DNA from: Natronobacterium gregoryi SP2 | Lineage (GTDB): Archaea > Halobacteriota > Halobacteria > Halobacteriales > Natrialbaceae | Direction: 5' to 3' | Length of the DNA: 64,000 bases | NCBI RefSeq assembly: GCF_000230715.2 | Contig: NC_019792.1 | Location: 744,001-808,000, forward strand | In this document: positions 1 to 64,000 of the stretch, one piece after another | How positions within the stretch are numbered: the first letter of the stretch is position 1 | How the letters are laid out: every line of letters starts with the position of its first letter | Made by a program: the position numbers and the translations under genes | The notes under the pieces: model-generated | Databases searched by the model: none | Seen by the model: the letters and a program-made list of their open reading frames with translations, nothing else | What the model was told of the DNA's origin: nothing

Positions 1-1
1 C

Positions 2-934
2 GAGGGGACGGTTGGCGTCGGCGGTGCCGGCCCTTCTGCACACTACGGCGAGACCGCAGACACCGTCGAGGCTGTCCTACCCGACCTACTCGCCGTCGTC
101 GAGGCGGTCGACGACCCCCACCAGCTCGACCGCATCGAGCGCCAGATGCGCGAGACCGTCGAACGCAACCCTGCCGCTCGCTGCGCCGTCAGCATCGCGC
201 TCCACGACCTCGTCACCAAGCGACTCGAGGTGCCACTCTACGAGTACTGGGGGCTCGATCCAGACGATACGATCGAGACCTCCTACACGATCGGGATCGA
301 CGACACGGAGACGATGAAAGAGAAGACCGAACTCGCACTCGAGCGTGGCTACACCACGCTGAAGGTCAAACTCGGTACGGATCGAGACCTCGAGATCGTC
401 GAGACGATCCGGTCTGTCGCGCCAGCCGAGGACGTGCGGCTGTACGTCGACGCCAACGAGGCCTGGACGCCACGAGAAGCGGTCCGGAAGATCGACGAAC
501 TAGCGGCCTACGACCTCGAGTTCGTCGAGCAGCCCGTCCCTGCGGAGGACCCCGAGGGACTCGAGTTCGTCTACGAGCGCGCGGCACTCCCGATTGCAGC
601 CGACGAGTCCTGCATCACCGTCGAGGACGTCCCACAGATCGCGGGTCGCTGTGACGTTGCAAACCTGAAATTGATGAAGTGTGGTGGCCTCCGGGAGGCG
701 AAACGAATCATCCATACCGCCCGTGCTCACGGCCTTCAAGTGATGTGTGGCTGCATGAACGAGTCTAATGCCTCGATTGCGGCGGCCTGTCACCTCGCGC
801 CACTACTCGACTACGCCGACCTCGACGGCTCGCTGTTGCTCGACGACGACCCTTACGACGGCGTCCCGATGGCCGGCGGGCGGATCGCTCTCGAGGACCT
901 CGAGCCAGCCGGTACTGGTGTCGCCCTCGAGTAA
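2..934 (+). CDS. Dipeptide epimerase (enolase superfamily), 5' truncated
   Basis: The reading frame is open from the window edge, so the N-terminus is missing; about 310 residues are visible. The fold is that of the enolase superfamily, muconate-lactonizing/L-Ala-D/L-Glu epimerase branch, which inverts the alpha carbon of a dipeptide through a Mg-bound enolate. Visible catalytic features, in order, are KVK (near base 362, acid/base lysine), VDANEAW (first metal Asp), EQPVP (metal Glu), AADES (metal Asp) and KLMKCGG (second lysine). The C-terminal segment with MNESNAS and DLDG is typical of dipeptide epimerases. All metal ligands are present, so it is probably active. The exact substrate dipeptide cannot be read from sequence. 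A second, divergent enolase-like gene lies at 4623. Confidence 0.85.
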   Translation, partial: EGTVGVGGAGPSAHYGETADTVEAVLPDLLAVVEAVDDPHQLDRIERQMRETVERNPAARCAVSIALHDLVTKRLEVPLYEYWGLDPDDTIETSYTIGIDDTETMKEKTELALERGYTTLKVKLGTDRDLEIVETIRSVAPAEDVRLYVDANEAWTPREAVRKIDELAAYDLEFVEQPVPAEDPEGLEFVYERAALPIAADESCITVEDVPQIAGRCDVANLKLMKCGGLREAKRIIHTARAHGLQVMCGCMNESNASIAAACHLAPLLDYADLDGSLLLDDDPYDGVPMAGGRIALEDLEPAGTGVALE

Positions 935-1029
935 CGACTTGCCCACCCGGAGAGCGATCACCACGAGATACTGTCAGTTCGACCGCCAACATAGTTTACA
1001 ACGCCGGTCGGTGTCGAACGAGTCTGGAC

Positions 1030-2064
1030 ATGACCGACAGACGCGACCGTCGACGACTCTCCCGTCGGACACTGTTGCGGGTATCGGCGGGGACAGTAAC
1101 GCTGGCAGCGGCCGGCTCTACGAGTGCCGTGGCCGACGGTAACGACACTGCACGCGCACTGCTCGAGCGACGTTGTCCCGAGGCGACGCTCGAACCGAGC
1201 ATGGGCTACTGCGAGGGTGCAAGCACCGAGGGCTGTGCCGACGACCACCCGGCAACGATCGCTCTCCAGCAGGCCGTCCGCGAGACGCTCGAGACCGAGT
1301 ACCCGAACGTCGGCACGCTGGTCGATGCGGGATTTAAGCCCTACTTCGACACGCTCGACGGCGACGACGACGGCTGGTCGCACTGGCTCAGTCCGGAGTA
1401 CATCGGAGACGACGCAGTACTCGATCCCGATCGGCCTGAGTCGGTGCTCGTGGACAACACCTCCTGGCGCTCGATCGGCGTGATGTTCATTGCAACCCGC
1501 GACGGTGAGCGGATCGATCCGCCACCAGTGTACGACATCGACGAGGGCGTCGACTGGATGCCCGAAACCGAGACGGACGCACTCGAGTCTGACGGGCCAG
1601 GCACCCAGGCAGAAGACGATACTGTGGATCAGGATAGCGATGATTTGGCGGACGAACGTGGGGCTACTAGCGAACACGAAGCCGAACACGAACACGAGGA
1701 CCCGCCTGCAGACGACCCCAACCGCTGTTCCCCGTGGCACTACCACACCGGCGCTCCGGGACGGTTCGCCTGGTGGTTCTACCAGCAGGCCTACGAACAG
1801 GAGTTCGCAGACGGCAACATCAGGGTTCCCTGTCGGACTCCCTGCATGATGCACGTTTGGACTGTCGATCATCCCGAGGGTGTTTACGCCCACGACGGCC
1901 CGCCGCCGGAGTACCGCGAGCAGCCACCTGCCGACGACCCCGGATTCGAGACCGACGCTCGACCCGGCGAAGACGAACTCGACTGGGATCTCCTCCCCGA
2001 AGAGGTGACACCAGAAGAACGACCGGAGTCGGTTTCGCTCGATCTCGAGAACTGGTGGTCCTGA
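1030..2064 (+). CDS. Tat-exported Cys/His-containing protein of unknown function
   Basis: A 344-residue protein. The N-terminus RRLSRRTLLRVSAGTVTLAA is a twin-arginine signal followed by a hydrophobic stretch, with no lipobox Cys, so release outside the cell is likely. The mature part has a pair of cysteines near MGYCEGASTEGCADD, a mid-region with aromatic residues (HWLSPEYIGDD, DNTSWRSIGVMFIATRD), a disordered acidic linker rich in Glu, His and Asp (about residues 185-230), and a C-terminal motif NRCSPWHYHTGAPGRF followed by RVPCRTPCMMHVW. The conserved-looking Cys and His residues could bind a metal or form disulfides; that is inference. I do not recognise the family. It stands alone, with a TATA-like stretch just upstream of the ATG. 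Confidence 0.7.
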   Translation: MTDRRDRRRLSRRTLLRVSAGTVTLAAAGSTSAVADGNDTARALLERRCPEATLEPSMGYCEGASTEGCADDHPATIALQQAVRETLETEYPNVGTLVDAGFKPYFDTLDGDDDGWSHWLSPEYIGDDAVLDPDRPESVLVDNTSWRSIGVMFIATRDGERIDPPPVYDIDEGVDWMPETETDALESDGPGTQAEDDTVDQDSDDLADERGATSEHEAEHEHEDPPADDPNRCSPWHYHTGAPGRFAWWFYQQAYEQEFADGNIRVPCRTPCMMHVWTVDHPEGVYAHDGPPPEYREQPPADDPGFETDARPGEDELDWDLLPEEVTPEERPESVSLDLENWWS

Positions 2065-2446
2065 TCTCGGACCGACTCGACACGACACGATCCGGTTTCT
2101 TCTCGCTTTCGCTGTGGGTCGAACCAGTGGGTCCTCCTATCTTCTTGACGAGAGAATTTCGTCGTTCACGACGGGCGTGAATCGCCCTACGGTGGATGTA
2201 GTGGCCGGAGATCCGTGAAGCTACGCTCCGTCCCTCCAGCGACATCGAGATCAGCGCCTCCGCCGGGCCCTCCTGGAGGAGAGTCGAGTTGCGCTTCGTC
2301 GGTGTGGCGTCTTCTCGAACGACGCTTTCTGTGACAGGAATTACTCGATTGATGCCACGTTCGTGGCGGTTTCTCGTCTGCGCTGGACTCAAATAGCTCT
2401 TTAACTCTTCCATAGCCACATAGTACCGTAACTAAATACGTCGACT
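2065..2446. other. Intergenic region, 382 bp
   Basis: It lies between the exported protein gene and the regulator gene. It holds the putative TnpB remnant and its hairpins (2148-2419) and, close to 2447, the promoter of the downstream regulator (AT-rich stretch near 2425-2440). Nothing else was recognised. Confidence 0.6.
2148..2419 (-). pseudogene. Possible remnant of a TnpB (IS1341-type) 3' end with right-end hairpins
   Basis: The minus-strand frame starting at 2419 reads like a worn C-terminal tail of a haloarchaeal IS200/IS605 TnpB (charged opening, then a stretch resembling the usual Val-Val-x-x-Gly-Ser-Pro-x-Leu-x-Glu tail). It is followed by two adjacent perfect hairpins at 2161-2172 (GTCG-TTCA-CGAC) and 2173-2187 (GGGCG-TGAAT-CGCCC). 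Such hairpins at the right end are a known feature of this IS group. No catalytic residues remain and there is no intact ORF. The assignment rests on memory of the family and could be wrong. Confidence 0.35.
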
Positions 2447-3088
2447 ATGTCTTCACTACTACCTCTGAAGCCAACCCCGGAGTCAGCTTCTGACCGCGAT
2501 TTAGAACCGCAACTCGTCGGATTCGAAGACGAGTCTGCAGAACGGATTCTGTCGGCAGTCTCCTCGACGACGGCACGCCGTATCCTCAATCAGTTGTACG
2601 AGGAACCAACCACGGCGTCGGATATCGCCACCGAACTCGACTCCTCGGTACAGAACGTCAGCTATCATCTCGACCGACTCCGAGATGCAGACCTGGTAGA
2701 AGTCGTCGAGACGTGGTACTCCGAGCAGGGCCGTGAAATGGACGTTTACGCCCCAACTAACAGTGCGCTCGTCCTCTTTGCGGGAGTGGAACGAGCAACA
2801 CCGTCACTCGGGACGGCACTGCGTCGAGTCTTCGGCGCAGTGAGTGGTGTCGGGGCGATCAGTGTCATCGTTCACACACGCTGGGCAGCGCCGACCACTC
2901 AGTCGCCGCAGGTCCGAGACACCGTTGTTCAACAACCCGAGCCAACCGTGTGGGAGACTCTCGTTGCGTTCGGAACCGGTCCTGGAGGATTCGTTCTGGC
3001 GGCTGGCGTTTTCCTGATCTTGTCGTTTTTCGTGACGTGGTACTTGGGTACGTATCGTCACACCTCGAGTTATACCGAATCGGTGTGA
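2447..3088 (+). CDS. ArsR-like winged-helix regulator with C-terminal membrane anchor
   Basis: A 213-residue protein. Residues about 30-95 form an ArsR-type winged helix: a helix around AERILSAVSSTTARRILNQL, a recognition region TASDIATELDSSVQNVSYHL and a wing ending in EMDVYAPTNS. A linker follows, and near residues 182-200 a single hydrophobic helix (GFVLAAGVFLILSFFVTWYL), so the protein is probably membrane-tethered with the DNA-binding domain in the cytoplasm. This layout is common in haloarchaea. The ligand is unknown. It precedes a lipoprotein gene on the same strand with a 72-bp gap, so the two may be co-transcribed. Confidence 0.8.
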   Translation: MSSLLPLKPTPESASDRDLEPQLVGFEDESAERILSAVSSTTARRILNQLYEEPTTASDIATELDSSVQNVSYHLDRLRDADLVEVVETWYSEQGREMDVYAPTNSALVLFAGVERATPSLGTALRRVFGAVSGVGAISVIVHTRWAAPTTQSPQVRDTVVQQPEPTVWETLVAFGTGPGGFVLAAGVFLILSFFVTWYLGTYRHTSSYTESV

Positions 3089-3160
3089 GTGACGGTCGCG
3101 GACTCAAAGATGTCTTTGAATCTGGGATAGGACGATACGTATCCCCTCTTACGATAGTAT

Positions 3161-4126
3161 ATGGAACGGAGAACGTTTCTGGCAAGTGCTGGAACTGGCC
3201 TCACAACTGCAACAGTGGGTTGTCTCTCCCAGGAAACCAGAGGCGACTCGTCTGAGGCGAATGCAGAAGCGACAGCCACCACCGCCGAGGAGTCACTGGC
3301 CGAGACAGGACGAACGGCGGAAAAGACCCACATCGAAGCTGGTGGTTCCGTCGAACGAACTGTCGGGACCGCATCGCTCGAAGACCGTGGTCTCAGAAGA
3401 GCACACCACGTCGCGTTCGGGAATCCAACCGAGGAGCCACATCGAGGAACGATTGCCGTCTCGAAAAACGACGAGGCTGTGTTCGAGGAGTCGGTCGAGC
3501 TCGAAGCGAACGCAAGTATCGTTGTGTCACTCACCGACCTCGACACGTATACCGTTCGTGTGGTCGCTCCCGAGTTGGATGCAACGGAAGCGATCTCCAT
3601 CGATCCCGGTCACTTCACCTGTAACGTGACCAGGACGACAGTGAGTGTCCGAGAAGACGGGACGCTCGATTCAATGGGTATTTCGACGCGGATGGCGTGT
3701 CCCGGTGTCGTCACCGAGACGGCCGCCGCCGATGAGTCGGCGTCACACACACTTGGCACTGACCCGATTCCCGCAGACACAGGGAAAGGGAGCCATACGC
3801 TCGTGCTCCGGAACCCATCCGAAGAGACCTGGACAACGCGACTCATCGTCGAAAACGACTCGACAGCACAGTTCGACGGCGTCTACACGGTCGAACCCGA
3901 GGCAACCGTCTTGGTCACCCTCAGTGAGAGCGGAACGTACACGGTATCGATGGACGTGCTCGAAACGGGGACGACCATCACTGAGCAGGTCACGCCCGGA
4001 AACTTCGATTGTAATCAGTCCTCGACACGAGCGGAAATCGACGCTTCGGGTGAACTGACCGCAAGCACCGTTTCGACACTCATGGCTTGTGATGTCGAGA
4101 CGAACTCGACGAACGAGTCCACCTAG
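3161..4126 (+). CDS. Tat lipoprotein with two tandem copies of a Cys-bearing beta domain
   Basis: A 321-residue protein. The N-terminus MERRTFLASAGTGLTTATVG ends in a lipobox Cys (TVGC), marking a lipid-anchored exported protein. A Thr/Glu/Ala-rich linker (about 25-65) leads to two homologous domains of about 100 residues, roughly 82-185 and 205-312. Both contain Asn-Pro-x-Glu-Glu, a run equivalent to YTVRV/YTVSM, a Pro-Gly-(His/Asn)-Phe-x-Cys-Asn motif and a closing (R/L)MAC motif, so each domain keeps two cysteines that probably pair. The fold looks beta-rich (Ig-like). The function is unknown, perhaps surface binding. It follows the membrane regulator at 2447. Confidence 0.7.
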   Translation: MERRTFLASAGTGLTTATVGCLSQETRGDSSEANAEATATTAEESLAETGRTAEKTHIEAGGSVERTVGTASLEDRGLRRAHHVAFGNPTEEPHRGTIAVSKNDEAVFEESVELEANASIVVSLTDLDTYTVRVVAPELDATEAISIDPGHFTCNVTRTTVSVREDGTLDSMGISTRMACPGVVTETAAADESASHTLGTDPIPADTGKGSHTLVLRNPSEETWTTRLIVENDSTAQFDGVYTVEPEATVLVTLSESGTYTVSMDVLETGTTITEQVTPGNFDCNQSSTRAEIDASGELTASTVSTLMACDVETNSTNEST

Positions 4127-4285
4127 CCGCGGTACGCCGTTTGCCTTCGTACCGCAACCGACATAAATGCTCGCAGAAAAGGAGACTCTCTCGCCGGATC
4201 GTCTCCCTCTCCGCGCGGAATCGACGTGGATACCGATCGTCGCCCGAACGAAAGCGCAGTCAGGGACGTGAACGCGAACGATCGA

Positions 4286-4373
4286 TTCATACGGATTACT
4301 GTAACGATTTACCGGCGCAACCGCCGCCCGGGTCGCGGTTGTGCCGGAAATGACTTACAGTAAACCGTATCAG
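4286..4373. repeat. TGATACGG-type palindromic repeat, copy 1
   Basis: An imperfect inverted repeat: the left arm ATACGGATTACTGTAA mirrors the right arm TTACAGTAAACCGTAT, with an inner GC-rich arm pair (CGGCGCAACCGC / GCGGTTGTGCCGG). It is one of eight full copies in this window, all of them intergenic. Confidence 0.85.
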
Positions 4374-4411
4374 ACTCCCGAGTTACTCGGTTAGAGCGGG
4401 AGTGTGCTGAC

Positions 4412-4500
4412 GAGCCTCGGGGTCGTCAGAGACAGCTCGACGTCTCGTGCTGACAAGAGAGTTCGCTCCCCCGAACCACTTGACCCCGAGGCAGTTGACT
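4412..4500 (-). ncRNA. Structured element (possible IS200/IS605 right-end/omegaRNA remnant), copy 1
   Basis: Read on the minus strand it starts AACTGCCTCGGGGTCAAGTG and closes with GACCCCGAGGC, so the two ends can pair over 11 bp and enclose inner hairpins. A second copy on the plus strand lies at 6006-6097, placing the enolase-like gene between inverted copies. Haloarchaeal TnpB-bearing elements carry structured RNA at their 3' end; linking this element to them is inference. Confidence 0.45.
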
Positions 4501-4622
4501 CCAACAGTATGACTTCTGCGGGTGATCTCGAGCGCGACCGCTCGGGCGAACGAGGCGACCGTCGTCTGATTCGATACGGTCCACACTCACTTACTAATGG
4601 AGTCGGACCGAAAGGGAGTCCA

Positions 4623-5672
4623 ATGTTGTACGAGCAGGTCGCCAATCTCGAACTCGAGATAGACGACTACGAACTCGAGCAGCGCGAGCGTGAGACGTCG
4701 AGTGGTTTCACTCGAGCGACAACCGTCGTCTCGTTACACGGCAACGGCGAAACTGGCCGCGGCGAGGACGTGACATACGACAATGAGGCACACGACACCT
4801 TTCAGGATACTGCAGCGGACGTTCCCGTCACGGGCGAGTACACGCTCGATTCGTTTTCAGACCAGCTATCCGAGATCGACTTCTTCCTCGGCAACGAACC
4901 GAATCAGTCGATTTTTCGTCACTATCGGCAGTGGGCCTTCGAGAGCGCCGCGCTTGACCTCGCGCTGAAACAGGCCGACACGAATCTGGCCGAGCGCCTC
5001 GGTCGTCCCTACGAGCCAGTGCGGTTCGTCGTGAGTACGCGCCTGGAAGAGCCACCGACCGGCGACCGCGTGCTCGAGTGGCTCGACCGCGACCCCGAAC
5101 TCGAGTTCAAACTCGACCCGACTTCCACGTGGACCGACGACGTCGTCCAGCGGCTGGCGGCGACCGACGCGGTGCAGATCCTCGATCTCAAGGGCCAGTA
5201 TCACGGCACGACGGTCGACCAACCAGCCGACCCGGCGCTGTACGAGCGGGTTCTCGAGGGCTTTCCCGAGGCACTGATCGAAGATCCGGCACTGGACGAC
5301 GAGACGCGACCGTTGTTCGAGGGCCACGAACCACGCGTGACCTGGGATTATCCGATCCGTAGCGTCGAGACGGTCGAAGACCTCCCCTGGGAACCCGAGT
5401 GGCTCAACGTCAAGCCGTCCCGATTCGGCTCGGTGCGGTCGCTCCTCGAGACGATCGAGTACTGTCTCGAACGGGAGATACAGCTGTTCGGTGGCGGCCA
5501 GTTCGAACTCGACGTCGGTCGTGAGCATCTCCACGTGATCGCGTCGCTGTTTTACCCGGACGCTCCCAACGACATTGCCCCGAAGGCGTACAACGATCCC
5601 GATCCCAGCGGCGAGCTCCCCTCGAGTCCGCTCTCGCCGCCTGCCGAACCTCGTGGATTCGCCTGGGGCTAG
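4623..5672 (+). CDS. Divergent enolase-superfamily protein
   Basis: A 349-residue protein. The start is placed at the ATG opening MLYEQVANLELEIDDYELEQ because the family domain begins there; an in-frame upstream ATG at 4509 would add an unlike, basic stretch. The order of blocks matches the mandelate racemase/muconate lactonizing group: AFESAALDLALKQA (capping domain), FKLDPT where KxK is usual, LDLKGQY, IEDPAL, WDYPIRS, LNVKPSRFG and a terminal FGGGQFELDVGREH. The first catalytic lysine pair is reduced to K-L-D and the third metal site is changed, so the chemistry is uncertain. The stop codon TAG lies in a CTAG that begins a repeat module (5669). Inverted copies of a structured element flank the gene. 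Confidence 0.7.
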   Translation: MLYEQVANLELEIDDYELEQRERETSSGFTRATTVVSLHGNGETGRGEDVTYDNEAHDTFQDTAADVPVTGEYTLDSFSDQLSEIDFFLGNEPNQSIFRHYRQWAFESAALDLALKQADTNLAERLGRPYEPVRFVVSTRLEEPPTGDRVLEWLDRDPELEFKLDPTSTWTDDVVQRLAATDAVQILDLKGQYHGTTVDQPADPALYERVLEGFPEALIEDPALDDETRPLFEGHEPRVTWDYPIRSVETVEDLPWEPEWLNVKPSRFGSVRSLLETIEYCLEREIQLFGGGQFELDVGREHLHVIASLFYPDAPNDIAPKAYNDPDPSGELPSSPLSPPAEPRGFAWG

Positions 5673-5756
5673 TGCTTTGACAAGCCTGAACGGATGAGTG
5701 AAACCGAATGCGGTCGTCTGGTTTCACTCATTAGTCGACGGTTGGCGGAGTACTAG
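5669..5756 (+). repeat. CTAG-bounded hairpin module A, copy 1
   Basis: It begins CTAGTGCTTTG and ends at GTACTAG. The inner arms GATGAGTGAAACC and GGTTTCACTCAT form a long hairpin. The first CTAG contains the TAG stop of the upstream gene. A near-identical copy lies at 44142-44231. Confidence 0.8.
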
Positions 5757-5840
5757 TACCGTCCCAACCGTCGACTGACGGGTCGAATCGAGCCACACCG
5801 CCAGATTCGACCCATCAGTGCAGGCGTGGCCCGCCACTAG
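5757..5840 (+). repeat. CTAG-bounded hairpin module B, copy 1
   Basis: It is joined head-on to module A at a shared CTAG. The arms ACTGACGGGTCGAATC and GATTCGACCCATCAGT pair almost perfectly, and the module ends GGCCCGCCACTAG. Other copies are at 39891 (inverted) and 44072, with decayed copies at 14256 and 22626. Confidence 0.8.
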
Positions 5841-6005
5841 GTGTCGAAGCTACGGCTCTGCTGTGTGTCCCGCTGGCTCTCGAGGAGGGGTGGCCTCCCT
5901 GGCGTGTTTCGGCGGCAGTTTCAGGGTATTGGGTGGTCGAGGAAGGGGGCTGGCTCGAGTGGGTGGGGACGCCCCGACTGACGAACGACTGTGTTCACTC
6001 TCTCG

Positions 6006-6097
6006 GTGAACTGCCTCGGGGTCAAGTGGTTCGAGAGACTTCGTCTCTCGTCATCACGGAAGCGCAGAGATCTTCCGAACGACCCCGGGGCACTCGG
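6006..6097 (+). ncRNA. Structured element (possible IS200/IS605 right-end/omegaRNA remnant), copy 2
   Basis: It shares AACTGCCTCGGGGTCAAGTG and the closing CGACCCCGGGGC with the minus-strand copy at 4412-4500. The ends can pair, and an inner perfect hairpin CGAGAGACTTCGTCTCTCG is visible. The two copies point towards each other's flanks and bracket the gene at 4623. The RNA function is inferred. Confidence 0.45.
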
Positions 6098-6201
6098 CTT
6101 GCTCCGCCTGTAGACAGTCGATGCCTCTCTGACAGTTCTCGCTGCGGTCGGCCGATGTCTGCGAGTGACTCGAGTGGTGGGAACGAGTGTGTTCGGATCG
6201 G

Positions 6202-7029
6202 TTACTGATCGGAACTGACGGGGTCTTCGAGAGTCGACGGCTCGCTTTCGTCGCTGTCGGTGACGCCGTAGCCGTCGACGAACCGCTTCGTCCGGTCGTC
6301 TTGTGGGTTCTCGAAGAACGACCGGGTGTCGTTCTGTTCGACGACTTCGCCGAGATAGAGGAAGACGACCTCGTCGGCGAGCCGTCGTGCCTGGTCCATG
6401 CTATGAGTCACCATGATGATCGTGTACTCCTCTTTGAGTGCTGCTAGTGTCTCCTCGACGGTTTCGGCCGAGATTGGGTCGAGCGCGGAGGTCACCTCGT
6501 CACACAGCAGAACCTCGGGCTCGACTGCCAGCGAGCGGGCGAGACAGAGCCGCTGGATCTGTCCCGTCGAGAGTTCCGCGCCGGGTGCGTCCAGTCGGTC
6601 CTCGACCTCTGCCCAGAGATTGACCTTTCGCAGGTACTCCTCGACGTGGGCGTCGAGTTCCGTTTTCGAGTCGTAGTCGCCGTGGATTCGGAGCCCGTAG
6701 GCGACGTTCTCGTAAATCGACAGCGGCAGCGGCGTCGGCTTCTGTGGGACGTAGCCGATCCGCCTGCGGATCTCGGGGACGGGTTCGGCGGTGTCGTAGA
6801 CCGACTCGCCGTTCAGGCAGACGTCACCCGTGATCTCGGCGTTTGGCTGGATCTCGTGGAGCCGATTGAGCGACTTCAGTAGCGTCGACTTGCCACAGCC
6901 GGAGGGACCGACGATGGCAGTCAACTGGTTCGCGGCGAACTCGAGGTCGACGCCTTTGACGGCCTCGACCTCGCGGTTGCCGGTGTACGTTACGGCGAGT
7001 GTCTCGGTGGTGAGTGTTGCGTCTGTCAC
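6202..7029 (-). CDS. pstB: Phosphate ABC transporter ATP-binding protein PstB
   Basis: A 275-residue cytoplasmic ATPase that powers phosphate import by PstCA. Visible are Walker A GPSGCGKST (about 40-48), the Q-loop region GYVPQKP, a signature of LSTGQIQRLCLARSL (Thr replaces the second Gly of LSGGQ), Walker B VLLCDEVTSALDP (Val where Pro is usual) and the H-loop MVTHS. The start is a GTG at 7029 that overlaps the stop of pstA (GTGA), which indicates translational coupling. It is the last gene of pstS-pstC-pstA-pstB. No phoU follows it. Confidence 0.9.
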   Translation of the reverse strand: MTDATLTTETLAVTYTGNREVEAVKGVDLEFAANQLTAIVGPSGCGKSTLLKSLNRLHEIQPNAEITGDVCLNGESVYDTAEPVPEIRRRIGYVPQKPTPLPLSIYENVAYGLRIHGDYDSKTELDAHVEEYLRKVNLWAEVEDRLDAPGAELSTGQIQRLCLARSLAVEPEVLLCDEVTSALDPISAETVEETLAALKEEYTIIMVTHSMDQARRLADEVVFLYLGEVVEQNDTRSFFENPQDDRTKRFVDGYGVTDSDESEPSTLEDPVSSDQ

Positions 7030-7886
7030 GAGTGGGTCCCTCCTGGTGCAAAGCGGGCGTAGCGGCCGGCGAGCAGTTTCGAGGCGAGGATCAGTGCAAG
7101 CACGACGACGATGAGGACGAACGCCGCCGCGTAGGCGTGTGCCCGGACCTCGGCGTTGAACGACATCGCCTGATCGAAGATCATCACGGGCAGCGTCGTC
7201 GCGCCGTCGAACGGGCCTGAGGGCATGGTCGTGCTCCGGCCCGCGGTGAAAAGGACGGTCGCCGCGTCGCCGATGCCCCGGGCGAAACCCATGACGATTC
7301 CGGCGACGACTCCCGGCATGGCTGCTCGAGCGGTCATCGTCGCGGTCTCGAATCGGGTGCCGCCGAGTCCGTAGGTCGCTTCCTTCACGGTGTCGGGTGC
7401 CGACCGAAGCGCCTCGTCGGTGTACCGGGTCATGATCGGGTACTGGAAGATCGCGATGGCGACGATCCCGAAGAACAGGCTCGTTCGCGCGCCAACGGCG
7501 ATGATGATCGTTAGAACGAATACCCCGTAGACGATCGGCGGCGTCCCCCAGAGCACGTTCAGGAACATATTCACCGCGTCGGCGAACCGTTCGCTCGAGT
7601 AGTCACTCTGGAGGTAGATCGCCGTCGAGACGGCGAGGATCGCGGAGACGACCGTCGCCGGGCCGACGATAAAGACGCTGCCGACGACGGCGTGCAGGAA
7701 GCCGCCCTCGGCCTCGAGCATGTACCGCGATCCCGGCGGCGTGATCACGATGGTGGGGTCGGTGAGGAACACGCGCCCACCCCGGTAGAGCGTCACGGCG
7801 ACGACCGTGATCATCACGGCGACGACGATTGCGGTGGCACCGCGGGCGAGCCAGCCGAACAGGCGCTGTTTCGCATAGCGGTTCAT
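7026..7886 (-). CDS. pstA: Phosphate ABC transporter permease PstA
   Basis: A 286-residue inner permease subunit that pairs with PstC. The start is placed at MNRYAKQRLFGWLARG, whose ATG overlaps the pstC stop by one base. About six membrane helices are evident, including GATAIVVAVMITVVAVTLY near the N-terminus. The coupling loop carries the EAxxxLGxxxxxT-type motif KEATYGLGGTRFETATMTARAAMPG. It sits between pstC and pstB in a tightly overlapping operon, which fixes the assignment. Nothing in it looks broken. Confidence 0.92.
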   Translation of the reverse strand: MNRYAKQRLFGWLARGATAIVVAVMITVVAVTLYRGGRVFLTDPTIVITPPGSRYMLEAEGGFLHAVVGSVFIVGPATVVSAILAVSTAIYLQSDYSSERFADAVNMFLNVLWGTPPIVYGVFVLTIIIAVGARTSLFFGIVAIAIFQYPIMTRYTDEALRSAPDTVKEATYGLGGTRFETATMTARAAMPGVVAGIVMGFARGIGDAATVLFTAGRSTTMPSGPFDGATTLPVMIFDQAMSFNAEVRAHAYAAAFVLIVVVLALILASKLLAGRYARFAPGGTHS

Positions 7887-8830
7887 CAGTACTGCCACCT
7901 CCGCTGTAGGTGGCGGCGGACGACCATCGCGGTGAAGTTGAACAGCCAGACGACGATCACCAGCAGCAGGCCGACGAAGATCAGTGCCGATTGAGTCAGT
8001 GGCAGGCTCATCAGTTCGCCGAAGTCGTTGACGATCAGCGTCGGCAGCGTCTGGCCTGTCGCAAAGAGCGAGTCGGGAATCTGGGTTTGCCCGCCGATCA
8101 ACATTGCGGGAACGATCGTCGCGCCGAAGACCCGCCCGAAGCCGAGCAAAATTGCCGAGAAAATACCCGGTCCCGCAGCACGAAGCAGGACCGACCGGAT
8201 CGTCTCCCACTTCGTCGCGCCGACGCCCAGCGAGGACTCCCGGAGTTCATCCGGCAGCGCCTCGAGTGATTCGACCGACAGCGAGATCATGAAGGGAGTG
8301 ACGACGATCGCCATCACCAGACTGACCGTGAAGATTCCCAGGCCGGTCGCGCTCGAGCCCACGGCGGGTGCGAGGTAGTCGCCGACGAACGGGACGACGA
8401 CGATCAGGGCGACGAGTCCGAAGATGACGCTGGGGATCGCCGCGAGGACGTCGATGAACGACGAGACGACTGTCTTCGCGCGGCCGTCGGCGTACTCGGC
8501 GACGTAGATCGCCGCGAGAAGTGCGATCGGCGTTCCCATCGCCATCGAGAGGACGGTGACGTAGATCGTCCCGACGATCGCAGGCAGGAACCCGAACTCG
8601 TTCTGTGCGGGGTCCCAGTTCGAGGCGGTCAACACCTGGACGACCGAGTACTGCTCGAGCAGCGGCAGCGACTGGTACAGCAGCGTCAGGACGATCAACG
8701 CGAACAGCACGATGGCGAAGTAGCCTGCGCCCGCGAACCAGTAGCTGCTCAGGCGCTCGGCGAGCAGGCGGCGACCGAGCCGGCTCCGCCATCCCTGATC
8801 GTCAGCCGCCGATTCCGTCGAACCCGACAT
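7886..8830 (-). CDS. pstC: Phosphate ABC transporter permease PstC
   Basis: A 314-residue membrane permease. After a short cytoplasmic N-terminus come about six hydrophobic helices (the first is YFAIVLFALIVLTLLY). The loop RESSLGVGATKWETIRSVLL matches the PstC coupling helix that contacts PstB. The motif IPSVIFGLVAL is typical of PstC. Start codon ATG; the gene begins 5 bp after pstS ends, in the order pstS-pstC-pstA-pstB. Confidence 0.92.
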   Translation of the reverse strand: MSGSTESAADDQGWRSRLGRRLLAERLSSYWFAGAGYFAIVLFALIVLTLLYQSLPLLEQYSVVQVLTASNWDPAQNEFGFLPAIVGTIYVTVLSMAMGTPIALLAAIYVAEYADGRAKTVVSSFIDVLAAIPSVIFGLVALIVVVPFVGDYLAPAVGSSATGLGIFTVSLVMAIVVTPFMISLSVESLEALPDELRESSLGVGATKWETIRSVLLRAAGPGIFSAILLGFGRVFGATIVPAMLIGGQTQIPDSLFATGQTLPTLIVNDFGELMSLPLTQSALIFVGLLLVIVVWLFNFTAMVVRRHLQRRWQY

Positions 8831-8835
8831 TCAGG

Positions 8836-9813
8836 TCACGGCCCCTCGGCCAGCCTCTCCTGTGCCTCTTCGAGACGGTCCTCCTCGAGCGGCACGTAGC
8901 CATACTCCCTGACGTACTGCTGGCCCTCCGTGAGCACCCACTCGACGAAATCGTAGGCCTCGCCCTCGAAGCCGCCGTTCGACGCGAGGAACATCTCGCG
9001 TGCGGGCGGGAACGGGTAGTTGCCAGCCTCGACTGCCGCGAGGAACTCGTCGCGGGTCTCGTAGAAGTCTTCCGCCTCGGAGAGCCCTTCGCCGTCCCGA
9101 TCCAGCGGCACCGGACGGACGTCGCCCTCGAGTTCGCCGCTCTCGAGATCGTAGACGTAGTTGATGTTGTTCAGCGAGATGGCGTTCTCGCTGCTCGCGA
9201 CGGCTTCGGCGACCGGCTGGTCGCCGTTGTGGTTGGCATCGGAGAACCCCTCGAGTTCGTTTTCGGTGTAGGCGCTGCCCTCGCCCGCGAGGAAGTCACC
9301 CCACTGCTTGTAGGCTGCTGAGGTGTCAGAGCGACCATAGACGGTGATCTCTTCGTCGACGTCGGCGTCGACGAGGTCGCCCCAGTTCGTAACCTCCCGA
9401 GTGAAGACGGCCTCGAGTTCCTCACGGGTCAGGCCGTCTTCCTGAAGTTGCTCGAGGACGGGGTTGTCGACGCTGACCGTACCGACGACGGTGTCGACGA
9501 GCATCGGGACGGCGAACAGCCCTTGGTCGATCTCTTCGGGTTCGGGTTCTCGGCCCATCATCGCGATGTCGACCTGGCCGTTGAACAGGTCGGAGACGCC
9601 GGCACCGGTGCCGCCACCGGAGATGTCGAACGAGGTGTCGGTGTGTTCCCCGTAGATATCCTCCCACACCTCGACCATCGGCCGTGGCCCGACGCCACCA
9701 GAGATTCGAACGGCGTCGCCGCTACCGAAGACACCGGTACAGCCCGCAAGAGAGAGAGCAGATCCAACACCTGCAAGCTCCAGTACAGATCGGCGCGAGT
9801 AGTTCCGTGTCAT
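8836..9813 (-). CDS. pstS: Phosphate-binding lipoprotein PstS
   Basis: A 325-residue periplasmic-type binding protein that captures phosphate for PstCAB. The N-terminus MTRNYSRRSVLELAGVGSAL carries a Tat signal and SLAGC lipobox, so it is exported folded and lipid-anchored. Phosphate-binding signatures are ISGGGTGAGVSDLFNGQVDI (the SxGSGxG-like loop), the hinge region RSDTSAAYKQWGDF and NAISLNNINYVYDLESGE. It is the first gene of the operon and is preceded by an unusually clear GGAGGA Shine-Dalgarno site. Confidence 0.92.
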   Translation of the reverse strand: MTRNYSRRSVLELAGVGSALSLAGCTGVFGSGDAVRISGGVGPRPMVEVWEDIYGEHTDTSFDISGGGTGAGVSDLFNGQVDIAMMGREPEPEEIDQGLFAVPMLVDTVVGTVSVDNPVLEQLQEDGLTREELEAVFTREVTNWGDLVDADVDEEITVYGRSDTSAAYKQWGDFLAGEGSAYTENELEGFSDANHNGDQPVAEAVASSENAISLNNINYVYDLESGELEGDVRPVPLDRDGEGLSEAEDFYETRDEFLAAVEAGNYPFPPAREMFLASNGGFEGEAYDFVEWVLTEGQQYVREYGYVPLEEDRLEEAQERLAEGP

Positions 9814-10179
9814 GAACTACTCCTCCGTAGTAGACCCGGCCTTGTATCCCCTCGTTAGCCTGCAATCCTTTGGCTTTCACCCAGATGTGGGCAATCGTTG
9901 CCGCAAGAAGCGCGAGAGCGACGAGCGACGAAAGCGAACGGGCGCTTGAGAACTCCGTGTCCGTGCCACAGAGAACCGATCGACAGAGCGTCCTGGCGAC
10001 AGACAGCGAATACCGGCCGCTGCGACGGCCAGCGGGCTAGCAGAGACAAAACCGACTACTGGTACGGGAGGTATCTTCCGGACAAACCGATACACACACC
10101 GATCGCACTCGAGACGCGATCAGGTGTGTGCTGACTGTTGTCCAGTAGTCGTCTCTGTTCCGCACTCGTCGACGCGCGG
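9814..10179. other. Intergenic region, 366 bp, upstream of pstS
   Basis: It holds the promoter and 5' leader of the pst operon and the end of the yeiH-like gene. Short frames in it lack recognisable domains. No PHO-type operator could be defined by eye. The end near yeiH (10105-10145) has a short inverted repeat around TGTGTGTATCGG/ACACACC-like sequence that might be a terminator. Confidence 0.4.
9820..9826 (-). promoter_or_regulatory. Shine-Dalgarno site of pstS
   Basis: The minus-strand sequence CGGAGGAGTAGTTC precedes the ATG at 9813, giving a strong GGAGGA ribosome-binding site about 8 bases upstream. Many genes in this window are leaderless or lack such a site, so it supports the start and suggests a leadered mRNA. 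Confidence 0.7.
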
Positions 10180-11163
10180 TCAGAACAACACGGTAAGCAC
10201 CGCGAGCGACAGCGTGCTGGCGACGATCAGCGCCGCCAACACGACGACTGCGGGCGTGAGACCAGTACTTCGAAGCTGTCCGATCCGGATCTCCGTACCG
10301 AGCCCGACGAACGCGAGCAAGAACAGCCACCTGTAAGCGTTCTCGAGCGACGCCTGCTGGCCTGCCGAGAAGATGCCGAGACTCGAGAGAAAGACTAGCG
10401 CGAGAAAGCCGAGGACGAACTTCGGAAACTCGTCCCAGAGGGTTCGGACGGAGGGACGGCCACCACTCGATCCGCGGGCGTAATAACTCGCGTAGGCGAG
10501 GACGACGACCCCGATCAGGGCGTTCCGAGCGAGTTTCGTCATCGTCGCCCACTGGCCGGCCGCCTCCGAGTGGGCGAAGCCGACCGCGACGACGGGGCCA
10601 GTCGAGAACATGCTGACGCCCGCCCAGACGCCAAAGACGGTACTCGAGAGCGCGAGCAAGTCGCCGACGATCGGATAGACGACGAGGGTGACGGCGTCGA
10701 ACAACAGGACGGTCGCAGCAGCGTAGGCGATCTGGTCCTCTCGGGCCCGGATCGCGCCGGCAACGGCGACGACGGCCGAGACACCACAGATGCTGGCACC
10801 TGCTGCGAGCAGCGATCCGAGCTGGTCCCCGAGTCCGGCGACGTTCCGGGAAAGCACCTCGACGAACAAGAGCGTACTCGCGGTGACGCCGAGGACCAGC
10901 AGGAGGACGATACCACCGACCTCGAGGACCGCATCGAGCGTCAGCGATGCCCCCATAAGAACGATACCAGCACCCAACCAGAGCTTGTGAGTGGCGATAC
11001 CGGGCGCGAGGCGTTCTGGAACGCCGACGGCGTTTGCCAACACGACTCCGAGTGCGATAGCGGCCAGCAGGTGGTTGACACCCACAGCGAGGCCGACGGC
11101 TCGAGCGAGGAGAGCGCCGAGACAGAGGGCGAAGACGCCCGGAAGAAGCCGACGTACCGACAT
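10180..11163 (-). CDS. YeiH/UPF0324-family putative sulfate exporter
   Basis: A 327-residue integral membrane protein with about ten hydrophobic helices. Hallmarks of the family are the N-terminal GVVLANAVGVPERLAPGIAT, KLWLGAGIVLMGASL, the central GAGASICGVSAVVAVAG-like segment (here LLAAGASICGVSAVVAVAGA), and VSMFSTGPVVAVGFAHSEAAG. Members are annotated as putative sulfate exporters or SbtA-like carriers; the substrate is not established by sequence. It lies 4 bp downstream of a 46-residue membrane protein gene on the same strand, so the two are probably one unit. Confidence 0.85.
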   Translation of the reverse strand: MSVRRLLPGVFALCLGALLARAVGLAVGVNHLLAAIALGVVLANAVGVPERLAPGIATHKLWLGAGIVLMGASLTLDAVLEVGGIVLLLVLGVTASTLLFVEVLSRNVAGLGDQLGSLLAAGASICGVSAVVAVAGAIRAREDQIAYAAATVLLFDAVTLVVYPIVGDLLALSSTVFGVWAGVSMFSTGPVVAVGFAHSEAAGQWATMTKLARNALIGVVVLAYASYYARGSSGGRPSVRTLWDEFPKFVLGFLALVFLSSLGIFSAGQQASLENAYRWLFLLAFVGLGTEIRIGQLRSTGLTPAVVVLAALIVASTLSLAVLTVLF

Positions 11164-11167
11164 CTCG

Positions 11168-11308
11168 TCACCAGGGGATCTGGATCTCGAGTGCGACGGT
11201 CGTTCCGACGACGATCACCGCGACGGCGACGCTTTGCCAGTCGCGCTCGAGAGCCTGCCAGCGGGAATAGAGTGTTGCGACGCCTGCCCGTAATCGTTCG
11301 GTCGCCAT
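11168..11308 (-). CDS. 46-residue single-span membrane protein
   Basis: A short frame reading MATERLRAGVATLYSRWQAL then a helix around SVAVAVIVVGTTVALEI and ending QIPW. Codon use is haloarchaeal (third positions mostly G or C). The predicted topology is a charged N-terminal amphipathic part and one membrane helix. It ends 4 bp before the start of the YeiH-family exporter, suggesting a small accessory subunit or a translational lead gene. No family is known to me. Confidence 0.6.
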   Translation of the reverse strand: MATERLRAGVATLYSRWQALERDWQSVAVAVIVVGTTVALEIQIPW

Positions 11309-11494
11309 TCGTTCGGAGCGTTCGGTGTGGCGCACTTACGGCTGTCGATGTCCGCCAGTGCGTCGGGAGTGCCGGACAGTATTGTCACTGTCCGTGACGA
11401 GCGCCGGGCGGTCTCCAAGGCCAGCCATACACCTCGAGTGAGTGCGCGACCCTCGCTCGATCGGGTGTGCAGCGACTGTCGGTAGCGCCTACAG

Positions 11495-13180
11495 TCAGCG
11501 GTCGACGCTCCCCAGGACGATATCGAGGCTCCCCAGCGATGCGATCAGGTCGGGGACGTACTCGCCTTCGGCCATCTCGGGCAGCGCCGAGAGGTTGTGG
11601 AAACACGGGCTACGGATCTTGAACCGGGCCGGCGAGTTAGTGCCGTCCGAGCGAAGGTAGATCCCGAGTTCGCCCTTCGCGGACTCGACTGCGCGATACG
11701 TCTCCGTGTCGGCGTCCGGCTTCAGCGTCCGCGGGACGTTGCTCTGGACCGTGCGTTCGTCTTCCGGCCAGTCCTCGAGCAAGTCGAGACACTGTTGGAC
11801 GATTTTGGCCGACTCCTCGACCTCCTGCATGCGACAGAGGACGCGAGCGTGGTTGTCACAGCCGTTACGGGTGACGACGTCCCACTCTACGTTCTCGTAG
11901 TAGCCGTACGGATCGTCCCGCCGGACGTCGTAGTCGATCCCCGATCCACGGGCGACTGGTCCCGTAACGCCGTAGTCTTTGGCCACTTCCGGCTCGAGGA
12001 CGCCCGTGTTGACGGTTCGAAGCTGGAAGATTTCGTTGGTGACGATGAGGTCGTGGTACTCGTCGAGTTTCGCCGGCAGTTCGTCGAGGAAGTCTCGGGT
12101 CTTCTCGAGAAACTCCTCGCGGGGTTCGGGCAGGTCCCAGCAGACGCCGCCGAGCCGAAAGTAGTAGAACATCATCCGCTGCCCTGTCAGGTCCTCTAAG
12201 ATGTCCTGGACGACCTCTCGATCCCTGAAGGCGTACTGGAAGATGGCGGTGAACTCGCCGTAGACGTCGAGCGCGAAGGTACCGAGCGCGAGGAAGTGGC
12301 CGAGCATGCGACCCAGTTCCGTCGCCATCGTCCGCAGGACCTGGGCGTACTCGGGGACTTCGATGTCGGCGACGTCCTCGATCACGCGGGCGACCGCCCA
12401 CTCGTTGGGCAGGTTCGCCGTGTAGTCCCACCGGTTCGAGTAGGGAATGATCTGGTGGCGGTAGGTCCCCTGCTGGCACATCTGTTCCTCGCAGCGATGG
12501 AGGTAACCGACGTCAGGATCGACGTCGGCGACGGTCTCGCCGTCGAGGATCGTCCTGAGGTGGAGTACACCGTGAGTCGCTGGGTGGTGAGGGCCGATGT
12601 TGAGCAACATCGTCTCCGACTCCCCGACTCTCCGACTCTCCGCGAGCGGATTCGCGTGTTCGGCATACCGGATTACCTGTGGCTTGTTCTGATCGTAGTC
12701 CAGCGAGAGCGGGTGGCCCTGCCACGACTCTGGCAACAGAATCCGCCGCAGGTCAGGATGTCCCTCGTACTCGATGCCGACGAGATCGTAGGCTTCCCGT
12801 TCGTGCCAGTCTGCGGTCCGGAAGACGGGTTCGGCGCTCTGGCAGACCGGGTCGTCCCGTGGCAGTTGGACGACCAGCGACACCTCGTGGGTGCGCCGGT
12901 CGTACTTCGTCAGGTGGAGGATCGACTCGAAACGATCCTCGTACTCCTGGGACGTGATACACGAGAGATGATCGAACCCTGCCTCCTCGCGCAGCACCCG
13001 CAGGACCTCCTGAACGTCGGTCGGCCGGATAACGAACGCGGGTGCGTTCTCGTGGTCGTCCCGTCCGAGAACGTACTCCGACAACAACTCCTCGAGTGTG
13101 GCCTCGTCTACGCTCTCTTTCCGGAGGTGATCGTACTCGGGATCGATACTCGGTCGCTCGCGCTGTGGTGTCTCGCTCAT
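11495..13180 (-). CDS. NADH-quinone oxidoreductase subunit CD (NuoCD), orphan copy
   Basis: A 561-residue fusion of NuoC (about residues 1-170; motif DWHEREAYDLVGIEYEGHPD, then RRILLPESWQGHPLSLDY) and NuoD (from about 190; GPHHPATHGVLH with the quinone-site His, and the Tyr in NRWDY). Start chosen at MSETPQRERPSIDPEYDHLR; an upstream in-frame start adds an unlike basic stretch. NuoCD forms the quinone-facing side of the complex I peripheral arm. No other nuo gene is nearby, although haloarchaea usually keep the nuo genes in one cluster, so this is probably a second copy or a relocated one. The first half of NuoD has non-standard residues (HRCEEQMCQQGTYRHQIIPY). Confidence 0.88.
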   Translation of the reverse strand: MSETPQRERPSIDPEYDHLRKESVDEATLEELLSEYVLGRDDHENAPAFVIRPTDVQEVLRVLREEAGFDHLSCITSQEYEDRFESILHLTKYDRRTHEVSLVVQLPRDDPVCQSAEPVFRTADWHEREAYDLVGIEYEGHPDLRRILLPESWQGHPLSLDYDQNKPQVIRYAEHANPLAESRRVGESETMLLNIGPHHPATHGVLHLRTILDGETVADVDPDVGYLHRCEEQMCQQGTYRHQIIPYSNRWDYTANLPNEWAVARVIEDVADIEVPEYAQVLRTMATELGRMLGHFLALGTFALDVYGEFTAIFQYAFRDREVVQDILEDLTGQRMMFYYFRLGGVCWDLPEPREEFLEKTRDFLDELPAKLDEYHDLIVTNEIFQLRTVNTGVLEPEVAKDYGVTGPVARGSGIDYDVRRDDPYGYYENVEWDVVTRNGCDNHARVLCRMQEVEESAKIVQQCLDLLEDWPEDERTVQSNVPRTLKPDADTETYRAVESAKGELGIYLRSDGTNSPARFKIRSPCFHNLSALPEMAEGEYVPDLIASLGSLDIVLGSVDR

Positions 13181-13441
13181 GCCGATCCCCGCCGCGCCGG
13201 TGGCCGACGCGGGTCGTCTCACCTACAACTGACGCGGAAATGAGGGTTTTCCACGCACGAGGAGACTGTCACCGAAAGCGACGCCCAGCCACCGCCCACA
13301 GTGTTACGATGGCGGCCACGCTCAGCGGTTGGATCGCACTCGAGTCGGCCGGGCTCACGACCGTGAGCCCACCGGAGCGGTGGGTAGTTCGAGTCAGTCG
13401 AGGTCGGGTCGACTCGGGGCGCGATATCGCCCGCCTCCGTA

Positions 13442-14170
13442 CTACTCGTCGGTTTCGGCGTCGTCTTCGTCGTCCTCGCCGGGTTCGACTTTCATGTGCG
13501 CGGCGTCTTCCGCCGGCGTCTCGTCCGGCTCGATCGAGTCTGTCTGTGACGGCTGTGCCTGTTCCGGATCAGGGCCAACCGCTTCGGAAGCTTCGTCGGC
13601 CATCGCTGCGTCCGAGAGATCGATATCCGTGCCTTCGTTGGTCCCCTGTCGCGGATCGTCCGTCTCGGTGGTGTCGGGTTTCGACCGGTGGTCCCCGACG
13701 TCTTCCTCATCGCCGAACTCGGTCCCGGTGTCGGCAGCCTCCCCGCTCGAGACGTCGGTTCCCGTCCCGGCCGTGTCCCCATGCTCCTCGCGCCCTCGAA
13801 CAGCGTGTGCTCGATCGGAGATCGCTCTACCGTCGGCACTACCCTCTACGTCTTCGGTGTTGGGTTCGAACGTGGCCGGCCGCTCGATCGACTCTCGCTC
13901 CCTGGTTCGCCGCTCGAGGCCGTAGGCCAGCAATCCTCCGCCGGCGACGGCTTTCGGTATCGCTCGAAGCTGGCGGTCTAGAAGCGATTGGACCGCGGAG
14001 ACAAGCAGGAAGACGCCACCGACGATGGCGACTGTCCCCCGCGAGACGCTATCGGTCACCGTAGAGGCAGCCAAGATCGGGTCCTGGGACTCGAGGGCGT
14101 CGTTCGGTGGCAGTCGATCGAACGAGTCGTCCGTCGACGGATCGTGATCGTGGTCGTGATCGTCCATCAT
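13442..14170 (-). CDS. Acidic membrane protein of unknown function
   Basis: A 242-residue protein. The His/Asp-rich start MMDDHDHDHDPSTDD could bind metal. Two hydrophobic segments follow (GTVAIVGGVFLLVSAVQSLL and a shorter AIPKAVAGGGLLAYGL), then a long, disordered, very acidic tail (about 100-242) with no secondary-structure pattern. I do not recognise the family; similar two-helix proteins with acidic tails are frequent haloarchaeal orphans. The two adjacent methionines make either a possible start. Confidence 0.6.
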   Translation of the reverse strand: MMDDHDHDHDPSTDDSFDRLPPNDALESQDPILAASTVTDSVSRGTVAIVGGVFLLVSAVQSLLDRQLRAIPKAVAGGGLLAYGLERRTRERESIERPATFEPNTEDVEGSADGRAISDRAHAVRGREEHGDTAGTGTDVSSGEAADTGTEFGDEEDVGDHRSKPDTTETDDPRQGTNEGTDIDLSDAAMADEASEAVGPDPEQAQPSQTDSIEPDETPAEDAAHMKVEPGEDDEDDAETDE

Positions 14171-14255
14171 TGGAACTCTCCACGCACGATGCGCTTCCCG
14201 GCTCTACAGGAGCCGGACGGTTGAATCTTCGACCGGCAGGTGAAAGAAACAAGAC

Positions 14256-14317
14256 TGCCGGTGGCGGCCCAGCCCTGCACTGCTGGGTCGAAGCTGGCCG
14301 CGTGGCTGGGTCGACTC
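14256..14317 (-). repeat. Decayed hairpin module B
   Basis: GGCGGCCCAGCCCTGCACTG followed by CTGGGTCGAAGCTGGC aligns with the inverted module B at 39891, with several changes and no CTAG left. It directly abuts a copy of the TGATACGG palindrome, as another module B does at 44037-44145. Confidence 0.55.
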
Positions 14318-14395
14318 GTACGGTTTACTGTAGTCACTTACCGCCGATCACCAGAACGGGGTCGGCGATCGGCGGTAGTTACAGCAATTCGTATC
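14318..14395. repeat. TGATACGG-type palindromic repeat, copy 2
   Basis: The left arm GTACGGTTTACTGTAGT mirrors the right arm AGTTACAGCAATTCGTATCA. The centre carries CCGCCGATC/GATCGGCGG, a perfect inner hairpin unrelated to the centre of other copies. Confidence 0.8.
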
Positions 14396-14427
14396 AGGAC
14401 AGGAAAGTAATACTGACAGTTCTCGCG

Positions 14428-15225
14428 TCAGGCCTCGATTGCGAGTCCGGCTTCCGTCAATGCCTCGTCGACCGAGCGGTCGTCGTGGACGACGTTGGAA
14501 ACCGCCGTCGCGATCGCTTCGGGATCGTCGTGCTGGAAGATCGACCGCCCCATCGAGACGCCCGCACCGCCGGCGTCCATCGCGCCCCGTACCATCTCGA
14601 TCGTCTCGCGGTCAGTTCCTTTCGACCCACCGGCGATGACGACCGGCAGGCGGGTCGACGCGACGACGTGCTGAAAGGTCTCGGCATCGCCACTGTAACC
14701 GGTTTTGACGAGATCCGCGCCGAGTTCCTCCGCGAGTCGAACCGCGTGGCCCAGCGCCTCGGGGTCCGTGGAGTCGACGCCGGGGCCGCGTGCGTAGGCC
14801 ATTGCGAGGACGGGAATGCCGAACCGTTCCGCGGTTTCGGTTACCCCTGCGAGCTGGCCGATCTGATCGGGTTCGTGGTCCGAGCCGACGTTGATGTGAA
14901 ACGAGACGGCGTCGGCACCGGCGCGGATCGCTTCCTCGACGGTCCCGGTAAGCCGTTTGTCCTGTTCGTCGGGACCGATCGTCGTCGAGCCGTTGAGGTG
15001 GGCGATGTATCCCTTCCCGTTCTTGTTCTCGTGGACCCGGGGCGCGATCCCTTTCTGCGTGAGGACGGCGTCTGCGCCGCCGCGAGTAACGCCGTCGATG
15101 GTCGATTCGATCTCTTTCAGCCCCTGAACAGCACCCAGCGTGATGCCGTGGTCCATCGGAACGATTACGTACGATCCGTCTGTGCCGATCCGCTCGAGTC
15201 GTGCGTCGATGCCAGTGGTAGTCAT
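14428..15225 (-). CDS. 2-amino-3,7-dideoxy-D-threo-hept-6-ulosonate synthase (class I aldolase family)
   Basis: A 265-residue TIM-barrel aldolase. In archaea lacking the DAHP route, this enzyme joins a C3 unit from a fructose-1-phosphate derivative to aspartate semialdehyde, the first step to 3-dehydroquinate and aromatic amino acids. Evidence is IVPMDHGITLGAVQG at the start, the Schiff-base lysine motif ADLVKTGYSGD, VIAGGSKGTDRE and GGAGVSMGRSIFQHDDP (phosphate site). Its position right after trpCBA links it to tryptophan supply. Class I fructose-bisphosphate aldolase is the alternative reading, less likely in this context. Confidence 0.85.
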   Translation of the reverse strand: MTTTGIDARLERIGTDGSYVIVPMDHGITLGAVQGLKEIESTIDGVTRGGADAVLTQKGIAPRVHENKNGKGYIAHLNGSTTIGPDEQDKRLTGTVEEAIRAGADAVSFHINVGSDHEPDQIGQLAGVTETAERFGIPVLAMAYARGPGVDSTDPEALGHAVRLAEELGADLVKTGYSGDAETFQHVVASTRLPVVIAGGSKGTDRETIEMVRGAMDAGGAGVSMGRSIFQHDDPEAIATAVSNVVHDDRSVDEALTEAGLAIEA

Positions 15226-15249
15226 TGCGGGTTTCTAGCAAACTCGTCG

Positions 15250-16161
15250 TTATGGCTGTTCTGGTTCCGGTACGTTTCCGTCGCGGGCGGCGTCCGGGTC
15301 GAACCCTCCACCGCGGAGTACACCCCGCTTGAGTTCGGCTGCCGTGGCCTCGAGTGCGGTGGCCGCGGGGGCGTCGCCCTCTCCGTGCTCGCCGATCAAC
15401 TCGACGAGTGCACTGCCGACGATGACGCCGTCGGCGCCGGCCTCGATTATCTCGGCCGCGTGGTCGCCCTCGCTGACGCCGAAGCCGACCGCTTTGGGCA
15501 CGTCGTACTCCGAGAGTCGGGCGAGACTGTCGTGGGTCGCCGACGAGACGTTCGCCCGCGCACCCGTGGTCCCGAGTCGGGCCTGGACGTACGCGAAGCC
15601 CGACACCTGAGACATGATGCGCTCGAGGCGCTCGCCTTCGGTCGTCGGTGCGACGATGAAGACGAGGTCCAGTCCGTGGTCGTCGCAGGCCTCGCGGAGG
15701 GGGTCGGCCTCCTCCGCGGGGAGGTCGGGGACGATGATCCCCGAGAGGCCGGCGGCTGCGGCGCGCTCGACGAAGGGACGAACGTCTGGCTCGTCTCGCG
15801 GCTTCGCCGCTCGACCGTCCGAGGCGCGTGGCGCCTCGCTCCCCCCATACTGCAGGATCATATTGTAGTACGTCATCACCAACAACGGCGCCTCCGTCTC
15901 GAGGTCGTCGACCAGTTCGAAAAAGCCCGCTGGCGTCGTGCCGGCCTCGAGCGCGCGGTTGATCGCCGCCTGGATCGTCGGCCCCTCGGCGATCGGCTCC
16001 GAGAACGGCAGGCCAAGTTCGATCAGGTCCGAGCCGCCGCGGTCGAGGGCCTCGACGTACGCTTTCGTGTCCTCGAGGGAGGGATCGCCCGCCGTGATGT
16101 AGGTGATCAGCGCGGGGTGGTTCTCGCGGATGGCGGCCTCGACGTCGCTGTCGGACGTCAT
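15250..16161 (-). CDS. trpA: Tryptophan synthase alpha subunit, with an in-frame insertion
   Basis: A 303-residue TIM barrel that splits indole-3-glycerol phosphate and channels indole to TrpB. Catalytic Glu lies in [10 protein letters not shown]; the second acid is Glu in PIAEGPT, where many bacteria have Asp. The phosphate site is [10 protein letters not shown] and [12 protein letters not shown]. About 18 extra residues, [17 protein letters not shown], interrupt loop 3 at about residue 107, between ILQYGG and PDVRPFVE; they are encoded by two hairpins (see findings). It overlaps trpB by 4 bp. Confidence 0.93.
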
Positions 16162-17426
16162 TCGAGCACCTCCACGTCCGGTGCGGCCTCGAGATCGCGT
16201 TTCTCTGTCTCCTCCAGCACGGTCTCTAAGTCCTTGTCGCCGCGACCGGAGACGGTGACGACGACGAGGTCGCCGAGTTCGTCGTGCGATTCTTCCAAGA
16301 ATCCCAGCGCGTGACTCGACTCGAGTGCCGGAATGATCCCCTCTAAGTTCGACAGGCGGTGGAAGCCGTTGAGCGCGGCCTCGTCGTCGACGTTCGTCGG
16401 CGTCACCCGTCCCGACTCGACCAGGTGGGCGAGTTCGGGGCCGACACCAGCATAATCGAGTCCCGCGCTGACGCTGTGGGACTCGACGATCTGGCCTTCC
16501 TCGCTCTGGAGGAGTTTCGTCATTGCGCCGTGGAGCACGCCGTCGCTGCCCGTCGACAGCGTCGCGGAGTTAGGCGCGAGGCCGTCCTCGGCGTCGATCT
16601 CGAGGCTCGAGCCGCCGGCTTCGACGGCGTACAACTCCACGTCTTCGTCGGGAACGAACGCGTGGAACGACCCCATCGTGTTCGAGCCGCCGCCCGCGCA
16701 GGCGACGACGCTGTCGGGGAGTCGTCCCGCCTGTTCTCGGACCTGTTCGCGGGCCTCTTCGCTGATGACCGACTGGAAGTCCCGGACCAGTTTCGGGAAC
16801 GGGTGGGGGCCGACGATCGAGCCGATGACGTAGTGGGTTCGCTCGACGGTCGCCGCCCAGTCGCGCATCGTCTCGTTGATCGCCTCCTTCAGCGTCCCCG
16901 ACCCCGCCGTCACGGGTGTTACCTCCGCACCGTTCATTCGCATCCGGTAGACGTTCGGCCGCTGGCGGTTGATGTCCGTCCGGCCCATGTAAATCTCGCA
17001 GGGCATATCGAGGTGGGCCGCCGCCATCGCCGTCGCCGTGCCGTGCTGGCCCGCGCCGGTTTCGGCGATGATCCGCTCTTTGCCCATGTACTTGGCCAGC
17101 AGGACCTGACCGAGCGCGTTGTTCAGTTTGTGTGCGCCGCCGTGGAGCAGGTCCTCGCGTTTGAGATAGATCTCCCGGTCGTAGCGCTCGCTCAACCGGT
17201 CCGCTCGCTGGAGCGGCGTCGGCCGCCCACCAAACTCGCGCAGTCGCTCGCGGAACTCGTCTACGAAGCCGTCCTCGTTTTCGAGGACGTATCGCTCGTA
17301 AGCGTCCTCGAGTTCCTGCAAGGCTGGCATCAACGCCTCGGGGACGTACTGGCCGCCGTAGTCGTCGCCGAAGGTGGCGTCGCTGGTCCGTTCTCGGTTC
17401 TCTTCGTCGTACTCGATCGTGCTCAT
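16158..17426 (-). CDS. trpB: Tryptophan synthase beta subunit
   Basis: A 422-residue PLP enzyme that condenses indole with serine. The PLP lysine is in [13 protein letters not shown], the phosphate loop is [12 protein letters not shown], and the catalytic Glu lies in AETGAGQHG. Length and motifs match TrpB1, the type that works with TrpA, rather than TrpB2. It lies between trpC and trpA, with 4-bp overlaps on both sides, so the three are translated in concert. Confidence 0.95.
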
Positions 17427-18208
17427 GTCTCTTCCTCCGGGGTCGCTCGCGTCAGTCGTCTCGTGTTTGCCTCGACGGCAGTCTCTGTCGCGCCGTGGTC
17501 CATGATTGCGTTCCCGACGAGCAAGGCATCGGCCCCCGCCTCGCGCATTCGACGGACGTTCGCCGGCGTCGAGATGCCGCTTTCGGCGACCAGGGTGATA
17601 TCGTCGGGCACCGCCCGCGAGACGGATTCGAACGTCTCGAGATCAACCTCGAGTCGCGCCAGATCCCGGTTGTTCACCCCGATGATCTCGGCACCCGACT
17701 CGAGGGCGGTCTCGAGTTCGGTCTCGTCGTGAACCTCGACGAGCGGCTGGAAGCCGCGGTCGCGAGCAGCCGCGACGAGTTCCTCGAGGTTCTCGACGAA
17801 CCGTGCGATCACAAGCATCAGGTCGGCCTTGACGACGTCGAGCTGATCCTCGCGCAGGACGAAGTCCTTCCGGAGGACGGGGACGTCGACGGCCTCGCGC
17901 ACTCGCGTCAGCGTCTCAGGCGAGCCGCCGAAGTGGCTCGGCTCGGTGAGCACCGAGATGGCGGCCGCGCCGCCCGCGACCATCGACTCGGCCAGTTCGA
18001 CGGGGTCGTCCTCGCGGGTACTGTCCGCGGTCGGACTCGTCGGCTTCACTTCCGCGATCACGGGGACGCGGCCATCGGCTTCCGCGCGCTCGAGTGCGTC
18101 CGGCAAGGATCGTGGCTCGACCTCGAGGGGAGCGTCGCCACCCGGTCGCTCCCGGGCGGCAGCAAGTATCGACGCCACCTCGGGGGCGAGCGCTGCACGT
18201 GAGTTCAT
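17423..18208 (-). CDS. trpC: Indole-3-glycerol phosphate synthase
   Basis: A 261-residue TIM barrel that closes the indole ring from carboxyphenylamino-deoxyribulose phosphate. Signatures are [11 protein letters not shown] (catalytic Lys), [17 protein letters not shown] (catalytic Lys), [17 protein letters not shown] and [20 protein letters not shown]. It is the first gene of trpC-trpB-trpA-aldolase; the promoter region carries an inverted repeat next to the start codon. Confidence 0.95.
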
Positions 18209-18210
18209 TA

Positions 18211-18240
18211 TTGTACATCGACGTACTCATATGTACATAA
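18211..18240 (-). promoter_or_regulatory. Palindromic site at the trpC promoter
   Basis: TTGTACAT and ATGTACATAA form an inverted repeat (TGTACAT-N12-ATGTACA) within 32 bp of the trpC start codon at 18208. The outer half is AT-rich and placed where a TATA box would lie for a leaderless or short-leader transcript, so a bound regulator would cover the promoter. The regulator is not identified. Confidence 0.55.
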
Positions 18241-18307
18241 GACTTGTGCCATCGAGACGGGAGACAGGACCGGCGGTTATTCAAGTCCAACCCACCTATC
18301 CAGCACC

Positions 18308-18796
18308 ATGGAGGACGTTACCGACGCTGGACTCTACGCGCGAGAGTCGTCGTACCTCGACCGGTACGTGCAACTCGGCGTCGCCAGCGGACGGGTCCTG
18401 GACGTTTCGTTTCCCGACCATCCCGACGACGAGGCGACCGTCGTCACCGACGACAGCGAAGAAACGCCGACTCTCGATCGGATCTTCGAGTACCTCGACG
18501 GACTCGAGGAAGTCCCCTTCGACGACGTCCAGGTCGCGTTGACGGTCCCGACCGACCAGCGGTCGGTCCTCGAGCAGGTCCAGACGCTCCCCTACGGCGA
18601 CCAGGTCGGCGTCGAAGCGCTCACTCGGATGACGCCGGGGCTCGATGCCGACGACGATGACGATCGCATCCTCGTCCGGACGGCATTGGACGCCAACCCA
18701 GCACCCATCTTGATCCCCGATCACCGCGTTCGGGACGGCCCGAGTGCCGCACCGCCTGCCGTCGAACAGAAACTACGCTCACTCGAGGGGCTGTAA
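18308..18796 (+). CDS. MGMT-like protein with Asp at the alkyl-acceptor position
   Basis: A 162-residue protein. The second half follows the DNA-binding fold of O6-methylguanine-DNA methyltransferase: TLPYGDQVGVEALTRM matches the helix after the usual I-P-Y-G-E motif, and ANPAPILIPDHRV matches the active-site segment NP.P..(I/V)PCHRV. The acceptor Cys is Asp here, so it cannot transfer alkyl groups. Proteins lacking that Cys (ATL proteins) bind damaged bases and flag them for repair; that role is a reasonable guess. It is divergent from trpC. Confidence 0.7.
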   Translation: MEDVTDAGLYARESSYLDRYVQLGVASGRVLDVSFPDHPDDEATVVTDDSEETPTLDRIFEYLDGLEEVPFDDVQVALTVPTDQRSVLEQVQTLPYGDQVGVEALTRMTPGLDADDDDDRILVRTALDANPAPILIPDHRVRDGPSAAPPAVEQKLRSLEGL

Positions 18797-18831
18797 CTGT
18801 CAGCTCGCACGGGCGTGTTCACTCTTCTGGA

Positions 18832-18906
18832 ATGCTGTACCGATGTCCCGGCGCGACCGCGCGCTCTTGCGGTCGTGTCGGAACTGACCGACAGCAAACC
18901 GTATCA
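18832..18906. repeat. TGATACGG-type palindromic repeat, copy 3
   Basis: GCTGTACCGATGTCCCGGCG pairs imperfectly with the right half ending ACAGCAAACCGTATCA. Read from the minus strand, its first three bases TGA are the stop codon of the membrane protein gene at 18904-19257. Confidence 0.8.
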
Positions 18907-19257
18907 GTTGTCGACCCACACTGTGTACAGGTACAGGCCAACGCCAGCAAACACCGTCAGCGAAGAGAGGTCGTCGATCACGGACTGGTCGGTCGCGAGG
19001 AAGGCGAACTGCAAGAGGCCCCCAGCGACGAGAAAGACCGCTGCAGCGAGCGCCGCCGACGGCTCACCACCGCTCTGCCGGTAGAGTACCACACCCAGCC
19101 CAAGCGCGATCACGCCGAAGACGACCGTCGCCGCGTCCATCGCGAGCGGATTACCAGTAAACGCGCTGTACCCGACCAAGACGAAGTAGAGAACGACTCC
19201 AAAGAAGATCCATCGATACGCACGCTCGGGAACGCCGATATCGTCGGTCGTACTCAT
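18904..19257 (-). CDS. Four-helix membrane protein of unknown function
   Basis: A 117-residue protein starting MSTTDDIGVPERAYRWIFFG. Four hydrophobic stretches are visible (IFFGVVLYFVLVGYSAF, AATVVFGVIALGLGVVLY, AALAAAVFLVAGGLLQFAFL, LTVFAGVGLYLYTVWV), so it is almost entirely membrane-embedded. Its family is not known to me. The stop codon is the first triplet of a palindromic repeat. It follows the CPBP protease gene on the same strand by 25 bp and may be co-transcribed. Confidence 0.65.
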   Translation of the reverse strand: MSTTDDIGVPERAYRWIFFGVVLYFVLVGYSAFTGNPLAMDAATVVFGVIALGLGVVLYRQSGGEPSAALAAAVFLVAGGLLQFAFLATDQSVIDDLSSLTVFAGVGLYLYTVWVDN

Positions 19258-19282
19258 ACCCGTACCGTCAAGCAACTCCCCC

Positions 19283-20233
19283 TTAGCTCTCAATGGTTTC
19301 GGCCCACTCGAGCCCCAGCCCCTCGTGGACGAGGAACTCGAGAGCGTTGATGAGATAGTGCGCGACGACGACCACGAGCAGACTCCCAGTGAGGATGAAC
19401 ACCGCCGCGAGGACGAACCCGAGCAGGCCCGTGACGACGATGCCGACCGATCCCTGCATCCCGTGGCCGATACCGAAAGCAACCGAAGAGAGGACCGCGA
19501 GCAGCCACGGATCGATGCCAAACCCCATCGAGAACGCACCGATCAGGGCCGCACGGAAGAGCAGCTCCTCGAAGACGGCGATGATCGGCAACACGCCGAC
19601 TAGCAGCACGACCCAGCCACGAGTCGTCTCCGGAGCCAGCAGTTCTCGTAACTGTTCGTCGTGGTCGAAACCGAGCCAGGTCGCCGTCGCCGCACCGACC
19701 TCGTTTACGACGTAGAGACCGAGGCCAGCGGCGACGCCGACCACAACGCCGGTCTCGAGGTAGCCAACCGAGAACTCGATCCCCAGGGCTTCGGCAGGAA
19801 TCCCCGTATAGATCGCTGCGCCGACTAAAACGAGCGCGAACACACCCTGCGAGAGCGCGACGTTCGCGAGGATCACCCCCGTCGACAGCGATTCCGGATC
19901 GAGTTCTCCCTGCGTTGACCGCTTCGACCGTCCACGAACCGGCCGGTCGACCGGATCGGCGTCGCGACGGTCACTCTCGTCGCCCTCTTCCAGCACCGCG
20001 GCGACGTCGACTGCGTCTCCGTCGGCGTTTTGCCCAGAATCACCAGGCTCGCCGAACAGCCCCGACTCGCGACCGCCACTCGACTGTTCGAGTGCCGCTT
20101 TACCGTTCCGCCGAGGCGTCGACTGTGCAGTGTCAGAACCGTCGGAAAACGATGTCTGCGTTAGATGCGAGAGAACCAGCAGAAAGACGAGGACGACGCC
20201 CGTTATACCAGCGAACGCCGTCCAGTTTTCCAT
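19283..20233 (-). CDS. CPBP-family intramembrane glutamic endopeptidase
   Basis: A 316-residue membrane protein. An N-terminal helix (ITGVVLVFLLVLSHL) and a polar acidic linker (about 30-105) precede the CPBP/Abi core of about seven helices. The catalytic EExxxR motif appears in VFEELLFRAALIG, the second motif in VAFGIGHGMQG, and the third in VVVAHYLINALEFL. Members cleave prenylated or other membrane proteins; the substrate here is unknown. It lies immediately after lonB on the same strand (6 bp), which suggests joint expression of two membrane proteases. Confidence 0.85.
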   Translation of the reverse strand: MENWTAFAGITGVVLVFLLVLSHLTQTSFSDGSDTAQSTPRRNGKAALEQSSGGRESGLFGEPGDSGQNADGDAVDVAAVLEEGDESDRRDADPVDRPVRGRSKRSTQGELDPESLSTGVILANVALSQGVFALVLVGAAIYTGIPAEALGIEFSVGYLETGVVVGVAAGLGLYVVNEVGAATATWLGFDHDEQLRELLAPETTRGWVVLLVGVLPIIAVFEELLFRAALIGAFSMGFGIDPWLLAVLSSVAFGIGHGMQGSVGIVVTGLLGFVLAAVFILTGSLLVVVVAHYLINALEFLVHEGLGLEWAETIES

Positions 20234-20239
20234 CGGTAG

Positions 20240-22435
20240 TTACTGTGGGCTTGGGTTCGACCCGCCGACGGGCTGTTGGCGATCCAGTGCCGTCCCAGTG
20301 ATCTGCTTGAGTCGGTCGACCAGTGAGTCTTTCTTCGGCTCACCCTCGAGAGCGACATCTAGCACTTCGCTGATGTTCGAACAGGGAATGATGTCGACCA
20401 TCTCCTCGTACTCGTCTTCGATCATCACGTCCTGTTCGTTGGCCTTCGGGATGATGACCGTGTCACAGCCAGCCTTCGCGGCAGCCTCGATCTTGTGGGT
20501 GACGCCGCCGACCGGAAGCACGTCACCCCGGACCGACAGCGAGCCGGTCATCGCGACCGACTGGTCGATCGGAATGTCCTCCAGGGCGGAGATGACGGCC
20601 GTCGCCACCGTGATCGAGGCCGAGTCACCGTCGACGCCCTGCTGGCCAGCCTGGACGAACTGGATGTGGATGTCTTTCTCCGAGAGGTCGACGTCGGAGA
20701 ACTTCTTGATGATCGCCGAGACGTTCTGGACCGATTCCTCGGCCATCTCTTGGAGCTTGCCGGTTGCGATCACCTGACCGCCGCCCTGCGCGGGCGCGAT
20801 TTCGGCCATGACCGGCAGCATGATCCCCGAGTCTTCACCCATGACCGCGAGGCCGTTGACGCGGCCTTCGACGGCCTCCTCGGTGACCTGCAACTCGTAG
20901 TCCTTGCGCCGTTCGATGTAGTCGTCGGCAAGCTGTTGCTCGATCGAACGAGAGCGCTGTTTGGCCTGCAACACGTCGTCGCGAGTCGTATACTCGCGGT
21001 CCTCGGCACGAGCGATGTCGCCAGCGACCCGAACCAGCCCACCGAGGCTGCGGAAGTGCAACGTGAGATGGTTCTTCCGACCCGAACGGCGCTTGGCCTC
21101 GAGGATGAGCTCCTCGACGGCGTCGTCGGTGAAGTGAGGCAGGCGGCCGTCGCGTTCGACCTCCTGGGCGACAAACCGGGCGTACTTCCGGCGCATCTCG
21201 GGGGTGTCCTCGATAGTGTCGTCCATGTAGACCTCGTACCCGTATCCCTTGACGCGGTTCCGGAGTGCGGGGTGCATGTTCTCCATCGCGTCGAGGTTTC
21301 CTGCTGCGATCATGACGAAGTCACAGGGGACGGGCTCGGTCTGGACCATCGCGCCCGAGGAGCGTTCGCTCTGTCCGGTGATGGCGAACTCGCCTTCCTG
21401 GATCGCCGTCATCAACTTCTGCTGGGTACGGATGTCGAGCGTGTTGATCTCGTCGACGAACAGCACGCCCTTGTTGGACTTGTGAATCGAACCCGGCTCG
21501 ACGCGGTCGTGGCTGGGTGTCTCCATGCCGCCAGACTGGAACGGGTCGTGGCGGACGTCGCCCAGCAACGCGCCGGCGTGGGCACCGGTCGCGTCCTCGA
21601 AGGGGGCCTGGCGCTGATCGCCGTTGTCGACGATCATATTGGGCACCATCGCGTCGGTCCCGCGAGACGTATAGCGGAATATCAGCCAGATGATACCCGC
21701 AGCGAGGATGCCAAGCAGGATGTTCGCGGCCAAAAGCGCGTACACGATGACGACCGCGATGATGATCCACATCAGGATCGACCGCATCTGGTTGCGCTTG
21801 CGGGCTTCCTCCTTGTGCGCGTCGATTATCTGTTCGCCTTTCCCCGCAGGGACGGTTCGCACCTTCGGTGCGTTGCCATCGTCAGGGTTGTGATAGACCA
21901 GAACGTCCTGGAGGTCCTCCTGGGGCAGGAGTTGGCTCATCGCCTTCGCCAGCATCGACTTGCCGGTCCCCGGCGAGCCGATCATCATCACGTGACGGCG
22001 TTGCTTTGCCGCCTTGATGATGATGTCTCGGGCCTCGTCCTGGCCGATGACCTGATCGACGAGGCGATCCGGCACCTCGATATCGTCCGTCGAGTCGACC
22101 TGGAGGCCACCGAGCAAGTCGTCCTCGGCGTTTTCCTCGTCGATTTCGACGCCGGGATCGACGTCGACGGTACTACCGAGATCCTCGACGGTCTCGATGT
22201 CGTCTTCGTCGTTGGTAGTCGACTCCGAGCCGGATTCGACGCCGTCAGTCGAACCCCTCTCGGCTCGGTCACCGTCCTCCTCGAGCGGCGACCGTGCTCC
22301 TTGCGGACCCTCGTTGCCGTGGACCTGCTCCTCGTCCTGAGAGCGGTCTGTCCCCTGGCGACGATCCTCGTCGTGATCGTCGGTCGGCTCCGAAGGGTCT
22401 TCGGGAGTGTCGTCAACGTTCGTATCGTTGCTCAT
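20240..22435 (-). CDS. lonB: Archaeal membrane-anchored Lon protease LonB
   Basis: A 731-residue ATP-dependent protease; start chosen at [21 protein letters not shown] long acidic N-terminus (about 1-95), typical of halophile LonB, precedes the AAA+ module with Walker A GSPGTGKS. Two membrane helices ([30 protein letters not shown]) are inserted between Walker A and Walker B ([13 protein letters not shown]), the hallmark of LonB. The C-terminal protease domain has the Ser in GVDGDSASI and the Lys in [14 protein letters not shown]. LonB is essential in Haloferax and controls phytoene synthase and lipid composition. Start is 6 bp from the CPBP gene's end on the same strand. Confidence 0.95.
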
Positions 22436-22820
22436 AGAACTCTGTTCAGTACCTGATTCGAAGGGATTGGCACTGATATACTTTCTCCATGCGGCGGATG
22501 GTGTGGATGGCCAATACTGAGGCCTACAGCGGCCGACGGGGGTGAATGGCTCCCGGGTCCGAGCCGGCCTCGACTGCAATTTACCCCTCATACGAACCAA
22601 CATAACTCGGTCCCGTTTCCCCGCCGACTGACGAGTCGACCCGCCCCACACCATCCGGATCGGCCCAGCAGCCAGGCCTCGCCCGCCACTCAGTGGCGAT
22701 ACAACTCGATCAGACGATAGGTGTCCAGACCGTGACCACCGATCGGCAGCGATCGACGACAACTGCCCGCCTCACGGCGAACACGCCACGCTTAAGCGCC
22801 TTGCCAATCCAGTTACGGAC
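22436..22820. other. Intergenic region, 385 bp, between lonB and NMN adenylyltransferase
   Basis: The lonB promoter (TATA-like element near 22475-22483) lies at one side. A decayed copy of hairpin module B is at 22626-22692. A possible promoter for the plus-strand gene lies just before 22821. No gene was recognised. Confidence 0.55.
22626..22692 (+). repeat. Decayed hairpin module B
   Basis: GACTGACGAGTCGACCCG, then CCACACC and CCAGCAG, ending CGCCCGCCACTCAGTGG, follow the order of the intact module B at 5757 with scattered changes. The terminal CTAG has become CTCAG. Confidence 0.5.
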
Positions 22821-23339
22821 ATGACACGTGGGTTCTATATCGGTCGGTTCCAGCCGTTTCACGACGGCCACTACAGCGTGGTCGAACGGATCGCCGACGA
22901 CGTCGACGAACTGGTTCTCGGCATCGGCAGCGCCGACGACTCTCACACCGTCCGGAACCCGTTTACCGCCGGCGAACGAATCATGATGATCACCAAGTCA
23001 GTCGTCGACGACGACCTCGTCACCTACGCAGTGCCGATCGAAGACCTAGAACGAAATTCGGTGTGGGTGAGCCACGTCCAGAGCATGTGTCCGGACTTCG
23101 ACGTCGCCTACTCGAACAACCCACTGGTCATCCAACTCTTTCGCGAGGCCGGCATCGAGGTGCGCCAGTCACCCATGTTCAACCGCGAAGTCCTCGAGGG
23201 CTCCGAGGTGCGCGAACGGATGATACACGGCGACGACTGGGAGTCGCTCGTCCCCGCACCCGTCGTCGAAGTCGTCGGGGAGATAAACGGTATCGAGCGT
23301 ATCCAGATGGTGAGCGACTCTGATTCGAACGGCGGCTGA
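22821..23339 (+). CDS. nadM: Nicotinamide-nucleotide adenylyltransferase (archaeal NadM type)
   Basis: A 172-residue enzyme that makes NAD from NMN and ATP. The nucleotidyltransferase HxGH motif is GRFQPFHDGHYSVVE (residues about 7-21), and the adenine-binding loop is RNPFTAGERIMMI. A third block, SPMFNREVLEGSEVRERMI, carries the ISGT-like site. Length matches the archaeal NadM family (about 170). Gene starts are separate from lonB, and the SAM hydroxide adenosyltransferase gene follows on the same strand after a palindromic repeat. Confidence 0.9.
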   Translation: MTRGFYIGRFQPFHDGHYSVVERIADDVDELVLGIGSADDSHTVRNPFTAGERIMMITKSVVDDDLVTYAVPIEDLERNSVWVSHVQSMCPDFDVAYSNNPLVIQLFREAGIEVRQSPMFNREVLEGSEVRERMIHGDDWESLVPAPVVEVVGEINGIERIQMVSDSDSNGG

Positions 23340-23349
23340 TCTCACACCG

Positions 23350-23431
23350 CGACGGTTCACTGAAAGTCAGTTCCGGCACAACCGCGACCCGGACGGCAGT
23401 TGCGCCGGTAAATCGGTACAGTAACCCGCAC
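23350..23431. repeat. TGATACGG-type palindromic repeat, copy 4
   Basis: CGACGGTTCACTGAAAGTCA and the inner TTCCGGCACAACCGCGACCC pair with CAGTTGCGCCGG and GTACAGTAACCCG. The outer TGATA is degraded here. The inner arms are nearly identical to those of the copies at 4286 and 51518. Confidence 0.75.
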
Positions 23432-23478
23432 GAATCTGTGTCGAACTCCCTTTCCTCGACCGGCCAGTACGAACACAC

Positions 23479-24291
23479 ATGATCACGCTCACATCCGACT
23501 TTGGAACGCCGTATCCGGCGGCCATGAAGGGAGTGATCCTCCAGCGAACCGACACCCGACTCGTCGACGTCGCACACGACCTCCCGCGCCAGGACGTTCG
23601 CTCGGCCGCATTCTGGCTTCGCGAGGTGCTGCCGTACTTCCCGCTGGCGACGCACCTCGTCGTCGTCGACCCCGGCGTCGGCACCGACCGGAACGCGCTC
23701 GTGGTCCGTGCCGGCGATCACGTCCTCGTCGGACCCGACAACGGCGTCCTCCTCCCCGCCGCTCGCCGACTCGCCGACGACGTCGACCTCGAGGAGTACG
23801 TCGTCGACGAGACTCGTCTCGAGGCACCCGACGCCGCTAGATCGATCCCGTCCGCGACCGATGCGGGACCGGCGAGCAACACCTTCCACGGGCGGGATGT
23901 CTTCGCGCCCGCGGCCGCCAAGGCACACGAGGTCGGCCCAGACGCACTCGAGACGCTTTCCGTTCTCGAGCCAGCCACGGAGTACGTCTCGCTGGACCTC
24001 CCGGAGCCGACGCTCTCTGCTAATCGCGCTGTCGGAGAGATACTGGTCGTCGACGACTTCGGGAACGCGATCACGAACGTTCCAGGCTCTTTCCTTGAGG
24101 ATCGGGAGCGGATCACCCTCGACGGCGAGACGGTCCCGGTCGGAGAGACGTTCGCGTCCGTGCCGGTCGGCGACCGCCTCGCGACCGTCGGCAGCCACGG
24201 CTACGTCGAACTCGACGTCAACCAGGGACGAGGAGACGAGGCGTTCGGGTTGGAAGTCGGCGACGAGGTCGTCCTCGAAACAGCCGACTGA
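23479..24291 (+). CDS. SAM hydroxide adenosyltransferase (DUF62 family)
   Basis: A 270-residue protein of the chlorinase/fluorinase-like family, which uses a water-derived hydroxide to split S-adenosylmethionine into adenosine and methionine. Motifs seen are the N-terminal ITLTSDFGTPYPAAMKGV, VVVDPGVGTDRNALVVRAGD, GPDNGVLLPAA and, in the C-terminal beta-barrel, VVDDFGNAITNVP and GSHGYVELDVNQG. The absence of the chlorinase/fluorinase insertion loop supports the hydroxide type. The stop codon TGA is the first triplet of the palindromic repeat that follows. Confidence 0.85.
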   Translation: MITLTSDFGTPYPAAMKGVILQRTDTRLVDVAHDLPRQDVRSAAFWLREVLPYFPLATHLVVVDPGVGTDRNALVVRAGDHVLVGPDNGVLLPAARRLADDVDLEEYVVDETRLEAPDAARSIPSATDAGPASNTFHGRDVFAPAAAKAHEVGPDALETLSVLEPATEYVSLDLPEPTLSANRAVGEILVVDDFGNAITNVPGSFLEDRERITLDGETVPVGETFASVPVGDRLATVGSHGYVELDVNQGRGDEAFGLEVGDEVVLETAD

Positions 24292-24365
24292 TACGAACTG
24301 CTGTACCGATGTCCCGGTGTCGCCGTGACCGTGCTGCGGTGACGTCGGAACTGCCCTACAAATAG
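24289..24365. repeat. TGATACGG-type palindromic repeat, copy 5
   Basis: It starts TGATACGAACTGCTGTACCG. The right half (GTGACGTCGGAACTGCCCTA) is worn at its end. The first TGA is the stop codon of the upstream SAM hydroxide adenosyltransferase gene. Confidence 0.7.
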
Positions 24366-24481
24366 CCCTTCAGGTGGTGTGCCTGCTCCACGGCACAGAA
24401 CCGCGACACCACGAGATACCAGGCAAATCAGGACGACAGAGCGGTTCCAATCAGTAACAAAGAGGGGCAGGGGTATACTCG

Positions 24482-24943
24482 CTAGTCATCATCGACAAAG
24501 CCGCAGATTTCTATTTCATCGTCCACGTCCTCTATTTCGGCATATGGCTGGGCCCATATACTGAGTCCAGCGCTCATGAAGTCTTTCGTGACGGATACGA
24601 CGTACCGCTCGTGATCGTCGTCGGTGAGATCGGTCGTTTCCTCTTTCCCTCCTTCTGTAGCCGTTATCCGAAACTGTCCTGCGTCTGGCCACTGACAGTC
24701 GAGTGATTCTCTCGTCATCCCTGTCTCCGATTCTGGTGGCTCCAACTCGAACGTTTCCGAGTGCCGTTCCGTGTCACCATCGAGTACGCGTATCTCGCAG
24801 TCCATCTCCTCATCACCGTAATTCGCTACAACGACACCGGCTAGCTGAACGTCTGGTTCTTGTGATTGGGCACAGCCAGCAAGTCCTATCGTCGTAACTG
24901 CAGTTAGATACTCTCGCCTTTTCACAATCAAAATACAACCCAC
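24482..24943 (-). CDS. Small exported lipoprotein
   Basis: A 153-residue protein (147 if the GTG opening VKRREYLTAVTTIGLAGC is used). KRREYLTAVTTIGLAGC is a Tat-like signal with lipobox LAGC. The mature part looks like one beta-sandwich: VQLAGVVVANYGDEEMDCEI resembles an Ig-like opening, and Cys recur at MDCEI, SLDCQW and EICGF. It ends EICGFVDDD. The gene has a lower G+C content than its neighbours and no related gene nearby, suggesting recent acquisition. Confidence 0.65.
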   Translation of the reverse strand: MGCILIVKRREYLTAVTTIGLAGCAQSQEPDVQLAGVVVANYGDEEMDCEIRVLDGDTERHSETFELEPPESETGMTRESLDCQWPDAGQFRITATEGGKEETTDLTDDDHERYVVSVTKDFMSAGLSIWAQPYAEIEDVDDEIEICGFVDDD

Positions 24944-25064
24944 GAATACATATGTGTGCTGAACTTTTTGGAGTGGCTATATTTGCTGTTATAGAGTTCG
25001 AACCAGTGTTTGTCGAGACTCGTCCCGTCCACCGCTGTAAGTTCGTACTTATCCGGCAGCACCA

Positions 25065-25187
25065 GTGACCCACCATTCGAACGCGATCCGCTCATCTCGA
25101 GACCAACTCGAAGAGTATCGACTCGAACGTTATCACGGCGACGTCGCGTATCCCAGTGATCGGATTGTGCTCGAGACAGTCGACTGA
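25065..25187 (+). pseudogene. Possible C-terminal gene fragment
   Basis: A plus-strand frame from a GTG ends LERYHGDVAYPSDRIVLETV-Asp-stop; the composition is protein-like, but there is no upstream continuation or recognisable domain. It may be the remains of a displaced gene between the low-G+C lipoprotein and the HalOD1 gene. Weak evidence. Confidence 0.25.
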
Positions 25188-25249
25188 GATCAACCGGGAT
25201 CACGTCTCGAGCCGAACCAGTGAGTTGAAACCGACTATACGGCCGGTTC

Positions 25250-25591
25250 CTATCGGGGATCGATCACGATTTCGCCGTTCGCATACACCGTTACGGTACA
25301 ATCCGCGAACGGAAACGAGAGCGAGCCGTCAACGTGCCGGGTGTCGGCCTGCCAGTGAGTAACCAGCGTGTTCAGCGCGTCCGGATCGACGCGATCCGAG
25401 AGCGCCTCGAGTTCGTCCGGTTCGACCCCTTGGACCGATGCAACAGTCAGTAGAAGTGCCGTTGTCGCCGGTTCGTATTCATCGTCGACACACCACGTGT
25501 GATAGCTTTCGCTGTCGCTATCGTAGTAGATCGTTCGTCCGGCAATGTCGTCGACGGGAGTCAGTCGATCCGCAGGTGCTGTCCCGGACAT
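25250..25591 (-). CDS. HalOD1 output-domain protein
   Basis: A 113-residue protein that consists of the haloarchaeal output domain HalOD1 and little else. Family-like blocks are YDSDSESYHTWCVDDE (usually YD.e...) near residues 21-37, TALLLTVASVQGVEPDELEAL and the closing FPFADCTVTVYANGEIVID. The domain is otherwise fused to signalling receivers, so this stand-alone copy is probably a response output or partner. It has its own TATA-like start and is read towards the thermosome gene's 3' side. Confidence 0.8.
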   Translation of the reverse strand: MSGTAPADRLTPVDDIAGRTIYYDSDSESYHTWCVDDEYEPATTALLLTVASVQGVEPDELEALSDRVDPDALNTLVTHWQADTRHVDGSLSFPFADCTVTVYANGEIVIDPR

Positions 25592-25637
25592 ATCGTCCAG
25601 TCTCGCATGTTAAAACTTAACGATGGTGGCCGGTTCG

Positions 25638-25789
25638 TCGAATCGCGTTACTCGGCGTGAAAAGCGGCGGTCGAATCGCGTTACTCGGCGTGAAAAGCGG
25701 CGGTCGAATCGCGTTACTCGGCGTGAAAAGCGGCGGTCGAATCGCGTTACTCGGCGTGAAAAGCGGCGGTCGAATCGCGTTACTCGGCG
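25638..25789. repeat. 33-bp tandem repeat overlapping the thermosome stop codon
   Basis: The unit starting TCGAATCGCGTTACTCGGCG (33 bp) occurs four full times plus 20 bp, at 25638, 25671, 25704, 25737 and 25770, with essentially no divergence. On the minus strand each unit contains GCCGAGTAA, the last codons and stop of the thermosome gene, plus 24 bp of 3' flank. Confidence 0.9.
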
Positions 25790-27357
25790 GCGATGACGTC
25801 GTCGATGCGGGCGATCATCGTCGCGGCTTCGGTCGCGCTCTCGATGGCTTCGCGCTTGACGTCGGCTGGGTCGACGACACCGTGGTCGAAGGGATCGTCG
25901 ATCGTGACTGCTTCACCGTCGGTGACCAGACCGGCACGACCCTCGGACTCGTGGGCGGCACGGAGGTCCACGAGCGAGTCGATGGGGTCGCGGCCGGTGT
26001 TGGCGGCGAGCGTCCGCGGGACGACATCGATCGCGTCCGCGAAGGCGTCGACGGCCAACTGCTTGCGGCCTTCGATACCGGCGGCTTCCTGGCGGACCGT
26101 GTCGGCAATCGCGATCTCGGTTGCACCGGCACCGGGAACGACCTCGCCGGACTCGAGTGCCGTCGCGGCCACGTCGAGTGCATCACCGATGGTGCGCTCG
26201 AGTTCGTCGACGATGTGTTCGGTGCCACCGCGGACGAAGACGGTGACGGCCTCTGCGGCAGTGCCGCCCTCGACGAACGCGAGGTCGTCGTCGCCGAAGT
26301 TCTCCGAGCGGACGCGGTCGGCCTCACCGAAGTCGTCGTCCTCGAGGTCGTCCAGGGTGCCGACGCGCCGGGCACCGGTCGCGGAGACGATGTCTTTGGC
26401 GTCGCTGTCGCCGATGTCGTCGAAGAGGAGGACGTCTTCGCGGGCGAGCGCAGCGGCGACGCGGTCGGCAACGTCGTCGGTCGTGAAGACGACGTCGGCT
26501 CCACTCTCGGCGATCGTGTCGGCGTAGCCCTGCAGTTCGCTCTCTTCGGAGTCGATCGCGGCGTTTAGCTGGTCGATCGAGTCGATGGCGTACTCGGCGT
26601 CGACGTCACCGGTGCGAACGTCGAGTTCGACGTCGAGGACGGCGATCGAAGCGTCTTCGACTTCGTCGGGCATGCCGTCGTGAGCAGGCTCTTCGTCGAC
26701 GACGATACCAGGGACGAGTTCGGTCGCGTTCGAGGACGCGCCGATCTGGGTGTGAACGGTGACGTTGTCGCGAGCGACGCCGTTGTCGCTCTCGACGTGA
26801 CGGACGGCCTCGACGACCGTCTCGGCAAGCGACTCGGCGGTGAGACCGCCGGTTCCCTTGCCAGTCATGCTCGACTCAGCGACCTGTTTGAGGATGTCGT
26901 CGTCGACCTCGGCCTCCTGGACCTGCTCGTCGATCGCCTCGAGAGCGATCTCGGCAGCCTCGTGGTAGCCCTCGACGATCGTCGTCGCGTGGACATCCTG
27001 CTCGATCAAGTCTTCGGCCTCACCGAGCAGGTTGCCAGCGACCACGGCCGCGGTCGTCGTTCCGTCGCCGACTTCTTCTTCCTGTGTCTCGGCGACTTCG
27101 ACGATCATCTGTGCTGCGGGGTGTTCGATGTCCATCTCGTCGAGGATGGTCGCCCCGTCGTTGGTGATGACGACCTCGCCGCCCGAGTCGACGAGCATCT
27201 TGTCCATACCGCGGGGCCCGAGCGTCGTCCGTACCGACTCGGCGACCGCTTTGCCGGCCATGATGTTGGACGACTGGGCGTCCCGACCCTGCGTTCGCTG
27301 GCTATCCTCGCTCATGATGAACATAGGCTGTCCGCCCATGCGACCCTGTTGTGCCAT
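25780..27357 (-). CDS. Thermosome (group II chaperonin) subunit, without GGM tail
   Basis: A 525-residue ATP-dependent folding chaperonin subunit; start chosen at [20 protein letters not shown]. Diagnostic motifs are [42 protein letters not shown] (ATPase Asp) and the distal [10 protein letters not shown]. Halophile group II subunits usually end with a Gly-Gly-Met-rich tail; this one ends [14 protein letters not shown], so it is the short type (CCT3-like in Haloferax terms, inference). The stop codon lies in the last unit of a 33-bp tandem repeat. Upstream is a clear TATA box. Confidence 0.92.
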
Positions 27358-27390
27358 AGTTGAAGCCTCAGTAACTATGTCGTCAGCACT

Positions 27391-27406
27391 TCTATATAAG
27401 TGTTTC
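27391..27406 (-). promoter_or_regulatory. Thermosome gene TATA box
   Basis: On the minus strand GAAACACTTATATAG combines a purine-rich BRE-like stretch with a TATA box about 40 bp ahead of the start codon, implying a short leader. This fits strong, heat-responsive chaperonin promoters in haloarchaea. Confidence 0.6.
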
Positions 27407-27513
27407 CCTACCGGACCCACTCCGTCTTGCGATTGTCGTGTGAACCGTCGCCACGGCAGCACGCGCGAGAAGCCGGTACCAAAATATGGATCGGTCTACA
27501 ACACTTCATCGGG

Positions 27514-28359
27514 ATGCTGGAACTGGAACACGGGTTTCGGGTCGTCGACGTCTACGCCACGCTGGCGCTCGACGAACGACAGGGGGAGTCCCAAGCCCGG
27601 AGACACGGTCGGACGATCACGCCCGACCGACTCGAACGTGAGATGCACCAGGCAGGGGTCACACGATCGATCGTCTTCCCCCCTGCCAGACACGAGGCGA
27701 GTTACGTCGCACCGAACAACGGCGTCGCCCGTCACAGCGTCGATCGGCCGTTCGTCGCGTTCGCCCGAATCAGCGGAACCAAACACTCGGAACACACGAC
27801 AGCGGGCCGTCTACGCAACGCCATCAACCGACCGAAGGAAACCCACACCACGCCAGGAGACGTCGAAATGTACGCCTACGACGACCGCTTTCACGGGTTC
27901 GTTCTCGACCCCGCCGCCGACGGCTACCCCGACAAAGACCTCCTCGAGGCGCTCGATGACGTCGAACTACCCCTCGTCGTTCGCGGCGGAGCCGATGCAC
28001 CGCCGGAGGCGCTTGCCGACGCTCTGCTCGGCCGCGAGTTTCCCGTGGTCGTCGCCCACTTCGGCGGCCACCCACTCGACCGCGAACGCATGCACACCAT
28101 GATCGACCTCCTCGAGCAGTACGACGACTGCTACCTCGAGACGAGTTTCGTTCGCTACCGGGACGTCCTCGAGCGGGCAGTGCTCGAACACCCAGATCGC
28201 GTCCTCTTCGGCAGCGGCGCTCCGGACGCCCACCCGAACGTCGCCGTCATGGAGACGCTCACCCTCGACGTCTCCGAGGACTTGCTCCGGCGGATCTTCT
28301 CGAAGAACGCGTGTCGCGTGATCGACGTGCTGGGGCCGGACGCGACGAGTTGGAAGTGA
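27514..28359 (+). CDS. Amidohydrolase-like TIM-barrel protein lacking the HxH motif
   Basis: A 281-residue protein. The fold follows the amidohydrolase_2 family: opening [46 protein letters not shown] (strand-4 His region), [10 protein letters not shown] and [15 protein letters not shown] (strand-8 Asp). The usual N-terminal D-x-H-x-H is D-V-Y-A-T, so two metal ligands are missing and hydrolase activity is doubtful. Start chosen at the methionine 38 residues into the open frame since the preceding stretch is not conserved-looking. Confidence 0.7.
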
Positions 28360-28502
28360 CCGACTCGACCTCTGATTTCGTTCCCTGCAGCGAGTCTGTC
28401 CATTTATGCCACTGCCCCAGTATCCGATAGATATGGACGCGAGACGCGGCCCCGAGACGACGGGTCCGGGGACGAACGACGACCGAACTGGCGGGGCCGA
28501 AC

Positions 28503-29465
28503 ATGGGATATAACCTCGAGGAACGAGCCGTCGACCGGCTCGAACTGCTCCGTGTGTACGCCTACGGTCTCTGTATGGGGACGGCCGACGCGCTGCCCGG
28601 CGTCTCCGGCGGCACCGTTGCCCTCCTGCTTGGCTTCTACGGCCGTCTGATCGCCGCAATTACCGCCTTGACGCCCGCTCGCGTCGTCGACGTATGCCGC
28701 GGTTACGATCCTGCCAGGCGCAAACGGGCTCGAGAGGCACTGCTCGAGATGGATCTGCAGTTCCTGCTGCCACTCGGCGTCGGGATGGTGACGGCCGTCG
28801 CGCTCATCGCCGGTGCCGTCTCCGCGCTCGCGGAATCGAAACCCATCGCACTCTTCGGCTTCTTTACCGGGCTGATCGCCGCGTCCGCGGTCGTCCTCTT
28901 CCGGAGCCTGCCGTTTCCCTCCCTCAAGCACGCTCTCGCAGCCAGTGCCGGTACCGTACTCGCGTTGCTCGTCGCGAGTGGCGTCGTCGAACTGCCGGGC
29001 AGCGGTGCACTCCTGATCTTCCTCTCGGGCGCGCTGGCGATCAGTGCGATGATTCTGCCGGGCATCTCCGGCGCGCTCATCCTAATCCTGCTCGGCCAGT
29101 ACGTCTTCCTCTCGGATCAACTGACGGCGTTTCTCGGCTCCCTGGGCGCGCTCGTATCGGGGAACGGGACGCTCGAGGGCGTAATCGGCCCCGGAACGAC
29201 GGTCGTCCTGTTCGTCGCGGGCGGGTTCCTCGGCCTCGTGACGATCGCCAGGATCGTTCGTCGAGCCCTCGATTACCGGCGGGAGCTAACGCTGCTCTTC
29301 CTGGTCGGACTGATCGCCGGATCGATTCCCGCACCGCTTCACAATATCGGCGAAGTCTACGCCTGGACGACCGATATCGCCCTGCTAACCGGTGCCTGGG
29401 CGATCGTCGGTGCCGTCGCCCTGTTCGGACTGGATGCTCTCGCTGGCGGGTTCGATCCGGAGTGA
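28503..29465 (+). CDS. DUF368-family membrane protein
   Basis: A 320-residue integral membrane protein with about eight helices. Family landmarks are GTADALPGVSGGTVALLLGFYGRLIAAI near the start and its internal echo ALAISAMILPGISGALILILLGQY in the second half, which mark the two-fold inverted repeat of DUF368. Members are linked to undecaprenyl-phosphate or polyprenyl-phosphate lipid translocation (PopT family; inference for archaea). Standing alone on the plus strand. Confidence 0.85.
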   Translation: MGYNLEERAVDRLELLRVYAYGLCMGTADALPGVSGGTVALLLGFYGRLIAAITALTPARVVDVCRGYDPARRKRAREALLEMDLQFLLPLGVGMVTAVALIAGAVSALAESKPIALFGFFTGLIAASAVVLFRSLPFPSLKHALAASAGTVLALLVASGVVELPGSGALLIFLSGALAISAMILPGISGALILILLGQYVFLSDQLTAFLGSLGALVSGNGTLEGVIGPGTTVVLFVAGGFLGLVTIARIVRRALDYRRELTLLFLVGLIAGSIPAPLHNIGEVYAWTTDIALLTGAWAIVGAVALFGLDALAGGFDPE

Positions 29466-29643
29466 CGCCGTCGAGTTCGGGATTCTTCGAAACGACGTAG
29501 CGAAACTCGAGAACGCGATCTCTGTCTATTTACGAGAGAGACACCCAATATAAAACGTCCGAATATTTCTATGAATTGTTTAAGCAGGTAAATAAAACTT
29601 ATCAAATAAACTTATTTTTCTTAGTGTTGGATGGGCAATCGTA

Positions 29644-30933
29644 ATGTCTGATAGAGACAATACGGCTGCTGACTCCAAACAGGCGAATCGGCCCACGACG
29701 CGACGAACTGCCCTCAAAACAGTTGCGCTCAGTACTGGAGCGGTGATGTTATCGGCCGTCACAGCGGCGAAACAGTCGGAAGGAGATGACGATGAAACAG
29801 TCTCGATACTGAGTGAAGAGCCGAAAGTTCACCAGAAAATTCGAGGCACGTACGAAGATCCGATCACGAGCGAGACGATCAAAGAGACGCGCGATTCAAT
29901 CATCGAGGGATACACGAATACGACGGAACAACTGCTGCTCAAACCGCAACAGGCATTCGAAGCGGACCGGATCGTCGCGTACAACGTCGTTCTTGAGGAA
30001 AATGGTCGTCCCAAAGAACAGTACGTAACCAGTAGCGGACCCAACCGATCGGGGTCACGTGACGAGAGGTCAGAAGATGAAGAGCGAATCCGCGCTCGAA
30101 CGACGCGTATGCACGAACGAGCAGATGCGATGCTCGAAGATGTATTGAAGGGGAAGAGCAAAACGAAAACGACCGACGACGCTACGGCTGAAGACTGGGA
30201 TGTCGATTTCGGGGACTGGTCGTATTTCGGTGGCTCATCGATTTACCATCACTTCGATGAGGCTGGTGGTATTGCGGATAACCCCCGACCAGGCGGTGTC
30301 GACTTCGACATTACGATCAGAAAAGACGAAGACGAACAGCGCATCGGCGCACGAACGTTCATGCGGTTCGAGGCAGGGAGGGAACTCTGCAACGACGGGC
30401 ACGACGAGTACTGTATCGATGGAACCGTTCATACCGGTATGCGAAACAAAAAAGCGGTTATCAAACAAGACTGGGATAAAGGAGCAAATGGTGTCTCGAC
30501 GGAAGATCTTCTAACAGGAGTTGATCCCACTAACGACCTCGACGATACGACGACGTCACGCCAAGCATCGATCGGACTCGATCTCAGCAGAGATCCTGGC
30601 TTGTCCGTCGGATACAGCAGCGGGGTAACACTTCCCGAAGCGTCGTTAACTGATCGAACGACGATGCCATCCGGGTTCTCACATCACGAGTTCGAAGTGA
30701 ACAGTTCAGATGGGGATTCGGCAAAGTACAGTGCTGAGATCGAAGTCGGGAGTGCTGCCAGATACGACTTTAGCCAATGTGACGAGGGAACCCACCCCGT
30801 TCCGGATCCGATCGATGTCGTAGAAATCGACATCGAAGAAATCGAATGGGGGCTGCGACTCCCAGGAACCGGCTGGGTTAACACTCATTCTGACGATCGC
30901 CAATTCACCTATTCGAGGACGTGTTATCTCTGA
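29644..30933 (+). CDS. Tat-exported protein of unknown function
   Basis: A 429-residue protein. RPTTRRTALKTVALSTGAVM is a Tat signal without lipobox; the mature chain is hydrophilic, with a charged helical first part (about 45-160; ARTTRMHERADAMLEDV) and a beta-rich second part (WSYFGGSSIYHHFDEAGG, EVNSSDGDSAKYSAEIEVGS). Two cysteines near LCNDGHDEYC may pair. Codons are AT-richer than neighbours and the flanking gaps are AT-rich, suggesting horizontal gain. No family recognised. Confidence 0.65.
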   Translation: MSDRDNTAADSKQANRPTTRRTALKTVALSTGAVMLSAVTAAKQSEGDDDETVSILSEEPKVHQKIRGTYEDPITSETIKETRDSIIEGYTNTTEQLLLKPQQAFEADRIVAYNVVLEENGRPKEQYVTSSGPNRSGSRDERSEDEERIRARTTRMHERADAMLEDVLKGKSKTKTTDDATAEDWDVDFGDWSYFGGSSIYHHFDEAGGIADNPRPGGVDFDITIRKDEDEQRIGARTFMRFEAGRELCNDGHDEYCIDGTVHTGMRNKKAVIKQDWDKGANGVSTEDLLTGVDPTNDLDDTTTSRQASIGLDLSRDPGLSVGYSSGVTLPEASLTDRTTMPSGFSHHEFEVNSSDGDSAKYSAEIEVGSAARYDFSQCDEGTHPVPDPIDVVEIDIEEIEWGLRLPGTGWVNTHSDDRQFTYSRTCYL

Positions 30934-30987
30934 TACTACCAACGGTAATCCGACTAATAATACGTAGATAAAATCAAGCGACCTATC

Positions 30988-31197
30988 TCAATTGTTTCCT
31001 ATCAGATTAATAAATAGAACAGATGCTGTGAGTATAACGCCACCGAACATAAGAATAACCCAAAACCCCTCCGCTGCAGGAGTAACATGTTCGATGAGTT
31101 CGATTAGTCCAGCCGCAATAGTGATCTGCAATCCAAGAATGCCAACGAGTATCCTTGTTGATTCCATACTAATGGAGACAGATTCAATCACCTTCAT
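30988..31197 (-). CDS. Small two-helix membrane protein
   Basis: A 69-residue protein with two hydrophobic helices, ILVGILGLQITIAAGLIELI and GFWVILMFGGVILTASVLFI, joined by a polar turn. It is convergent with the exported protein gene at 29644 and lies in the same AT-richer patch. No family recognised. Confidence 0.55.
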   Translation of the reverse strand: MKVIESVSISMESTRILVGILGLQITIAAGLIELIEHVTPAAEGFWVILMFGGVILTASVLFINLIGNN

Positions 31198-31255
31198 TGT
31201 TCCTGTTCGATAATCAGATGGATATCACCAACAGCAATGGCATTGGGCAGTATGG

Positions 31256-32179
31256 TTACCGCCGGTCGTACAACTGGACTGCACGATTGTGTCTGGCCGA
31301 GAGGCCGTACGGGTTCCGTCGGGCCGACCGATCACTGTACCGGGCGTAGATCCCATCTCGTAGCCCGCTGCCGGCGCTTGCGGCGACGTCCGTTCCGTCC
31401 GACAGCCACTCGGTCGGCGTCGAGTCGCCGGAGACGACCCCACGGACGGTGACGACGCCGTCGCGGATCGCGCTCCCGAGCGTGCGGACGACAACGCTTG
31501 GGCGCGGGCCGTAATTTTTCGCGAGTCGGTAGGCGATCGACTGGTAGATCGCCCCCCAGTCCGAAGCCGGATCGAGATCGGCGTCGGGCTGTCCACCGTC
31601 GGTTCCGATCTCCCGACGAACCGCCATCTCCATCGCCCAGCCGACATCGAAACCCAGTCCTGCAACGCGGTGTGCACAGTCACGGGCACCGCCGACCTCG
31701 AGGTACTCGTCGAAGCCGTCGAGTGCCTTGAGTACGGTCCGGGCGAACGCGACGTTGTCGCCGTCGAAAAGTGTCACGTCACGTCCGGCGATCGTCCGGG
31801 GCCGGCGGGGATCGACACCGCCGAACCGATCGTCACCGGTGACCGGCCCGGTGGCGACGTCCGCACCGTTTTCTATCGTCCGTTCGATAGCGCTGTACCA
31901 GCCCGCTTCGACGGCGTGTTCGCTGCTGAGAAACGCGACGACGTCGCCGGAGGCGACGCCCAGTCCCGCGTTGCGGGAGACGTTCGGGTTCCGTTCGGAG
32001 ATTTCGACGAGGACATCGACGTCGTCTCGCTCGCGAACGGCCCCACTGGTCCCGTCCGAGGAGGGACCGTTGACGACGATGACCTCCGTCGAAGACGGCG
32101 TCCGCTCGTCGAGTGCGTCTAGACACGTCAGCAGTCGCTCTCGATCGTTGAGTGTCGAGACGACTGCCGAGAGTTCCAT
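31256..32179 (-). CDS. Glycosyltransferase family 2-like protein, degenerate DXD
   Basis: A 307-residue protein with a GT-A fold: opening LSAVVSTLNDRERLLTCLDAL, the first acid region VIVVNGPSSDGTSGAV, and SRNAGLGVASGDVVAFLSSE where the DXD metal motif is usually found (FLDDD in active enzymes). The third region GFDEYLEVGGARDCAHRVAGLG resembles the (Q/E)D site. The C-terminal part is globular, without membrane helices. The degenerate DXD raises doubt about metal-dependent transfer. Start chosen at MELSAVVSTL. Confidence 0.75.
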   Translation of the reverse strand: MELSAVVSTLNDRERLLTCLDALDERTPSSTEVIVVNGPSSDGTSGAVRERDDVDVLVEISERNPNVSRNAGLGVASGDVVAFLSSEHAVEAGWYSAIERTIENGADVATGPVTGDDRFGGVDPRRPRTIAGRDVTLFDGDNVAFARTVLKALDGFDEYLEVGGARDCAHRVAGLGFDVGWAMEMAVRREIGTDGGQPDADLDPASDWGAIYQSIAYRLAKNYGPRPSVVVRTLGSAIRDGVVTVRGVVSGDSTPTEWLSDGTDVAASAGSGLRDGIYARYSDRSARRNPYGLSARHNRAVQLYDRR

Positions 32180-32329
32180 GCTTCTGTGTAATTCCTCCGG
32201 TAATAAAAATGGGGTGGCCACGCCGTCTCTCGAGTCTGGCGGACGTGGCGAGAGAACGAGTTCCGAAAGACGACTCCAGGTGGAACGGACCTACTCTATC
32301 GACGGTCGATCCTGCGACCCGCCAGCCGC

Positions 32330-33037
32330 TCACCGGAGTCGGGTGTTCCAGTAGGAAACCGACGCGAAGTGATCGGTGACCCGGTTCCCGCCGACGGCTG
32401 TGTCGATTCGCCGAATCGGGCTCGCGAGTCCGTTCGGGATCGCTCGGTAGAGCCCGTACGGAGCGAGGAAGTCGTCTTCGACGTCGACCAGTGTCAGCTC
32501 CGTCTTCGCGAGTAACTCGCTGACCTCGCTCTTCGAGTAGAGTCGGGACCCCATCGGCAACGCCCAGTTGTAGACGCTGCGGGAACTGAAACGGTTGAAC
32601 GTGTCGAAGACGATCTGTTCGCGCGAGACGCGACGCATCTCCCGGAGGAACGCCTCTGGGTCGTCCGCGAGGTGGAAAAACCGCATTGCGATGACCGTAT
32701 CGAAGTGATCGTCCGGGAAGGGCAGTCGCCCTGCATCGCCCCGAAGGAACTCGAGTCGTCCCTCGGGATCGGCGTTCTGTGCTTTCTGTCGTCCCTGCTG
32801 TAACATCGCCGCCGAAATGTCGAGTCCAACGACGTCTGCTCCCTGTTCGGCGAGCATGACGGTAAATCGCCCGGTACCACAGGCGATTTCGAGGACGTTT
32901 CGATCCTCGACGGGCATGATCGCGTCGAGAACTGCTTCTTTCTCTCGACGGTCGATGAGCTGCCCACCCTTGGAGAACCGCTTGTCGTCGTACTCCTCGG
33001 CGACATCGTCGGCCTGGTACCACTCCTGTCCTTTCAC
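32330..33037 (-). CDS. Class I SAM-dependent methyltransferase
   Basis: A 235-residue enzyme. Motif I is VLEIACGTGRFTVMLAEQG, motif II VVGLDISAAMLQQGR, motif III FLRGDAGRLPFPDDHFDTVI and motif IV RFFHLADDPEAFLREM. A GTG start (VKGQEWYQ) is preferred because a TATA box (TTTTATT) lies about 28 bp upstream, as expected for a leaderless transcript, and the upstream frame is not domain-like. The substrate is unknown; the gene is next to a GT2 gene on the same strand, which may point to lipid or glycan modification. Confidence 0.8.
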   Translation of the reverse strand: MKGQEWYQADDVAEEYDDKRFSKGGQLIDRREKEAVLDAIMPVEDRNVLEIACGTGRFTVMLAEQGADVVGLDISAAMLQQGRQKAQNADPEGRLEFLRGDAGRLPFPDDHFDTVIAMRFFHLADDPEAFLREMRRVSREQIVFDTFNRFSSRSVYNWALPMGSRLYSKSEVSELLAKTELTLVDVEDDFLAPYGLYRAIPNGLASPIRRIDTAVGGNRVTDHFASVSYWNTRLR

Positions 33038-33059
33038 ACTGAACGCAACTACGATGGCC

Positions 33060-33070
33060 GGACAATAAAA
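33060..33070 (-). promoter_or_regulatory. TATA box of a leaderless methyltransferase gene
   Basis: CGTTTTATTG on the minus strand, about 25-30 bp ahead of the GTG start, fits the leaderless spacing of haloarchaeal promoters. Confidence 0.55.
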
Positions 33071-33282
33071 CGATACTGGAGTTCGTTCGATAATCCGATC
33101 TGCGGGCGACGCCGGCACGGACCGGTCGAGCGTCTTCACAATCCGTCCGTCAGTGTCTCGAACGCCCATTCCTTGGAGTTGCCGCAACTGTGTTAATATA
33201 ACACTGTTATCCTTATACAAACTGCATTGTTCCTATCCACATATAGGGAAGGTTTACCAGTACCGACTCCGCTCAGATTGTT

Positions 33283-33564
33283 ATGAGCATGAGTACCACG
33301 GAAGATCGTGGCGGAGCCGCCGAACAGACGCTCACCGAAGAAGAGTACCGCGACCGCTTGCGTGACCTCCCCCCGAGTGCGAAACTCGTCGCAAAAGTTC
33401 TCGAGACCGACTCCCCGCTCTCACAGGGACAACTCGCCGAAGAATCGCTACTGCCAGACCGGACCGTCCGATACGCGCTCAATCGACTCGAGGACGTCGG
33501 ACTCGTCGACTCCCGCTATAGCTTCCGCGACGCGCGCAAACAGGTCTACTTCCTGAAACGCTAA
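33283..33564 (+). CDS. Small MarR-like winged-helix regulator
   Basis: A 93-residue protein consisting of one winged helix: RDLPPSAKLVAKVLETDSPL, recognition helix SLLPDRTVRYALNRL and wing ending VDSRYSFRDARKQVYFL. Short one-domain wHTH proteins of this shape are widely conserved in haloarchaea. It is transcribed away from the methyltransferase at 32330. The second methionine (33289) is an alternative start. Confidence 0.75.
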   Translation: MSMSTTEDRGGAAEQTLTEEEYRDRLRDLPPSAKLVAKVLETDSPLSQGQLAEESLLPDRTVRYALNRLEDVGLVDSRYSFRDARKQVYFLKR

Positions 33565-33639
33565 GCGCAATCCGATCGAGGCAACCGACCACCTGCGCTA
33601 TTGCGACACGCACTTTTTCCACCGCCGTTACTTCCAGTC

Positions 33640-34443
33640 ATGGACATCGTTCGCCGTGTCGTCCCGACCGGGACGCGTGCACCGACCGGCGACACGAACG
33701 CATACGTGCTCGGGACCGGCCCCACAGTGCTCGTCGATCCGGCCACCAGAACCGACGCACTCGACGACGTCGTCGCCGCCCGGAGCGTCGAACACGTGCT
33801 GGTGACCCATTCGCATCCGGACCACGTCGGGGCCGTCGCACGTTACGCCGCCGAGACGGGCGCAACAGTCTGGGCTCGAGCGGGCCACGCCGACCGATTC
33901 CGGGAAACCACCGACTGCGATCCGGACCGCGAGTTCGGACCGGGAACGGAGATTACCCTCGGCGACGACCGGGTCCGAGTCCTCGATGCCCCGGGTCACG
34001 CACCCGACCACGTCGCGCTCGAGGCTGGCCGCGAGGGACCGATACTCTGTGGCGACTGCGCACTCCGGGAGGGAAGCGTCGTCGTCGGCGCGCCCGAGGG
34101 GGACATGCGCGCGTATCTCACCACGCTCCGCCGACTGTGGGCGATCGATCCGCCGCGGCTGTGTCCGGGCCACGGCCCCGAAATTACCTCGCCGCGAGAG
34201 ACACTCGAGCGCCTGCTCGATCATCGATACAGGCGCGAGCGCCGCATCAACGAGGCCGTCTCGGGTGGCGCACGAACCCTCGAGGAAATCCTCGCGTCGG
34301 CTTACGAGAAAGACCTGGCTGGCGTCCAGGACCTCGCGCGGGCGACGGTCGTCGCCCACCTCGAGAAACTCGACGTCGAAGGCCGACTCGAGTGGGACGG
34401 CGAACGTGTGCGTCCGACGACCGGAAAACGTCAGTTATTGTGA
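33640..34443 (+). CDS. MBL-fold hydrolase
   Basis: A 267-residue metallo-beta-lactamase-fold protein of the LACTB2-like type. The metal motif HxHxDH is HSHPDH in VLVTHSHPDHVGAV; further ligands are in DAPGHAPDH and LCGDCAL, and CPGHGPEI. The C-terminal part (about 190-267) forms the short winged-helix-like tail common in LACTB2-type nucleases or hydrolases. Start at MDIVRRVVPTGTRAPT. It overlaps nothing; the next gene starts 41 bp later on the same strand. Confidence 0.85.
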   Translation: MDIVRRVVPTGTRAPTGDTNAYVLGTGPTVLVDPATRTDALDDVVAARSVEHVLVTHSHPDHVGAVARYAAETGATVWARAGHADRFRETTDCDPDREFGPGTEITLGDDRVRVLDAPGHAPDHVALEAGREGPILCGDCALREGSVVVGAPEGDMRAYLTTLRRLWAIDPPRLCPGHGPEITSPRETLERLLDHRYRRERRINEAVSGGARTLEEILASAYEKDLAGVQDLARATVVAHLEKLDVEGRLEWDGERVRPTTGKRQLL

Positions 34444-34483
34444 GTATCCGTTCGGTATTCCGTCCCGCCGTCGACAGCACCGT

Positions 34484-35269
34484 ATGGACGACGATCAGCG
34501 GTCGATCACGCGCCACTACGACGAACTCCCGCCCAACTGGGAAGAGATAACCCGCGGACCGACGAAAGAACGAATACTCTTCCCCGCTATCGACTCCTTG
34601 CTCCCGTCGCTGTCCGGGAAACGCGTCCTCGACGCTGGATGTGGCGACGGGTACTACGCCTCGCTTCTCGCCGACCGGGGCGGGGACGTACTCGGTATCG
34701 ACGCGAGCCAGGAGATGGTTCGGGTCGCCCGCGACCGGTACGGCGACGACGTCGAGTTTCGTCGTGCGGACCTCTCCGAACCGCTCTCCACCATCGAGGG
34801 CGATTCCGCCGACGTCGTGCTCTGTCAACACGTATTTTCGCACCTCCCGTCGCTCGAGACGCCATTGTCGGAGTTCGCTCGGGTGCTCCGCCCGGGCGGG
34901 TCGCTCGTGATCTCGACTCACCACCCGTTCCACGACTTCCTGATCGTCCGCGACCGCGAGTACCCGAGTACGACAGACGCACTCGAGATGGACCTCGATC
35001 CACACGTCGTCGCCGACCGCGAGAAACCTGCGTATCACGAGACGGAACGGTTCGAAGTTCACTGGGGAGGCCCCGACAGCGAGAACCCGGGAACGTACTA
35101 CCGACGGCCGCTGCACGCGTTGCTCGAGCCGTTGCTCGCCGCCGGGTTCGACCTGTCCGACCTCGTGGAACCGGAGCCGACCGAGGAGTTCCAGGGCGAC
35201 TATCCGGAACTCGCGCGCGAACTCCGCCACCGGCCGTCGAGGTCGGTCTGTCTGCGTGCGGAACGATAA
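34484..35269 (+). CDS. Class I SAM-dependent methyltransferase (ubiE/BioC-like)
   Basis: A 261-residue enzyme. Motif I is RVLDAGCGDGYYASLLADRG, followed by VLGIDASQEMVRVAR, EFRRADLSEPL and DVVLCQHVFSHLPSLETPLS. The C-terminal half has STHHPFHDFL and EVHWGGPDSENPGTYYRRPL, a pattern seen in UbiE-like methyltransferases. It is followed after 46 bp by the cysteine-cluster protein gene. Substrate unknown. Confidence 0.82.
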   Translation: MDDDQRSITRHYDELPPNWEEITRGPTKERILFPAIDSLLPSLSGKRVLDAGCGDGYYASLLADRGGDVLGIDASQEMVRVARDRYGDDVEFRRADLSEPLSTIEGDSADVVLCQHVFSHLPSLETPLSEFARVLRPGGSLVISTHHPFHDFLIVRDREYPSTTDALEMDLDPHVVADREKPAYHETERFEVHWGGPDSENPGTYYRRPLHALLEPLLAAGFDLSDLVEPEPTEEFQGDYPELARELRHRPSRSVCLRAER

Positions 35270-35315
35270 GACACAGGAGCGACTGGCTTTTCCCCGTCGG
35301 GACGTAGGTACAGCC

Positions 35316-36008
35316 GTGCAACCCCTCGAGGAGGAACTCGAGCAGGCCCGCGAGCTCTCGGTCGACGACCTCGCGGACGCGATCGAGTCGATCGGCTTCG
35401 AGTGTACGCGCTGTGGTGCCTGCTGTACGGGCCACGGCGAGGACGAACACATCGCAACGGCCTTTCCCGACGAGGTGCGGGACCTCGAGTCGGCCGACGG
35501 AGAGAGCGACGCGGTTCCCCCGGCCGAGGACCGCGAGTGGCGCGACGCCGCCCGGCCGATGCCGTACGGCCTCGAGGAGACCGACGAGGGGCTTTCGGGC
35601 GAGACGTTCGAGTGGGCGCTCCAGACCGACGGCTGTGGCGACTGCGTCTTCTACGAGGAAGCCGACGACGGAACGGGAGCCTGCGTCGCTCACGACGACC
35701 GGCCGCTGATCTGTCGGACCTACCCGTTCAGCGTGGCACTTTCGGGAACCAGCCAGCCGATGGGCGAGGCAGTAGACGAAGCTGGCATCGTGCGCGCTCA
35801 CGAGTGCGAGGGACTCGGCCGGAACATCTCTCGTGACGATGCGGCGGAACTCGCACGCACACTCAAAGAGCGTGCCGTCAGAGAACTCGAGGAAGCGATC
35901 GGCGTTCGGGACGAGTACGAACCCACCGATCCCGGGCCGGGCGAGGTCGTCGTCCACGATTCGGAGGGTGCAAAACGGGTCGACGGACGACCACTCGAAG
36001 GAGAGTAG
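35316..36008 (+). CDS. YkgJ-family cysteine-cluster protein
   Basis: A 230-residue protein with a GTG start at VQPLEEELEQ; an earlier in-frame start would overlap the end of the methyltransferase gene. The Zn/Fe cluster cysteines are FECTRCGACCTG (first group), DGCGDCVFYE and GACVAHDDRPLICRTYPF, the family signature. The YkgJ family binds a metal cluster, but its role is unsettled. The C-terminal third is helical. Same strand as the preceding methyltransferase. Confidence 0.8.
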   Translation: MQPLEEELEQARELSVDDLADAIESIGFECTRCGACCTGHGEDEHIATAFPDEVRDLESADGESDAVPPAEDREWRDAARPMPYGLEETDEGLSGETFEWALQTDGCGDCVFYEEADDGTGACVAHDDRPLICRTYPFSVALSGTSQPMGEAVDEAGIVRAHECEGLGRNISRDDAAELARTLKERAVRELEEAIGVRDEYEPTDPGPGEVVVHDSEGAKRVDGRPLEGE

Positions 36009-36011
36009 GTT

Positions 36012-37241
36012 CTACAGAAGCTCTCGTTTCACGAATTTTGCGAGCATCGGGAGGTCGCGAACGCCGAGCAGTTTCGCGATCGCTCGGAAGTTCCCGCTGT
36101 TTGCCTTTGCGAGCGTCTCGTCGTCGAGTCGGTTCAGATCCGCCATCAACTCGTCGTAACGCTCGTTCTCGGCGAGATAGAGCATCTTCGTCATTAGCTG
36201 GCGGTTACTGACGTTCGGCGCGACATCGCGGTGCCACAGCGTCTCGTAGACCTCGAGACTCTCCGCGTTCGGCTCGAGGTCGCCGTGTTTGAGGCAGCTA
36301 TCGGCCGTGGCGGCCGCCGCGCGGCCGGACTTCATGCAGGTATGGATGCCCTCACCCCACAGTGGGTCGACCGTCGGCACGGTATCGCCGATAGCCATGA
36401 ACCGGTCGGTGTGCATCTGTCCCGGCATCTGAATGTGCGCCGAACCGCGGTGTTGCCTGCCTTCGAGTCGTTCGGCGTCGTCGAACCGCGGGTCGGTCTC
36501 GATCCAGTGAGAGATGTAGTCGTCGATCGTGTAGCCGTCCTTGGCGTACCGCTTGTGGTAGGCGTTCTGGATGTAACAGAGACCGACCTTGGCGGTGTCC
36601 TCGCCGGTGTGGAAGATCCAGGAGTAGCCACCGGGTGCGATCTCGTGATCGAGGCGCAGCATCATCGCGTCGTGGAGGTCCGCGAAGCCGGGACGATCGA
36701 CGTCGATACCTTCGAACTCGTACTCGATGCCGATGGCGTGGTTCTCTCGTTTCAGGTCGCTGACACCGAGTTCTTTGGCCAGCGGTGCGCTCGGACCAGT
36801 CGCGTCGACGACGATCTCGCCGTACACCTCCTCGTCGCCGTTGTACTCGACGCCGACGATCTCGCCGTTCTCCATGATCGGCCCCGTCACTCGAGCGTCG
36901 AACCGGTACTCCGCGCCGTCTTCGCGGCTATCCTCGACCAAGAACCGCTTGAAGTCCGCGAACTCGAGGACTGCACCAGGCTGTTCTCGAACGTAGTGAT
37001 CGGTCGGCGACTCGAGGACGACGCTGTCGGTGTACTGCATCACCACGTCGTCCGGAATCCCGAAAGAAGACATCATCGACGGGAAAGTGCCTGCCGTCGA
37101 CTTGTTGCTCTGGCGGGGGAACTCGTCTTCGGACTCGGTCTCGAGGACGACGACGTCGTAGCCTCTCGCTGCGAGATCTCGAGCACACTGGCCGCCGGCG
37201 GGACCGGCACCAGCGATCACTACGTCGTAGCGATCGTTCAT
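36012..37241 (-). CDS. Geranylgeranyl reductase (digeranylgeranylglycerophospholipid reductase) family
   Basis: A 409-residue FAD enzyme that saturates isoprenoid double bonds in archaeal lipids or menaquinone. Signs are the dinucleotide-binding VVIAGAGPAGGQCARDLAARG, RQSNKSTAGTFPSM, DATGPSAPLAKEL and FMAIGDTVPTVDPLWGEGIH (FAD contact) with the family-typical PxxGxG-like C-terminal. Convergent with the upstream YkgJ gene (3-bp gap) and divergent from the regulator at 37405. Confidence 0.85.
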   Translation of the reverse strand: MNDRYDVVIAGAGPAGGQCARDLAARGYDVVVLETESEDEFPRQSNKSTAGTFPSMMSSFGIPDDVVMQYTDSVVLESPTDHYVREQPGAVLEFADFKRFLVEDSREDGAEYRFDARVTGPIMENGEIVGVEYNGDEEVYGEIVVDATGPSAPLAKELGVSDLKRENHAIGIEYEFEGIDVDRPGFADLHDAMMLRLDHEIAPGGYSWIFHTGEDTAKVGLCYIQNAYHKRYAKDGYTIDDYISHWIETDPRFDDAERLEGRQHRGSAHIQMPGQMHTDRFMAIGDTVPTVDPLWGEGIHTCMKSGRAAAATADSCLKHGDLEPNAESLEVYETLWHRDVAPNVSNRQLMTKMLYLAENERYDELMADLNRLDDETLAKANSGNFRAIAKLLGVRDLPMLAKFVKRELL

Positions 37242-37404
37242 GAGTCGAAACTGTCTCGGGTCCTAATTAGTCTGTTCGGTCCAGACCAGCGACAACGGTC
37301 TGTCCGATTCCGGTCGTTTTTCGGCCGACTGAGTGGGGTTCTTCCACACACTGAGACGCTATGGGACCGCGTACCTTTTTTACCGCGGTCGAAAAAGATC
37401 GGGT

Positions 37405-38184
37405 ATGGTCGACGTCCTCGACGACAAGCGGACTGCGACGCGATTCCGAATCCTCGTCCAGATCGCCGAGCGCCAGCCCGCAGTGAGCCAGGGAGAAATC
37501 GCCGGGGAAGTCGGCGTCACGAGCCAAGCAGTCAGCGAGTACATCCGCGAACTCGTCGACGACGGACTCGTCGAGAAAGAGGGGCGGTCCCGCTATCGCG
37601 TCACCAAAGAGGGCGTCGACTGGCTCTTTCAGGCTGCAGGCGACGTTCGCCGGTTCGTCAACCACGTCACCGAAGACGTCCTCGGCGCGGTCGGCGAGGA
37701 CGCCGCTATCGCGGCCGACGACGTCGAGGAAGGCGATATCGTCTCACTGTCCGTCGAGGACGGCCTCCTCCACGCGACCCCCGGCAACGAGGGAACCGCG
37801 ACCGGCGTCGTGACGACCGACGCCGAGGCCGGAGCCGACGTCGGCGTCACCAGCTTCGAGGGCGTCATCGATCTGGAACCCGGCTCGGTGACCGTCCTCC
37901 AGGTACCCGCCGTCAGGAGCGGCGGAAGTCGCGCCGCCGATCCGGAGGCGGTCGCAAAACGGTGTGAAGAGGTCGATCTCGTCGTCGCCACGGGCGTCGA
38001 AGCCGTCGTCACCTGCCACAAGGCAGACATCGAACCGGCCGTCACGTTCGCCGTCGGCGATGTCGCCGCCGCGGCTGCCGAACGCGGTCTTGAGGTCGTC
38101 GCTGTCACGACGGCCGACGCCACCGGCCGAGTCACCGACACGCTACGGGACACCGACGTCTCCTACGAAGTGCTCGAAGCGTAG
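37405..38184 (+). CDS. MarR/TrmB-like winged-helix regulator with a ligand-binding-like C-terminus
   Basis: A 259-residue protein. Residues about 8-70 form a winged helix: VSQGEIAGEVGVTSQAVSEY as recognition region and RYRVTKEGVDWLF as wing. The remaining 180 residues are alternating alpha/beta and lack membrane segments, with ATGVEAVVTCHKADIEPAV and VVAVTTADATGRV as repeated-looking motifs. Haloarchaeal regulators of this architecture are annotated as DUF7839-type. A TATA-like stretch (GTACCTTTTTTACC near 37370) precedes it. Divergent from the geranylgeranyl reductase and may control it (inference). Confidence 0.75.
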   Translation: MVDVLDDKRTATRFRILVQIAERQPAVSQGEIAGEVGVTSQAVSEYIRELVDDGLVEKEGRSRYRVTKEGVDWLFQAAGDVRRFVNHVTEDVLGAVGEDAAIAADDVEEGDIVSLSVEDGLLHATPGNEGTATGVVTTDAEAGADVGVTSFEGVIDLEPGSVTVLQVPAVRSGGSRAADPEAVAKRCEEVDLVVATGVEAVVTCHKADIEPAVTFAVGDVAAAAAERGLEVVAVTTADATGRVTDTLRDTDVSYEVLEA

Positions 38185-38241
38185 CGTCGTCGCACGTCAC
38201 GGTCGGACAGTCACGTCACAAGCAGCGTTCTCGAGACCCGC

Positions 38242-39600
38242 TCACTCGCGTATCTCGACCGCGACTCGTTCGCCCGATCGAATCGCTCCCTCCATGAACC
38301 CACGTCCCTCGAGTGCCGTCTCCGAGCCGGCCCAGTAGACGCCGTCGACGGGTTCGCGGAGCACAGCACCACAAGACGTCAGCGTTCCCGGCGTCATCAC
38401 GGCGTTGTACCCGCCCGTCGACCATCGCGTCGTCGACCACGGCTCGTCGACGTACTCGAGCGGGTCTGCCGCCTTCGGTCCGACGTACCGTTCGAGTTCG
38501 GCCAGCACCCGTTCTCGACGCTCGGACACCGGTCGGTCGCTCCACTCGAGTGCGTCGGCACCGGCGATAAACGCCACCAGAAGCCCGCTATCACCGTTGG
38601 GGAGCGTCCCGTCCGCGACTTCGGACACAACGCCGTCTGCCGCCAGCACCGATCCCGAATATCCGTCACTCCGCCAGAACGGCTCCTCGTACGCGGCGAT
38701 ACACTTGACAACCGACCCCATCGGCATCCGCTGTCCCAGTCCTCGACGACGGGCTGGCAGCGGCGGTTCGTGATCGATGTTGCCGACCAGTGGCTGCGGG
38801 ATGGCGACGACCGCGTTCGACACCGCGTACGTCCCGTCGTCCGTCTCGAGCGTTACCCCGTCGCCGCGCCGATCGATCCGCCGAACCGGCTCGCCCAGTC
38901 GGACCACGTCACCGAGTTCCGCGGCCAACCCCCTCGAGAGCTGGTGAGTGCTGCCGGCAAGCCGGTACTCCTGTGTGGCACTGACCGAATCGGACGCCAT
39001 CTCGAGTCCGCCGGCGGCGTTGACGGCCGTCAGAAAGTACAGTAGCGAAATCTCGCTCGGCTCGACGGTGAATTCGGCGCGGACGAACGCGTCGAACGTC
39101 TGGCGTGCAACCTCGGTCTCCATCGTCTCTCGCTTCCAAGACTCGAGAGTCGTCGCGTCCCACGCATCGGCGTCAGGTACCTCGTGGGGCGTCTCGCGGG
39201 GAACGCCGTCACGGAGCGACTCGATCCGGTCGGCAGCCTCGCGCAGCTCCGTAGCCGATTCAGACGGGAGCGCCTGGAACCGATCCCCGTGATCGAACAC
39301 GTCGCCCGTCACGGCAACTCGATCGAGCCCCGAACCGTACTGCTCACAGAGTTCGAGATCGAACTCCTCGACTAACTCGAGGACACGGTCGTGCTCCGCT
39401 CCGATCCACTCCGCGCCGCGGTCGATCGTGTCACCGGTCGACAACGATCCGCCGATCGTACGCCCGCCGACGCGATCCCTGGCCTCGAGGACGACTACGT
39501 CCAGTCCCGCCCCAGTCAGTTCCCGTGCCGCCGTCAAGCCAGCGAGCCCCGCACCGACGATCCCGACATCGTACTGCTCCGTGTCCCAAATCTCGTTCAT
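38242..39600 (-). CDS. Flavin monoamine-oxidase-type FAD oxidoreductase
   Basis: A 452-residue enzyme. The FAD motif VGIVGAGLAGLTAARELTGA is followed by VVVLEARDRVGGRT, the amine-oxidase GG motif, and RGAEWIGAEHDRVLELV. The C-terminal FAD contact is VYWAGSETALEGRGFMEGAI, and a Trp/Tyr-rich stretch TTRWSTGGYNAVM sits before it. Substrates in the family are amines, carotenoids or protoporphyrinogen; the substrate cannot be inferred. The gene stands alone. Confidence 0.85.
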   Translation of the reverse strand: MNEIWDTEQYDVGIVGAGLAGLTAARELTGAGLDVVVLEARDRVGGRTIGGSLSTGDTIDRGAEWIGAEHDRVLELVEEFDLELCEQYGSGLDRVAVTGDVFDHGDRFQALPSESATELREAADRIESLRDGVPRETPHEVPDADAWDATTLESWKRETMETEVARQTFDAFVRAEFTVEPSEISLLYFLTAVNAAGGLEMASDSVSATQEYRLAGSTHQLSRGLAAELGDVVRLGEPVRRIDRRGDGVTLETDDGTYAVSNAVVAIPQPLVGNIDHEPPLPARRRGLGQRMPMGSVVKCIAAYEEPFWRSDGYSGSVLAADGVVSEVADGTLPNGDSGLLVAFIAGADALEWSDRPVSERRERVLAELERYVGPKAADPLEYVDEPWSTTRWSTGGYNAVMTPGTLTSCGAVLREPVDGVYWAGSETALEGRGFMEGAIRSGERVAVEIRE

Positions 39601-39667
39601 ACCGTCGTTTACAGCAGGCGAGAAAATAGTGACACGGATTGTTCCTGAGACGGCTCACAGACGCCGA

Positions 39668-39868
39668 TCACTCGCATCGACACCGCTCGAGTCTCCGCAG
39701 CCGCTCGATTCGCACTCCGGTCGAGAGACGTGTCGACGAACGCCACTCGAGCACTCGCCGGCCCCGGAGCCGGATCGGTGCGACGACGCGATCTCCGACC
39801 AGATCGACGATCCAGAACCGCTGCTCGTCGTCCCCAGAATCGCGCTCGCGAGTTCGCCGTCGCTCCAC
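39668..39868 (-). CDS. Doubtful 66-residue protein
   Basis: The frame begins MERRRTRERDSGDDEQRFWI and ends RLRRLERCRCE; G/C-rich third positions and a plausible hydrophobic core (RFWIVDLVGDRVVAP) suggest coding, but the arginine content is high for a haloarchaeal protein and there is no known relative. It lies between the oxidoreductase gene and a CTAG-bounded repeat. Confidence 0.35.
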   Translation of the reverse strand: MERRRTRERDSGDDEQRFWIVDLVGDRVVAPIRLRGRRVLEWRSSTRLSTGVRIERLRRLERCRCE

Positions 39869-39890
39869 CTTCCGTCACTGGTGCTTCTGC

Positions 39891-39980
39891 CACTAGTGGC
39901 GGGCCAAGCCTGCACTGATGGGTCGAATCTGGCGGTGTCGCTCGATTCGACCCGTCAGTCGACGGTTGGGACGGTACTAG
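39891..39980 (-). repeat. CTAG-bounded hairpin module B, copy 2 (inverted)
   Basis: CACTAGTGGCGGGCCAAGCC, then GATGGGTCGAATC and GATTCGACCCGTCAGTC, and GGTACTAG at the end: the reverse complement of the module at 5757. It shares the end CTAG with module C. Confidence 0.8.
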
Positions 39981-40086
39981 TAGCGTCCCAAGTCTACTCT
40001 GACTAGTGCGCTCTACTTCTGATCGAGAATCGTGATCGGTTTGGGCCAACTCCCAACTAGTCGGTCCACGCTCAGGATGGTACTAC
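39979..40086 (+). repeat. CTAG-bounded hairpin module C, copy 1
   Basis: It begins CTAGTAGCGTCCCAAGTC and contains CTGATCGAGAATCGTGATCG and AACTAGTCGGTCC before ending GGATGGTACTA. A second copy lies at 44228. Internal CTAG sites may mark nested insertions. Confidence 0.8.
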
Positions 40087-40257
40087 TCCCCACCTTCCCG
40101 CTCGGCGTCTTCAGTACCGAACCGCTCCTCGAGTCTTTCGAACCACGTTCGAACCATCCTGCCAGCCCGTCGTCGGTCCGGTGTCGGCGTCATACCCTCC
40201 CGCCGAACGGATAGAGACAACCATTTCGGAACCGAAAACGGACGGAACTGGCGCGAA

Positions 40258-40299
40258 GACGTAACGTGACGTGACGTGACGTGACGTAACGTGACGTGA
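40258..40299. repeat. Eight-fold GACGT tandem repeat
   Basis: The 5-bp unit GACGT (twice as AACGT) is repeated eight times in a row. Expected to vary in length by slippage; no function evident. Confidence 0.85.
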
Positions 40300-40329
40300 G
40301 CAAGATACCGACCGACAGCGCGCCAGCGA

Positions 40330-41100
40330 TCAGCCGATGTACCGAAGGTCGTCGTCCGTCGGCATCTGCTGTTGTTGCTGTTGCTGTTCCATCTCCTGGA
40401 TCTTCCCGATCACGTCTTCCATCTCGTCGGCTCGCTCGTCCAGAGTCTCGTAGTCGAGGTCGAACGCGAGCAGTTCCTCGAGAACCTCGAGAACCGCCCG
40501 CGCACTCTTGGGATCGACGAGATAGCCACTGGTCTCACCCATCAGGCAGGCTACGTCGAAGCCACGGCGTTCACCGAGTCCGAGCAAGAGCCCTGAGATA
40601 CCCACGATGCCGCCCGCCGGTTCGTCCTCGCGGAACTCGACGCCAACCTCCTCGAGGTCGTCGCGCAACGACTCGTTGCCGACGGCACCGACGACCGCGT
40701 ACTCGTCGATGAGCTCGCCGGTCGGGACGCCGCCGAGCGCGAACGCCTCCGACGCGCCGAACTCCTCGGCCACGTCGAGAAACGCCGTCGTCAACAGGTA
40801 GTGACCGTCGTTGGTCTGTGCCTGATGGTCGCCAGTCAGAACCAAGAGGTCACGACCCTCGGGAACGGAGACGGCGTGGATCTCCGCACAGGTCAATTCC
40901 GAGATGCCGTCTTCGACGGTGACCTGTGGCGGAAACTCCCGAGAGTAGAGCCGCCGAACGAGCGTGCTCTCCCCCTCGAGTTCCTCGAGTAAGTGGTCGA
41001 CCGCAAGCTTGCCGACGTGACCGACGCCGGGCAACCCTTCGACGAGCACTGGATCGTCCAGTTGCACCTCCGCAACCGCGTCGATCTCGAGTTCGTCCAT
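40330..41100 (-). CDS. PAC2-family proteasome assembly chaperone
   Basis: A 256-residue cytoplasmic protein. PAC2 features are LVEGLPGVGHVGKLAVDHL near residue 20, VLTGDHQAQTNDGHYLL, TGELIDEYAVVGA and LLGLGERRGFDVACLMGET. Archaeal PAC2 proteins resemble PbaA/PbaB and eukaryotic proteasome assembly chaperones. The C-terminal tail has seven consecutive Gln (MEQQQQQQQ) encoded by CAG/CAA-type repeats, then DDDLRYIG, a terminal hydrophobic-Tyr-like end; HbYX-like motifs at this place could bind proteasome (inference). It is the last gene of the L44e-S27e-aIF2-Nop10 operon. Confidence 0.88.
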   Translation of the reverse strand: MDELEIDAVAEVQLDDPVLVEGLPGVGHVGKLAVDHLLEELEGESTLVRRLYSREFPPQVTVEDGISELTCAEIHAVSVPEGRDLLVLTGDHQAQTNDGHYLLTTAFLDVAEEFGASEAFALGGVPTGELIDEYAVVGAVGNESLRDDLEEVGVEFREDEPAGGIVGISGLLLGLGERRGFDVACLMGETSGYLVDPKSARAVLEVLEELLAFDLDYETLDERADEMEDVIGKIQEMEQQQQQQQMPTDDDLRYIG

Positions 41101-41107
41101 ACCCGTA

Positions 41108-41287
41108 TCAGCGATTGCGACGCTTAAGAGACCGTCGGTACTCGCCGTACGGGTCTTCGGGGTCGAACGGCGCGGGCGCACTGTTCTCGGCGTCAGCGCC
41201 ACACTCTGGACAGTCAGACGAAAGGGTATACACCGGGCGGTCGTGTCGCTCGCGCCACGCCGAACACACCCGGATGTCTGCTTTCAT
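41108..41287 (-). CDS. nop10: H/ACA RNP protein Nop10
   Basis: A 59-residue protein of the pseudouridine-guiding H/ACA particle. It reads [20 protein letters not shown], then [20 protein letters not shown] and [15 protein letters not shown]. The zinc motif is C-x(n)-CPEC, and the P-x-D-P-Y-x-x-Y-R-R tail is the Cbf5-binding signature. Its ATG overlaps the aIF2 alpha stop (ATGA), and the PAC2 gene starts 7 bp after its end. It is shorter than common gene-calling cutoffs. Confidence 0.93.
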
Positions 41288-42084
41288 TCCTCGTCAGTGC
41301 GACGCTCGCGGTGGTATTCGCCCTCGCCACCCTCGTTTTCGATCGCGGCGATAGCGCGATCCGCACTTTCCTCGAGTTGGGACTCGGCGGTCTTGTAGTT
41401 GGGCGCTTGCACCTTGATGCGGTACTCGGGTGCGCCGACGTAGCTGACCTCGAGGTCGACCTCGGCCGGAACGTCACCGTTGCCCCCCGCTGCCGTGAGC
41501 GCCTCACGGATGCCGTCGACGCCAGACGGCGACGGATTCTCGAGGTCAACGTAGCCGGTGACGTTGACGTACGGCACCGAGACATTCTCGCGAGCCGTCT
41601 CGACGATCGAATCACAGACGTCGGATTCGAGGTCGGCGTCCTCGAGAGCTTCGTCGCCGTGGATCGCCGCCTGCTTGAAGCCCTGGTAGAGACCTCCGTG
41701 AGCAGCGATCAGTTCGTTCGCGACGACCGTGTACGTCTCGTCGTCGACGTCGTCGCCCAGCGCGAGTTCCATCCAATTGTCGGCCTTCTGTTCGTTTTTC
41801 CACTGCTGGATCTTCTCGGAGCGCTGGTGGTCGTTGACGTCTTTCAACGAGAGGTCGATCTGCTGGGACTCCTCGTCGACGTCTAAGACCTTACAGACGA
41901 CGATCTGGCCCTCGCGGACGTGGTCGCGGACGTTCTTGATCCATCCGCTGGCGACCTCCGAGATGTGGATGAGACCGCGCTTGTCCTCGTACTCCTCGAG
42001 ATCGACGAAGACACCGAAATCTTCTATCTCGTCGATCTTCCCGACGACGAGCGTGCCGGGATCGGGCCAGCCGCTGTATTTCAT
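41284..42084 (-). CDS. eif2a: Translation initiation factor aIF2 alpha subunit
   Basis: A 266-residue subunit of archaeal aIF2, which brings initiator tRNA to the ribosome. The N-terminal S1 domain is [20 protein letters not shown] with [20 protein letters not shown]; the helical domain and the C-terminal alpha/beta domain ([20 protein letters not shown]) follow. Standard length. It overlaps both S27e and nop10 by a few bases, so the operon is translationally coupled. Confidence 0.95.
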
Positions 42085-42254
42085 CGTGATTCGACCGTTT
42101 CTACGATCTCGTGGTCGATCTCGGCTTTGCCACCAGTCGGTCGGGCAAGCGTCGTCCCGCAGACGGCACAGGCGACCTCCGTAGAGGCTTTTCCGAAGAC
42201 GGTCTGTTCGTTCTCACAGTCGCTGCATCGGACACTGTAGAAATTTCCTGACAT
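42081..42254 (-). CDS. rps27e: 30S ribosomal protein S27e
   Basis: A 57-residue zinc ribbon: [20 protein letters not shown] followed by [15 protein letters not shown]. The Cys-x2-Cys pairs bind zinc. Start chosen at [10 protein letters not shown], 5 bp after L44e ends; the upstream in-frame codons would overlap the L44e gene. Confidence 0.93.
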
Positions 42255-42259
42255 CGTAA

Positions 42260-42541
42260 TCACTCCTGGAACTCGAGTCGGCCGGTACGCCATCCCTCGC
42301 GGAGGTGGGCTTTGCCACACTCGCTGCAGCGGTACTTGAGGTCGGTCTTCTTGGTGGGCTTCTCGCCAGCCGGCACCTTCGAGAACCGACCGGAGTTACC
42401 GATGCTCGAGGTGTGTCGTTTGGTACGACGAGCGTCCCATTTCATTCCCGAGGAACGGCCGGTCCGGGCCTTCTCGACTTCGTGTTCGTGGTGTTCGTTA
42501 CAGTGCGGGCAGTACGTATTGAATCGGCGTGGCATCTGCAT
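42260..42541 (-). CDS. rpl44e: 50S ribosomal protein L44e
   Basis: A 93-residue zinc ribosomal protein. [20 protein letters not shown] opens with the first Cys pair, [16 protein letters not shown]-type (here [20 protein letters not shown]) carries the second. It is the first gene of the operon leading to aIF2 alpha. Confidence 0.95.
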
Positions 42542-42706
42542 GGTTATCTCACTTGCCGTGGCCTAAGACGGGGCTGTTTAAAACCCGTTTGGTTCGCCGC
42601 CGTCCCGTGGTGATCTCTCGGTGCAATGACGAAAGTCAGTGTCGTCGCTCGAGCTGTCCGTAGCACGTTCGAAGCGTTTAATCGTTTCTCCGACAAACGG
42701 CGGGAT

Positions 42707-42973
42707 ATGAAACGGCTCATCATTCGCGGCGATCCCGGTATCCGAAAAGGAGCCATCGTCGAACACGAGGGGGAGGAACTGTTCTGTTTCGGGATCAGCC
42801 GCAACGGCGAGTGGCACGGCCCCGAGACGGTCCAGCTCTGGTGCACCGTCGGTGCGGAGTCCGAGTTCGAGGATTTCGAGAAACAGAACTACGTTCCGCA
42901 CTTTCTCGACGTCGAGCGCGTCGACGCCGAAGAGGTCGACGTCGTTCGCCCCAGCGGCGACCTCGCGGTCTGA
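42707..42973 (+). CDS. HAH_0734-family protein
   Basis: An 88-residue protein, MKRLIIRGDPGIRKGAIVEH to the end RPSGDLAV. This short family is widespread and nearly invariant in haloarchaea and of unknown role; the blocks ELFCFGISRNGEWHGPE and WCTVGAESEFEDFE are typical. It is divergent from the L44e operon. The start is set at this ATG, since an upstream in-frame one precedes a non-conserved stretch. Confidence 0.85.
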   Translation: MKRLIIRGDPGIRKGAIVEHEGEELFCFGISRNGEWHGPETVQLWCTVGAESEFEDFEKQNYVPHFLDVERVDAEEVDVVRPSGDLAV

Positions 42974-43178
42974 TCGGTCGGTTCGCCAACTCTCTGTTGG
43001 CGGCGACCGGCTTCGAACTCGCGCGTGGGGCCGTTCGGGCGCGCCGCGGCGCGAAACGTATATTGGGTCAGAGAAAGAGAGCACAGTCCCGACTCCACGT
43101 GACACTGTCGAAACGAACGCGCGAAGCGACGATAACCGACCACCTCGTCAGTGACGTGAGCTCCACACGGACCCGACG

Positions 43179-43625
43179 ATGACTGATTCGCTCCTCGAAG
43201 CAACTCGGGCGCGCGCTCGAGCACTCGTCTCGGTCACCCGATTCGGTCAGTTCGCTGGCGTCGGCGTCGTCGGTGCGACAGTCGACAACGGCGTCTTGCT
43301 GGTACTGGTCGAGCTCGCCGAGATGGGGTTTATTACCGCGAAGGGCGTCGCCTGGGTGATCGCAATCGCGGTCATCTTCGGTATCAACGAAGCGTGGACG
43401 TTCTCGACGTTCGGCGGGACGTCTCTCCGGGCGTTGCTTGAGCGACTCTCGCGATCGTATACGGTTCGGTTCAGCGGGTTTCTCGTCACGCTCGCTGTGT
43501 ATACGGCGTTGATCGAGTTCCTCGCTGTCTGGTATCTGCTTGCGAACGTGATCGGTATCGGCGTCGGCTTCATTGTCAATTACACTTTCGAGAGCCTCTT
43601 TACGTGGAAGGTTCACCGAGAGTAG
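43179..43625 (+). CDS. GtrA-family membrane protein
   Basis: A 148-residue, four-helix protein of the GtrA family (bactoprenol/polyprenyl-linked glucose flippase-type). Helices are GVGVVGATVDNGVLLVLVEL, AKGVAWVIAIAVIFGINEA, FSGFLVTLAVYTALIEFLAV and YLLANVIGIGVGFIVNYTFE with the family-typical N-E-x-W-T-F (NEAWTFST) and the terminal R(F/Y)W-like LFTWKVH. In haloarchaea, it may flip dolichol-linked sugars (inference). Its end is about 65 bp from the tRNA. Confidence 0.85.
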   Translation: MTDSLLEATRARARALVSVTRFGQFAGVGVVGATVDNGVLLVLVELAEMGFITAKGVAWVIAIAVIFGINEAWTFSTFGGTSLRALLERLSRSYTVRFSGFLVTLAVYTALIEFLAVWYLLANVIGIGVGFIVNYTFESLFTWKVHRE

Positions 43626-43691
43626 CGTGAGAAACCCGCACACGGCAGCGGAATCACAATCCTTAACTAGTGCACCCGGTTATGAAGAGAT

Positions 43692-43766
43692 AGCGGGATG
43701 GGATAGCCAGGAGATTCCGGCGGGCTCATAACCCGCAGACCGGTAGTTCAAATCTACCTCCCGCTA
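43692..43766 (+). tRNA. Initiator tRNA-Met (CAT)
   Basis: A 75-nt cloverleaf: the acceptor arms AGCGGGA / TCCCGCT pair with an A1:U72 pair, the anticodon stem-loop GCGGGCTCATAACCCGC has the three G:C pairs of initiator tRNAs, and the T-arm is GGTAGTTCAAATCTACC. No intron and no encoded CCA; an A discriminator ends the gene. A1:U72 plus GGG/CCC identifies the initiator rather than elongator Met. Confidence 0.95.
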
Positions 43767-44036
43767 CTTTTCACGAACTCAACAACGAGCACCGATCGGA
43801 GCGCGGTGCCAGTCTCGACGTCGGAAACGACGCCGAGTAGGTTCGAACGAGAGCCAGTCGTGAGCGCAACGAACGGGGGTAACGTAGGCTGTCCCTTCTG
43901 CGACGTTTTGACGCGACCGAAAACGAAACACACAGTGACGAGTGCCGTGACCGTCGTGAATTGTTCACTGCTCGATCGAGCTGTGGTGGACCAACTGTAT
44001 TACTGGGACGACATCGGTCGTCCCGGCCGGTTCGGC

Positions 44037-44069
44037 CTATCATACGGTTTGCTGTCAGTCATGTACCGT
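44037..44069. repeat. TGATACGG-type palindromic repeat, half copy
   Basis: Only one arm, ATCATACGGTTTGCTGTCAG followed by TCATGTACCG, is present; it runs straight into module B, as at 14256-14395. Confidence 0.7.
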
Positions 44070-44071
44070 GC

Positions 44072-44145
44072 CACCGTCGACTGACGGGTCGAATCGAGCC
44101 ACACCGCCAGATTCGACCCATCAGTGCAGGCTTGGCCCGTCACTA
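44072..44145 (+). repeat. CTAG-bounded hairpin module B, copy 3
   Basis: CACCGTCGACTGACGGGTCG to GGCCCGTCACTAG, near-identical to the module at 5757 but without its first CTAG. Confidence 0.8.
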
Positions 44146-44231
44146 GTGCTTTGGCAAGCCTGAACAGATGAGTGAAACCGAATGCAGTCGTCTGGTTTCA
44201 CTCATCAGTCGACGCTTGGCGGAGTACTAGT
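44142..44231 (+). repeat. CTAG-bounded hairpin module A, copy 2
   Basis: CTAGTGCTTTGGCAAGCC to GGAGTACTAG, differing from the copy at 5669 at a handful of positions. It shares a CTAG with module B on its left and with module C on its right. Confidence 0.8.
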
Positions 44232-44338
44232 ATCGTCCCAAGTCTACTCTGACTAGTGCACTCCACTTCTGATCGAGAATCGTGATCGGTTTGGGCCAAC
44301 TCTCAACTAGTCGGTCCACACTTGGGACAGTACTAGTC
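44228..44338 (+). repeat. CTAG-bounded hairpin module C, copy 2
   Basis: CTAGTATCGTCCCAAGTC and ACACTTGGGACAGTACTAG form inverted ends. About 95% like the copy at 39979. Confidence 0.8.
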
Positions 44339-44339
44339 G

Positions 44340-44489
44340 TCACCGGTCGTCGGTGGATACCCGGTGAACGATGGTGTCGTAATCAGTATGTAACTCTTTC
44401 AACGCCTCCGAGGGTGGCGTCTCGCCGTCGAATGGAGACTGTAACCAGGCGATTGCTATCGGTTTTGCCGCCGTGAATCGACGACGCTG
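44340..44489 (-). pseudogene. C-terminal gene remnant
   Basis: The minus-strand frame reads KPIAIAWLQSPFDGETPPSE, then ALKELHTDYDTIVHRVSTDD and stop; it looks like real protein, but there is an in-frame stop upstream and no start. The stop codon is 2 bp from the CTAG end of module C, so a gene was probably cut down around the repeat. Function not recognised. Confidence 0.4.
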
Positions 44490-44805
44490 CTAGTAATATA
44501 GATGTATTACTGCCTTTCACTTTATAAGAAAGTTCAGGCAGACGTACAGCCGAAGCAAATAGGAGAATTTGACGATTGTATATTTTTAGAACAAGTATAT
44601 GTTTAATTTTCTTTGTCTACATGGATACAAGCGGCAAGGAAATACTAACTTATTTATGGCTTCACTCAGATAAGGTTGTTATAGTGTCGCATGAACGGAG
44701 GCCGACGACGGGAAAAGCTGGATTACCCACGGTGATCCTGGCTCTCTCCGTTCAGAGACACGTCTAACAGGGGAAGGACATTCACCTGGTCAAACGGACA
44801 AAAAC

Positions 44806-46812
44806 ATGGCAAGCAATAACATATCAAATCTCAACCGACGACGAATTCTTCAAGGAATCGCCGCTACCGGTGCAGTTGGCCTCGCAGGCTGCCTCAATGG
44901 TGAAAACGGTGAAGCAGACGTCGACGTCGACGACGCACTCGAGCGAAACGAAGTCGATATCGACGCTATTCAGGAAGGAGGCCGACTCGAGTTCGCCCTC
45001 CCGCGAGACAGCATCGACGACTACGACTGGGCCGACAGTTCCGCCGCAGAGGACTCGGTCGTCTTCGACACCGTGTACGACGGGTTGACGACGGCCGACA
45101 GTACCGGCGAAACCCATCTGTGGATGGCAGAAGAGTACGAGCCCGCCGAAGCCAACGACGTCAGCGTCGAGGATTACGCGGAGTACATGGTCGAGATGGA
45201 ACCCGAAAGCGTCGAAGACGGAGTTCCATCGTTCGACCTCGACGAAAACAACCTCGTCATAATGCAGCATCCGGACGACGAACCGGAAGAAGGCGAGCCG
45301 ATGCGCGTGCTGACCCGCGACGAGGCTGCCGACGCCGTCGAAGACGGTACGTTCGGGATCAGACTCGAGGGCCGACTGCACGAAGGCATCGAGTTCCACA
45401 ACGGCGAGGAGGTGACCGCAGAGAACGTCGTCCGCTCGTACGATCGTTTCGTCGGCTCCGTCAACGAGGGCCAGTGGTTCGACAGTTTCCTCCACGCTAC
45501 GGCACCCGACGGCGACGACGGCTACACGTTCGAACTCTACGCTCAGGAGGCCGACGCCGCCGCGTATCTCGAACTCCCACCGTACATCTTCCCGTCGGAG
45601 CACTTCGACGTGCCAGCTGGCGATCTGGATCCACGAGACGACGGGGACATGGTCCCGGTCGGGACCGGCCCGTACGAGATTGCGGAGTTCGAGGAAGGCT
45701 CGCGTCTCCTCCTCGAGCGCACCGACAACTACTGGGTCGAAGAGGTCGGCCTCGAGAACATTCCGTGGTACGACGGACCGGAAGACTTCCCGGAGCGACC
45801 CGCGATCGAAGAGATCAACATCCGGTTCGTCGACGACAGCGCCGGCCGGAGTAACGCTCTCGAGGACGGCGACGTCGACATCGCCTACGAGCTTCCCTCC
45901 GAAGCCCGGAACAACTTCCACTCGTCCGAGAGCTTTGCCGTCTCCGCGAATCCGGCGTTCGGGTTCAAGTTCATGCAGTTCCCAGTCGAGGACACCGACG
46001 AGGGTGGTGCCTTTGCCCAGCGGGAGGTCCGCCAGGCAGTGAGTGCGCTCATTCCACGCCAGCAGATCGTCGACCTCGTCGAGCAAGGCTGGGGTGACCC
46101 GGCTCGTGCCCCGATTCCGGAACCAGCAAGCGGCATGGGTACCGCTATGGACTACGAGGACCTGGAGTCCCAGGACTGGGCGTACAACGTCGAGCCCGAT
46201 CCGGAGGAAGCCGAAGCACTCCTCGAGGAAGCAGGCCTCGAGCGGCCGGTCGAAGTCACGGTCGAGACGAACTCCGACGACGAAGAACGCATCGACAAGA
46301 TGGAACTCGTCGTCGACCAGCTCAACGAAAGCGGGCTGTTCGATGCCGAACTCGAGACGCCGGCTGCTCTCGGAGACTGGACGGCAGAACTGTACGAGGA
46401 CGGTGCACGGCACGACAGTGCCGAACGAAACGCAGCTGCCGTCATCGGCCTCGCAGGAACGCCCGACCCGCACGGGTTCCACCAGGTGCTTCACCATCCG
46501 CGGATGCACAACGGCTGCTGTAACTTCTTCTTCCCGGAAGGGGCGCTTCCGGAGGAGTTCATCGAGCAGATGGAGAGTTGCCGATTCGGCGTCGACGTGG
46601 CAGAGGATCCAGACACCCGTCGCCAGGCCTACGACGAGTTCTGGCCGGAGGTCGCGGATCTAAGTGCGAACGTGATCGTCGACTACTCGCTGAACACGGG
46701 GACCGTAAGCAACGACGTCGTCGGATTCAACGTCCACCCACAGACGCAGGCGATTCTGCGGTACGCGCTCTACAACCCGGCCGACCAGCAGATCACGTAC
46801 CTAGATCGGTAA
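44806..46812 (+). CDS. ABC transporter substrate-binding lipoprotein (family 5), operon 1
   Basis: A 668-residue oligopeptide/dipeptide-type binding protein. NRRRILQGIAATGAVGLAGC is a Tat signal with lipobox LAGC. The canonical order is seen: lobe I (VFDTVYDGLTTADSTGETH, GIEFHNGEEVTAENVVRSYD), the VGTGPYEIAEFEEGSRLLLE block, and the C-terminal lobe (REVRQAVSALIPRQQIVDLV, DPEEAEALLEEAGLERPVEV). Its start follows an AT-rich promoter region. It serves as the in-window reference for the permuted paralogue at 54616. Confidence 0.9.
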   Translation: MASNNISNLNRRRILQGIAATGAVGLAGCLNGENGEADVDVDDALERNEVDIDAIQEGGRLEFALPRDSIDDYDWADSSAAEDSVVFDTVYDGLTTADSTGETHLWMAEEYEPAEANDVSVEDYAEYMVEMEPESVEDGVPSFDLDENNLVIMQHPDDEPEEGEPMRVLTRDEAADAVEDGTFGIRLEGRLHEGIEFHNGEEVTAENVVRSYDRFVGSVNEGQWFDSFLHATAPDGDDGYTFELYAQEADAAAYLELPPYIFPSEHFDVPAGDLDPRDDGDMVPVGTGPYEIAEFEEGSRLLLERTDNYWVEEVGLENIPWYDGPEDFPERPAIEEINIRFVDDSAGRSNALEDGDVDIAYELPSEARNNFHSSESFAVSANPAFGFKFMQFPVEDTDEGGAFAQREVRQAVSALIPRQQIVDLVEQGWGDPARAPIPEPASGMGTAMDYEDLESQDWAYNVEPDPEEAEALLEEAGLERPVEVTVETNSDDEERIDKMELVVDQLNESGLFDAELETPAALGDWTAELYEDGARHDSAERNAAAVIGLAGTPDPHGFHQVLHHPRMHNGCCNFFFPEGALPEEFIEQMESCRFGVDVAEDPDTRRQAYDEFWPEVADLSANVIVDYSLNTGTVSNDVVGFNVHPQTQAILRYALYNPADQQITYLDR

Positions 46813-46843
46813 TCCGGCCCTCAATCTAACATATTTCCAAGGC

Positions 46844-47800
46844 ATGAGTTTGCAAAAATTCATTCTGAGACGAATACTAGCGTCCGTACCGGTACTGATC
46901 GGTGTTTCGATAATAACGTTCGGGCTTATGCAACTCGCGCCCGGAGACGTGGTAGACCACATGATCGCGGCAAATCCAAACGTGCAGCCAGGGGAAGCCG
47001 CTCGACTCCGCCAGGAGTACGGCCTCCACGAACCGATCTGGGCCCAGTATCTCGACTGGATGCAAGGCGTCCTGACCGGTGACTTCGGGGAAGTGTACTC
47101 TTCCAGTCGCGACGCCAGTGCGATCGTTCGAGCACGCTTACCCGAAACGCTTCTCCTGGCGGCATTTGGCTGGGTGTTCGCAATTCTGATCGCCATTCCG
47201 GGTGGGATCTACGCCGCTATCAACAAAGACCAGCTCGGCGACGATGTCAGCCGCGTCTTCGCGCTTTCCGGCATCTCGATTCCGAACTTCTGGCTCGGTC
47301 TGATGCTGATGGCTCTGTTCGCCGTCTACCTCGACTGGTTCCCGACGCTCGACCCCCAGACCGGATTGCTCTCCAGAGAGATGCTCTGGTGGTTAATCCT
47401 TCCTGGTATAACGATCGGGACGGCAGCGTCGGCGAACCTGATGCGTATCATGCGGACGTCGATGGCCGAAGAAATCAACAAAGAGTACGTGACGGCCGCA
47501 CGGGCGAAAGGACTTCCCAAACGGACCGTCTACCTCAAGCACGTACTGCGAAACTCGCTCATCTCGGTCACGACGGTCGCCGCGTTCCTGACTGCGAGTC
47601 TCGTCTCCGGCTCCGTCGTCGTCGAGGTGGTGTTCGGCTGGCCAGGCCTCGGCAGAGAGCTGATACAGGCGATCCAACTCAGGGAGATCAATCTCATCCT
47701 GATCATTACGCTGCTGACGGGAGTCGTCATCGTGCTCGCGAACCTGCTGGCCGACATCGTGTACGGACTACTCGACCCACGAATCAGAGACGAATATTAA
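46844..47800 (+). CDS. dppB: ABC transporter permease (DppB type), operon 1
   Basis: A 318-residue inner permease. About six helices; opening MSLQKFILRRILASVPVLIG is the DppB start pattern. The coupling motif is EYVTAARAKGLPKRTVYLKH, the EAA loop that docks on the ATPases. GWPGLGRELIQAIQ is the family-typical segment near the C-terminus. Follows the binding protein by 31 bp. Confidence 0.92.
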   Translation: MSLQKFILRRILASVPVLIGVSIITFGLMQLAPGDVVDHMIAANPNVQPGEAARLRQEYGLHEPIWAQYLDWMQGVLTGDFGEVYSSSRDASAIVRARLPETLLLAAFGWVFAILIAIPGGIYAAINKDQLGDDVSRVFALSGISIPNFWLGLMLMALFAVYLDWFPTLDPQTGLLSREMLWWLILPGITIGTAASANLMRIMRTSMAEEINKEYVTAARAKGLPKRTVYLKHVLRNSLISVTTVAAFLTASLVSGSVVVEVVFGWPGLGRELIQAIQLREINLILIITLLTGVVIVLANLLADIVYGLLDPRIRDEY

Positions 47801-47809
47801 TCGATATCT

Positions 47810-48820
47810 ATGTCAACAGAACGAGGACGAATACGGATTACGGGATTCGAGACCGACCATCTCGAGGAGCGGGAGCCGGATACAGCCCGGGAAGAGGAGT
47901 ACGTCGAACCACAGAGCATGTGGCGTCGAATTGCGAACCGTCTGGTCCGGGACAGACTGGCGCTGATCGGGATCACGGTCGTCGTCGTGATGGCGGTCAC
48001 TGCGTTTCTCGCACGCCCCATCACAGTCTCGGGGGTGACGGTGCAACCGTTTTCGCTAGCGCCGTACGATCCAACCGCGACGGCAGTGGGCGGCCGTCAC
48101 GAGGCCCCCTCGCTCTCACACTACATGGGGACCGACCGACTGGGTCGGGACCTGTTCTCCAGAGTGATGGTCGGTGGGAGGTACAGTATCTCGATCGGGC
48201 TCGTCGTTACCGCACTCGCGTCGACGTTTGGCGTGATCTACGGGAGCGTTTCGGGTTACTTCGGCGGCTGGGTCGACAGCGTTCTCATGCGCTTTCTCGA
48301 CCTCGTCTTCGCGTTCCCTGCACTCGTGTTGGCGCTGATCCTCGTCGCCCTGTTCGGCGGCGGTTTCTGGCCGCTGGTCGGTGCCTTCGTCTTGGTCGGC
48401 TGGGCGTCGTACGCACGCATCATTCGCGGTGAGATTCTGAAGGTGAAACAAAACGAGTACGTCCTGGCCGCGAAGGCACTCGGTGCACGGGATCAGTCGG
48501 TACTGTTCCGACACATCATTCCCAACGCCATCGCACCGGTGATCGTCCAGGCGACGCTCAGCGTCGGGACTGTCGTTATCGGCGTCGCCGCACTCGGGTT
48601 CCTCGGGATCGGGTTCGATCCCGGCACGCCGGAGTGGGGGACGATTCTCGACGGTGAACGGGATACGCTGGCGACCGGTGACGGCGGCAGCTGGTACTGG
48701 TGGGCGACCGTCTTCCCAGGACTGATGATCTTCCTGTTCGTCATGTCGATGAACATGATTGGTGACGTCATCAACGACGCACTTGACACCCAGGTCGACG
48801 ACATCGGAGGTGGTGGCTAA
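47810..48820 (+). CDS. dppC: ABC transporter permease (DppC type), operon 1
   Basis: A 336-residue permease paired with the DppB protein. After a polar N-terminus of about 45 residues come a first helix (LALIGITVVVVMAVTAFLAR) and the C-terminal five-helix domain. HYMGTDRLGRDLFSRVMVGG is the DppC hallmark; EYVLAAKALGARDQSVLFRH is the coupling loop. Its stop overlaps the ATG of the ATPase gene (TAATG). Confidence 0.92.
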   Translation: MSTERGRIRITGFETDHLEEREPDTAREEEYVEPQSMWRRIANRLVRDRLALIGITVVVVMAVTAFLARPITVSGVTVQPFSLAPYDPTATAVGGRHEAPSLSHYMGTDRLGRDLFSRVMVGGRYSISIGLVVTALASTFGVIYGSVSGYFGGWVDSVLMRFLDLVFAFPALVLALILVALFGGGFWPLVGAFVLVGWASYARIIRGEILKVKQNEYVLAAKALGARDQSVLFRHIIPNAIAPVIVQATLSVGTVVIGVAALGFLGIGFDPGTPEWGTILDGERDTLATGDGGSWYWWATVFPGLMIFLFVMSMNMIGDVINDALDTQVDDIGGGG

Positions 48821-50154
48821 TGGCACTACTCGAGGTCGAAAACCTGACAGTCAAGTTCTACACGTCGGAAGGCGTCGTGACGGCAGTCGACGGGCTCTCT
48901 TACACGATCGACCGCGGAGAGAAGTTCGGGGTCGTCGGCGAGAGCGGTGCCGGAAAGAGCGTAACGGCGCTCTCGTTGTTGCGTCTGATCGAGAGCCCCG
49001 GTGAGATCGAAAGTGGCTCGATCCGCTTTGCCGATCCCGACACCGTAACTCGACTCGAGGAGTCGTATCCCGGCCACGTCGTCGACGTCGAAGACCTTCG
49101 TGACGAGTACAATCGCGAAAAACTGGTCTCGCGGTTCGAAGAGGCCGACATACCAGCGACCGAACTAACCGATAACCCGCGTCACGACGACGTCGAAGAC
49201 GTGCTCGCTGCAGGCAAACTGGATGTCCGCGACCTGATCGATCGGGGTCACGCGACCGACCTTGGATTGATCGACGAAGAAGCGTTCATCGTGTACGACG
49301 GTGACGAGCAGTACATCGACCTGCTCCGTGCACCGGAGGAGGCAGTCCGAACCCTCCGTGGCAACAACGTCTCGATGATCTTCCAGGACGCCCAGACTGC
49401 GCTCAACCCCGTCTACACTGTCGGTGAACAGATCGCGGAGGCGATCAGACACCACCTCGATTACGACGACGAGGAGGCAAAACAGCGAGCGATCGAACTG
49501 CTTGACAGGGTCGGTATCCCGGACGCAGAGAGCCGATACACCGACTATCCACACGAGTTCTCCGGTGGGATGCAACAGCGAGCCGTGATTGCGATGGCGC
49601 TTTCGTGTGATCCCGACGTCATCATCGCGGACGAACCGACGACGGCGCTTGACGTGACGACCGAAGCGAAGATCCTCGACCTTCTCGAGGAGCTTACCGA
49701 CGAGTTCGACACGGCAGTCCAACTCATCACGCACGACCTCGGTGTCGTCGCCGAGCTCTGTGATCGGGTGATGGTGATGTACGCAGGCCAGCCCGTCGAG
49801 AAGGCACCGGTCGAAGAGTTGTACTACGACCCGAAACATCCCTACACGGTCGGTCTGATGAGCTCGATCCCACGCATCGGTGACGACCGCGAGCGGCTAC
49901 AGACGATTCCTGGAGCGATGCCGGATCTGATCGAGACGCCGTCTGGCTGCAGTTTCCATCCCCGGTGTCCGTACGCCGAGGAGGCGTGCAAACAGAAAGA
50001 GCCGCGAATGGTCGAGTTCGACTCGGAATCGGTCGATCGATCGGCGAAGTGTCTCGAGTACACTGACGATCTCGACGAGGGTGTCGGATACACCGTCACC
50101 GTCGAAGACGAACGTCGCATGAACGAACCCGTATCCGGTGACCAACATGAGTAG
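48820..50154 (+). CDS. dppD: ABC transporter ATPase (DppD type), operon 1, with large insertion
   Basis: A 444-residue ATPase. Walker A GESGAGKS at 40-47, Q-loop MIFQDAQTALNP near 187, signature FSGGMQQRAVIAMAL, Walker B VIIADEPTTALDV and the C-terminal oligo_HPY Cys motif CSFHPRCPYAEEAC. Between Walker A and Q-loop are about 92 residues more than in the operon 2 homologue (142 versus 50 residues apart); the extra part is acidic and helical. Preceded by GGAGGTGGTGG, a strong ribosome-binding site. Confidence 0.9.
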   Translation: MALLEVENLTVKFYTSEGVVTAVDGLSYTIDRGEKFGVVGESGAGKSVTALSLLRLIESPGEIESGSIRFADPDTVTRLEESYPGHVVDVEDLRDEYNREKLVSRFEEADIPATELTDNPRHDDVEDVLAAGKLDVRDLIDRGHATDLGLIDEEAFIVYDGDEQYIDLLRAPEEAVRTLRGNNVSMIFQDAQTALNPVYTVGEQIAEAIRHHLDYDDEEAKQRAIELLDRVGIPDAESRYTDYPHEFSGGMQQRAVIAMALSCDPDVIIADEPTTALDVTTEAKILDLLEELTDEFDTAVQLITHDLGVVAELCDRVMVMYAGQPVEKAPVEELYYDPKHPYTVGLMSSIPRIGDDRERLQTIPGAMPDLIETPSGCSFHPRCPYAEEACKQKEPRMVEFDSESVDRSAKCLEYTDDLDEGVGYTVTVEDERRMNEPVSGDQHE

Positions 50155-51520
50155 CGAGAACGAGCCGATCCTACGGACGCAAAACCTCTCGAAGTACTAC
50201 GAGACGGATAGTGGTGTCATCGACAACCTGCTTGGCCGATCGCAACTGGTCAAGGCAGTCGACGACGTCGATCTCGAGCTCTATCCGGGCGAAACTCTCG
50301 GGGTGGTCGGCGAGAGCGGTTGTGGGAAGACGACGCTTGGCAGGTCGATGCTGCGGCTTATCGAGCCGACCGACGGATCGATCACCTACCGGAACGAGCA
50401 AGACGACGGGACAGTCCGCGAAATCGAGTTGACGGAGCTCTCGAGTTCCGAACTACGGGATCTCCGAACGGACCTGCAGTACATCTTCCAGGACCCGTTC
50501 TCGAGTCTGAACCCGCGGCTCACCGTCGGTGATATCATCGGCGAACCGCTGGACATCCACGACATCGCAAGCGGGCAGGAGCGAACGGATCGAATTCAGG
50601 ACTTACTCGAGACCGTTGGACTGAACGCGAGTCACGCGTACCGGTATCCACACGAGTTCTCCGGCGGGCAGCGTCAGCGTATCGGTATCGCCCGGGCGCT
50701 CGCCGTCGACCCGGAAATTATCATCTGTGACGAACCGGTCAGCGCACTCGACGTCAGCGTCCAGGCACAAATCCTGAATCTCTTGGAGGATCTTCAGAGG
50801 GAGTTCGACCTCTCGTATATCTTCATCGCCCACGACTTGAGCGTCGTCGAGCACATCTCCGACCGGATCGCCGTGATGTACCTCGGTGAGTTCGCGGAAG
50901 TGGGGACGACCGAAGACGTGTTCTCGGAGCCGTACCACCCCTACACCGAAGCGTTGCTTTCGGCGATCCCCGAACCTGATCCGCTCTGGGAGGGCGAGAA
51001 AATCTTCCTCGAGGGGGAGGTTCCGTCGCCGATCGATCCCCCCTCTGGCTGTCCGTTCCACACTCGGTGTCCCCGCGTGATTCCGCCTGAGGAGTTCGAT
51101 ATAGAGCAGTCGGCGTGGCGGTCGCTCCTGAGTCTCAAACTCAGGAGTGGCGACGCCGAGTCGGTCGAGGACCTGTTGACTATCTCAGAGGAGTCGCTAC
51201 AAGAGGACGTGACGAGACTGCCACGCGAGGAGTTCGGTACGCGGATCCGCGACGAGTTCGGGATTCCGGCGACCGTCGCCGATTCCTCCGCCGAGACCCT
51301 CATCGAACAGTCGATAGACGAACTGTACGCGAACGGCGTTGCCGAAGCGACGGCGAGGCTGGAGGACGCGTTCGTCTCGCCCTGTGAGACGACGGACCCA
51401 CCGGTCACGGAGATGTCTGACACACACGAAATCGCGTGTCTCCTCTACGATGACGAGTATGAAACGACAACGCTGGACCGTGGCGACGGGAGAGGAGATA
51501 GCGCTATCGCCGACGACTGA
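50147..51520 (+). CDS. dppF: ABC transporter ATPase (DppF type), operon 1, with C-terminal insertion
   Basis: A 457-residue ATPase starting [12 protein letters not shown] (a GTG at 50138 is the alternative). Walker [11 protein letters not shown]-loop [12 protein letters not shown], signature [15 protein letters not shown], Walker [14 protein letters not shown]. The oligo_HPY cysteines are split: CPFHTRCP is separated from PCETTDP and IACLL by about 110 residues of helical sequence ([16 protein letters not shown] onward). It overlaps the DppD gene by 8 bp. Its stop TGA is the first triplet of a palindromic repeat. Confidence 0.9.
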
Positions 51521-51602
51521 TACGGTTTACTGTAAGTCATTTCCGGCACAACCGCGACCCGGGCGGCGGTTGCGCCGGTAAATCGTTACAGTAATCCGTA
51601 TG
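51518..51602. repeat. TGATACGG-type palindromic repeat, copy 6
   Basis: TGATACGGTTTACTGTAAGT, then TTTCCGGCACAACCGCGACC, and GTTACAGTAATCCGTATGA at the right end: the best-preserved copy in the window. The first TGA is the stop codon of dppF. Confidence 0.9.
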
Positions 51603-51684
51603 AGACGGACTGCTGTACCAACGTATCGGCGCGACCGCAGGAGCGCGCGGTCGCGCCGGAAATAACTCACAGCAAACCGTCTGA
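51603..51684. repeat. TGATACGG-type palindromic repeat, copy 7 (tandem)
   Basis: AGACGGACTGCTGTACCAAC and the inner CGGCGCGACCGC / GCGGTCGCGCCGG pair, ending AACTCACAGCAAACCGTCTG. It lies directly next to copy 6, forming two hairpins in a row behind the first peptide-transporter operon. Confidence 0.8.
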
Positions 51685-51801
51685 TGCGGTCGCTGCTGTG
51701 ATTTTTGGGTCCCCGCCGGACTGGTCGCAGTTACCTCTTCGCCGGTGGACGGCGGATCTGCGGCGGAAGGATTTAGTTGCTGCCGCCGCTTGCAGTAGGT
51801 A

Positions 51802-52338
51802 ATGCGTCGGATCTACGAGTCGGATGCACTCACTCGAGACGACGATCCTTTCTCGCCGAGCGAGCACGATTCGACGACGAAGCCGCAAGCGGCGCGTTCG
51901 ATCAACGGATCGGCCTGGAGCAAGCGCCTGATCCCACACTGGCTCCGTCGGCGGGCGATCTCGGTCGACGTATCGACGCCGACGACGGAGTTTCGTGCCG
52001 ATGATTCGATTCCGTTTACCGTCACGATGAGAAATACGTTGCCGGTTCCGATCACGATCCAGACGAACTCTCCAGTACTGTGGTCGTGGTCGGTCGACGA
52101 CATCACTGAAGCGTCTCACGTTCCGACCAGGGACCCGCCCGAGCGGACGGGTGAACTACACTTCGACCGTGGCGACCGGCGACAGTTCAAGAAGACGTGG
52201 TCCGGACTGTTTCGCGTCTCAGACCGGGAGTGGGAGCCGGCCGAACCCGGCGAGTACACGATCAGTGTGGCTATCAACGTCGGCGATCCAGAGCGTAGTG
52301 GCCTCGCTGACGAGACGACCGTCCGGATTCTCGAGTAA
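51802..52338 (+). CDS. BsuPI-like beta-sandwich protein of unknown function
   Basis: A 178-residue protein. After about 50 residues of charged N-terminus the chain looks like a BsuPI-type (intracellular proteinase inhibitor-like) Ig-fold: SIPFTVTMRNTLPVPITIQT, VLWSWSVDD, LHFDRGDRRQFKKTWSGLFR and AEPGEYTISVAINVGDPE. In haloarchaea, such proteins are of unknown role. No signal peptide. It stands alone behind two palindromic repeats. Confidence 0.65.
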   Translation: MRRIYESDALTRDDDPFSPSEHDSTTKPQAARSINGSAWSKRLIPHWLRRRAISVDVSTPTTEFRADDSIPFTVTMRNTLPVPITIQTNSPVLWSWSVDDITEASHVPTRDPPERTGELHFDRGDRRQFKKTWSGLFRVSDREWEPAEPGEYTISVAINVGDPERSGLADETTVRILE

Positions 52339-52412
52339 GGACCCGACCGGTTCAGCCGGGTTGGGCTTTGCTGGGTGTCTCGAGTGAGTCCGAGTCGACG
52401 TTGCGTGGTGGC

Positions 52413-52814
52413 TCATTCGCGTCCGCTTTCGTTTTCGCCTGGATCGTCGGACTCGTCGTCACTTGGTGTCGTTCCGATGCCTTTCATCGCGAGTTCGACG
52501 TTTGCTCCGTCGTCGACGCCGGTCGGGCGGTCGTGGAACCGCCGGCGGATGCGCTCTGGCAGGTAGGTTTCGGTGAGTTGTGGCGTCCGGGGAACGAGAT
52601 ATCCTCGCAGGTAGATCGCCAGCAGTGAGGTTGCGAGCGTCGCCGTGCCTGCAATCGCCGCTGCGGTCGTTCCGGCACCGTAGCGGACGCCAGCCGCGAC
52701 ACCGACGGAGAAGACCACGGCGAGTCCGACGTTCAGGATCGTACACGGAACGCAGCGGCTGTCGCCCGTATACTCCGGCCGACGAAACCGATCCAGGGAG
52801 TCAGTTCCCGTCAT
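52413..52814 (-). CDS. Two-helix membrane protein of unknown function
   Basis: A 133-residue protein starting MTGTDSLDRFRRPEYTGDSR with two cysteines (DSRCVPCTI) before a first helix (ILNVGLAVVFSVGVAAGVRY) and a second (AGTATLATSLLAIYLRGYLV). The C-terminus is acidic. Genes like this are common in haloarchaea; no known role. Convergent with the BsuPI-like gene. Confidence 0.65.
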   Translation of the reverse strand: MTGTDSLDRFRRPEYTGDSRCVPCTILNVGLAVVFSVGVAAGVRYGAGTTAAAIAGTATLATSLLAIYLRGYLVPRTPQLTETYLPERIRRRFHDRPTGVDDGANVELAMKGIGTTPSDDESDDPGENESGRE

Positions 52815-52824
52815 CGTGGCGAGG

Positions 52825-53388
52825 TCAGGCGTTCGAAATCGCGTCGGCGGAGAACTCGAGGTACCGGCGGTCACAGTCGTCACAGGTGACTGCGTAGACG
52901 GTCATGTCGCCACAGCAGGATTCGACTGTCCTGTCGCTTGCCGAGATGTGGCCCGCACAGAACGGACACGCTTCGAGGAACGACCGTAGCGACTGCAGCA
53001 TCCGGTACCGCTGGCGGACCGGAACGTCGTCCCAGCGGTCGGTCTCCGCACGCAGTTCTCGGTCCGTCGCGACGTCGACCTGAAGGGCGCTTTTCGACGG
53101 CCAGTTGCGGACCATGTAGCCCGTCTTGTAGGCCGTATACTCACGGTCCGGTTCGGAGACGTCGGATTCGTCGGTGTCGAACATGGTCGCGATGTCGGTC
53201 GCGTCGACGCCGTCGTCCCGAACGTGGTCGAGTTGGTCCTCGAGTCGGTCGGCAAACGCGGACGTAAATCTGAGGCTTTCCTCGTCGTCGGTCGGTTCGA
53301 CGACGCCGATATCGAGGAGGAACTCCTCGGGGTCTACCGCGTTACGTCGCCGGTACTCTATCCGCTCGGCCGCCGATCCATCAGACAT
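52825..53388 (-). CDS. Zinc-ribbon-like haloarchaeal protein
   Basis: A 187-residue soluble protein. Helical N-terminal part (RFTSAFADRLEDQLDHVRDD), central RYRMLQSLRSFLEACPFCAG and a terminal zinc ribbon: CPFC, ESCC and VTCDDC give two Cys pairs plus one. Such ribbons bind nucleic acid or protein. Its promoter TATA box (53410-53417, minus strand TTTTATAG) was duplicated by the insertion of the adjacent IS. Ten bp downstream, the membrane protein gene at 52814 begins, so both are probably co-expressed. Confidence 0.65.
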   Translation of the reverse strand: MSDGSAAERIEYRRRNAVDPEEFLLDIGVVEPTDDEESLRFTSAFADRLEDQLDHVRDDGVDATDIATMFDTDESDVSEPDREYTAYKTGYMVRNWPSKSALQVDVATDRELRAETDRWDDVPVRQRYRMLQSLRSFLEACPFCAGHISASDRTVESCCGDMTVYAVTCDDCDRRYLEFSADAISNA

Positions 53389-53409
53389 GGTACCACGATA
53401 CGGGCTATT

Positions 53410-53417
53410 CTATAAAA
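53410..53417. promoter_or_regulatory. TATA box / IS target-site duplication, left copy
   Basis: CTATAAAA immediately left of the IS; on the minus strand TTTTATAG lies about 22-29 bp from the ATG at 53388, the position of a TATA box for a leaderless gene. An identical 8-mer flanks the IS on the right (54419-54426). Confidence 0.8.
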
Positions 53418-54418
53418 CGCTCTTCTGTAGGAGATTGTTGATACTGCTCAGCTGTCGCTGTAGAATCGAAGAGAGCAAGGACACCGCGTCAGCGGTGTCC
53501 GTTAGGCATGATCCCGCTAGATGTGTTTGGGTCGGAATCGGTCGCAGCGGACCTGTTAGAGCAGGTTCGCTGGCGTAACGGTGTTACTTGCCCTCGCTGC
53601 CGTTCTGACCTGACGGTCAAGAACGGTAGCTATGGGCACTTTCAGCGCTATCTCTGTAAGAATTGCGACCGCACGTTCAACGACAAGACCGGCACAATCT
53701 TCGCCCATTCGAAAGTCGCACTCAGAAAGTGGCTGTTCTCGATTTACGCGTTTCTCCGGTTTAACACGAGTCTTCGTCAACTTCAGATAGAGATCGACGT
53801 CCAGTACAAAACGATCTATCAGCGCGTCGAGCGCTTCACGAAGGCGCTTGATGCACCTTCGCTTGACCTTGTCGGACCGGTCGAAATCGATGAAGTCTAC
53901 GTTTCTGCAGGGCTGAAAGGCCGCGAGCGCGACCAAGAGTCGCGCTCGCGTGGCCTGTCCACGCGTGGGCGAGGAACGTACGAGCAGGACAAACCGCCGG
54001 TGTTCACGATCGTCGATCGTGGCACCGGCGACCGATACGTGATCCCAGCGAAATCAGCCGACGAATCGACGATTCGGCTCCTTCTCGAAAACCGTCAGAA
54101 GGAGCCACTGACCGTCTACACTGACGGATTTCGTGCCTACGATCCACTGGCCGAGGACGACGCATTCGACCGCGAATACGTCGTCCACGGCGACGGCGAA
54201 TACGCCAACGAAAACGTACACGTCAACACCTGCGAGAGCCACGGATCGCTGCTGCGACCGTGGCTCTCGCCTCATCGAGGCATCTCAAAAGACAAGCTCA
54301 CACAGTATCTCCGAGCGTTCCAACTTCGACGAAAGCTACTGCGGAAACCAGGGAGAGAAGCGCTCAAACACGCTATCAAAGCGACGCTATGAGATCAACA
54401 AAGTGCTACACAAGAGCG
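53418..54418 (+). mobile_element. IS1595-family insertion sequence, complete (1001 bp)
   Basis: The left end CGCTCTTCTGTAGGAGATTG and the reverse complement of the right end CGCTCTTGTGTAGCACTTTG continue both into TTGAT, giving terminal inverted repeats of about 25 bp with a few mismatches. The element is flanked by the 8-bp direct repeat CTATAAAA, the target-duplication length of IS1595 elements. It carries one intact transposase gene. The identical direct repeats suggest a recent insertion. Confidence 0.93.
53508..54392 (+). CDS. IS1595-family transposase
   Basis: A 294-residue transposase of the ISXO2 type. The N-terminal zinc ribbon is VTCPRCRSDLTVKNG and YLCKNCDRTFNDKTGTIFAH, then an HTH (FNTSLRQLQIEIDVQYKTIY) and the DDE-type catalytic core: GPVEIDEVYVSAG, VYTDGFRAYDPL and the C-terminal VNTCESHGSLLRPWLSPHRG (N/E motif) with the KDKLTQYLRAFQ tail. 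It appears intact. Confidence 0.93.
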   Translation: MIPLDVFGSESVAADLLEQVRWRNGVTCPRCRSDLTVKNGSYGHFQRYLCKNCDRTFNDKTGTIFAHSKVALRKWLFSIYAFLRFNTSLRQLQIEIDVQYKTIYQRVERFTKALDAPSLDLVGPVEIDEVYVSAGLKGRERDQESRSRGLSTRGRGTYEQDKPPVFTIVDRGTGDRYVIPAKSADESTIRLLLENRQKEPLTVYTDGFRAYDPLAEDDAFDREYVVHGDGEYANENVHVNTCESHGSLLRPWLSPHRGISKDKLTQYLRAFQLRRKLLRKPGREALKHAIKATL

Positions 54419-54426
54419 CTATAAAA
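54419..54426. repeat. IS1595 target-site duplication, right copy
   Basis: CTATAAAA, matching the left copy at 53410-53417. Confidence 0.9.
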
Positions 54427-54615
54427 AGACATTCGATCCGGGAGTCGAGTGGTGGCGACGGCGGGCGACCGACGACGATCCGTTGTCGGTGTGTCCTCGA
54501 GTTCGTCGTCGCCGTGTTCGTCGACGATAGCAACTTCGCTGTCGCAGTGGTGTACATTTCAATATTAGTGACAGTCGTTATTTTTATAATATGTCGATGT
54601 GGAACGTGTAACGTA

Positions 54616-56529
54616 ATGCCATACACCAATAATCGTCATGGTTCACATTCCAGTAAACGGCATGGTCGCGGAACGTCCCGGCGACAGGCGCTCGCTCTTC
54701 TTGGAGCGGGTGCAGCAGCCGGTCTTGCCGGTTGTGCGGGGGGTGGTAACGGCGACGACGATGACGATCCAGGAGCTGATCTCTCGGACGTCGAACTCTA
54801 CGACGCAGACGGCAACCGTATCGAACCGACCATCATCTACGACTCGGGCGACGGCACGGCCGAAGACATCGCCTCGGAGTGCCAGCGCAACCTAGAGCAG
54901 ATCGGGGTCGATCTCCAGCTAGACGCCCGTCCAGAGGTCCTCGGTGAAGATTTCCACTCGGAACCGCTAGACGACGCCGACCCCGACGAGTTCGAATGGA
55001 GGGCCGGCCGCAACGCGGGCCCGCCAGACCAGACCCGAACGGTCTACGACTGGGACCTACTCCACGGTATCGGGGCGAACGCCTACCCCCGAACGCCGTA
55101 CGACACTCGTGTCTTCTGGAGAGCGGACGATCCGCTCAACGCCTACGGCTACGTCCCCGAGGAAGACCTCGCCGGATTGTACGAGGAGTTCGACGACGTG
55201 ACCGACGAGCAGGAACGGCAAGCTATCTGGGACGAGATTTCGGCGGCGCTAACTCACGAACTGCCGGCCAACTTCATGTACTCCAGTTACGACTTCGAGG
55301 GGTTCCTGCAAGATATCAACACCGAGCCCGAATTCTACGAGTACGGTTACACGCCCGGGACGATCAACCGCTACCGCGGCGAACAGGAGGTCGGCGGTGA
55401 CTTCGTCCGACTGGACGCCACCCCGCTCTCGGAACCCTTCCTTCCGGAACAGGACGACAACAACTCGGCGATGCGCACCGACCTGCTGACCGACGCATCG
55501 TACGCCATCGATGGCGACAACGAAATCGTCCCGCTGCACATCGACATCGAGGACGCGGGCGACTCGCAGGTGTGGGTCTGTACGCTTCGGGACAACCTCG
55601 AGTTCGGGACCGACGCCGACGGCAACGCCTACGGTCAGATGACGGCCGAAGACTGGGTGTTCCAACTCGAGTACGTTCACGGTGTCGCAGACGATGCAGC
55701 CGACCTCTGGGACGAAGAGTTCCCACCGAGTGAAGCCCTCGGCAACTACGAAGTCGTCGAGAACGTCGAACAGACCGGCGAACTCGAGTTCCAGCTCGAG
55801 CTCGTCGAGCCGGACCCGGCGTTCTCGCTGCGCCCGGTCATCTGGGGCGAACAGATACTCCCGCAGGAACTGTTCGAGGAGTACGCGCCGGACGCGGAAG
55901 CGCTTCGCGAGTCGACCGAAGTCACCGAGTTCACCTGGACGGGGAATCTCGGCCCGTACACGTTCGACGACTGGGTCGCGGGTGCCTCGGGCTCGTTTAC
56001 GGCCACCCGCAACGAGGACTACTACATGCGCGAGCACACCGCGGACAGCAACGTCCAAGTCATGGACGACGCGTGGGCCGACGCGCCGTACTTCGAGACC
56101 TACCAGTTCGACGTCGAGGACGAACGCTCCACCCGCCTCGAGCGGTTCCGTGCCGGCGAGGGTGACCGTATGTTGCTCCCGAGCGACAACGTCGCCGAGT
56201 TCGAGCAGGACCACGACGACATTCGCGTCGAGGACCAACAGTCGCCGTACGTCAACTTCCTGTTTTTCAACCAGCGATCTAACGGCAGCCCCATCTGTCG
56301 GGAACGGGACGGCCGCGAAGCGATGGCTCGCGTGATCGACAAGGAGACGATCACGGACGACATCCTCCGAGAGCGGGCACAACCTGTGCACTCGAATCAG
56401 CCGCCCTGGTCCGAGTGGTACGACGAAGACGTCGCCACCGAGTACGGCGTCGACATCACCGAGGAGGACATCGTCCAAGCGCGCGAACTTCTCGAAGAGA
56501 ACGAGACGTTCGTGCTCGAGGAAGCCTAA
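54616..56529 (+). CDS. Circularly permuted substrate-binding lipoprotein (family 5), operon 2
   Basis: A 637-residue protein. GTSRRQALALLGAGAAAGLA and lipobox LAGC (Cys40) give an exported lipoprotein. The order of the domains is changed: residues about 60-255 correspond to the usual C-terminal lobe (EPTIIYDSGDGTAEDIASEC, QLD, YVPEEDLAGLYEEFDDVTDE, THELPANFMY), and residues about 260-637 to the usual N-terminal lobe and middle domain (GDFVRLDATPLSEPFLPEQD, LEFGTDADGNAYGQMTAEDW, GNLGPYTFDDWVAG, DGREAMARVIDKETITDDIL, DIVQARELLEEN at the end). In the paralogue at 44806 the same blocks run in the other order. A single open frame spans the junction. Start ATG at 54616 follows an AT-rich promoter. 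Confidence 0.88.
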   Translation: MPYTNNRHGSHSSKRHGRGTSRRQALALLGAGAAAGLAGCAGGGNGDDDDDPGADLSDVELYDADGNRIEPTIIYDSGDGTAEDIASECQRNLEQIGVDLQLDARPEVLGEDFHSEPLDDADPDEFEWRAGRNAGPPDQTRTVYDWDLLHGIGANAYPRTPYDTRVFWRADDPLNAYGYVPEEDLAGLYEEFDDVTDEQERQAIWDEISAALTHELPANFMYSSYDFEGFLQDINTEPEFYEYGYTPGTINRYRGEQEVGGDFVRLDATPLSEPFLPEQDDNNSAMRTDLLTDASYAIDGDNEIVPLHIDIEDAGDSQVWVCTLRDNLEFGTDADGNAYGQMTAEDWVFQLEYVHGVADDAADLWDEEFPPSEALGNYEVVENVEQTGELEFQLELVEPDPAFSLRPVIWGEQILPQELFEEYAPDAEALRESTEVTEFTWTGNLGPYTFDDWVAGASGSFTATRNEDYYMREHTADSNVQVMDDAWADAPYFETYQFDVEDERSTRLERFRAGEGDRMLLPSDNVAEFEQDHDDIRVEDQQSPYVNFLFFNQRSNGSPICRERDGREAMARVIDKETITDDILRERAQPVHSNQPPWSEWYDEDVATEYGVDITEEDIVQARELLEENETFVLEEA

Positions 56530-56576
56530 GCAGCGTCGCGTATGTACTCGGTTTTGATTACAACGTATAAATCGAC

Positions 56577-57641
56577 ATGAAGTGGTATATTCTCCGGCGG
56601 CTGCTGTGGGCCGGCTTTGCCTCGTGGATCATCCTGTCAGTTACGTTCCTGTTGATGGATCTCGTTCCCGATCAGCGGATCATGCAAGCCGAGTTCGCTG
56701 CGGCGCAGGAAGGCGTCGATCCCGAAGCGGCTGCAGCGGCTGCAGAGGAGCGCTACGGAGTGGCTGGGCCGCTCCACGAACGGTACGTAGACTACTTGAC
56801 TGGGTTCGTTCAGGGTGACTGGGGCTGGTCCATCGAGTACAGTCAGCCCGTGGCGGACGTCATCGTCACCGCTGCACCGTACTCTGCGATGTACGCCGTG
56901 CCGGCGGTCATCATCGCGACGATCATCGGAACCGCGATTGGCCTCTACTCGGCCGTCAACCAGTACACGACGAAAGATTACGCGGCGACGTTCGGGGCTT
57001 TCTTCGGCATTAGCCTCCCGAACTTCTGGTTCGCGATCGTCTTACTGGTCATCTTCGGGACGATGCTCGGCTGGGTCGACGTCGGCTGGAATCACTATTA
57101 CCCGATCTCACAGGACGGTGGGTTCACGCTGCTCGAGCGGGCCGACGACAGCCATCCGGCCTTCGTCAGAGAAGAGTTCGAGGGCGAACGCTACGTCGGC
57201 GTCCTTAGTCCGGCGAACCTCCAGCAACTCGTTCTCCCGGCGTTCGTCCTGTTGACGACGTCGACCGCGACAGTGATGCGTTACGCTCGGGCCGAAGCGC
57301 TCGAGTACGTCGACGCCGACTTCGTCAAGACGGCGAAAGCGAAGGGTGCAAGCGACTGGGCGATCGTCTCGAAACACATCTTCCGGCCGGCTTCGGTACC
57401 GCTGATGACGATCTTCGTCGGTCGTATGGTTGGACTGGTGCTGGTTGGCTCGTATCTCATCGAGATCGTCTTCGGGATTCCGGGTATCGGCCTCGCCTCG
57501 TACGAGGCGATCATCAGGCAAGATACCGACCTGGTCGCGATCACGATCCTCATTCCGACGTTCCTCGCGATCGTCGGCAACCTCATCGAGGACATCACGT
57601 ACGCGATTCTCGATCCGCGCATCGACTACGGTGATCGATAA
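56577..57641 (+). CDS. dppB: ABC transporter permease (DppB type), operon 2
   Basis: A 354-residue permease. MKWYILRRLLWAGFASWIIL is the DppB start; six or so helices; DFVKTAKAKGASDWAIVSKH is the coupling loop; VFGIPGIGLASYEAI near the end. It carries an extra loop between helices 3 and 4 (about residues 160-215: DVGWNHYYPISQDGGFTLLE onward), absent from the operon 1 homologue. The stop overlaps the next ATG (TAATG). Confidence 0.92.
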   Translation: MKWYILRRLLWAGFASWIILSVTFLLMDLVPDQRIMQAEFAAAQEGVDPEAAAAAAEERYGVAGPLHERYVDYLTGFVQGDWGWSIEYSQPVADVIVTAAPYSAMYAVPAVIIATIIGTAIGLYSAVNQYTTKDYAATFGAFFGISLPNFWFAIVLLVIFGTMLGWVDVGWNHYYPISQDGGFTLLERADDSHPAFVREEFEGERYVGVLSPANLQQLVLPAFVLLTTSTATVMRYARAEALEYVDADFVKTAKAKGASDWAIVSKHIFRPASVPLMTIFVGRMVGLVLVGSYLIEIVFGIPGIGLASYEAIIRQDTDLVAITILIPTFLAIVGNLIEDITYAILDPRIDYGDR

Positions 57642-58867
57642 TGAGTAGGCACAACGACGAATACAGCGCTTCGGACGACTCCCAGAGGGACACGACTTTC
57701 GAGGACGTCGACTGGTCCGAGATCGATCTCGAGACCGACGAGCGATCGCCAACGCAACTGGCGTGGATCGCCGTCGTGAGTGTGTGGACGCTCGGCGTGG
57801 TGATCGACCTGCTCTCGCGGTACGTGATCGGCGCTTCCCCCTTCCAGTTTCCGTTGGTCGGAACGATCAGTCTGGTCGGCTGGCTGTGGATAGGGACGCT
57901 GCTCGTCCTGTTCTTCTACGGGGTCGTACCGCTGTACCAAAACCCCCGGATGACCAGACACTACTGGCACGAGTTCAGGAAGAACAAGGCGGCCGTCATC
58001 AGTGGTCTGTTTCTGATCGTCGTCTTCCTGATCGGGGTCGTCGGGACGCGGCTCCTGCCGAGTGCGGACCGCACTCCCGGGATGGAGAACCAGCCGCCGG
58101 TCTGGCTGTCGGTCGAGGAGTACGTCGTCGGCCGGCAGTGTCCTGGCGGGACGACGATCGAAGACGGGGTCTCGATGTGTCACGGAAGCTGGGAGTATCC
58201 GCTGGGGACGACGTCATCGGGCGAGGACCTGCTCTTGCTCAGCATCGAGGGAATGGAGATCAGCATGCAGGTCGGACTCATTGCGACGTTGATGAGCATC
58301 ACTATCGCAGCGACCGTCGCACTCACCGCCGCCTACCACGGCGGTCTCGTCGACGAAGTCTGCATGCGATACGTCGACCTGCAGATGACTTTCCCCACGT
58401 TTTTCCTCTATCTGTTGCTCGCCTACACTATCGGCGGTAGCCTGTTCGTCATCATCGTGATCTTCGGCCTGACGGGCTGGGGAGCCTACGCCCGGATCAT
58501 GCGATCCGAGGCGCTCCAGCGTCGAGAAGAGCCGTACATCGTGGCCGCCAAAAGCGCCGGCGCACGAGGGTTCTGGACGATCCGTCGACACCTGCTACCG
58601 AACATCTCGAACAGCGTCATCACGGCCGCGACGCTCTCGATTCCCGCGATCATCCTCGCGGAGGCAGCGATTGCGTTCATCGGTCTCTCGGAGGCGGGTA
58701 TTGCATCCTGGGGTCGCGTGATCGCAGGCGGTCGCGACCAGCTAACGAACGCCTGGTGGATCTCGACGATTCCGGGCTTTTTCCTCTTCTTTACGATCCT
58801 CGCGTTCAATTTCCTCGGTGATGCCATGCGAGACGCGCTCGACCCACGACACGGAGGTGGTGAGTAA
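57641..58867 (+). CDS. dppC: ABC transporter permease (DppC type), operon 2
   Basis: A 408-residue permease, longer than the operon 1 homologue (336). An extra N-terminal part of two helices (AWIAVVSVWTLGVVIDLL, LVGWLWIGTLLVLFFYGVV) precedes the DppC core: KAAVISGLFLIVVFLIGVV, then GTTSSGEDLLLLSIEGMEI and RREEPYIVAAKSAGARGFWT (coupling loop). Stop overlaps the next ATG by one base. Confidence 0.9.
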   Translation: MSRHNDEYSASDDSQRDTTFEDVDWSEIDLETDERSPTQLAWIAVVSVWTLGVVIDLLSRYVIGASPFQFPLVGTISLVGWLWIGTLLVLFFYGVVPLYQNPRMTRHYWHEFRKNKAAVISGLFLIVVFLIGVVGTRLLPSADRTPGMENQPPVWLSVEEYVVGRQCPGGTTIEDGVSMCHGSWEYPLGTTSSGEDLLLLSIEGMEISMQVGLIATLMSITIAATVALTAAYHGGLVDEVCMRYVDLQMTFPTFFLYLLLAYTIGGSLFVIIVIFGLTGWGAYARIMRSEALQRREEPYIVAAKSAGARGFWTIRRHLLPNISNSVITAATLSIPAIILAEAAIAFIGLSEAGIASWGRVIAGGRDQLTNAWWISTIPGFFLFFTILAFNFLGDAMRDALDPRHGGGE

Positions 58868-59970
58868 TGAGTACGAATACCGACGACCACGACGATATCA
58901 CAGGTACCGACTCGATCGACGAGAGTGCGCCACTGCTCGAGGTGTCGAACCTCTGTACGTACTTCGACACGGATCAAGGGGTGGTCAAGGCGGTCGACGG
59001 CGTCTCGCTGACGGTCGAACGCGGCGAAACGGTCGCCATCGTCGGCGAGAGCGGGTCCGGGAAGACGGTTACCAGTGAGTCGATTACACAACTGTTCAAG
59101 CAGCCCCCGGGCTACATCGCCGACGGGTCGGTCGCTATCGACGGCAACGAGGTCACACACCGGTCCGAGGACGAACTCGGCCAGATCCGAGGTCGGACGG
59201 TCGGCCACATCTTCCAGAACCCACAGGGGGCATTGAACCCGGTCTACACCGTTGGCTGGCAGATCCGCGAGGCGATCCAGCTCCACCGAGACGTTACCGA
59301 CGAGGAGGCGACCGAACTCACCGTCGAACTGCTCACGCAGGTCGGAATCCCGGAAGCCAGCTCCCGTCTCGACGACTATCCGCACGAACTCTCCGGCGGG
59401 ATGAAACAACGAGTCATCATCGCAATGGCACTCGCCTGTGATCCGGACCTGCTGATCGCCGACGAGCCGACGACGGCACTTGACGTGACTATCCAGGCCC
59501 AGATCCTCGAGTTGCTGAACCGGCTCCAAGAGAAGCGAGACATGGGTCTGCTGTTCATCACGCACGACCTCGGCGTCGTCGCCAACATCGCCGACCGCGT
59601 CGTCGTCATGTACGCAGGGAAGGTGATGGAACGTGGCCCCGTCGAAGCAGTTTTCGAGTCGCCGTCTCACCCCTACACGAAAGCGTTGCTCGAGTGTCTC
59701 CCCGGAGAGGGCACACTCGGTGGTATCCCCGGCGAACTACCGGACCCGCGATCACCGCCGGGCGGCTGTCGGTTCGCCAGCCGATGCGAGTACACACTCG
59801 AGGAGTGTCACCAAGGCGGGCAGCCGTCGATGGCAGCAGTCGACGGTGACGATCACCAGGTCTCCTGTGTTCACTACCGACCGGAGATGGACTCGTCGGT
59901 CGTCCGCGACGCGCCACCGGAAGAGCAACTCACCGACGACGTCTCCGCCGACGGAGGGAAGCGCCGATGA
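58867..59970 (+). CDS. dppD: ABC transporter ATPase (DppD type), operon 2
   Basis: A 367-residue ATPase of normal length. Walker A GESGSGKT (60-67), Q-loop HIFQNPQGALNPVYTV, signature LSGGMKQRVIIAMAL, Walker B LLIADEPTTALDV, and the oligo_HPY cysteines CRFASRCEYTLEEC. Preceded by GGAGGTGGTG, as in operon 1. Its end overlaps the next ATG by 4 bp. Confidence 0.92.
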   Translation: MSTNTDDHDDITGTDSIDESAPLLEVSNLCTYFDTDQGVVKAVDGVSLTVERGETVAIVGESGSGKTVTSESITQLFKQPPGYIADGSVAIDGNEVTHRSEDELGQIRGRTVGHIFQNPQGALNPVYTVGWQIREAIQLHRDVTDEEATELTVELLTQVGIPEASSRLDDYPHELSGGMKQRVIIAMALACDPDLLIADEPTTALDVTIQAQILELLNRLQEKRDMGLLFITHDLGVVANIADRVVVMYAGKVMERGPVEAVFESPSHPYTKALLECLPGEGTLGGIPGELPDPRSPPGGCRFASRCEYTLEECHQGGQPSMAAVDGDDHQVSCVHYRPEMDSSVVRDAPPEEQLTDDVSADGGKRR

Positions 59971-61319
59971 GCCCCTCGAGCGAGCCGCTGCTCGAGGTCG
60001 AGAACCTCGAGAAACACTACCCGATCACGGACGGCTACCTCAACGAAGAAGTCGCCCGTGCAAAGGCCGTCGACGGCATCAGCTTCGAACTCGAGCGCGG
60101 CGAGACGGTCGGCATCGTCGGGGAATCCGGCTGTGGCAAATCGACTGCCGCGAAAGCGATGATCCGACTCGAGGAGCCGACCGACGGTGAGATTCGTTTC
60201 GACAGTGAGGACGTGATGGCCTACGACGAGGCAAAACTCCGGAAGTTCCGTCGCGAGGTCCAGATGATCTTCCAGGACCCTGACTCGAGTTTCGACCCGC
60301 GGATGAGCGTCGGCGAGTCAGTCGCAGAGCCACTGACCGTCCAGGGGATGGCCGACGAAGATCGACGCCGTGCGATCGTCGCCGATCTTCTCGAGCGGGT
60401 GGGTCTCTCTGCGTCGGATATGGATCGATACCCTCACGAGTTCTCGGGTGGCCAGAAACAGCGGATCGGTCTGGCTCGAGCGCTCTCTGTCAATCCGGAA
60501 CTGATCGTGGCTGACGAGCCAGTGTCGGCGCTCGACGTGTCGGTCCAGTCGGAGATTCTCAAACGCATCGACCAGTTCCAGGAGAGCTTCGGGCTGACGG
60601 TGTTGATCATTAGCCACAACCTAGGTGTCGTGCGTGAGATCTGCGATCGCGTCGCGGTGATGTACCTCGGTGAGTTCGTCGAGGTGGCACCGACCGAGGA
60701 ACTGTTCGCAGACCCGCAACATCCCTACACGAAGGCACTGCTGTCGTCGATCCCACGGCCGGACCCGAGCCAGCGCGGCTTCGGACAGGGGCTCACGGGC
60801 GACGTACCTGACCCGTCGAACCCGCCGTCCGGTTGCCGGTTCCATACGCGCTGTCCCGCGGTGATCCCGCCCGACGATATCGACGTGCCACAAGGAGTCT
60901 GGCGGAGCGTCTTGCAGTTCCGAAAGAACGTCCAGAACGACGGGGTCGACCTCGAGAGCATCGTCCGCGTTCACGCGCTCGAATCCGACCGGTGGGACGA
61001 TCCCACTGCCGTGGCACCCGAGGACGTCGACGAGGCGACCCTCGCGACCTGGATCAGAGACGAGTACGATCTCCCCCAGCGACTGCCTGACGAGACGGCC
61101 GAGACGACCCTCGCGCGAGCACTCGAACGCACCGCGGCGGGGAACCTCGAGGCTGCCGCCAACTCCCTCGAGGAGCAGTTCTCGACGGTCTGTGAGCACG
61201 AGAAACCGGTGCTCGAGTCGGTCGAATCGGATCGTAAGTGCGCCTGTCATCTCGTCGAGGCGACTGGAACGCCCGTCTCGTCGGACGACTCACGCTCACA
61301 CGAGCAACTGACAGACTGA
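59967..61319 (+). CDS. dppF: ABC transporter ATPase (DppF type), operon 2, with C-terminal insertion
   Basis: A 450-residue ATPase. Walker A GESGCGKST, Q-loop MIFQDPDSSFDP, signature FSGGQKQRIGLARAL, Walker [14 protein letters not shown]. The oligo_HPY Cys site CRFHTRCP is separated from VCEHEKP and CACHL by about 110 residues (WRSVLQFRKNVQNDGVDLES onward), as in the operon 1 DppF. This makes the insertion an old, shared feature. Confidence 0.92.
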   Translation: MSPSSEPLLEVENLEKHYPITDGYLNEEVARAKAVDGISFELERGETVGIVGESGCGKSTAAKAMIRLEEPTDGEIRFDSEDVMAYDEAKLRKFRREVQMIFQDPDSSFDPRMSVGESVAEPLTVQGMADEDRRRAIVADLLERVGLSASDMDRYPHEFSGGQKQRIGLARALSVNPELIVADEPVSALDVSVQSEILKRIDQFQESFGLTVLIISHNLGVVREICDRVAVMYLGEFVEVAPTEELFADPQHPYTKALLSSIPRPDPSQRGFGQGLTGDVPDPSNPPSGCRFHTRCPAVIPPDDIDVPQGVWRSVLQFRKNVQNDGVDLESIVRVHALESDRWDDPTAVAPEDVDEATLATWIRDEYDLPQRLPDETAETTLARALERTAAGNLEAAANSLEEQFSTVCEHEKPVLESVESDRKCACHLVEATGTPVSSDDSRSHEQLTD

Positions 61320-61358
61320 AGTATCGTGGATTGTACACCAAATGACTACGGAACACGT

Positions 61359-61709
61359 ATGAGTCGCGAGCAGAACCGAGACGAGGTGTCTCGAGACTCG
61401 TCGACTGGCGCCGGTAGACCAGGAGGCGATACCGGCTCACGGTCGAGTCTGGGATTTGCTTCCCTGCCGTCGACTGCCGTCGACGACTCCGACGTCCCGA
61501 CCGCCGTCGATGTCGCCGGATCGATCGGCATCGCACTCGGTGCCGTCTCGATCGTGCTCGCCGTCGTCGGCCTTCTCGCGGGCTGGCTGCGCGTCCAACC
61601 GCTCGCCAACGTCGCGATCGTCTTCTCGCTTCTGTCGATCGGCATCGCGATGGTGTGTGGAATGCTGTTTCAGGCGTACGCACTCGACTGGTCACGAGTG
61701 CGGAGGTGA
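61359..61709 (+). CDS. Two-helix membrane protein
   Basis: A 116-residue protein starting MSREQNRDEVSRDSSTGAGR, a disordered N-terminus, then two helices (AGSIGIALGAVSIVLAVVGL, LANVAIVFSLLSIGIAMVCG). No family recognised. It follows the second ATPase gene by 40 bp and could be part of that operon. Confidence 0.6.
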   Translation: MSREQNRDEVSRDSSTGAGRPGGDTGSRSSLGFASLPSTAVDDSDVPTAVDVAGSIGIALGAVSIVLAVVGLLAGWLRVQPLANVAIVFSLLSIGIAMVCGMLFQAYALDWSRVRR

Positions 61710-61760
61710 GCGTCCCGAAGACACTCGAGTTCGTAGACCCAGCCGACGGCGTTCGTTGCC

Positions 61761-61846
61761 TGATACGGATCGCTGGAAGTCAGTGACGGTGCAACCCCAG
61801 GGCGGTTTGCGGTTGCACCGGGCTCTCGTTACAGCAATCCGTATGA
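61761..61846. repeat. TGATACGG-type palindromic repeat, copy 8
   Basis: TGATACGGATCGCTGGAAGT, inner GTGCAACCCCAGG / GGTTGCAC arms, and GTTACAGCAATCCGTATGA at the end. Confidence 0.8.
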
Positions 61847-61885
61847 GCCCGTTATCCATCACACGCAGAGACCACTACGTCCGCA

Positions 61886-62455
61886 TCAGCCGTCGCCGTG
61901 CTCGTCGACGATGACGACTTCACCGTCGACGACGTCGACGTTGATCAACGTCTTGACGTCGTAGCCTGCCGCATCGACCTTGTTCTCACCGCCAGCTTTC
62001 TTGATGACGGCGACGGTGTCGACGACTTCAGCGCCGATCCCGTCGAGGGCCTCGAGCACCGCAGCGAGGGTGCCACCGGTCGAGAGGACGTCGTCGATGA
62101 CGAGGACCCGTTCGCCCTCGTAAACGTCGTTGATGTACATCTCGTTCTCGGAGTAGCCGGTTTGCTGGGAGATCTCGACTTCTCCCTCGAGGCCGTACTC
62201 GCGCTTGCGAATGACCGTCACCGGAATGTCGGTCATCAACGACACTGCGGTGGAAATGTGGATTCCCATCGCGGCCGGCGTAACGATCCGGTCGACGTCC
62301 TCGAGGTCGGCCTTGCGCGTGATTCGGACGACGATCTCGCGCAGGAGGTCGGACTCGAGTTTGGGGATGCCGTCGCTGATCGGATGGACGAAGTAGTGGT
62401 AGCCGTTCTTCTCGATGATCGGCGCGTCGAGGAGCGACTGTTTCAGTTGATCCAT
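61886..62455 (-). CDS. hpt: Hypoxanthine/guanine phosphoribosyltransferase (archaeal type)
   Basis: A 189-residue PRTase that salvages hypoxanthine and guanine with PRPP. The PRPP motif is [20 protein letters not shown]; the opening is [20 protein letters not shown] and the loop [15 protein letters not shown] contacts the substrate. Length and the [14 protein letters not shown] start match the haloarchaeal family. Confidence 0.9.
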
Positions 62456-62509
62456 GTCGTGGGTCGGTCGGTATCGGAGTAAAAGTTGACGATACGTCCC
62501 GGTTCCGCG

Positions 62510-63121
62510 CTATTCGTCCCCATACCGCAGCTCCGGAGGCTGATCGCCGTGTCCCACACGCATGTTGCGTTCGTAGTAGATGTGTCCGACCGCAGTCACG
62601 GTGAGCGTCACGGCGATGATCCCTGCCCACGTAACCGGTGACAGGATCGTCAGCGGGTAGATGCCTGCCCACAGCGCGGCGACGAGCGCACAGCTTACCG
62701 CACCGAGCGAGAGGTACAGTTCCCGCCAGGCGAACTCACGGCTCGGAACGATCTCCAAGTAGACGCTCACGTCCCGCGTTCGCGTGGTCGGTTCGACGAT
62801 CCCGCGATCCGAGTCAAACGTGAGGATGCCGGCCTCGTCCATCTTCGGCAGGTGGGTCTGCTGGAGGGTCGTGTACACTCGCTTTCGCTGTTCGGCGGTG
62901 ACGCTCTCGAGAGACGTCTCGTACTCCCAGGCGGCGACCTGCTGTGCGAGATCGCCGAGTTCGACCGGGCGGTCGTCCCGTTTCAGAAAGTGAAGGACGT
63001 ATCGCCGGCGTTGATTCCGCAGCAGTTCGAAGACCTCGCCTTTCGACAGGGGCTTGCGGTCGGTAGGGCCGGCCCCGCTCTCGTCGATTTCGTGTCGCTT
63101 GTGCTGGCCCACAACGATCAC
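62510..63121 (-). CDS. Winged-helix (DUF7344-like) membrane protein
   Basis: A 203-residue protein. Residues about 28-110 form the haloarchaeal DUF7344-type winged helix (KGEVFELLRNQRRRYVLHFL, RKRVYTTLQQTHLPKMDEAG). Two C-terminal helices (LYLSLGAVSCALVAALWAGI, VTWAGIIAVTLTVTAVGHIY) anchor it in the membrane. Probably a membrane-bound transcription regulator. A TATA box at 63191-63200 precedes it. Confidence 0.75.
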   Translation of the reverse strand: MIVVGQHKRHEIDESGAGPTDRKPLSKGEVFELLRNQRRRYVLHFLKRDDRPVELGDLAQQVAAWEYETSLESVTAEQRKRVYTTLQQTHLPKMDEAGILTFDSDRGIVEPTTRTRDVSVYLEIVPSREFAWRELYLSLGAVSCALVAALWAGIYPLTILSPVTWAGIIAVTLTVTAVGHIYYERNMRVGHGDQPPELRYGDE

Positions 63122-63190
63122 CTCGTCGTGTCGATGCAGTGGCCGGCTGATTTCGAGAATATCGTCATTAATTCGTGGGTGGAACGCATT

Positions 63191-63200
63191 CTATATAAGG
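63191..63200 (-). promoter_or_regulatory. TATA box of the DUF7344 gene
   Basis: CCTTATATAG on the minus strand, 70 bp from the ATG at 63121, giving a leader of about 45 nt. Confidence 0.55.
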
Positions 63201-63301
63201 TTCCTGGCACGCGAATCGTCGCAGCGAGTCACCACTGCCAGACGATGCACTTCCGGTCTCACGCAACCGGTGACTTCCCGTTATAAACAGTTTCAGGCGC
63301 T

Positions 63302-64000
63302 TTACTCGACCGACAGAATCGCAGCAATCGAATCGGCTATCTCGCCACCGAGTCCCGCTTTCGTGCCCTCGAACCGTGCGGCGTCTTCCGCGTGAACGAG
63401 CAGCGCCCTCGTCTCGTCTGCCCCCATCACGCTCGCGTCGTTGGCGACGACGAACGCGAGATCCGCCCGCCCGAGCGTCTCTCGAGCCTGTGCTATCATC
63501 GTACTCTCGTCGCCGGCGGTTTCGGTTTTGAACCCGACGATCGGCAGTTCGGGACGGTCAGCTCTGATTTCGTCGATGAGTTTCGCCGTCGACTCGAGTT
63601 CGAGCGTCACGTCCTGGCCCGACCGGATCTTCTCGACTCTCGACTCGAGCGTGTAGTCGCCGATTGCGGCTGCAGAGACGAGTGTATCGGCCCCAACACA
63701 GGCTTCGCGAGTCGTTTCGATCATTTCCGCTGCGGTCTCGACCTCGCGAACCGCGGCGTACGGGACGTCACCTGCCCCCGAATCCGACGAGAGCGGCCGC
63801 GGACCGACGACGCCGTGGACGAGCGTCACGTCCGCGCCTCGCACGTAACAGGCCCTCGCGACTGCCCGCCCCATCTTGCCGGACGAGCGGTTCGTGAGGA
63901 CGCGGACGGGATCGACCGATTCTGCCGTTGCGCCACTGGTGACGACGACGCGTTCGCCCTCGAGAGGAGCGGGGCCGGCCGCACGCGCGATGGCACAGAC
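63302..64000 (-). CDS. coaBC: CoaBC phosphopantothenoylcysteine synthetase domain, 5' truncated
   Basis: The frame is open to the window edge; about 232 residues are visible. VVVTSGATAESVDPVRVLTN and SSGKMGRAVARACYVRGADV mark the CTP-binding synthetase (CoaB) half, as do ESRVEKIRSGQDVTLELEST and LAFVVANDASVMGADETRAL. CoaBC couples cysteine to phosphopantothenate and decarboxylates the product in coenzyme A synthesis. The CoaC half lies beyond the window. Confidence 0.88.
   Translation of the reverse strand, partial: VCAIARAAGPAPLEGERVVVTSGATAESVDPVRVLTNRSSGKMGRAVARACYVRGADVTLVHGVVGPRPLSSDSGAGDVPYAAVREVETAAEMIETTREACVGADTLVSAAAIGDYTLESRVEKIRSGQDVTLELESTAKLIDEIRADRPELPIVGFKTETAGDESTMIAQARETLGRADLAFVVANDASVMGADETRALLVHAEDAARFEGTKAGLGGEIADSIAAILSVE

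Follow-up and report, generated by a model that had tools for sequence, protein, structure and literature searches.

An MGMT homologue between trpCBA and lonB-nadM

The window, the whole stretch of 64,000 nucleotides of the Natronobacterium gregoryi SP2 genome that was analyzed, carries a homologue of the O6-alkylguanine methyltransferases (MGMTs) between trpCBA and a CPBP-lonB-nadM group. The coding regions of this locus are as follows (window coordinates, strand, feature, and evidence).

15250..16161, minus strand: trpA (TIGR00262)
16158..17426, minus strand: trpB (TIGR00263)
17423..18208, minus strand: trpC, the divergent neighbor, start of trpCBA, with 99 bases between the coding regions (NF041303)
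18308..18796, plus strand: Cys-less MGMT homologue, 162 amino acids plus stop (open reading frame; AlphaFold2 model, pLDDT 94.2; MGMT fold)
19283..20233, minus strand: CPBP/Rce1-like membrane protease (PF02517)
20240..22762, minus strand: lonB, open reading frame as listed, with a putative start (TIGR00764, searched with 20243-22462)
22821..23339, plus strand: nadM, nicotinamide-nucleotide adenylyltransferase, the syntenic anchor (TIGR01527)

The open reading frame of the homologue starts with ATG, contains the segment ANPAPILIPDHRVRDGPS, and encodes a protein in which PDHR stands where MGMTs carry PCHR. PF01035 matched residues 84 to 141 with 19 bits and an E value of 0.0012, under the Pfam cut-off of 27, and TIGR00589 gave 16.1 bits, under its cut-off of 46.4; the Pfam and NCBIfam matches were confined to the C-terminal part of the protein. 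A profile built from its homologues in Halobacteria (hereafter, the family) reached alkyltransferases of known structure with E values down to 2e-9. The AlphaFold2 model has a complete two-domain MGMT fold, and its best Foldseek matches were full-length MGMTs (E 5.8e-7). In VIA-align, the model was matched to Sulfolobus MGMT 4zyd_A with a Z score of 16.9 over 142 aligned residues at 2.1 Å, spanning residues 7 to 162, while a short MGMT-family protein of Vibrio gave a Z score of 8.1. A sequence-only reading had proposed MGMT homology, with structure prediction as a check and an unrelated fold as the outcome that would speak against it; the MGMT fold obtained bears the proposal out. The same reading had called the N-terminal half divergent, which holds for the sequence searches but not for the model, whose N-terminal domain is matched by MGMTs as well.

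Of 391 Halobacteria genomes searched, 390 gave a family match, and every one of the 86 genera was represented. The sole genome without a match is 88% complete, and the 377 genomes with a completeness of 90% or more and a contamination of 5% or less all had one. By table reading, five genomes carry two matches and the others one, and the plasmid collection contained none at an E value of 1e-5. Comparison of the window gene with four relatives gave dN/dS values of 0.08, 0.16, 0.18, and 0.28, indicating that the gene is kept by selection. A chance open reading frame or a pseudogene is ruled out by this distribution, by these ratios, and by the full MGMT fold of the model, and a sequencing error or a lone local mutation of the Cys by the presence of PDHR in all 43 loci of a homologue search, in which the nearest named relatives were Halobiforma, Natronolimnohabitans, and Natronorubrum. 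A few copies (L125/L137 of genome G389, L131 of G316, L132 of G369, and L166 of G072) are seemingly split, frameshifted, or enlarged, reflecting either assembly error or real change.

Residues of the active site and of the DNA grip

Alignment of the family with other MGMTs placed the following features in the window protein, all on the plus strand. We take Asn130, His139, and Glu160 to be the counterparts of human Asn137 (the Asn hinge), His146, and Glu172, respectively.

18611..18613: Val102, in the position of the base-flipping Tyr (human Tyr114); Tyr in 4 of 168 family rows
18617..18670: residues 104 to 121, lengthened and acidic turn of the helix-turn-helix (HTH) plus the first part of the recognition helix, up to the lost Arg-finger place, Ile121 (length and acid counts by group)
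18677..18679: Arg124, three residues past the finger place; Arg in 150 of 168 family proteins, Gly in all 55 rows of other MGMTs
18695..18697: Asn130, Asn hinge, kept in 168 of 168
18719..18721: Asp138, codon GAT, replacing the alkyl-acceptor Cys (human Cys145)
18722..18724: His139, kept in 168 of 168
18731..18754: residues 142 to 149, shortened active-site loop (loop lengths by group)
18785..18787: Glu160, kept in 167 of 168, the exception being L166 with its aberrant C terminus

The replacement of the acceptor Cys by Asp, which the sequence-only reading had reported, is confirmed at the codon level and extends across the family. Among 168 distinct family proteins, a sample partly chosen towards lineages in which variation was expected, the acceptor position is occupied by Asp in 152, Ser in 7, Thr in 5, Cys in 2, Ala in 1, and Gly in 1. 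The 55 other distinct MGMTs, of which 31 are haloarchaeal paralogues and 24 come from outside Halobacteria, all have Cys there. The two family rows with Cys, L135 (G021) and L136 (G285), are both basal, and L133 and L134, the sisters of L136, carry Ser. On the tree, these residues require at least four changes between Asp and not-Asp and two between Cys and not-Cys. A Cys in true homologues had been named as the finding that would count against the earlier reading; it is present in all 24 homologues from outside Halobacteria and in two of the four basal rows, but not in the crown of the family, where Asp stands. Four crown loci that have none of the neighboring genes considered below (L225, L226, L235, and L236) comprise three without Asp (Ser, Ser, and Thr) and one with it; these loci were partly selected for acceptor variation, and the counts take no account of kinship.

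The elements by which MGMTs hold and flip DNA bases are changed as well. The flipping Tyr is present in 55 of 55 other MGMTs and, within the family, only in the four basal rows. For the stretch corresponding to residues 104 to 121, the median length and the median number of acidic residues are 18 and 6 in the crown (165 rows, the window protein being included twice); the four basal rows have medians of 13.5 and 4.5, the Cys paralogues of 11 and 2, and the MGMTs from outside Halobacteria of 13 and 1. The acidic share of this stretch, relative to that of the rest of the protein, is 0.319 versus 0.189 in the crown, 0.364 versus 0.185 in the basal rows, 0.214 versus 0.160 in the Cys paralogues, and 0.093 versus 0.112 outside. 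Since haloarchaeal proteins are acidic throughout, the acidity of the HTH is in part background. In the model, the recognition helix (residues 117 to 128) begins inside the acidic run. The active-site loop counts 8 residues in 160 of the 165 crown rows and 7 in the other 5, compared to 12 in the basal rows and 12 to 17 elsewhere.

At the Arg-finger place, Arg is found in all 24 rows from outside Halobacteria, while the four basal rows carry Ala, Ala, Asp, and Gly, and Arg occurs in 21 of the 168 family proteins overall. The haloarchaeal MGMTs that keep the Cys (L078 to L107 and L175) are also without the finger, all 31 distinct rows having Val (20) or Ile (11) instead, so that loss of the finger alone is no proof of lost DNA binding. 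Mean entropies of the N- and C-terminal domains are 1.49 and 1.42 in the family (40 rows), 2.36 and 1.45 in MGMTs from outside Halobacteria (24 rows), and 1.57 and 0.82 in the haloarchaeal Cys paralogues (31 rows), groups that differ in age and sampling; the similar conservation of the two domains in the family fits a use involving the N-terminal domain.

Relatives, gene order, and descent

Compared to the AGT/MGMT/Ogt proteins (PF01035 and TIGR00589), the family shares the two-domain fold, the Asn hinge, the His of PCHR, the relay Glu, and the nadM gene order, but it is without acceptor Cys, Tyr, and Arg finger and has a longer, acidic HTH turn and a shorter active-site loop. The haloarchaeal Cys-MGMT paralogues, also PF01035 proteins, occur in the same organisms and equally have no Arg finger, but their PCHR, Tyr, and loop are intact, their distribution is patchy, they form a clade of their own, and nadM was not found alongside them (0 of 30 loci, with flanks reaching about 1.3 to 1.5 kb on each side). 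The alkyltransferase-like proteins (ATLs), such as E. coli YbaZ and Schizosaccharomyces pombe Atl1, have the MGMT C-terminal fold without an acceptor Cys, the place of which may be taken by Ala, and YbaZ keeps the His and the Glu. In the same alignment, YbaZ of E. coli K-12 also has the Tyr and the Arg, with Leu at the Asn-hinge column. A review describes ATLs as devoid of the N-terminal domain, usually with Trp in place of the Cys, and with Tyr, Arg finger, and HTH conserved (PMC10779285), unlike the family, which has the N-terminal domain in its model, Val102, Ile121, and the acidic HTH insertion. A plain ATL is thus ruled out on two features, namely, the N-terminal domain that is present and the Tyr, Arg finger, and HTH that are not conserved, and the family is most appropriately treated as a new clade of the alkyltransferase superfamily that is devoid of the Cys.

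Gene order was read from 36 haloarchaeal loci, selected by hand and each 12.5 kb long. trpC was present in 24, in all cases on the opposite strand and in 21 within 400 bases, while the CPBP protease gene was found in 19, lonB in 22, and nadM in 20; five loci had none of these neighbors, including that of the basal, Cys-bearing G021, which is a point against the history that gene order suggests. The three f11 basal loci carry nadM and lonB; nadM is adjacent in two of them, while in L221 it lies at a distance of about 2.5 kb. Among 24 archaeal loci from outside Halobacteria, 11 (L245, L246, L250 to L252, L254, L257, L262, L264, L265, and L267) have nadM overlapping the MGMT gene or at most 6 bases from it, and a functional link between NAD synthesis and alkyl repair is possible there. 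In two loci of genus g43, L106 (G188) and L107 (G112), the Cys-MGMT gene adjoins an ADTH-synthase-like gene and trpA; in G112, about 4.4 kb separate it from the Asp gene, and trpCBA is thus flanked by two MGMT homologues. For Haloferax volcanii, published work identifies lonB as HVO_0783 and the CPBP protease gene as HVO_0784 (PMC9263693) and HVO_0790 as fba2 (PMC8305020); from the gene order, the family gene of this species may be HVO_0785 or HVO_0786.

A tree built from 84 selected rows recovered the family as a single clade (100/99), in which the 41 crown rows grouped together (100/100) to the exclusion of the four basal rows; the haloarchaeal Cys paralogues formed a separate clade (100/100). 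An approximately unbiased (AU) test did not reject a joint clade of the family and these paralogues (p 0.373), and orthology therefore rests on gene order, that is, on the nadM and lonB neighbors shared, in part of the genomes, with the MGMTs of other archaea of the phylum. On this basis, the family looks like the old archaeal MGMT gene demoted in place. An origin as a decayed duplicate of the haloarchaeal Cys-MGMT, which the AU test leaves standing, appears quite improbable to us, since the nadM/lonB order ties the family to the MGMTs outside, the family occurs in almost every genome, compared to 69 of 194 genomes for a strong second copy, and the unconstrained tree puts the two groups apart.

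Possible roles of the family

On balance, we think it probable that the family descends from the ordinary archaeal MGMT gene, which in haloarchaea would have been altered at its original locus to give a protein that does not transfer alkyl groups any more and probably does not flip damaged bases. As judged from its residues, the crown protein, having no acceptor Cys, cannot transfer alkyl groups the way MGMT does, and the family has probably been put to another use than DNA repair by this reaction; it is most likely a repurposed, putative binding protein rather than an alkyltransferase. In a first step, the DNA grip would have been altered, the four basal members already combining an acidic HTH with the lack of an Arg finger while keeping the Tyr and the full loop, and two of them the Cys. 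In a second step, the crown would have lost Tyr, loop, and Cys, with Asp, or Ser or Thr in some lineages, taking the place of the Cys. Loss of the DNA grip thus seems to have preceded that of the cysteine, as read from a tree with four basal rows only. Arg124 could be a displaced finger, which is a point against a lost grip. The present protein would work by binding and not by catalysis. Asp, Ser, and Thr are good helix N-caps, and these residues are the main replacements of the Cys at a position where the model has a helical turn (138 to 140), which fits a role of Asp138 as a cap that keeps the turn of the former active site in place. A protein or a small ligand might then be bound, in a core haloarchaeal function, by what is left of the pocket, by the N-terminal domain, or by both.

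The main alternative is the one advanced by the sequence-only reading, namely, that the protein is a haloarchaeal ATL-like damage sensor, which would bind O6-alkylguanine without repairing it and hand it to UvrABC, with Arg124 in the changed HTH serving as finger. The MGMT fold, the absence of the Cys with His, Glu, and Asn kept, the frequency of Arg124, and the example of the haloarchaeal Cys paralogues, which manage without the Arg finger, are in line with it, as is the genome of the window, which has a UvrA (1,379 bits) and no PF01035 match over the cut-off. UvrA is weak evidence, since all 14 control genomes have a UvrA match too (over the cut-off in 12). Against a sensor stand the crown without Tyr, the shortened loop, the acidic insertion in the HTH turn, and the N-terminal domain; moreover, the S. 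pombe ATL structures matched the model with Z scores of just 8.6 and 8.0 and only in the C-terminal domain (residues 79 to 162). We therefore consider a sensor of this kind unlikely: of the earlier reading, the Cys-less haloarchaeal MGMT homologue with its Asp stands, whereas the ATL-type function is not supported, Tyr being replaced by Val and the finger position being Ile here and not conserved in the family.

A local regulator of trpCBA, in which the winged-helix part would have become an operator-binding protein divergent from its target, would account for the divergent trpC in two thirds of the loci (24 of 36), mostly within 400 bases, and the DNA-binding domains of PhoB and Fur do appear low in the list of structure matches. 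Their Z scores of about 3 to 4 are, however, at the level of a common arrangement, the recognition helix begins in an acidic run, and trpC is out of reach in 12 of the 36 loci, with no tested neighbor at all in 5, yet the gene is nearly universal; such a regulator is accordingly quite improbable. Least credible of all, and very improbable in our view, is an enzyme with a catalytic Asp138-His139-Glu160 set, for example, a dealkylase that would turn over repeatedly instead of being used once because water hydrolyzes the alkyl ester on Asp: the three residues are strongly conserved (152, 168, and 167 of 168), but Ser, Thr, Ala, or Gly replaces Asp in 14 of the 168 proteins in several tree lineages, the active-site loop and the Tyr are changed, and His and Glu are kept in the Cys-less E. 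coli ATL too.

The family bears on how MGMT is counted in haloarchaea. Of 194 haloarchaeal genomes, 183 had a PF01035 match over the cut-off. Seventy rows reached at least 62 bits; that of G021 is a basal family member, which leaves 69 genomes with a strong second copy, and the Cys was present in all 31 distinct second copies that were read. By subtraction, PF01035 passes in about 114 of the 125 genomes without a strong second copy, mostly through the Cys-less family. The window genome had no match over the cut-off; two of its weaker hits scored 12.9 and 11.2 bits. A candidate second MGMT in this genome (C1:2730158, 18 bits), covering 22 profile positions in an open frame of 55 residues with no MGMT-like open reading frame around it, was taken as chance. 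The 125 genomes, the window's own included, may be without classical O6-alkylguanine repair by MGMT. A published study reports no homologue of yeast MGT1 in Halobacterium salinarum NRC-1 (PMC2816208), and passages of a review of repair in H. volcanii contain neither "MGMT" nor "ogt" (PMC7776575). In the open-license PMC literature, we recognized no description of the Cys-less family and found no paper on HVO_0785, HVO_0786, or guessed Halobacterium tags.

As PF01035 passes on the Cys-less family, automatic annotation can count its members as MGMT and thereby credit haloarchaea with a repair activity that they may lack. The family also seems to preserve, in living lineages, a record of a DNA-repair enzyme that gave up its hold on the substrate earlier than its catalytic residue; moreover, it represents a nearly universal haloarchaeal gene whose role can be tested by deletion in H. 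volcanii.

Follow-up and report, generated by a model that had tools for sequence, protein, structure and literature searches.

The family 5 solute-binding lipoprotein encoded at positions 54616-56529 (+ strand) of the analysed window, a 64,000-nucleotide stretch of the Natronobacterium gregoryi SP2 genome, carries its two sequence blocks in rotated order. We consider it very probable, at roughly 0.9, that this protein, P0001, represents a true circular permutation within family 5 (cluster C, DppA/OppA-like) and would act as a normally folded, Tat-exported lipoprotein receptor of the adjacent importer. The basis is the block order itself, its conservation under purifying selection, the operon, the fact that the order changed several times independently and an allele-like replacement in a related genus. 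What is new is a permuted topological variant of the known family 5 that is stable, arises repeatedly and is common rather than unique.

Rotated block order of P0001

P0001 comprises 637 amino acids in a frame that is open across 54616-56529, as the preliminary description had read it, and runs from a signal with lipobox through the C-terminal third to the N-terminal two thirds. Against a profile of 25 haloarchaeal relatives that have the canonical order (alignment A2), residues 60-246 match canonical positions 427-613 with 129.8 bits and residues 252-629 match positions 57-415 with 319.8 bits, i.e. as two out-of-order blocks. When the mature protein was rotated in 5-residue steps, the best of all rotations was found at residue ~250, the junction of the old ends, where one block covering profile positions 60-612 scores 444.6 bits compared with 319.8 bits for the best single block of the native order. 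These blocks and the gain on rotation bear out the rotated arrangement first proposed for this gene. Alignment with Pfam family PF00496 (SBP_bac_5), suggested at the same time, likewise gave two split, out-of-order stretches, the main one at residues 314-629, with a score of 122.3 bits that lies above the curated cut-off of 32.4. P0001 does not follow the canonical N/C block order of this family and is a permuted homologue of it, not a canonical member. Both blocks are homologous and complementary, the old termini are fused and the new termini are internal. The PDB chain AccA is also matched out of order by P0001, and the paralogue P0002 (44806-46812), which has the canonical order according to Pfam, is only distantly related (26% identity over the N part).

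Profile block coordinates show the order signal, C block, N block in 53 permuted relatives, with complementary block ends at profile positions 424/425 in type A and 391/395 in type B. Because 16 of these 53 rows gained nothing on rotation under best-single-domain scoring, probably owing to HMMER domain splitting or an approximate rotation point, block order was used as the criterion.

Organisation of the gene and its operon

The features of P0001 and of its operon given here lie on the + strand. The N-terminal signal (54616-54735), with twin arginines at residues 22-23 and a lipobox leading to Cys40, aligns to the signal blocks of permuted and canonical proteins. Arg22, Arg23 and Cys40 are invariant in an alignment of 24 permuted proteins, in agreement with a Tat lipoprotein motif and with the earlier view that this signal has been kept at the front. 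It is followed by an Asp/Gly-rich linker behind the lipobox cysteine (54736-54786), where the alignment places the join to the C block; residues 1-49 are modelled with a pLDDT below 50. The C-terminal block, placed first and corresponding to canonical profile positions 427-613, occupies 54787-55353. The junction between the old C terminus and the old N terminus forms a short linker (55354-55389, from alignment and profile), and the N-terminal block (55369-56502, profile 57-415), placed last, holds the main PF00496 match. According to DSSP of the model, the gene ends with the helix DIVQARELLEEN and a final strand (56461-56529).

The operon behind P0001 is intact, as had been stated: permease B (BPD_transp_1, 56577-57641) is followed by permease C (BPD_transp_1, OppC_N, 57641-58867), ATPase D (ABC_tran, oligo_HPY, 58867-59970) and ATPase F (ABC_tran, oligo_HPY, 59967-61319). 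P0001 is thus genetically linked to Dpp/Opp-type permeases and ATPases. The same four genes mostly follow permuted and canonical genes alike, with exceptions among orphan copies, e.g. L072-L074. Directly upstream of the permuted gene lies an IS1595-type transposase gene (DDE_Tnp_IS1595, zinc ribbon; 53508-54392).

Predicted structure and position of the cut

The AlphaFold model of P0001 has a mean pLDDT of 79.5. In the models the last strand (residues 632-636) and the first strand (residues 59-63, 54790-54804) correspond to the hairpin strands 403-405 and 408-410 of a canonical control (hairpin 403-410), and therefore the cut opens the turn of this hairpin. The preliminary description, which had taken the arrangement for a swap of lobes, was right about the rotated order but not about a cut between the lobes, since the cut lies in a predicted β-hairpin of the C-terminal half. 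In sequence-ordered Foldseek comparisons the P0001 model aligns to family 5 structures over 276-430 columns with a TM score by target of at most 0.51, whereas the canonical control reaches 540-625 columns and a TM score of up to 0.76. Such shorter coverage would be expected for a permuted topology, and Foldseek found no solved family 5 structure collinear with the full-length permuted model. The structure model that had been proposed as a check is a confident one with partial matches to SBP5 structures. A normal fold, in which the chain would form an ordinary two-lobed, three-domain Venus-flytrap, is predicted from the confidence scores and these partial sequential matches.

In DppA and OppA the two natural termini are part of domain I, and the hairpin corresponding to the P0001 cut belongs to domain III. 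For this reason the lipid anchor would move to the other lobe and would hold the permuted protein by domain III, not domain I.

Conservation and selection

Among 125 genomes of the same family, 13 further ones contain full-length collinear matches to P0001 at 61-68% or 39-43% identity, and a full-length collinear match implies the same rotated order. The remaining relatives in these genomes match as two separate pieces in canonical order. Counted from the match table, the rotated order occurs in 42 of 391 Halobacteria genomes and in several families; named records that carry it (L036-L041 overall) include Natribaculum breve (L036), a Halorientalis MAG (L037) and Halegenticoccus soli (L041). 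The arrangement is therefore neither chance nor a local assembly error. In ten permuted gene pairs dN/dS is 0.03-0.27, compared with 0.15-0.28 in two canonical pairs, and judged from these ratios the permuted genes are under purifying selection. The initial argument for function, drawn from the operon, gains support from this conservation, the dN/dS values and the shared operons.

Two readings would deny the gene a function or even an existence in its present form. A misassembly or local rearrangement that wrongly joined two gene halves in one genome could be suspected from nothing beyond the oddness of one locus, and we give it practically no credence: the collinear order recurs in the 13 family genomes and among the 42 Halobacteria, including single-contig genomes, and in the named records, and these independent assemblies refute misassembly as a general explanation. 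That P0001 is what remains of a duplicated gene in decay, expressed perhaps but non-functional, is suggested by the adjoining transposase gene and by the type B relatives L088, L097, L098 and L100, which have no in-frame ATG near the signal. We regard decay as very improbable, as it is opposed by the low dN/dS, by full-length conservation with an intact operon and by invariant residues throughout both blocks. In one of the type B genes (L088, 5666-7596) the C block is split over two frames, possibly by a frameshift or a sequencing error.

Probable exchange of the two forms within genus g33

A canonical relative at the same locus is seen at the DNA level for L091 versus L160 (type B) and for L080 versus L141; for the window clade the link to canonical loci is limited to the same type of operon and to related permeases. 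L091 (permuted) and L160 (canonical) come from two species of the genus g33, and their flanks are 90.5% identical upstream and 86.1% downstream. The signal region of L091 aligns first (80.7%). Behind it L091 has the C block, whose match lies at the end of the L160 gene (72.3%); the N block is placed the other way round (73.9%). The two loci have nearly identical signal peptides and permease starts. The SBP gene (L091 5671-7571, flipped; L160 6773-8738) has diverged much more (72-74% identity) than the DNA on either side of it (86-90%), pointing to either an in-place allele exchange or faster evolution.

Of 52 g33 genomes, 19 have the permuted and 15 the canonical form, 18 have neither and 0 have both. 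Since canonical and permuted operons are intermixed in the g33 permease tree while the SBPs form separate clades, the SBP gene has probably been swapped in situ, and either form seems to work with nearly the same permeases. In the g33 loci L091, L143, L156 and L160 the first gene of a divergent neighbouring operon is a further permuted SBP, of group D; L091 therefore has two independent permutants next to each other.

At the fusion points the blocks join almost without a seam. L091 reads ..AWYEGES-NVSGSYDTV.. where L160 has ..AWRYGE-stop, and the canonical mature N terminus of L138 reads ..SVSGSYDTV... Such joints could result from tandem duplication followed by trimming, the plausible route suggested in the preliminary description, or, among other ways, from insertion of a second C segment into the linker that follows the lipobox and loss of the old one. 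Duplicated-lobe intermediates (C-N-C or N-C-N) were absent from the loci examined, and no remnant of the old C block was seen 3' of P0001, where the permease starts ~50 bases downstream. The permutation would have arisen within the first gene of a pre-existing operon.

Independent changes of order

For phylogenetic analysis the permuted proteins were rotated back to canonical order first. In the neighbourhood of the window protein the trees contain four permuted groups: A1, which is the window clade and has canonical Natrialba-type proteins as its sister; A2, from g46, g72, g85 and Halegenticoccus; B, from genus g33, with a cut ~40 residues further upstream; and L080, from one g44 genome, which is cut at the A position and has as its partner a canonical protein from the same genus. 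The canonical sisters (e.g. Natrialba, L042, L101-L103) are closest to the window clade in both the SBP and the permease trees and head the same operon; they differ in their ordinary order, at ~41% (N part) and ~33% (C part) identity. AU tests reject a single clade for B and L080 (p=0.00016) and for A1 and A2 (p=0.0017). In the permease tree, which is free of permuted sequences, A1, A2 and B/L080 lie separately among canonical operons, and three changes are needed. A tree of 87 proteins implies nine changes of order, eight of them forced by well-supported branches, the exact number being uncertain as this is a quick tree with some long branches. These are parsimony counts, which do not give the direction of change. 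On the evidence of these trees the permutation arose repeatedly, with at least eight changes of order in family 5.

Census of permuted family 5 genes

In the window's own genome 5 of 12 PF00496 genes are permuted: P0001 and, outside the window, L187 (=L193; 634-2361), L189 (1489-3270), L190 (1492-3366) and L191 (643-2472), of which L189 and L190 lie close together. Five more haloarchaeal genomes have 15 permuted genes out of 39, giving 20 of 51 in the six genomes, where L213, at a contig end, was taken as canonical although its C terminus looks permuted. The preliminary view of the arrangement as unique does not survive this count, which rules out a single unique gene.

Three cut sites are distinguished on the census profile (canonical seeds only, 502 positions), at about 302/320, at 330-342 and at 424-438/417-424. 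The late cut occurs in L202, L203 and L207; their closest relatives, L184, L209, L210 and L211, have the canonical order. With P0002 as the query, permuted relatives came to light within its own subfamily (group D, 14 loci, L161-L174), of which L163 belongs to the window's genus; the subfamily (loci L161-L180) of this protein, which had served as the canonical comparison, thus has many permuted members.

Group E (L187) extends to bacteria, with full-length collinear relatives on Nitratireductor, Ketogulonicigenium and Roseomonas plasmids. These relatives head permease/ATPase operons and their rotated order is confirmed by profile; the Ketogulonicigenium protein matches AppA (1xoc) out of order with 89 and 29 bits. 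The permuted SBPs L234, L235 and L236 on alphaproteobacterial plasmids are found near M28/M20 peptidase, hydantoinase or tricarboxylate transporter genes. A plasmid search with P0001 returned only canonical-order haloarchaeal relatives and no permuted ones. Type F permuted SBPs in Natronorubrum bangense (L237, 2148-7573) and Haloferax gibbonsii (L238, 4983-7693) are paired with PAP2 phosphatase genes, the N. bangense pair being tandemly repeated. As no permease genes lie near these type F genes, a role as transporter receptor need not apply to all permuted proteins.

Discussion

Canonical family 5 (cluster C) proteins such as DppA, OppA, AppA and NikA (PF00496) are homologous to P0001 over both blocks and share its operon partners, BPD_transp_1 permeases and oligo_HPY ATPases. 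P0001 differs from them in the rotated block order and in its new termini, which lie in a hairpin of the C-terminal half. P0001 would most likely be exported as a lipoprotein by the Tat pathway and pass its ligand on to the permease/ATPase complex of the genes that follow it directly.

Full-text searches of open-licence papers returned no report of a permuted family 5 protein, although one may exist elsewhere. The only precedent found belongs to another cluster: TpMglB-2 (Tp0684) of Treponema pallidum, a circularly permuted cluster B receptor termed 'Type Ic / Cluster Bc', which still binds glucose and retains ligand binding and closure, and whose authors proposed that tethering may have favoured the topology (PMC4990184). 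Like P0001, it is a natural circular permutant among the substrate-binding lipoproteins of ABC transporters. It is, however, a glucose-binding protein of a different fold cluster, and P0001 has only family 5 matches in Pfam/NCBIfam, with family 5 chains among its good PDB matches. Furthermore, TpMglB-2 was described as a single sub-class that occurs in treponemes and Gram-positive bacteria, whereas in family 5 many independent events are indicated. Routes to permutation by duplication and by fission and fusion have been reviewed, and circular permutation is documented for DNA methyltransferases, including intermediates, and for swaposins (PMC3320104), proteins unrelated to P0001. In contrast to the methyltransferases no intermediate was found here, and a transporter operon shows some of the events in situ.

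How often the order changed, and whether it matters, bears on three further readings. Inheritance of one ancient permutation by all permuted members, with repeated reversion to the canonical order, would fit the near-identical cut of most groups (A, D, E and F) at profile positions 330-342. It is nevertheless improbable in view of the three distinct cut sites, the eight forced changes, the AU tests that reject joining B with L080 and A1 with A2, and the nesting of type B and L080 among canonical same-genus sisters at ~70% identity. Family 5 permutation has instead recurred, with three cut sites used. A variant of our preferred reading, differing from it only in whether order matters, takes the permutations to be real and functional but neutral, i.e. 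accidents tolerated where old termini are close and the linker is disordered, with anchoring and transport unaffected. The very short fusion linkers speak for neutrality, and so do the nearly identical permeases shared by the two forms, because of which permuted and canonical proteins seem interchangeable; by count, ~40% permuted genes in six genomes is much for rare accidents, and we give neutrality slightly less than an even chance. More tentatively, permutation could be a regular evolutionary route in family 5, the permuted and canonical forms being exchangeable operon alleles in archaea and some bacteria. Selection on lipid-anchored receptors, or recombination at the linker behind the lipobox, might then bring the C-terminal segment to the front time and again.

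In nature, circular permutations are generally encountered as single, ancient events that separate distant proteins. Some of those in family 5 are recent enough to be viewed at the DNA level, in one operon and between species of one genus. With at least eight changes of state, the family offers a natural, replicated experiment on how permutations originate and which cut sites are viable, and on whether a shift of the anchor between lobes alters a transporter. Automatic annotation of family 5 receptors passes over what is a large structural class.
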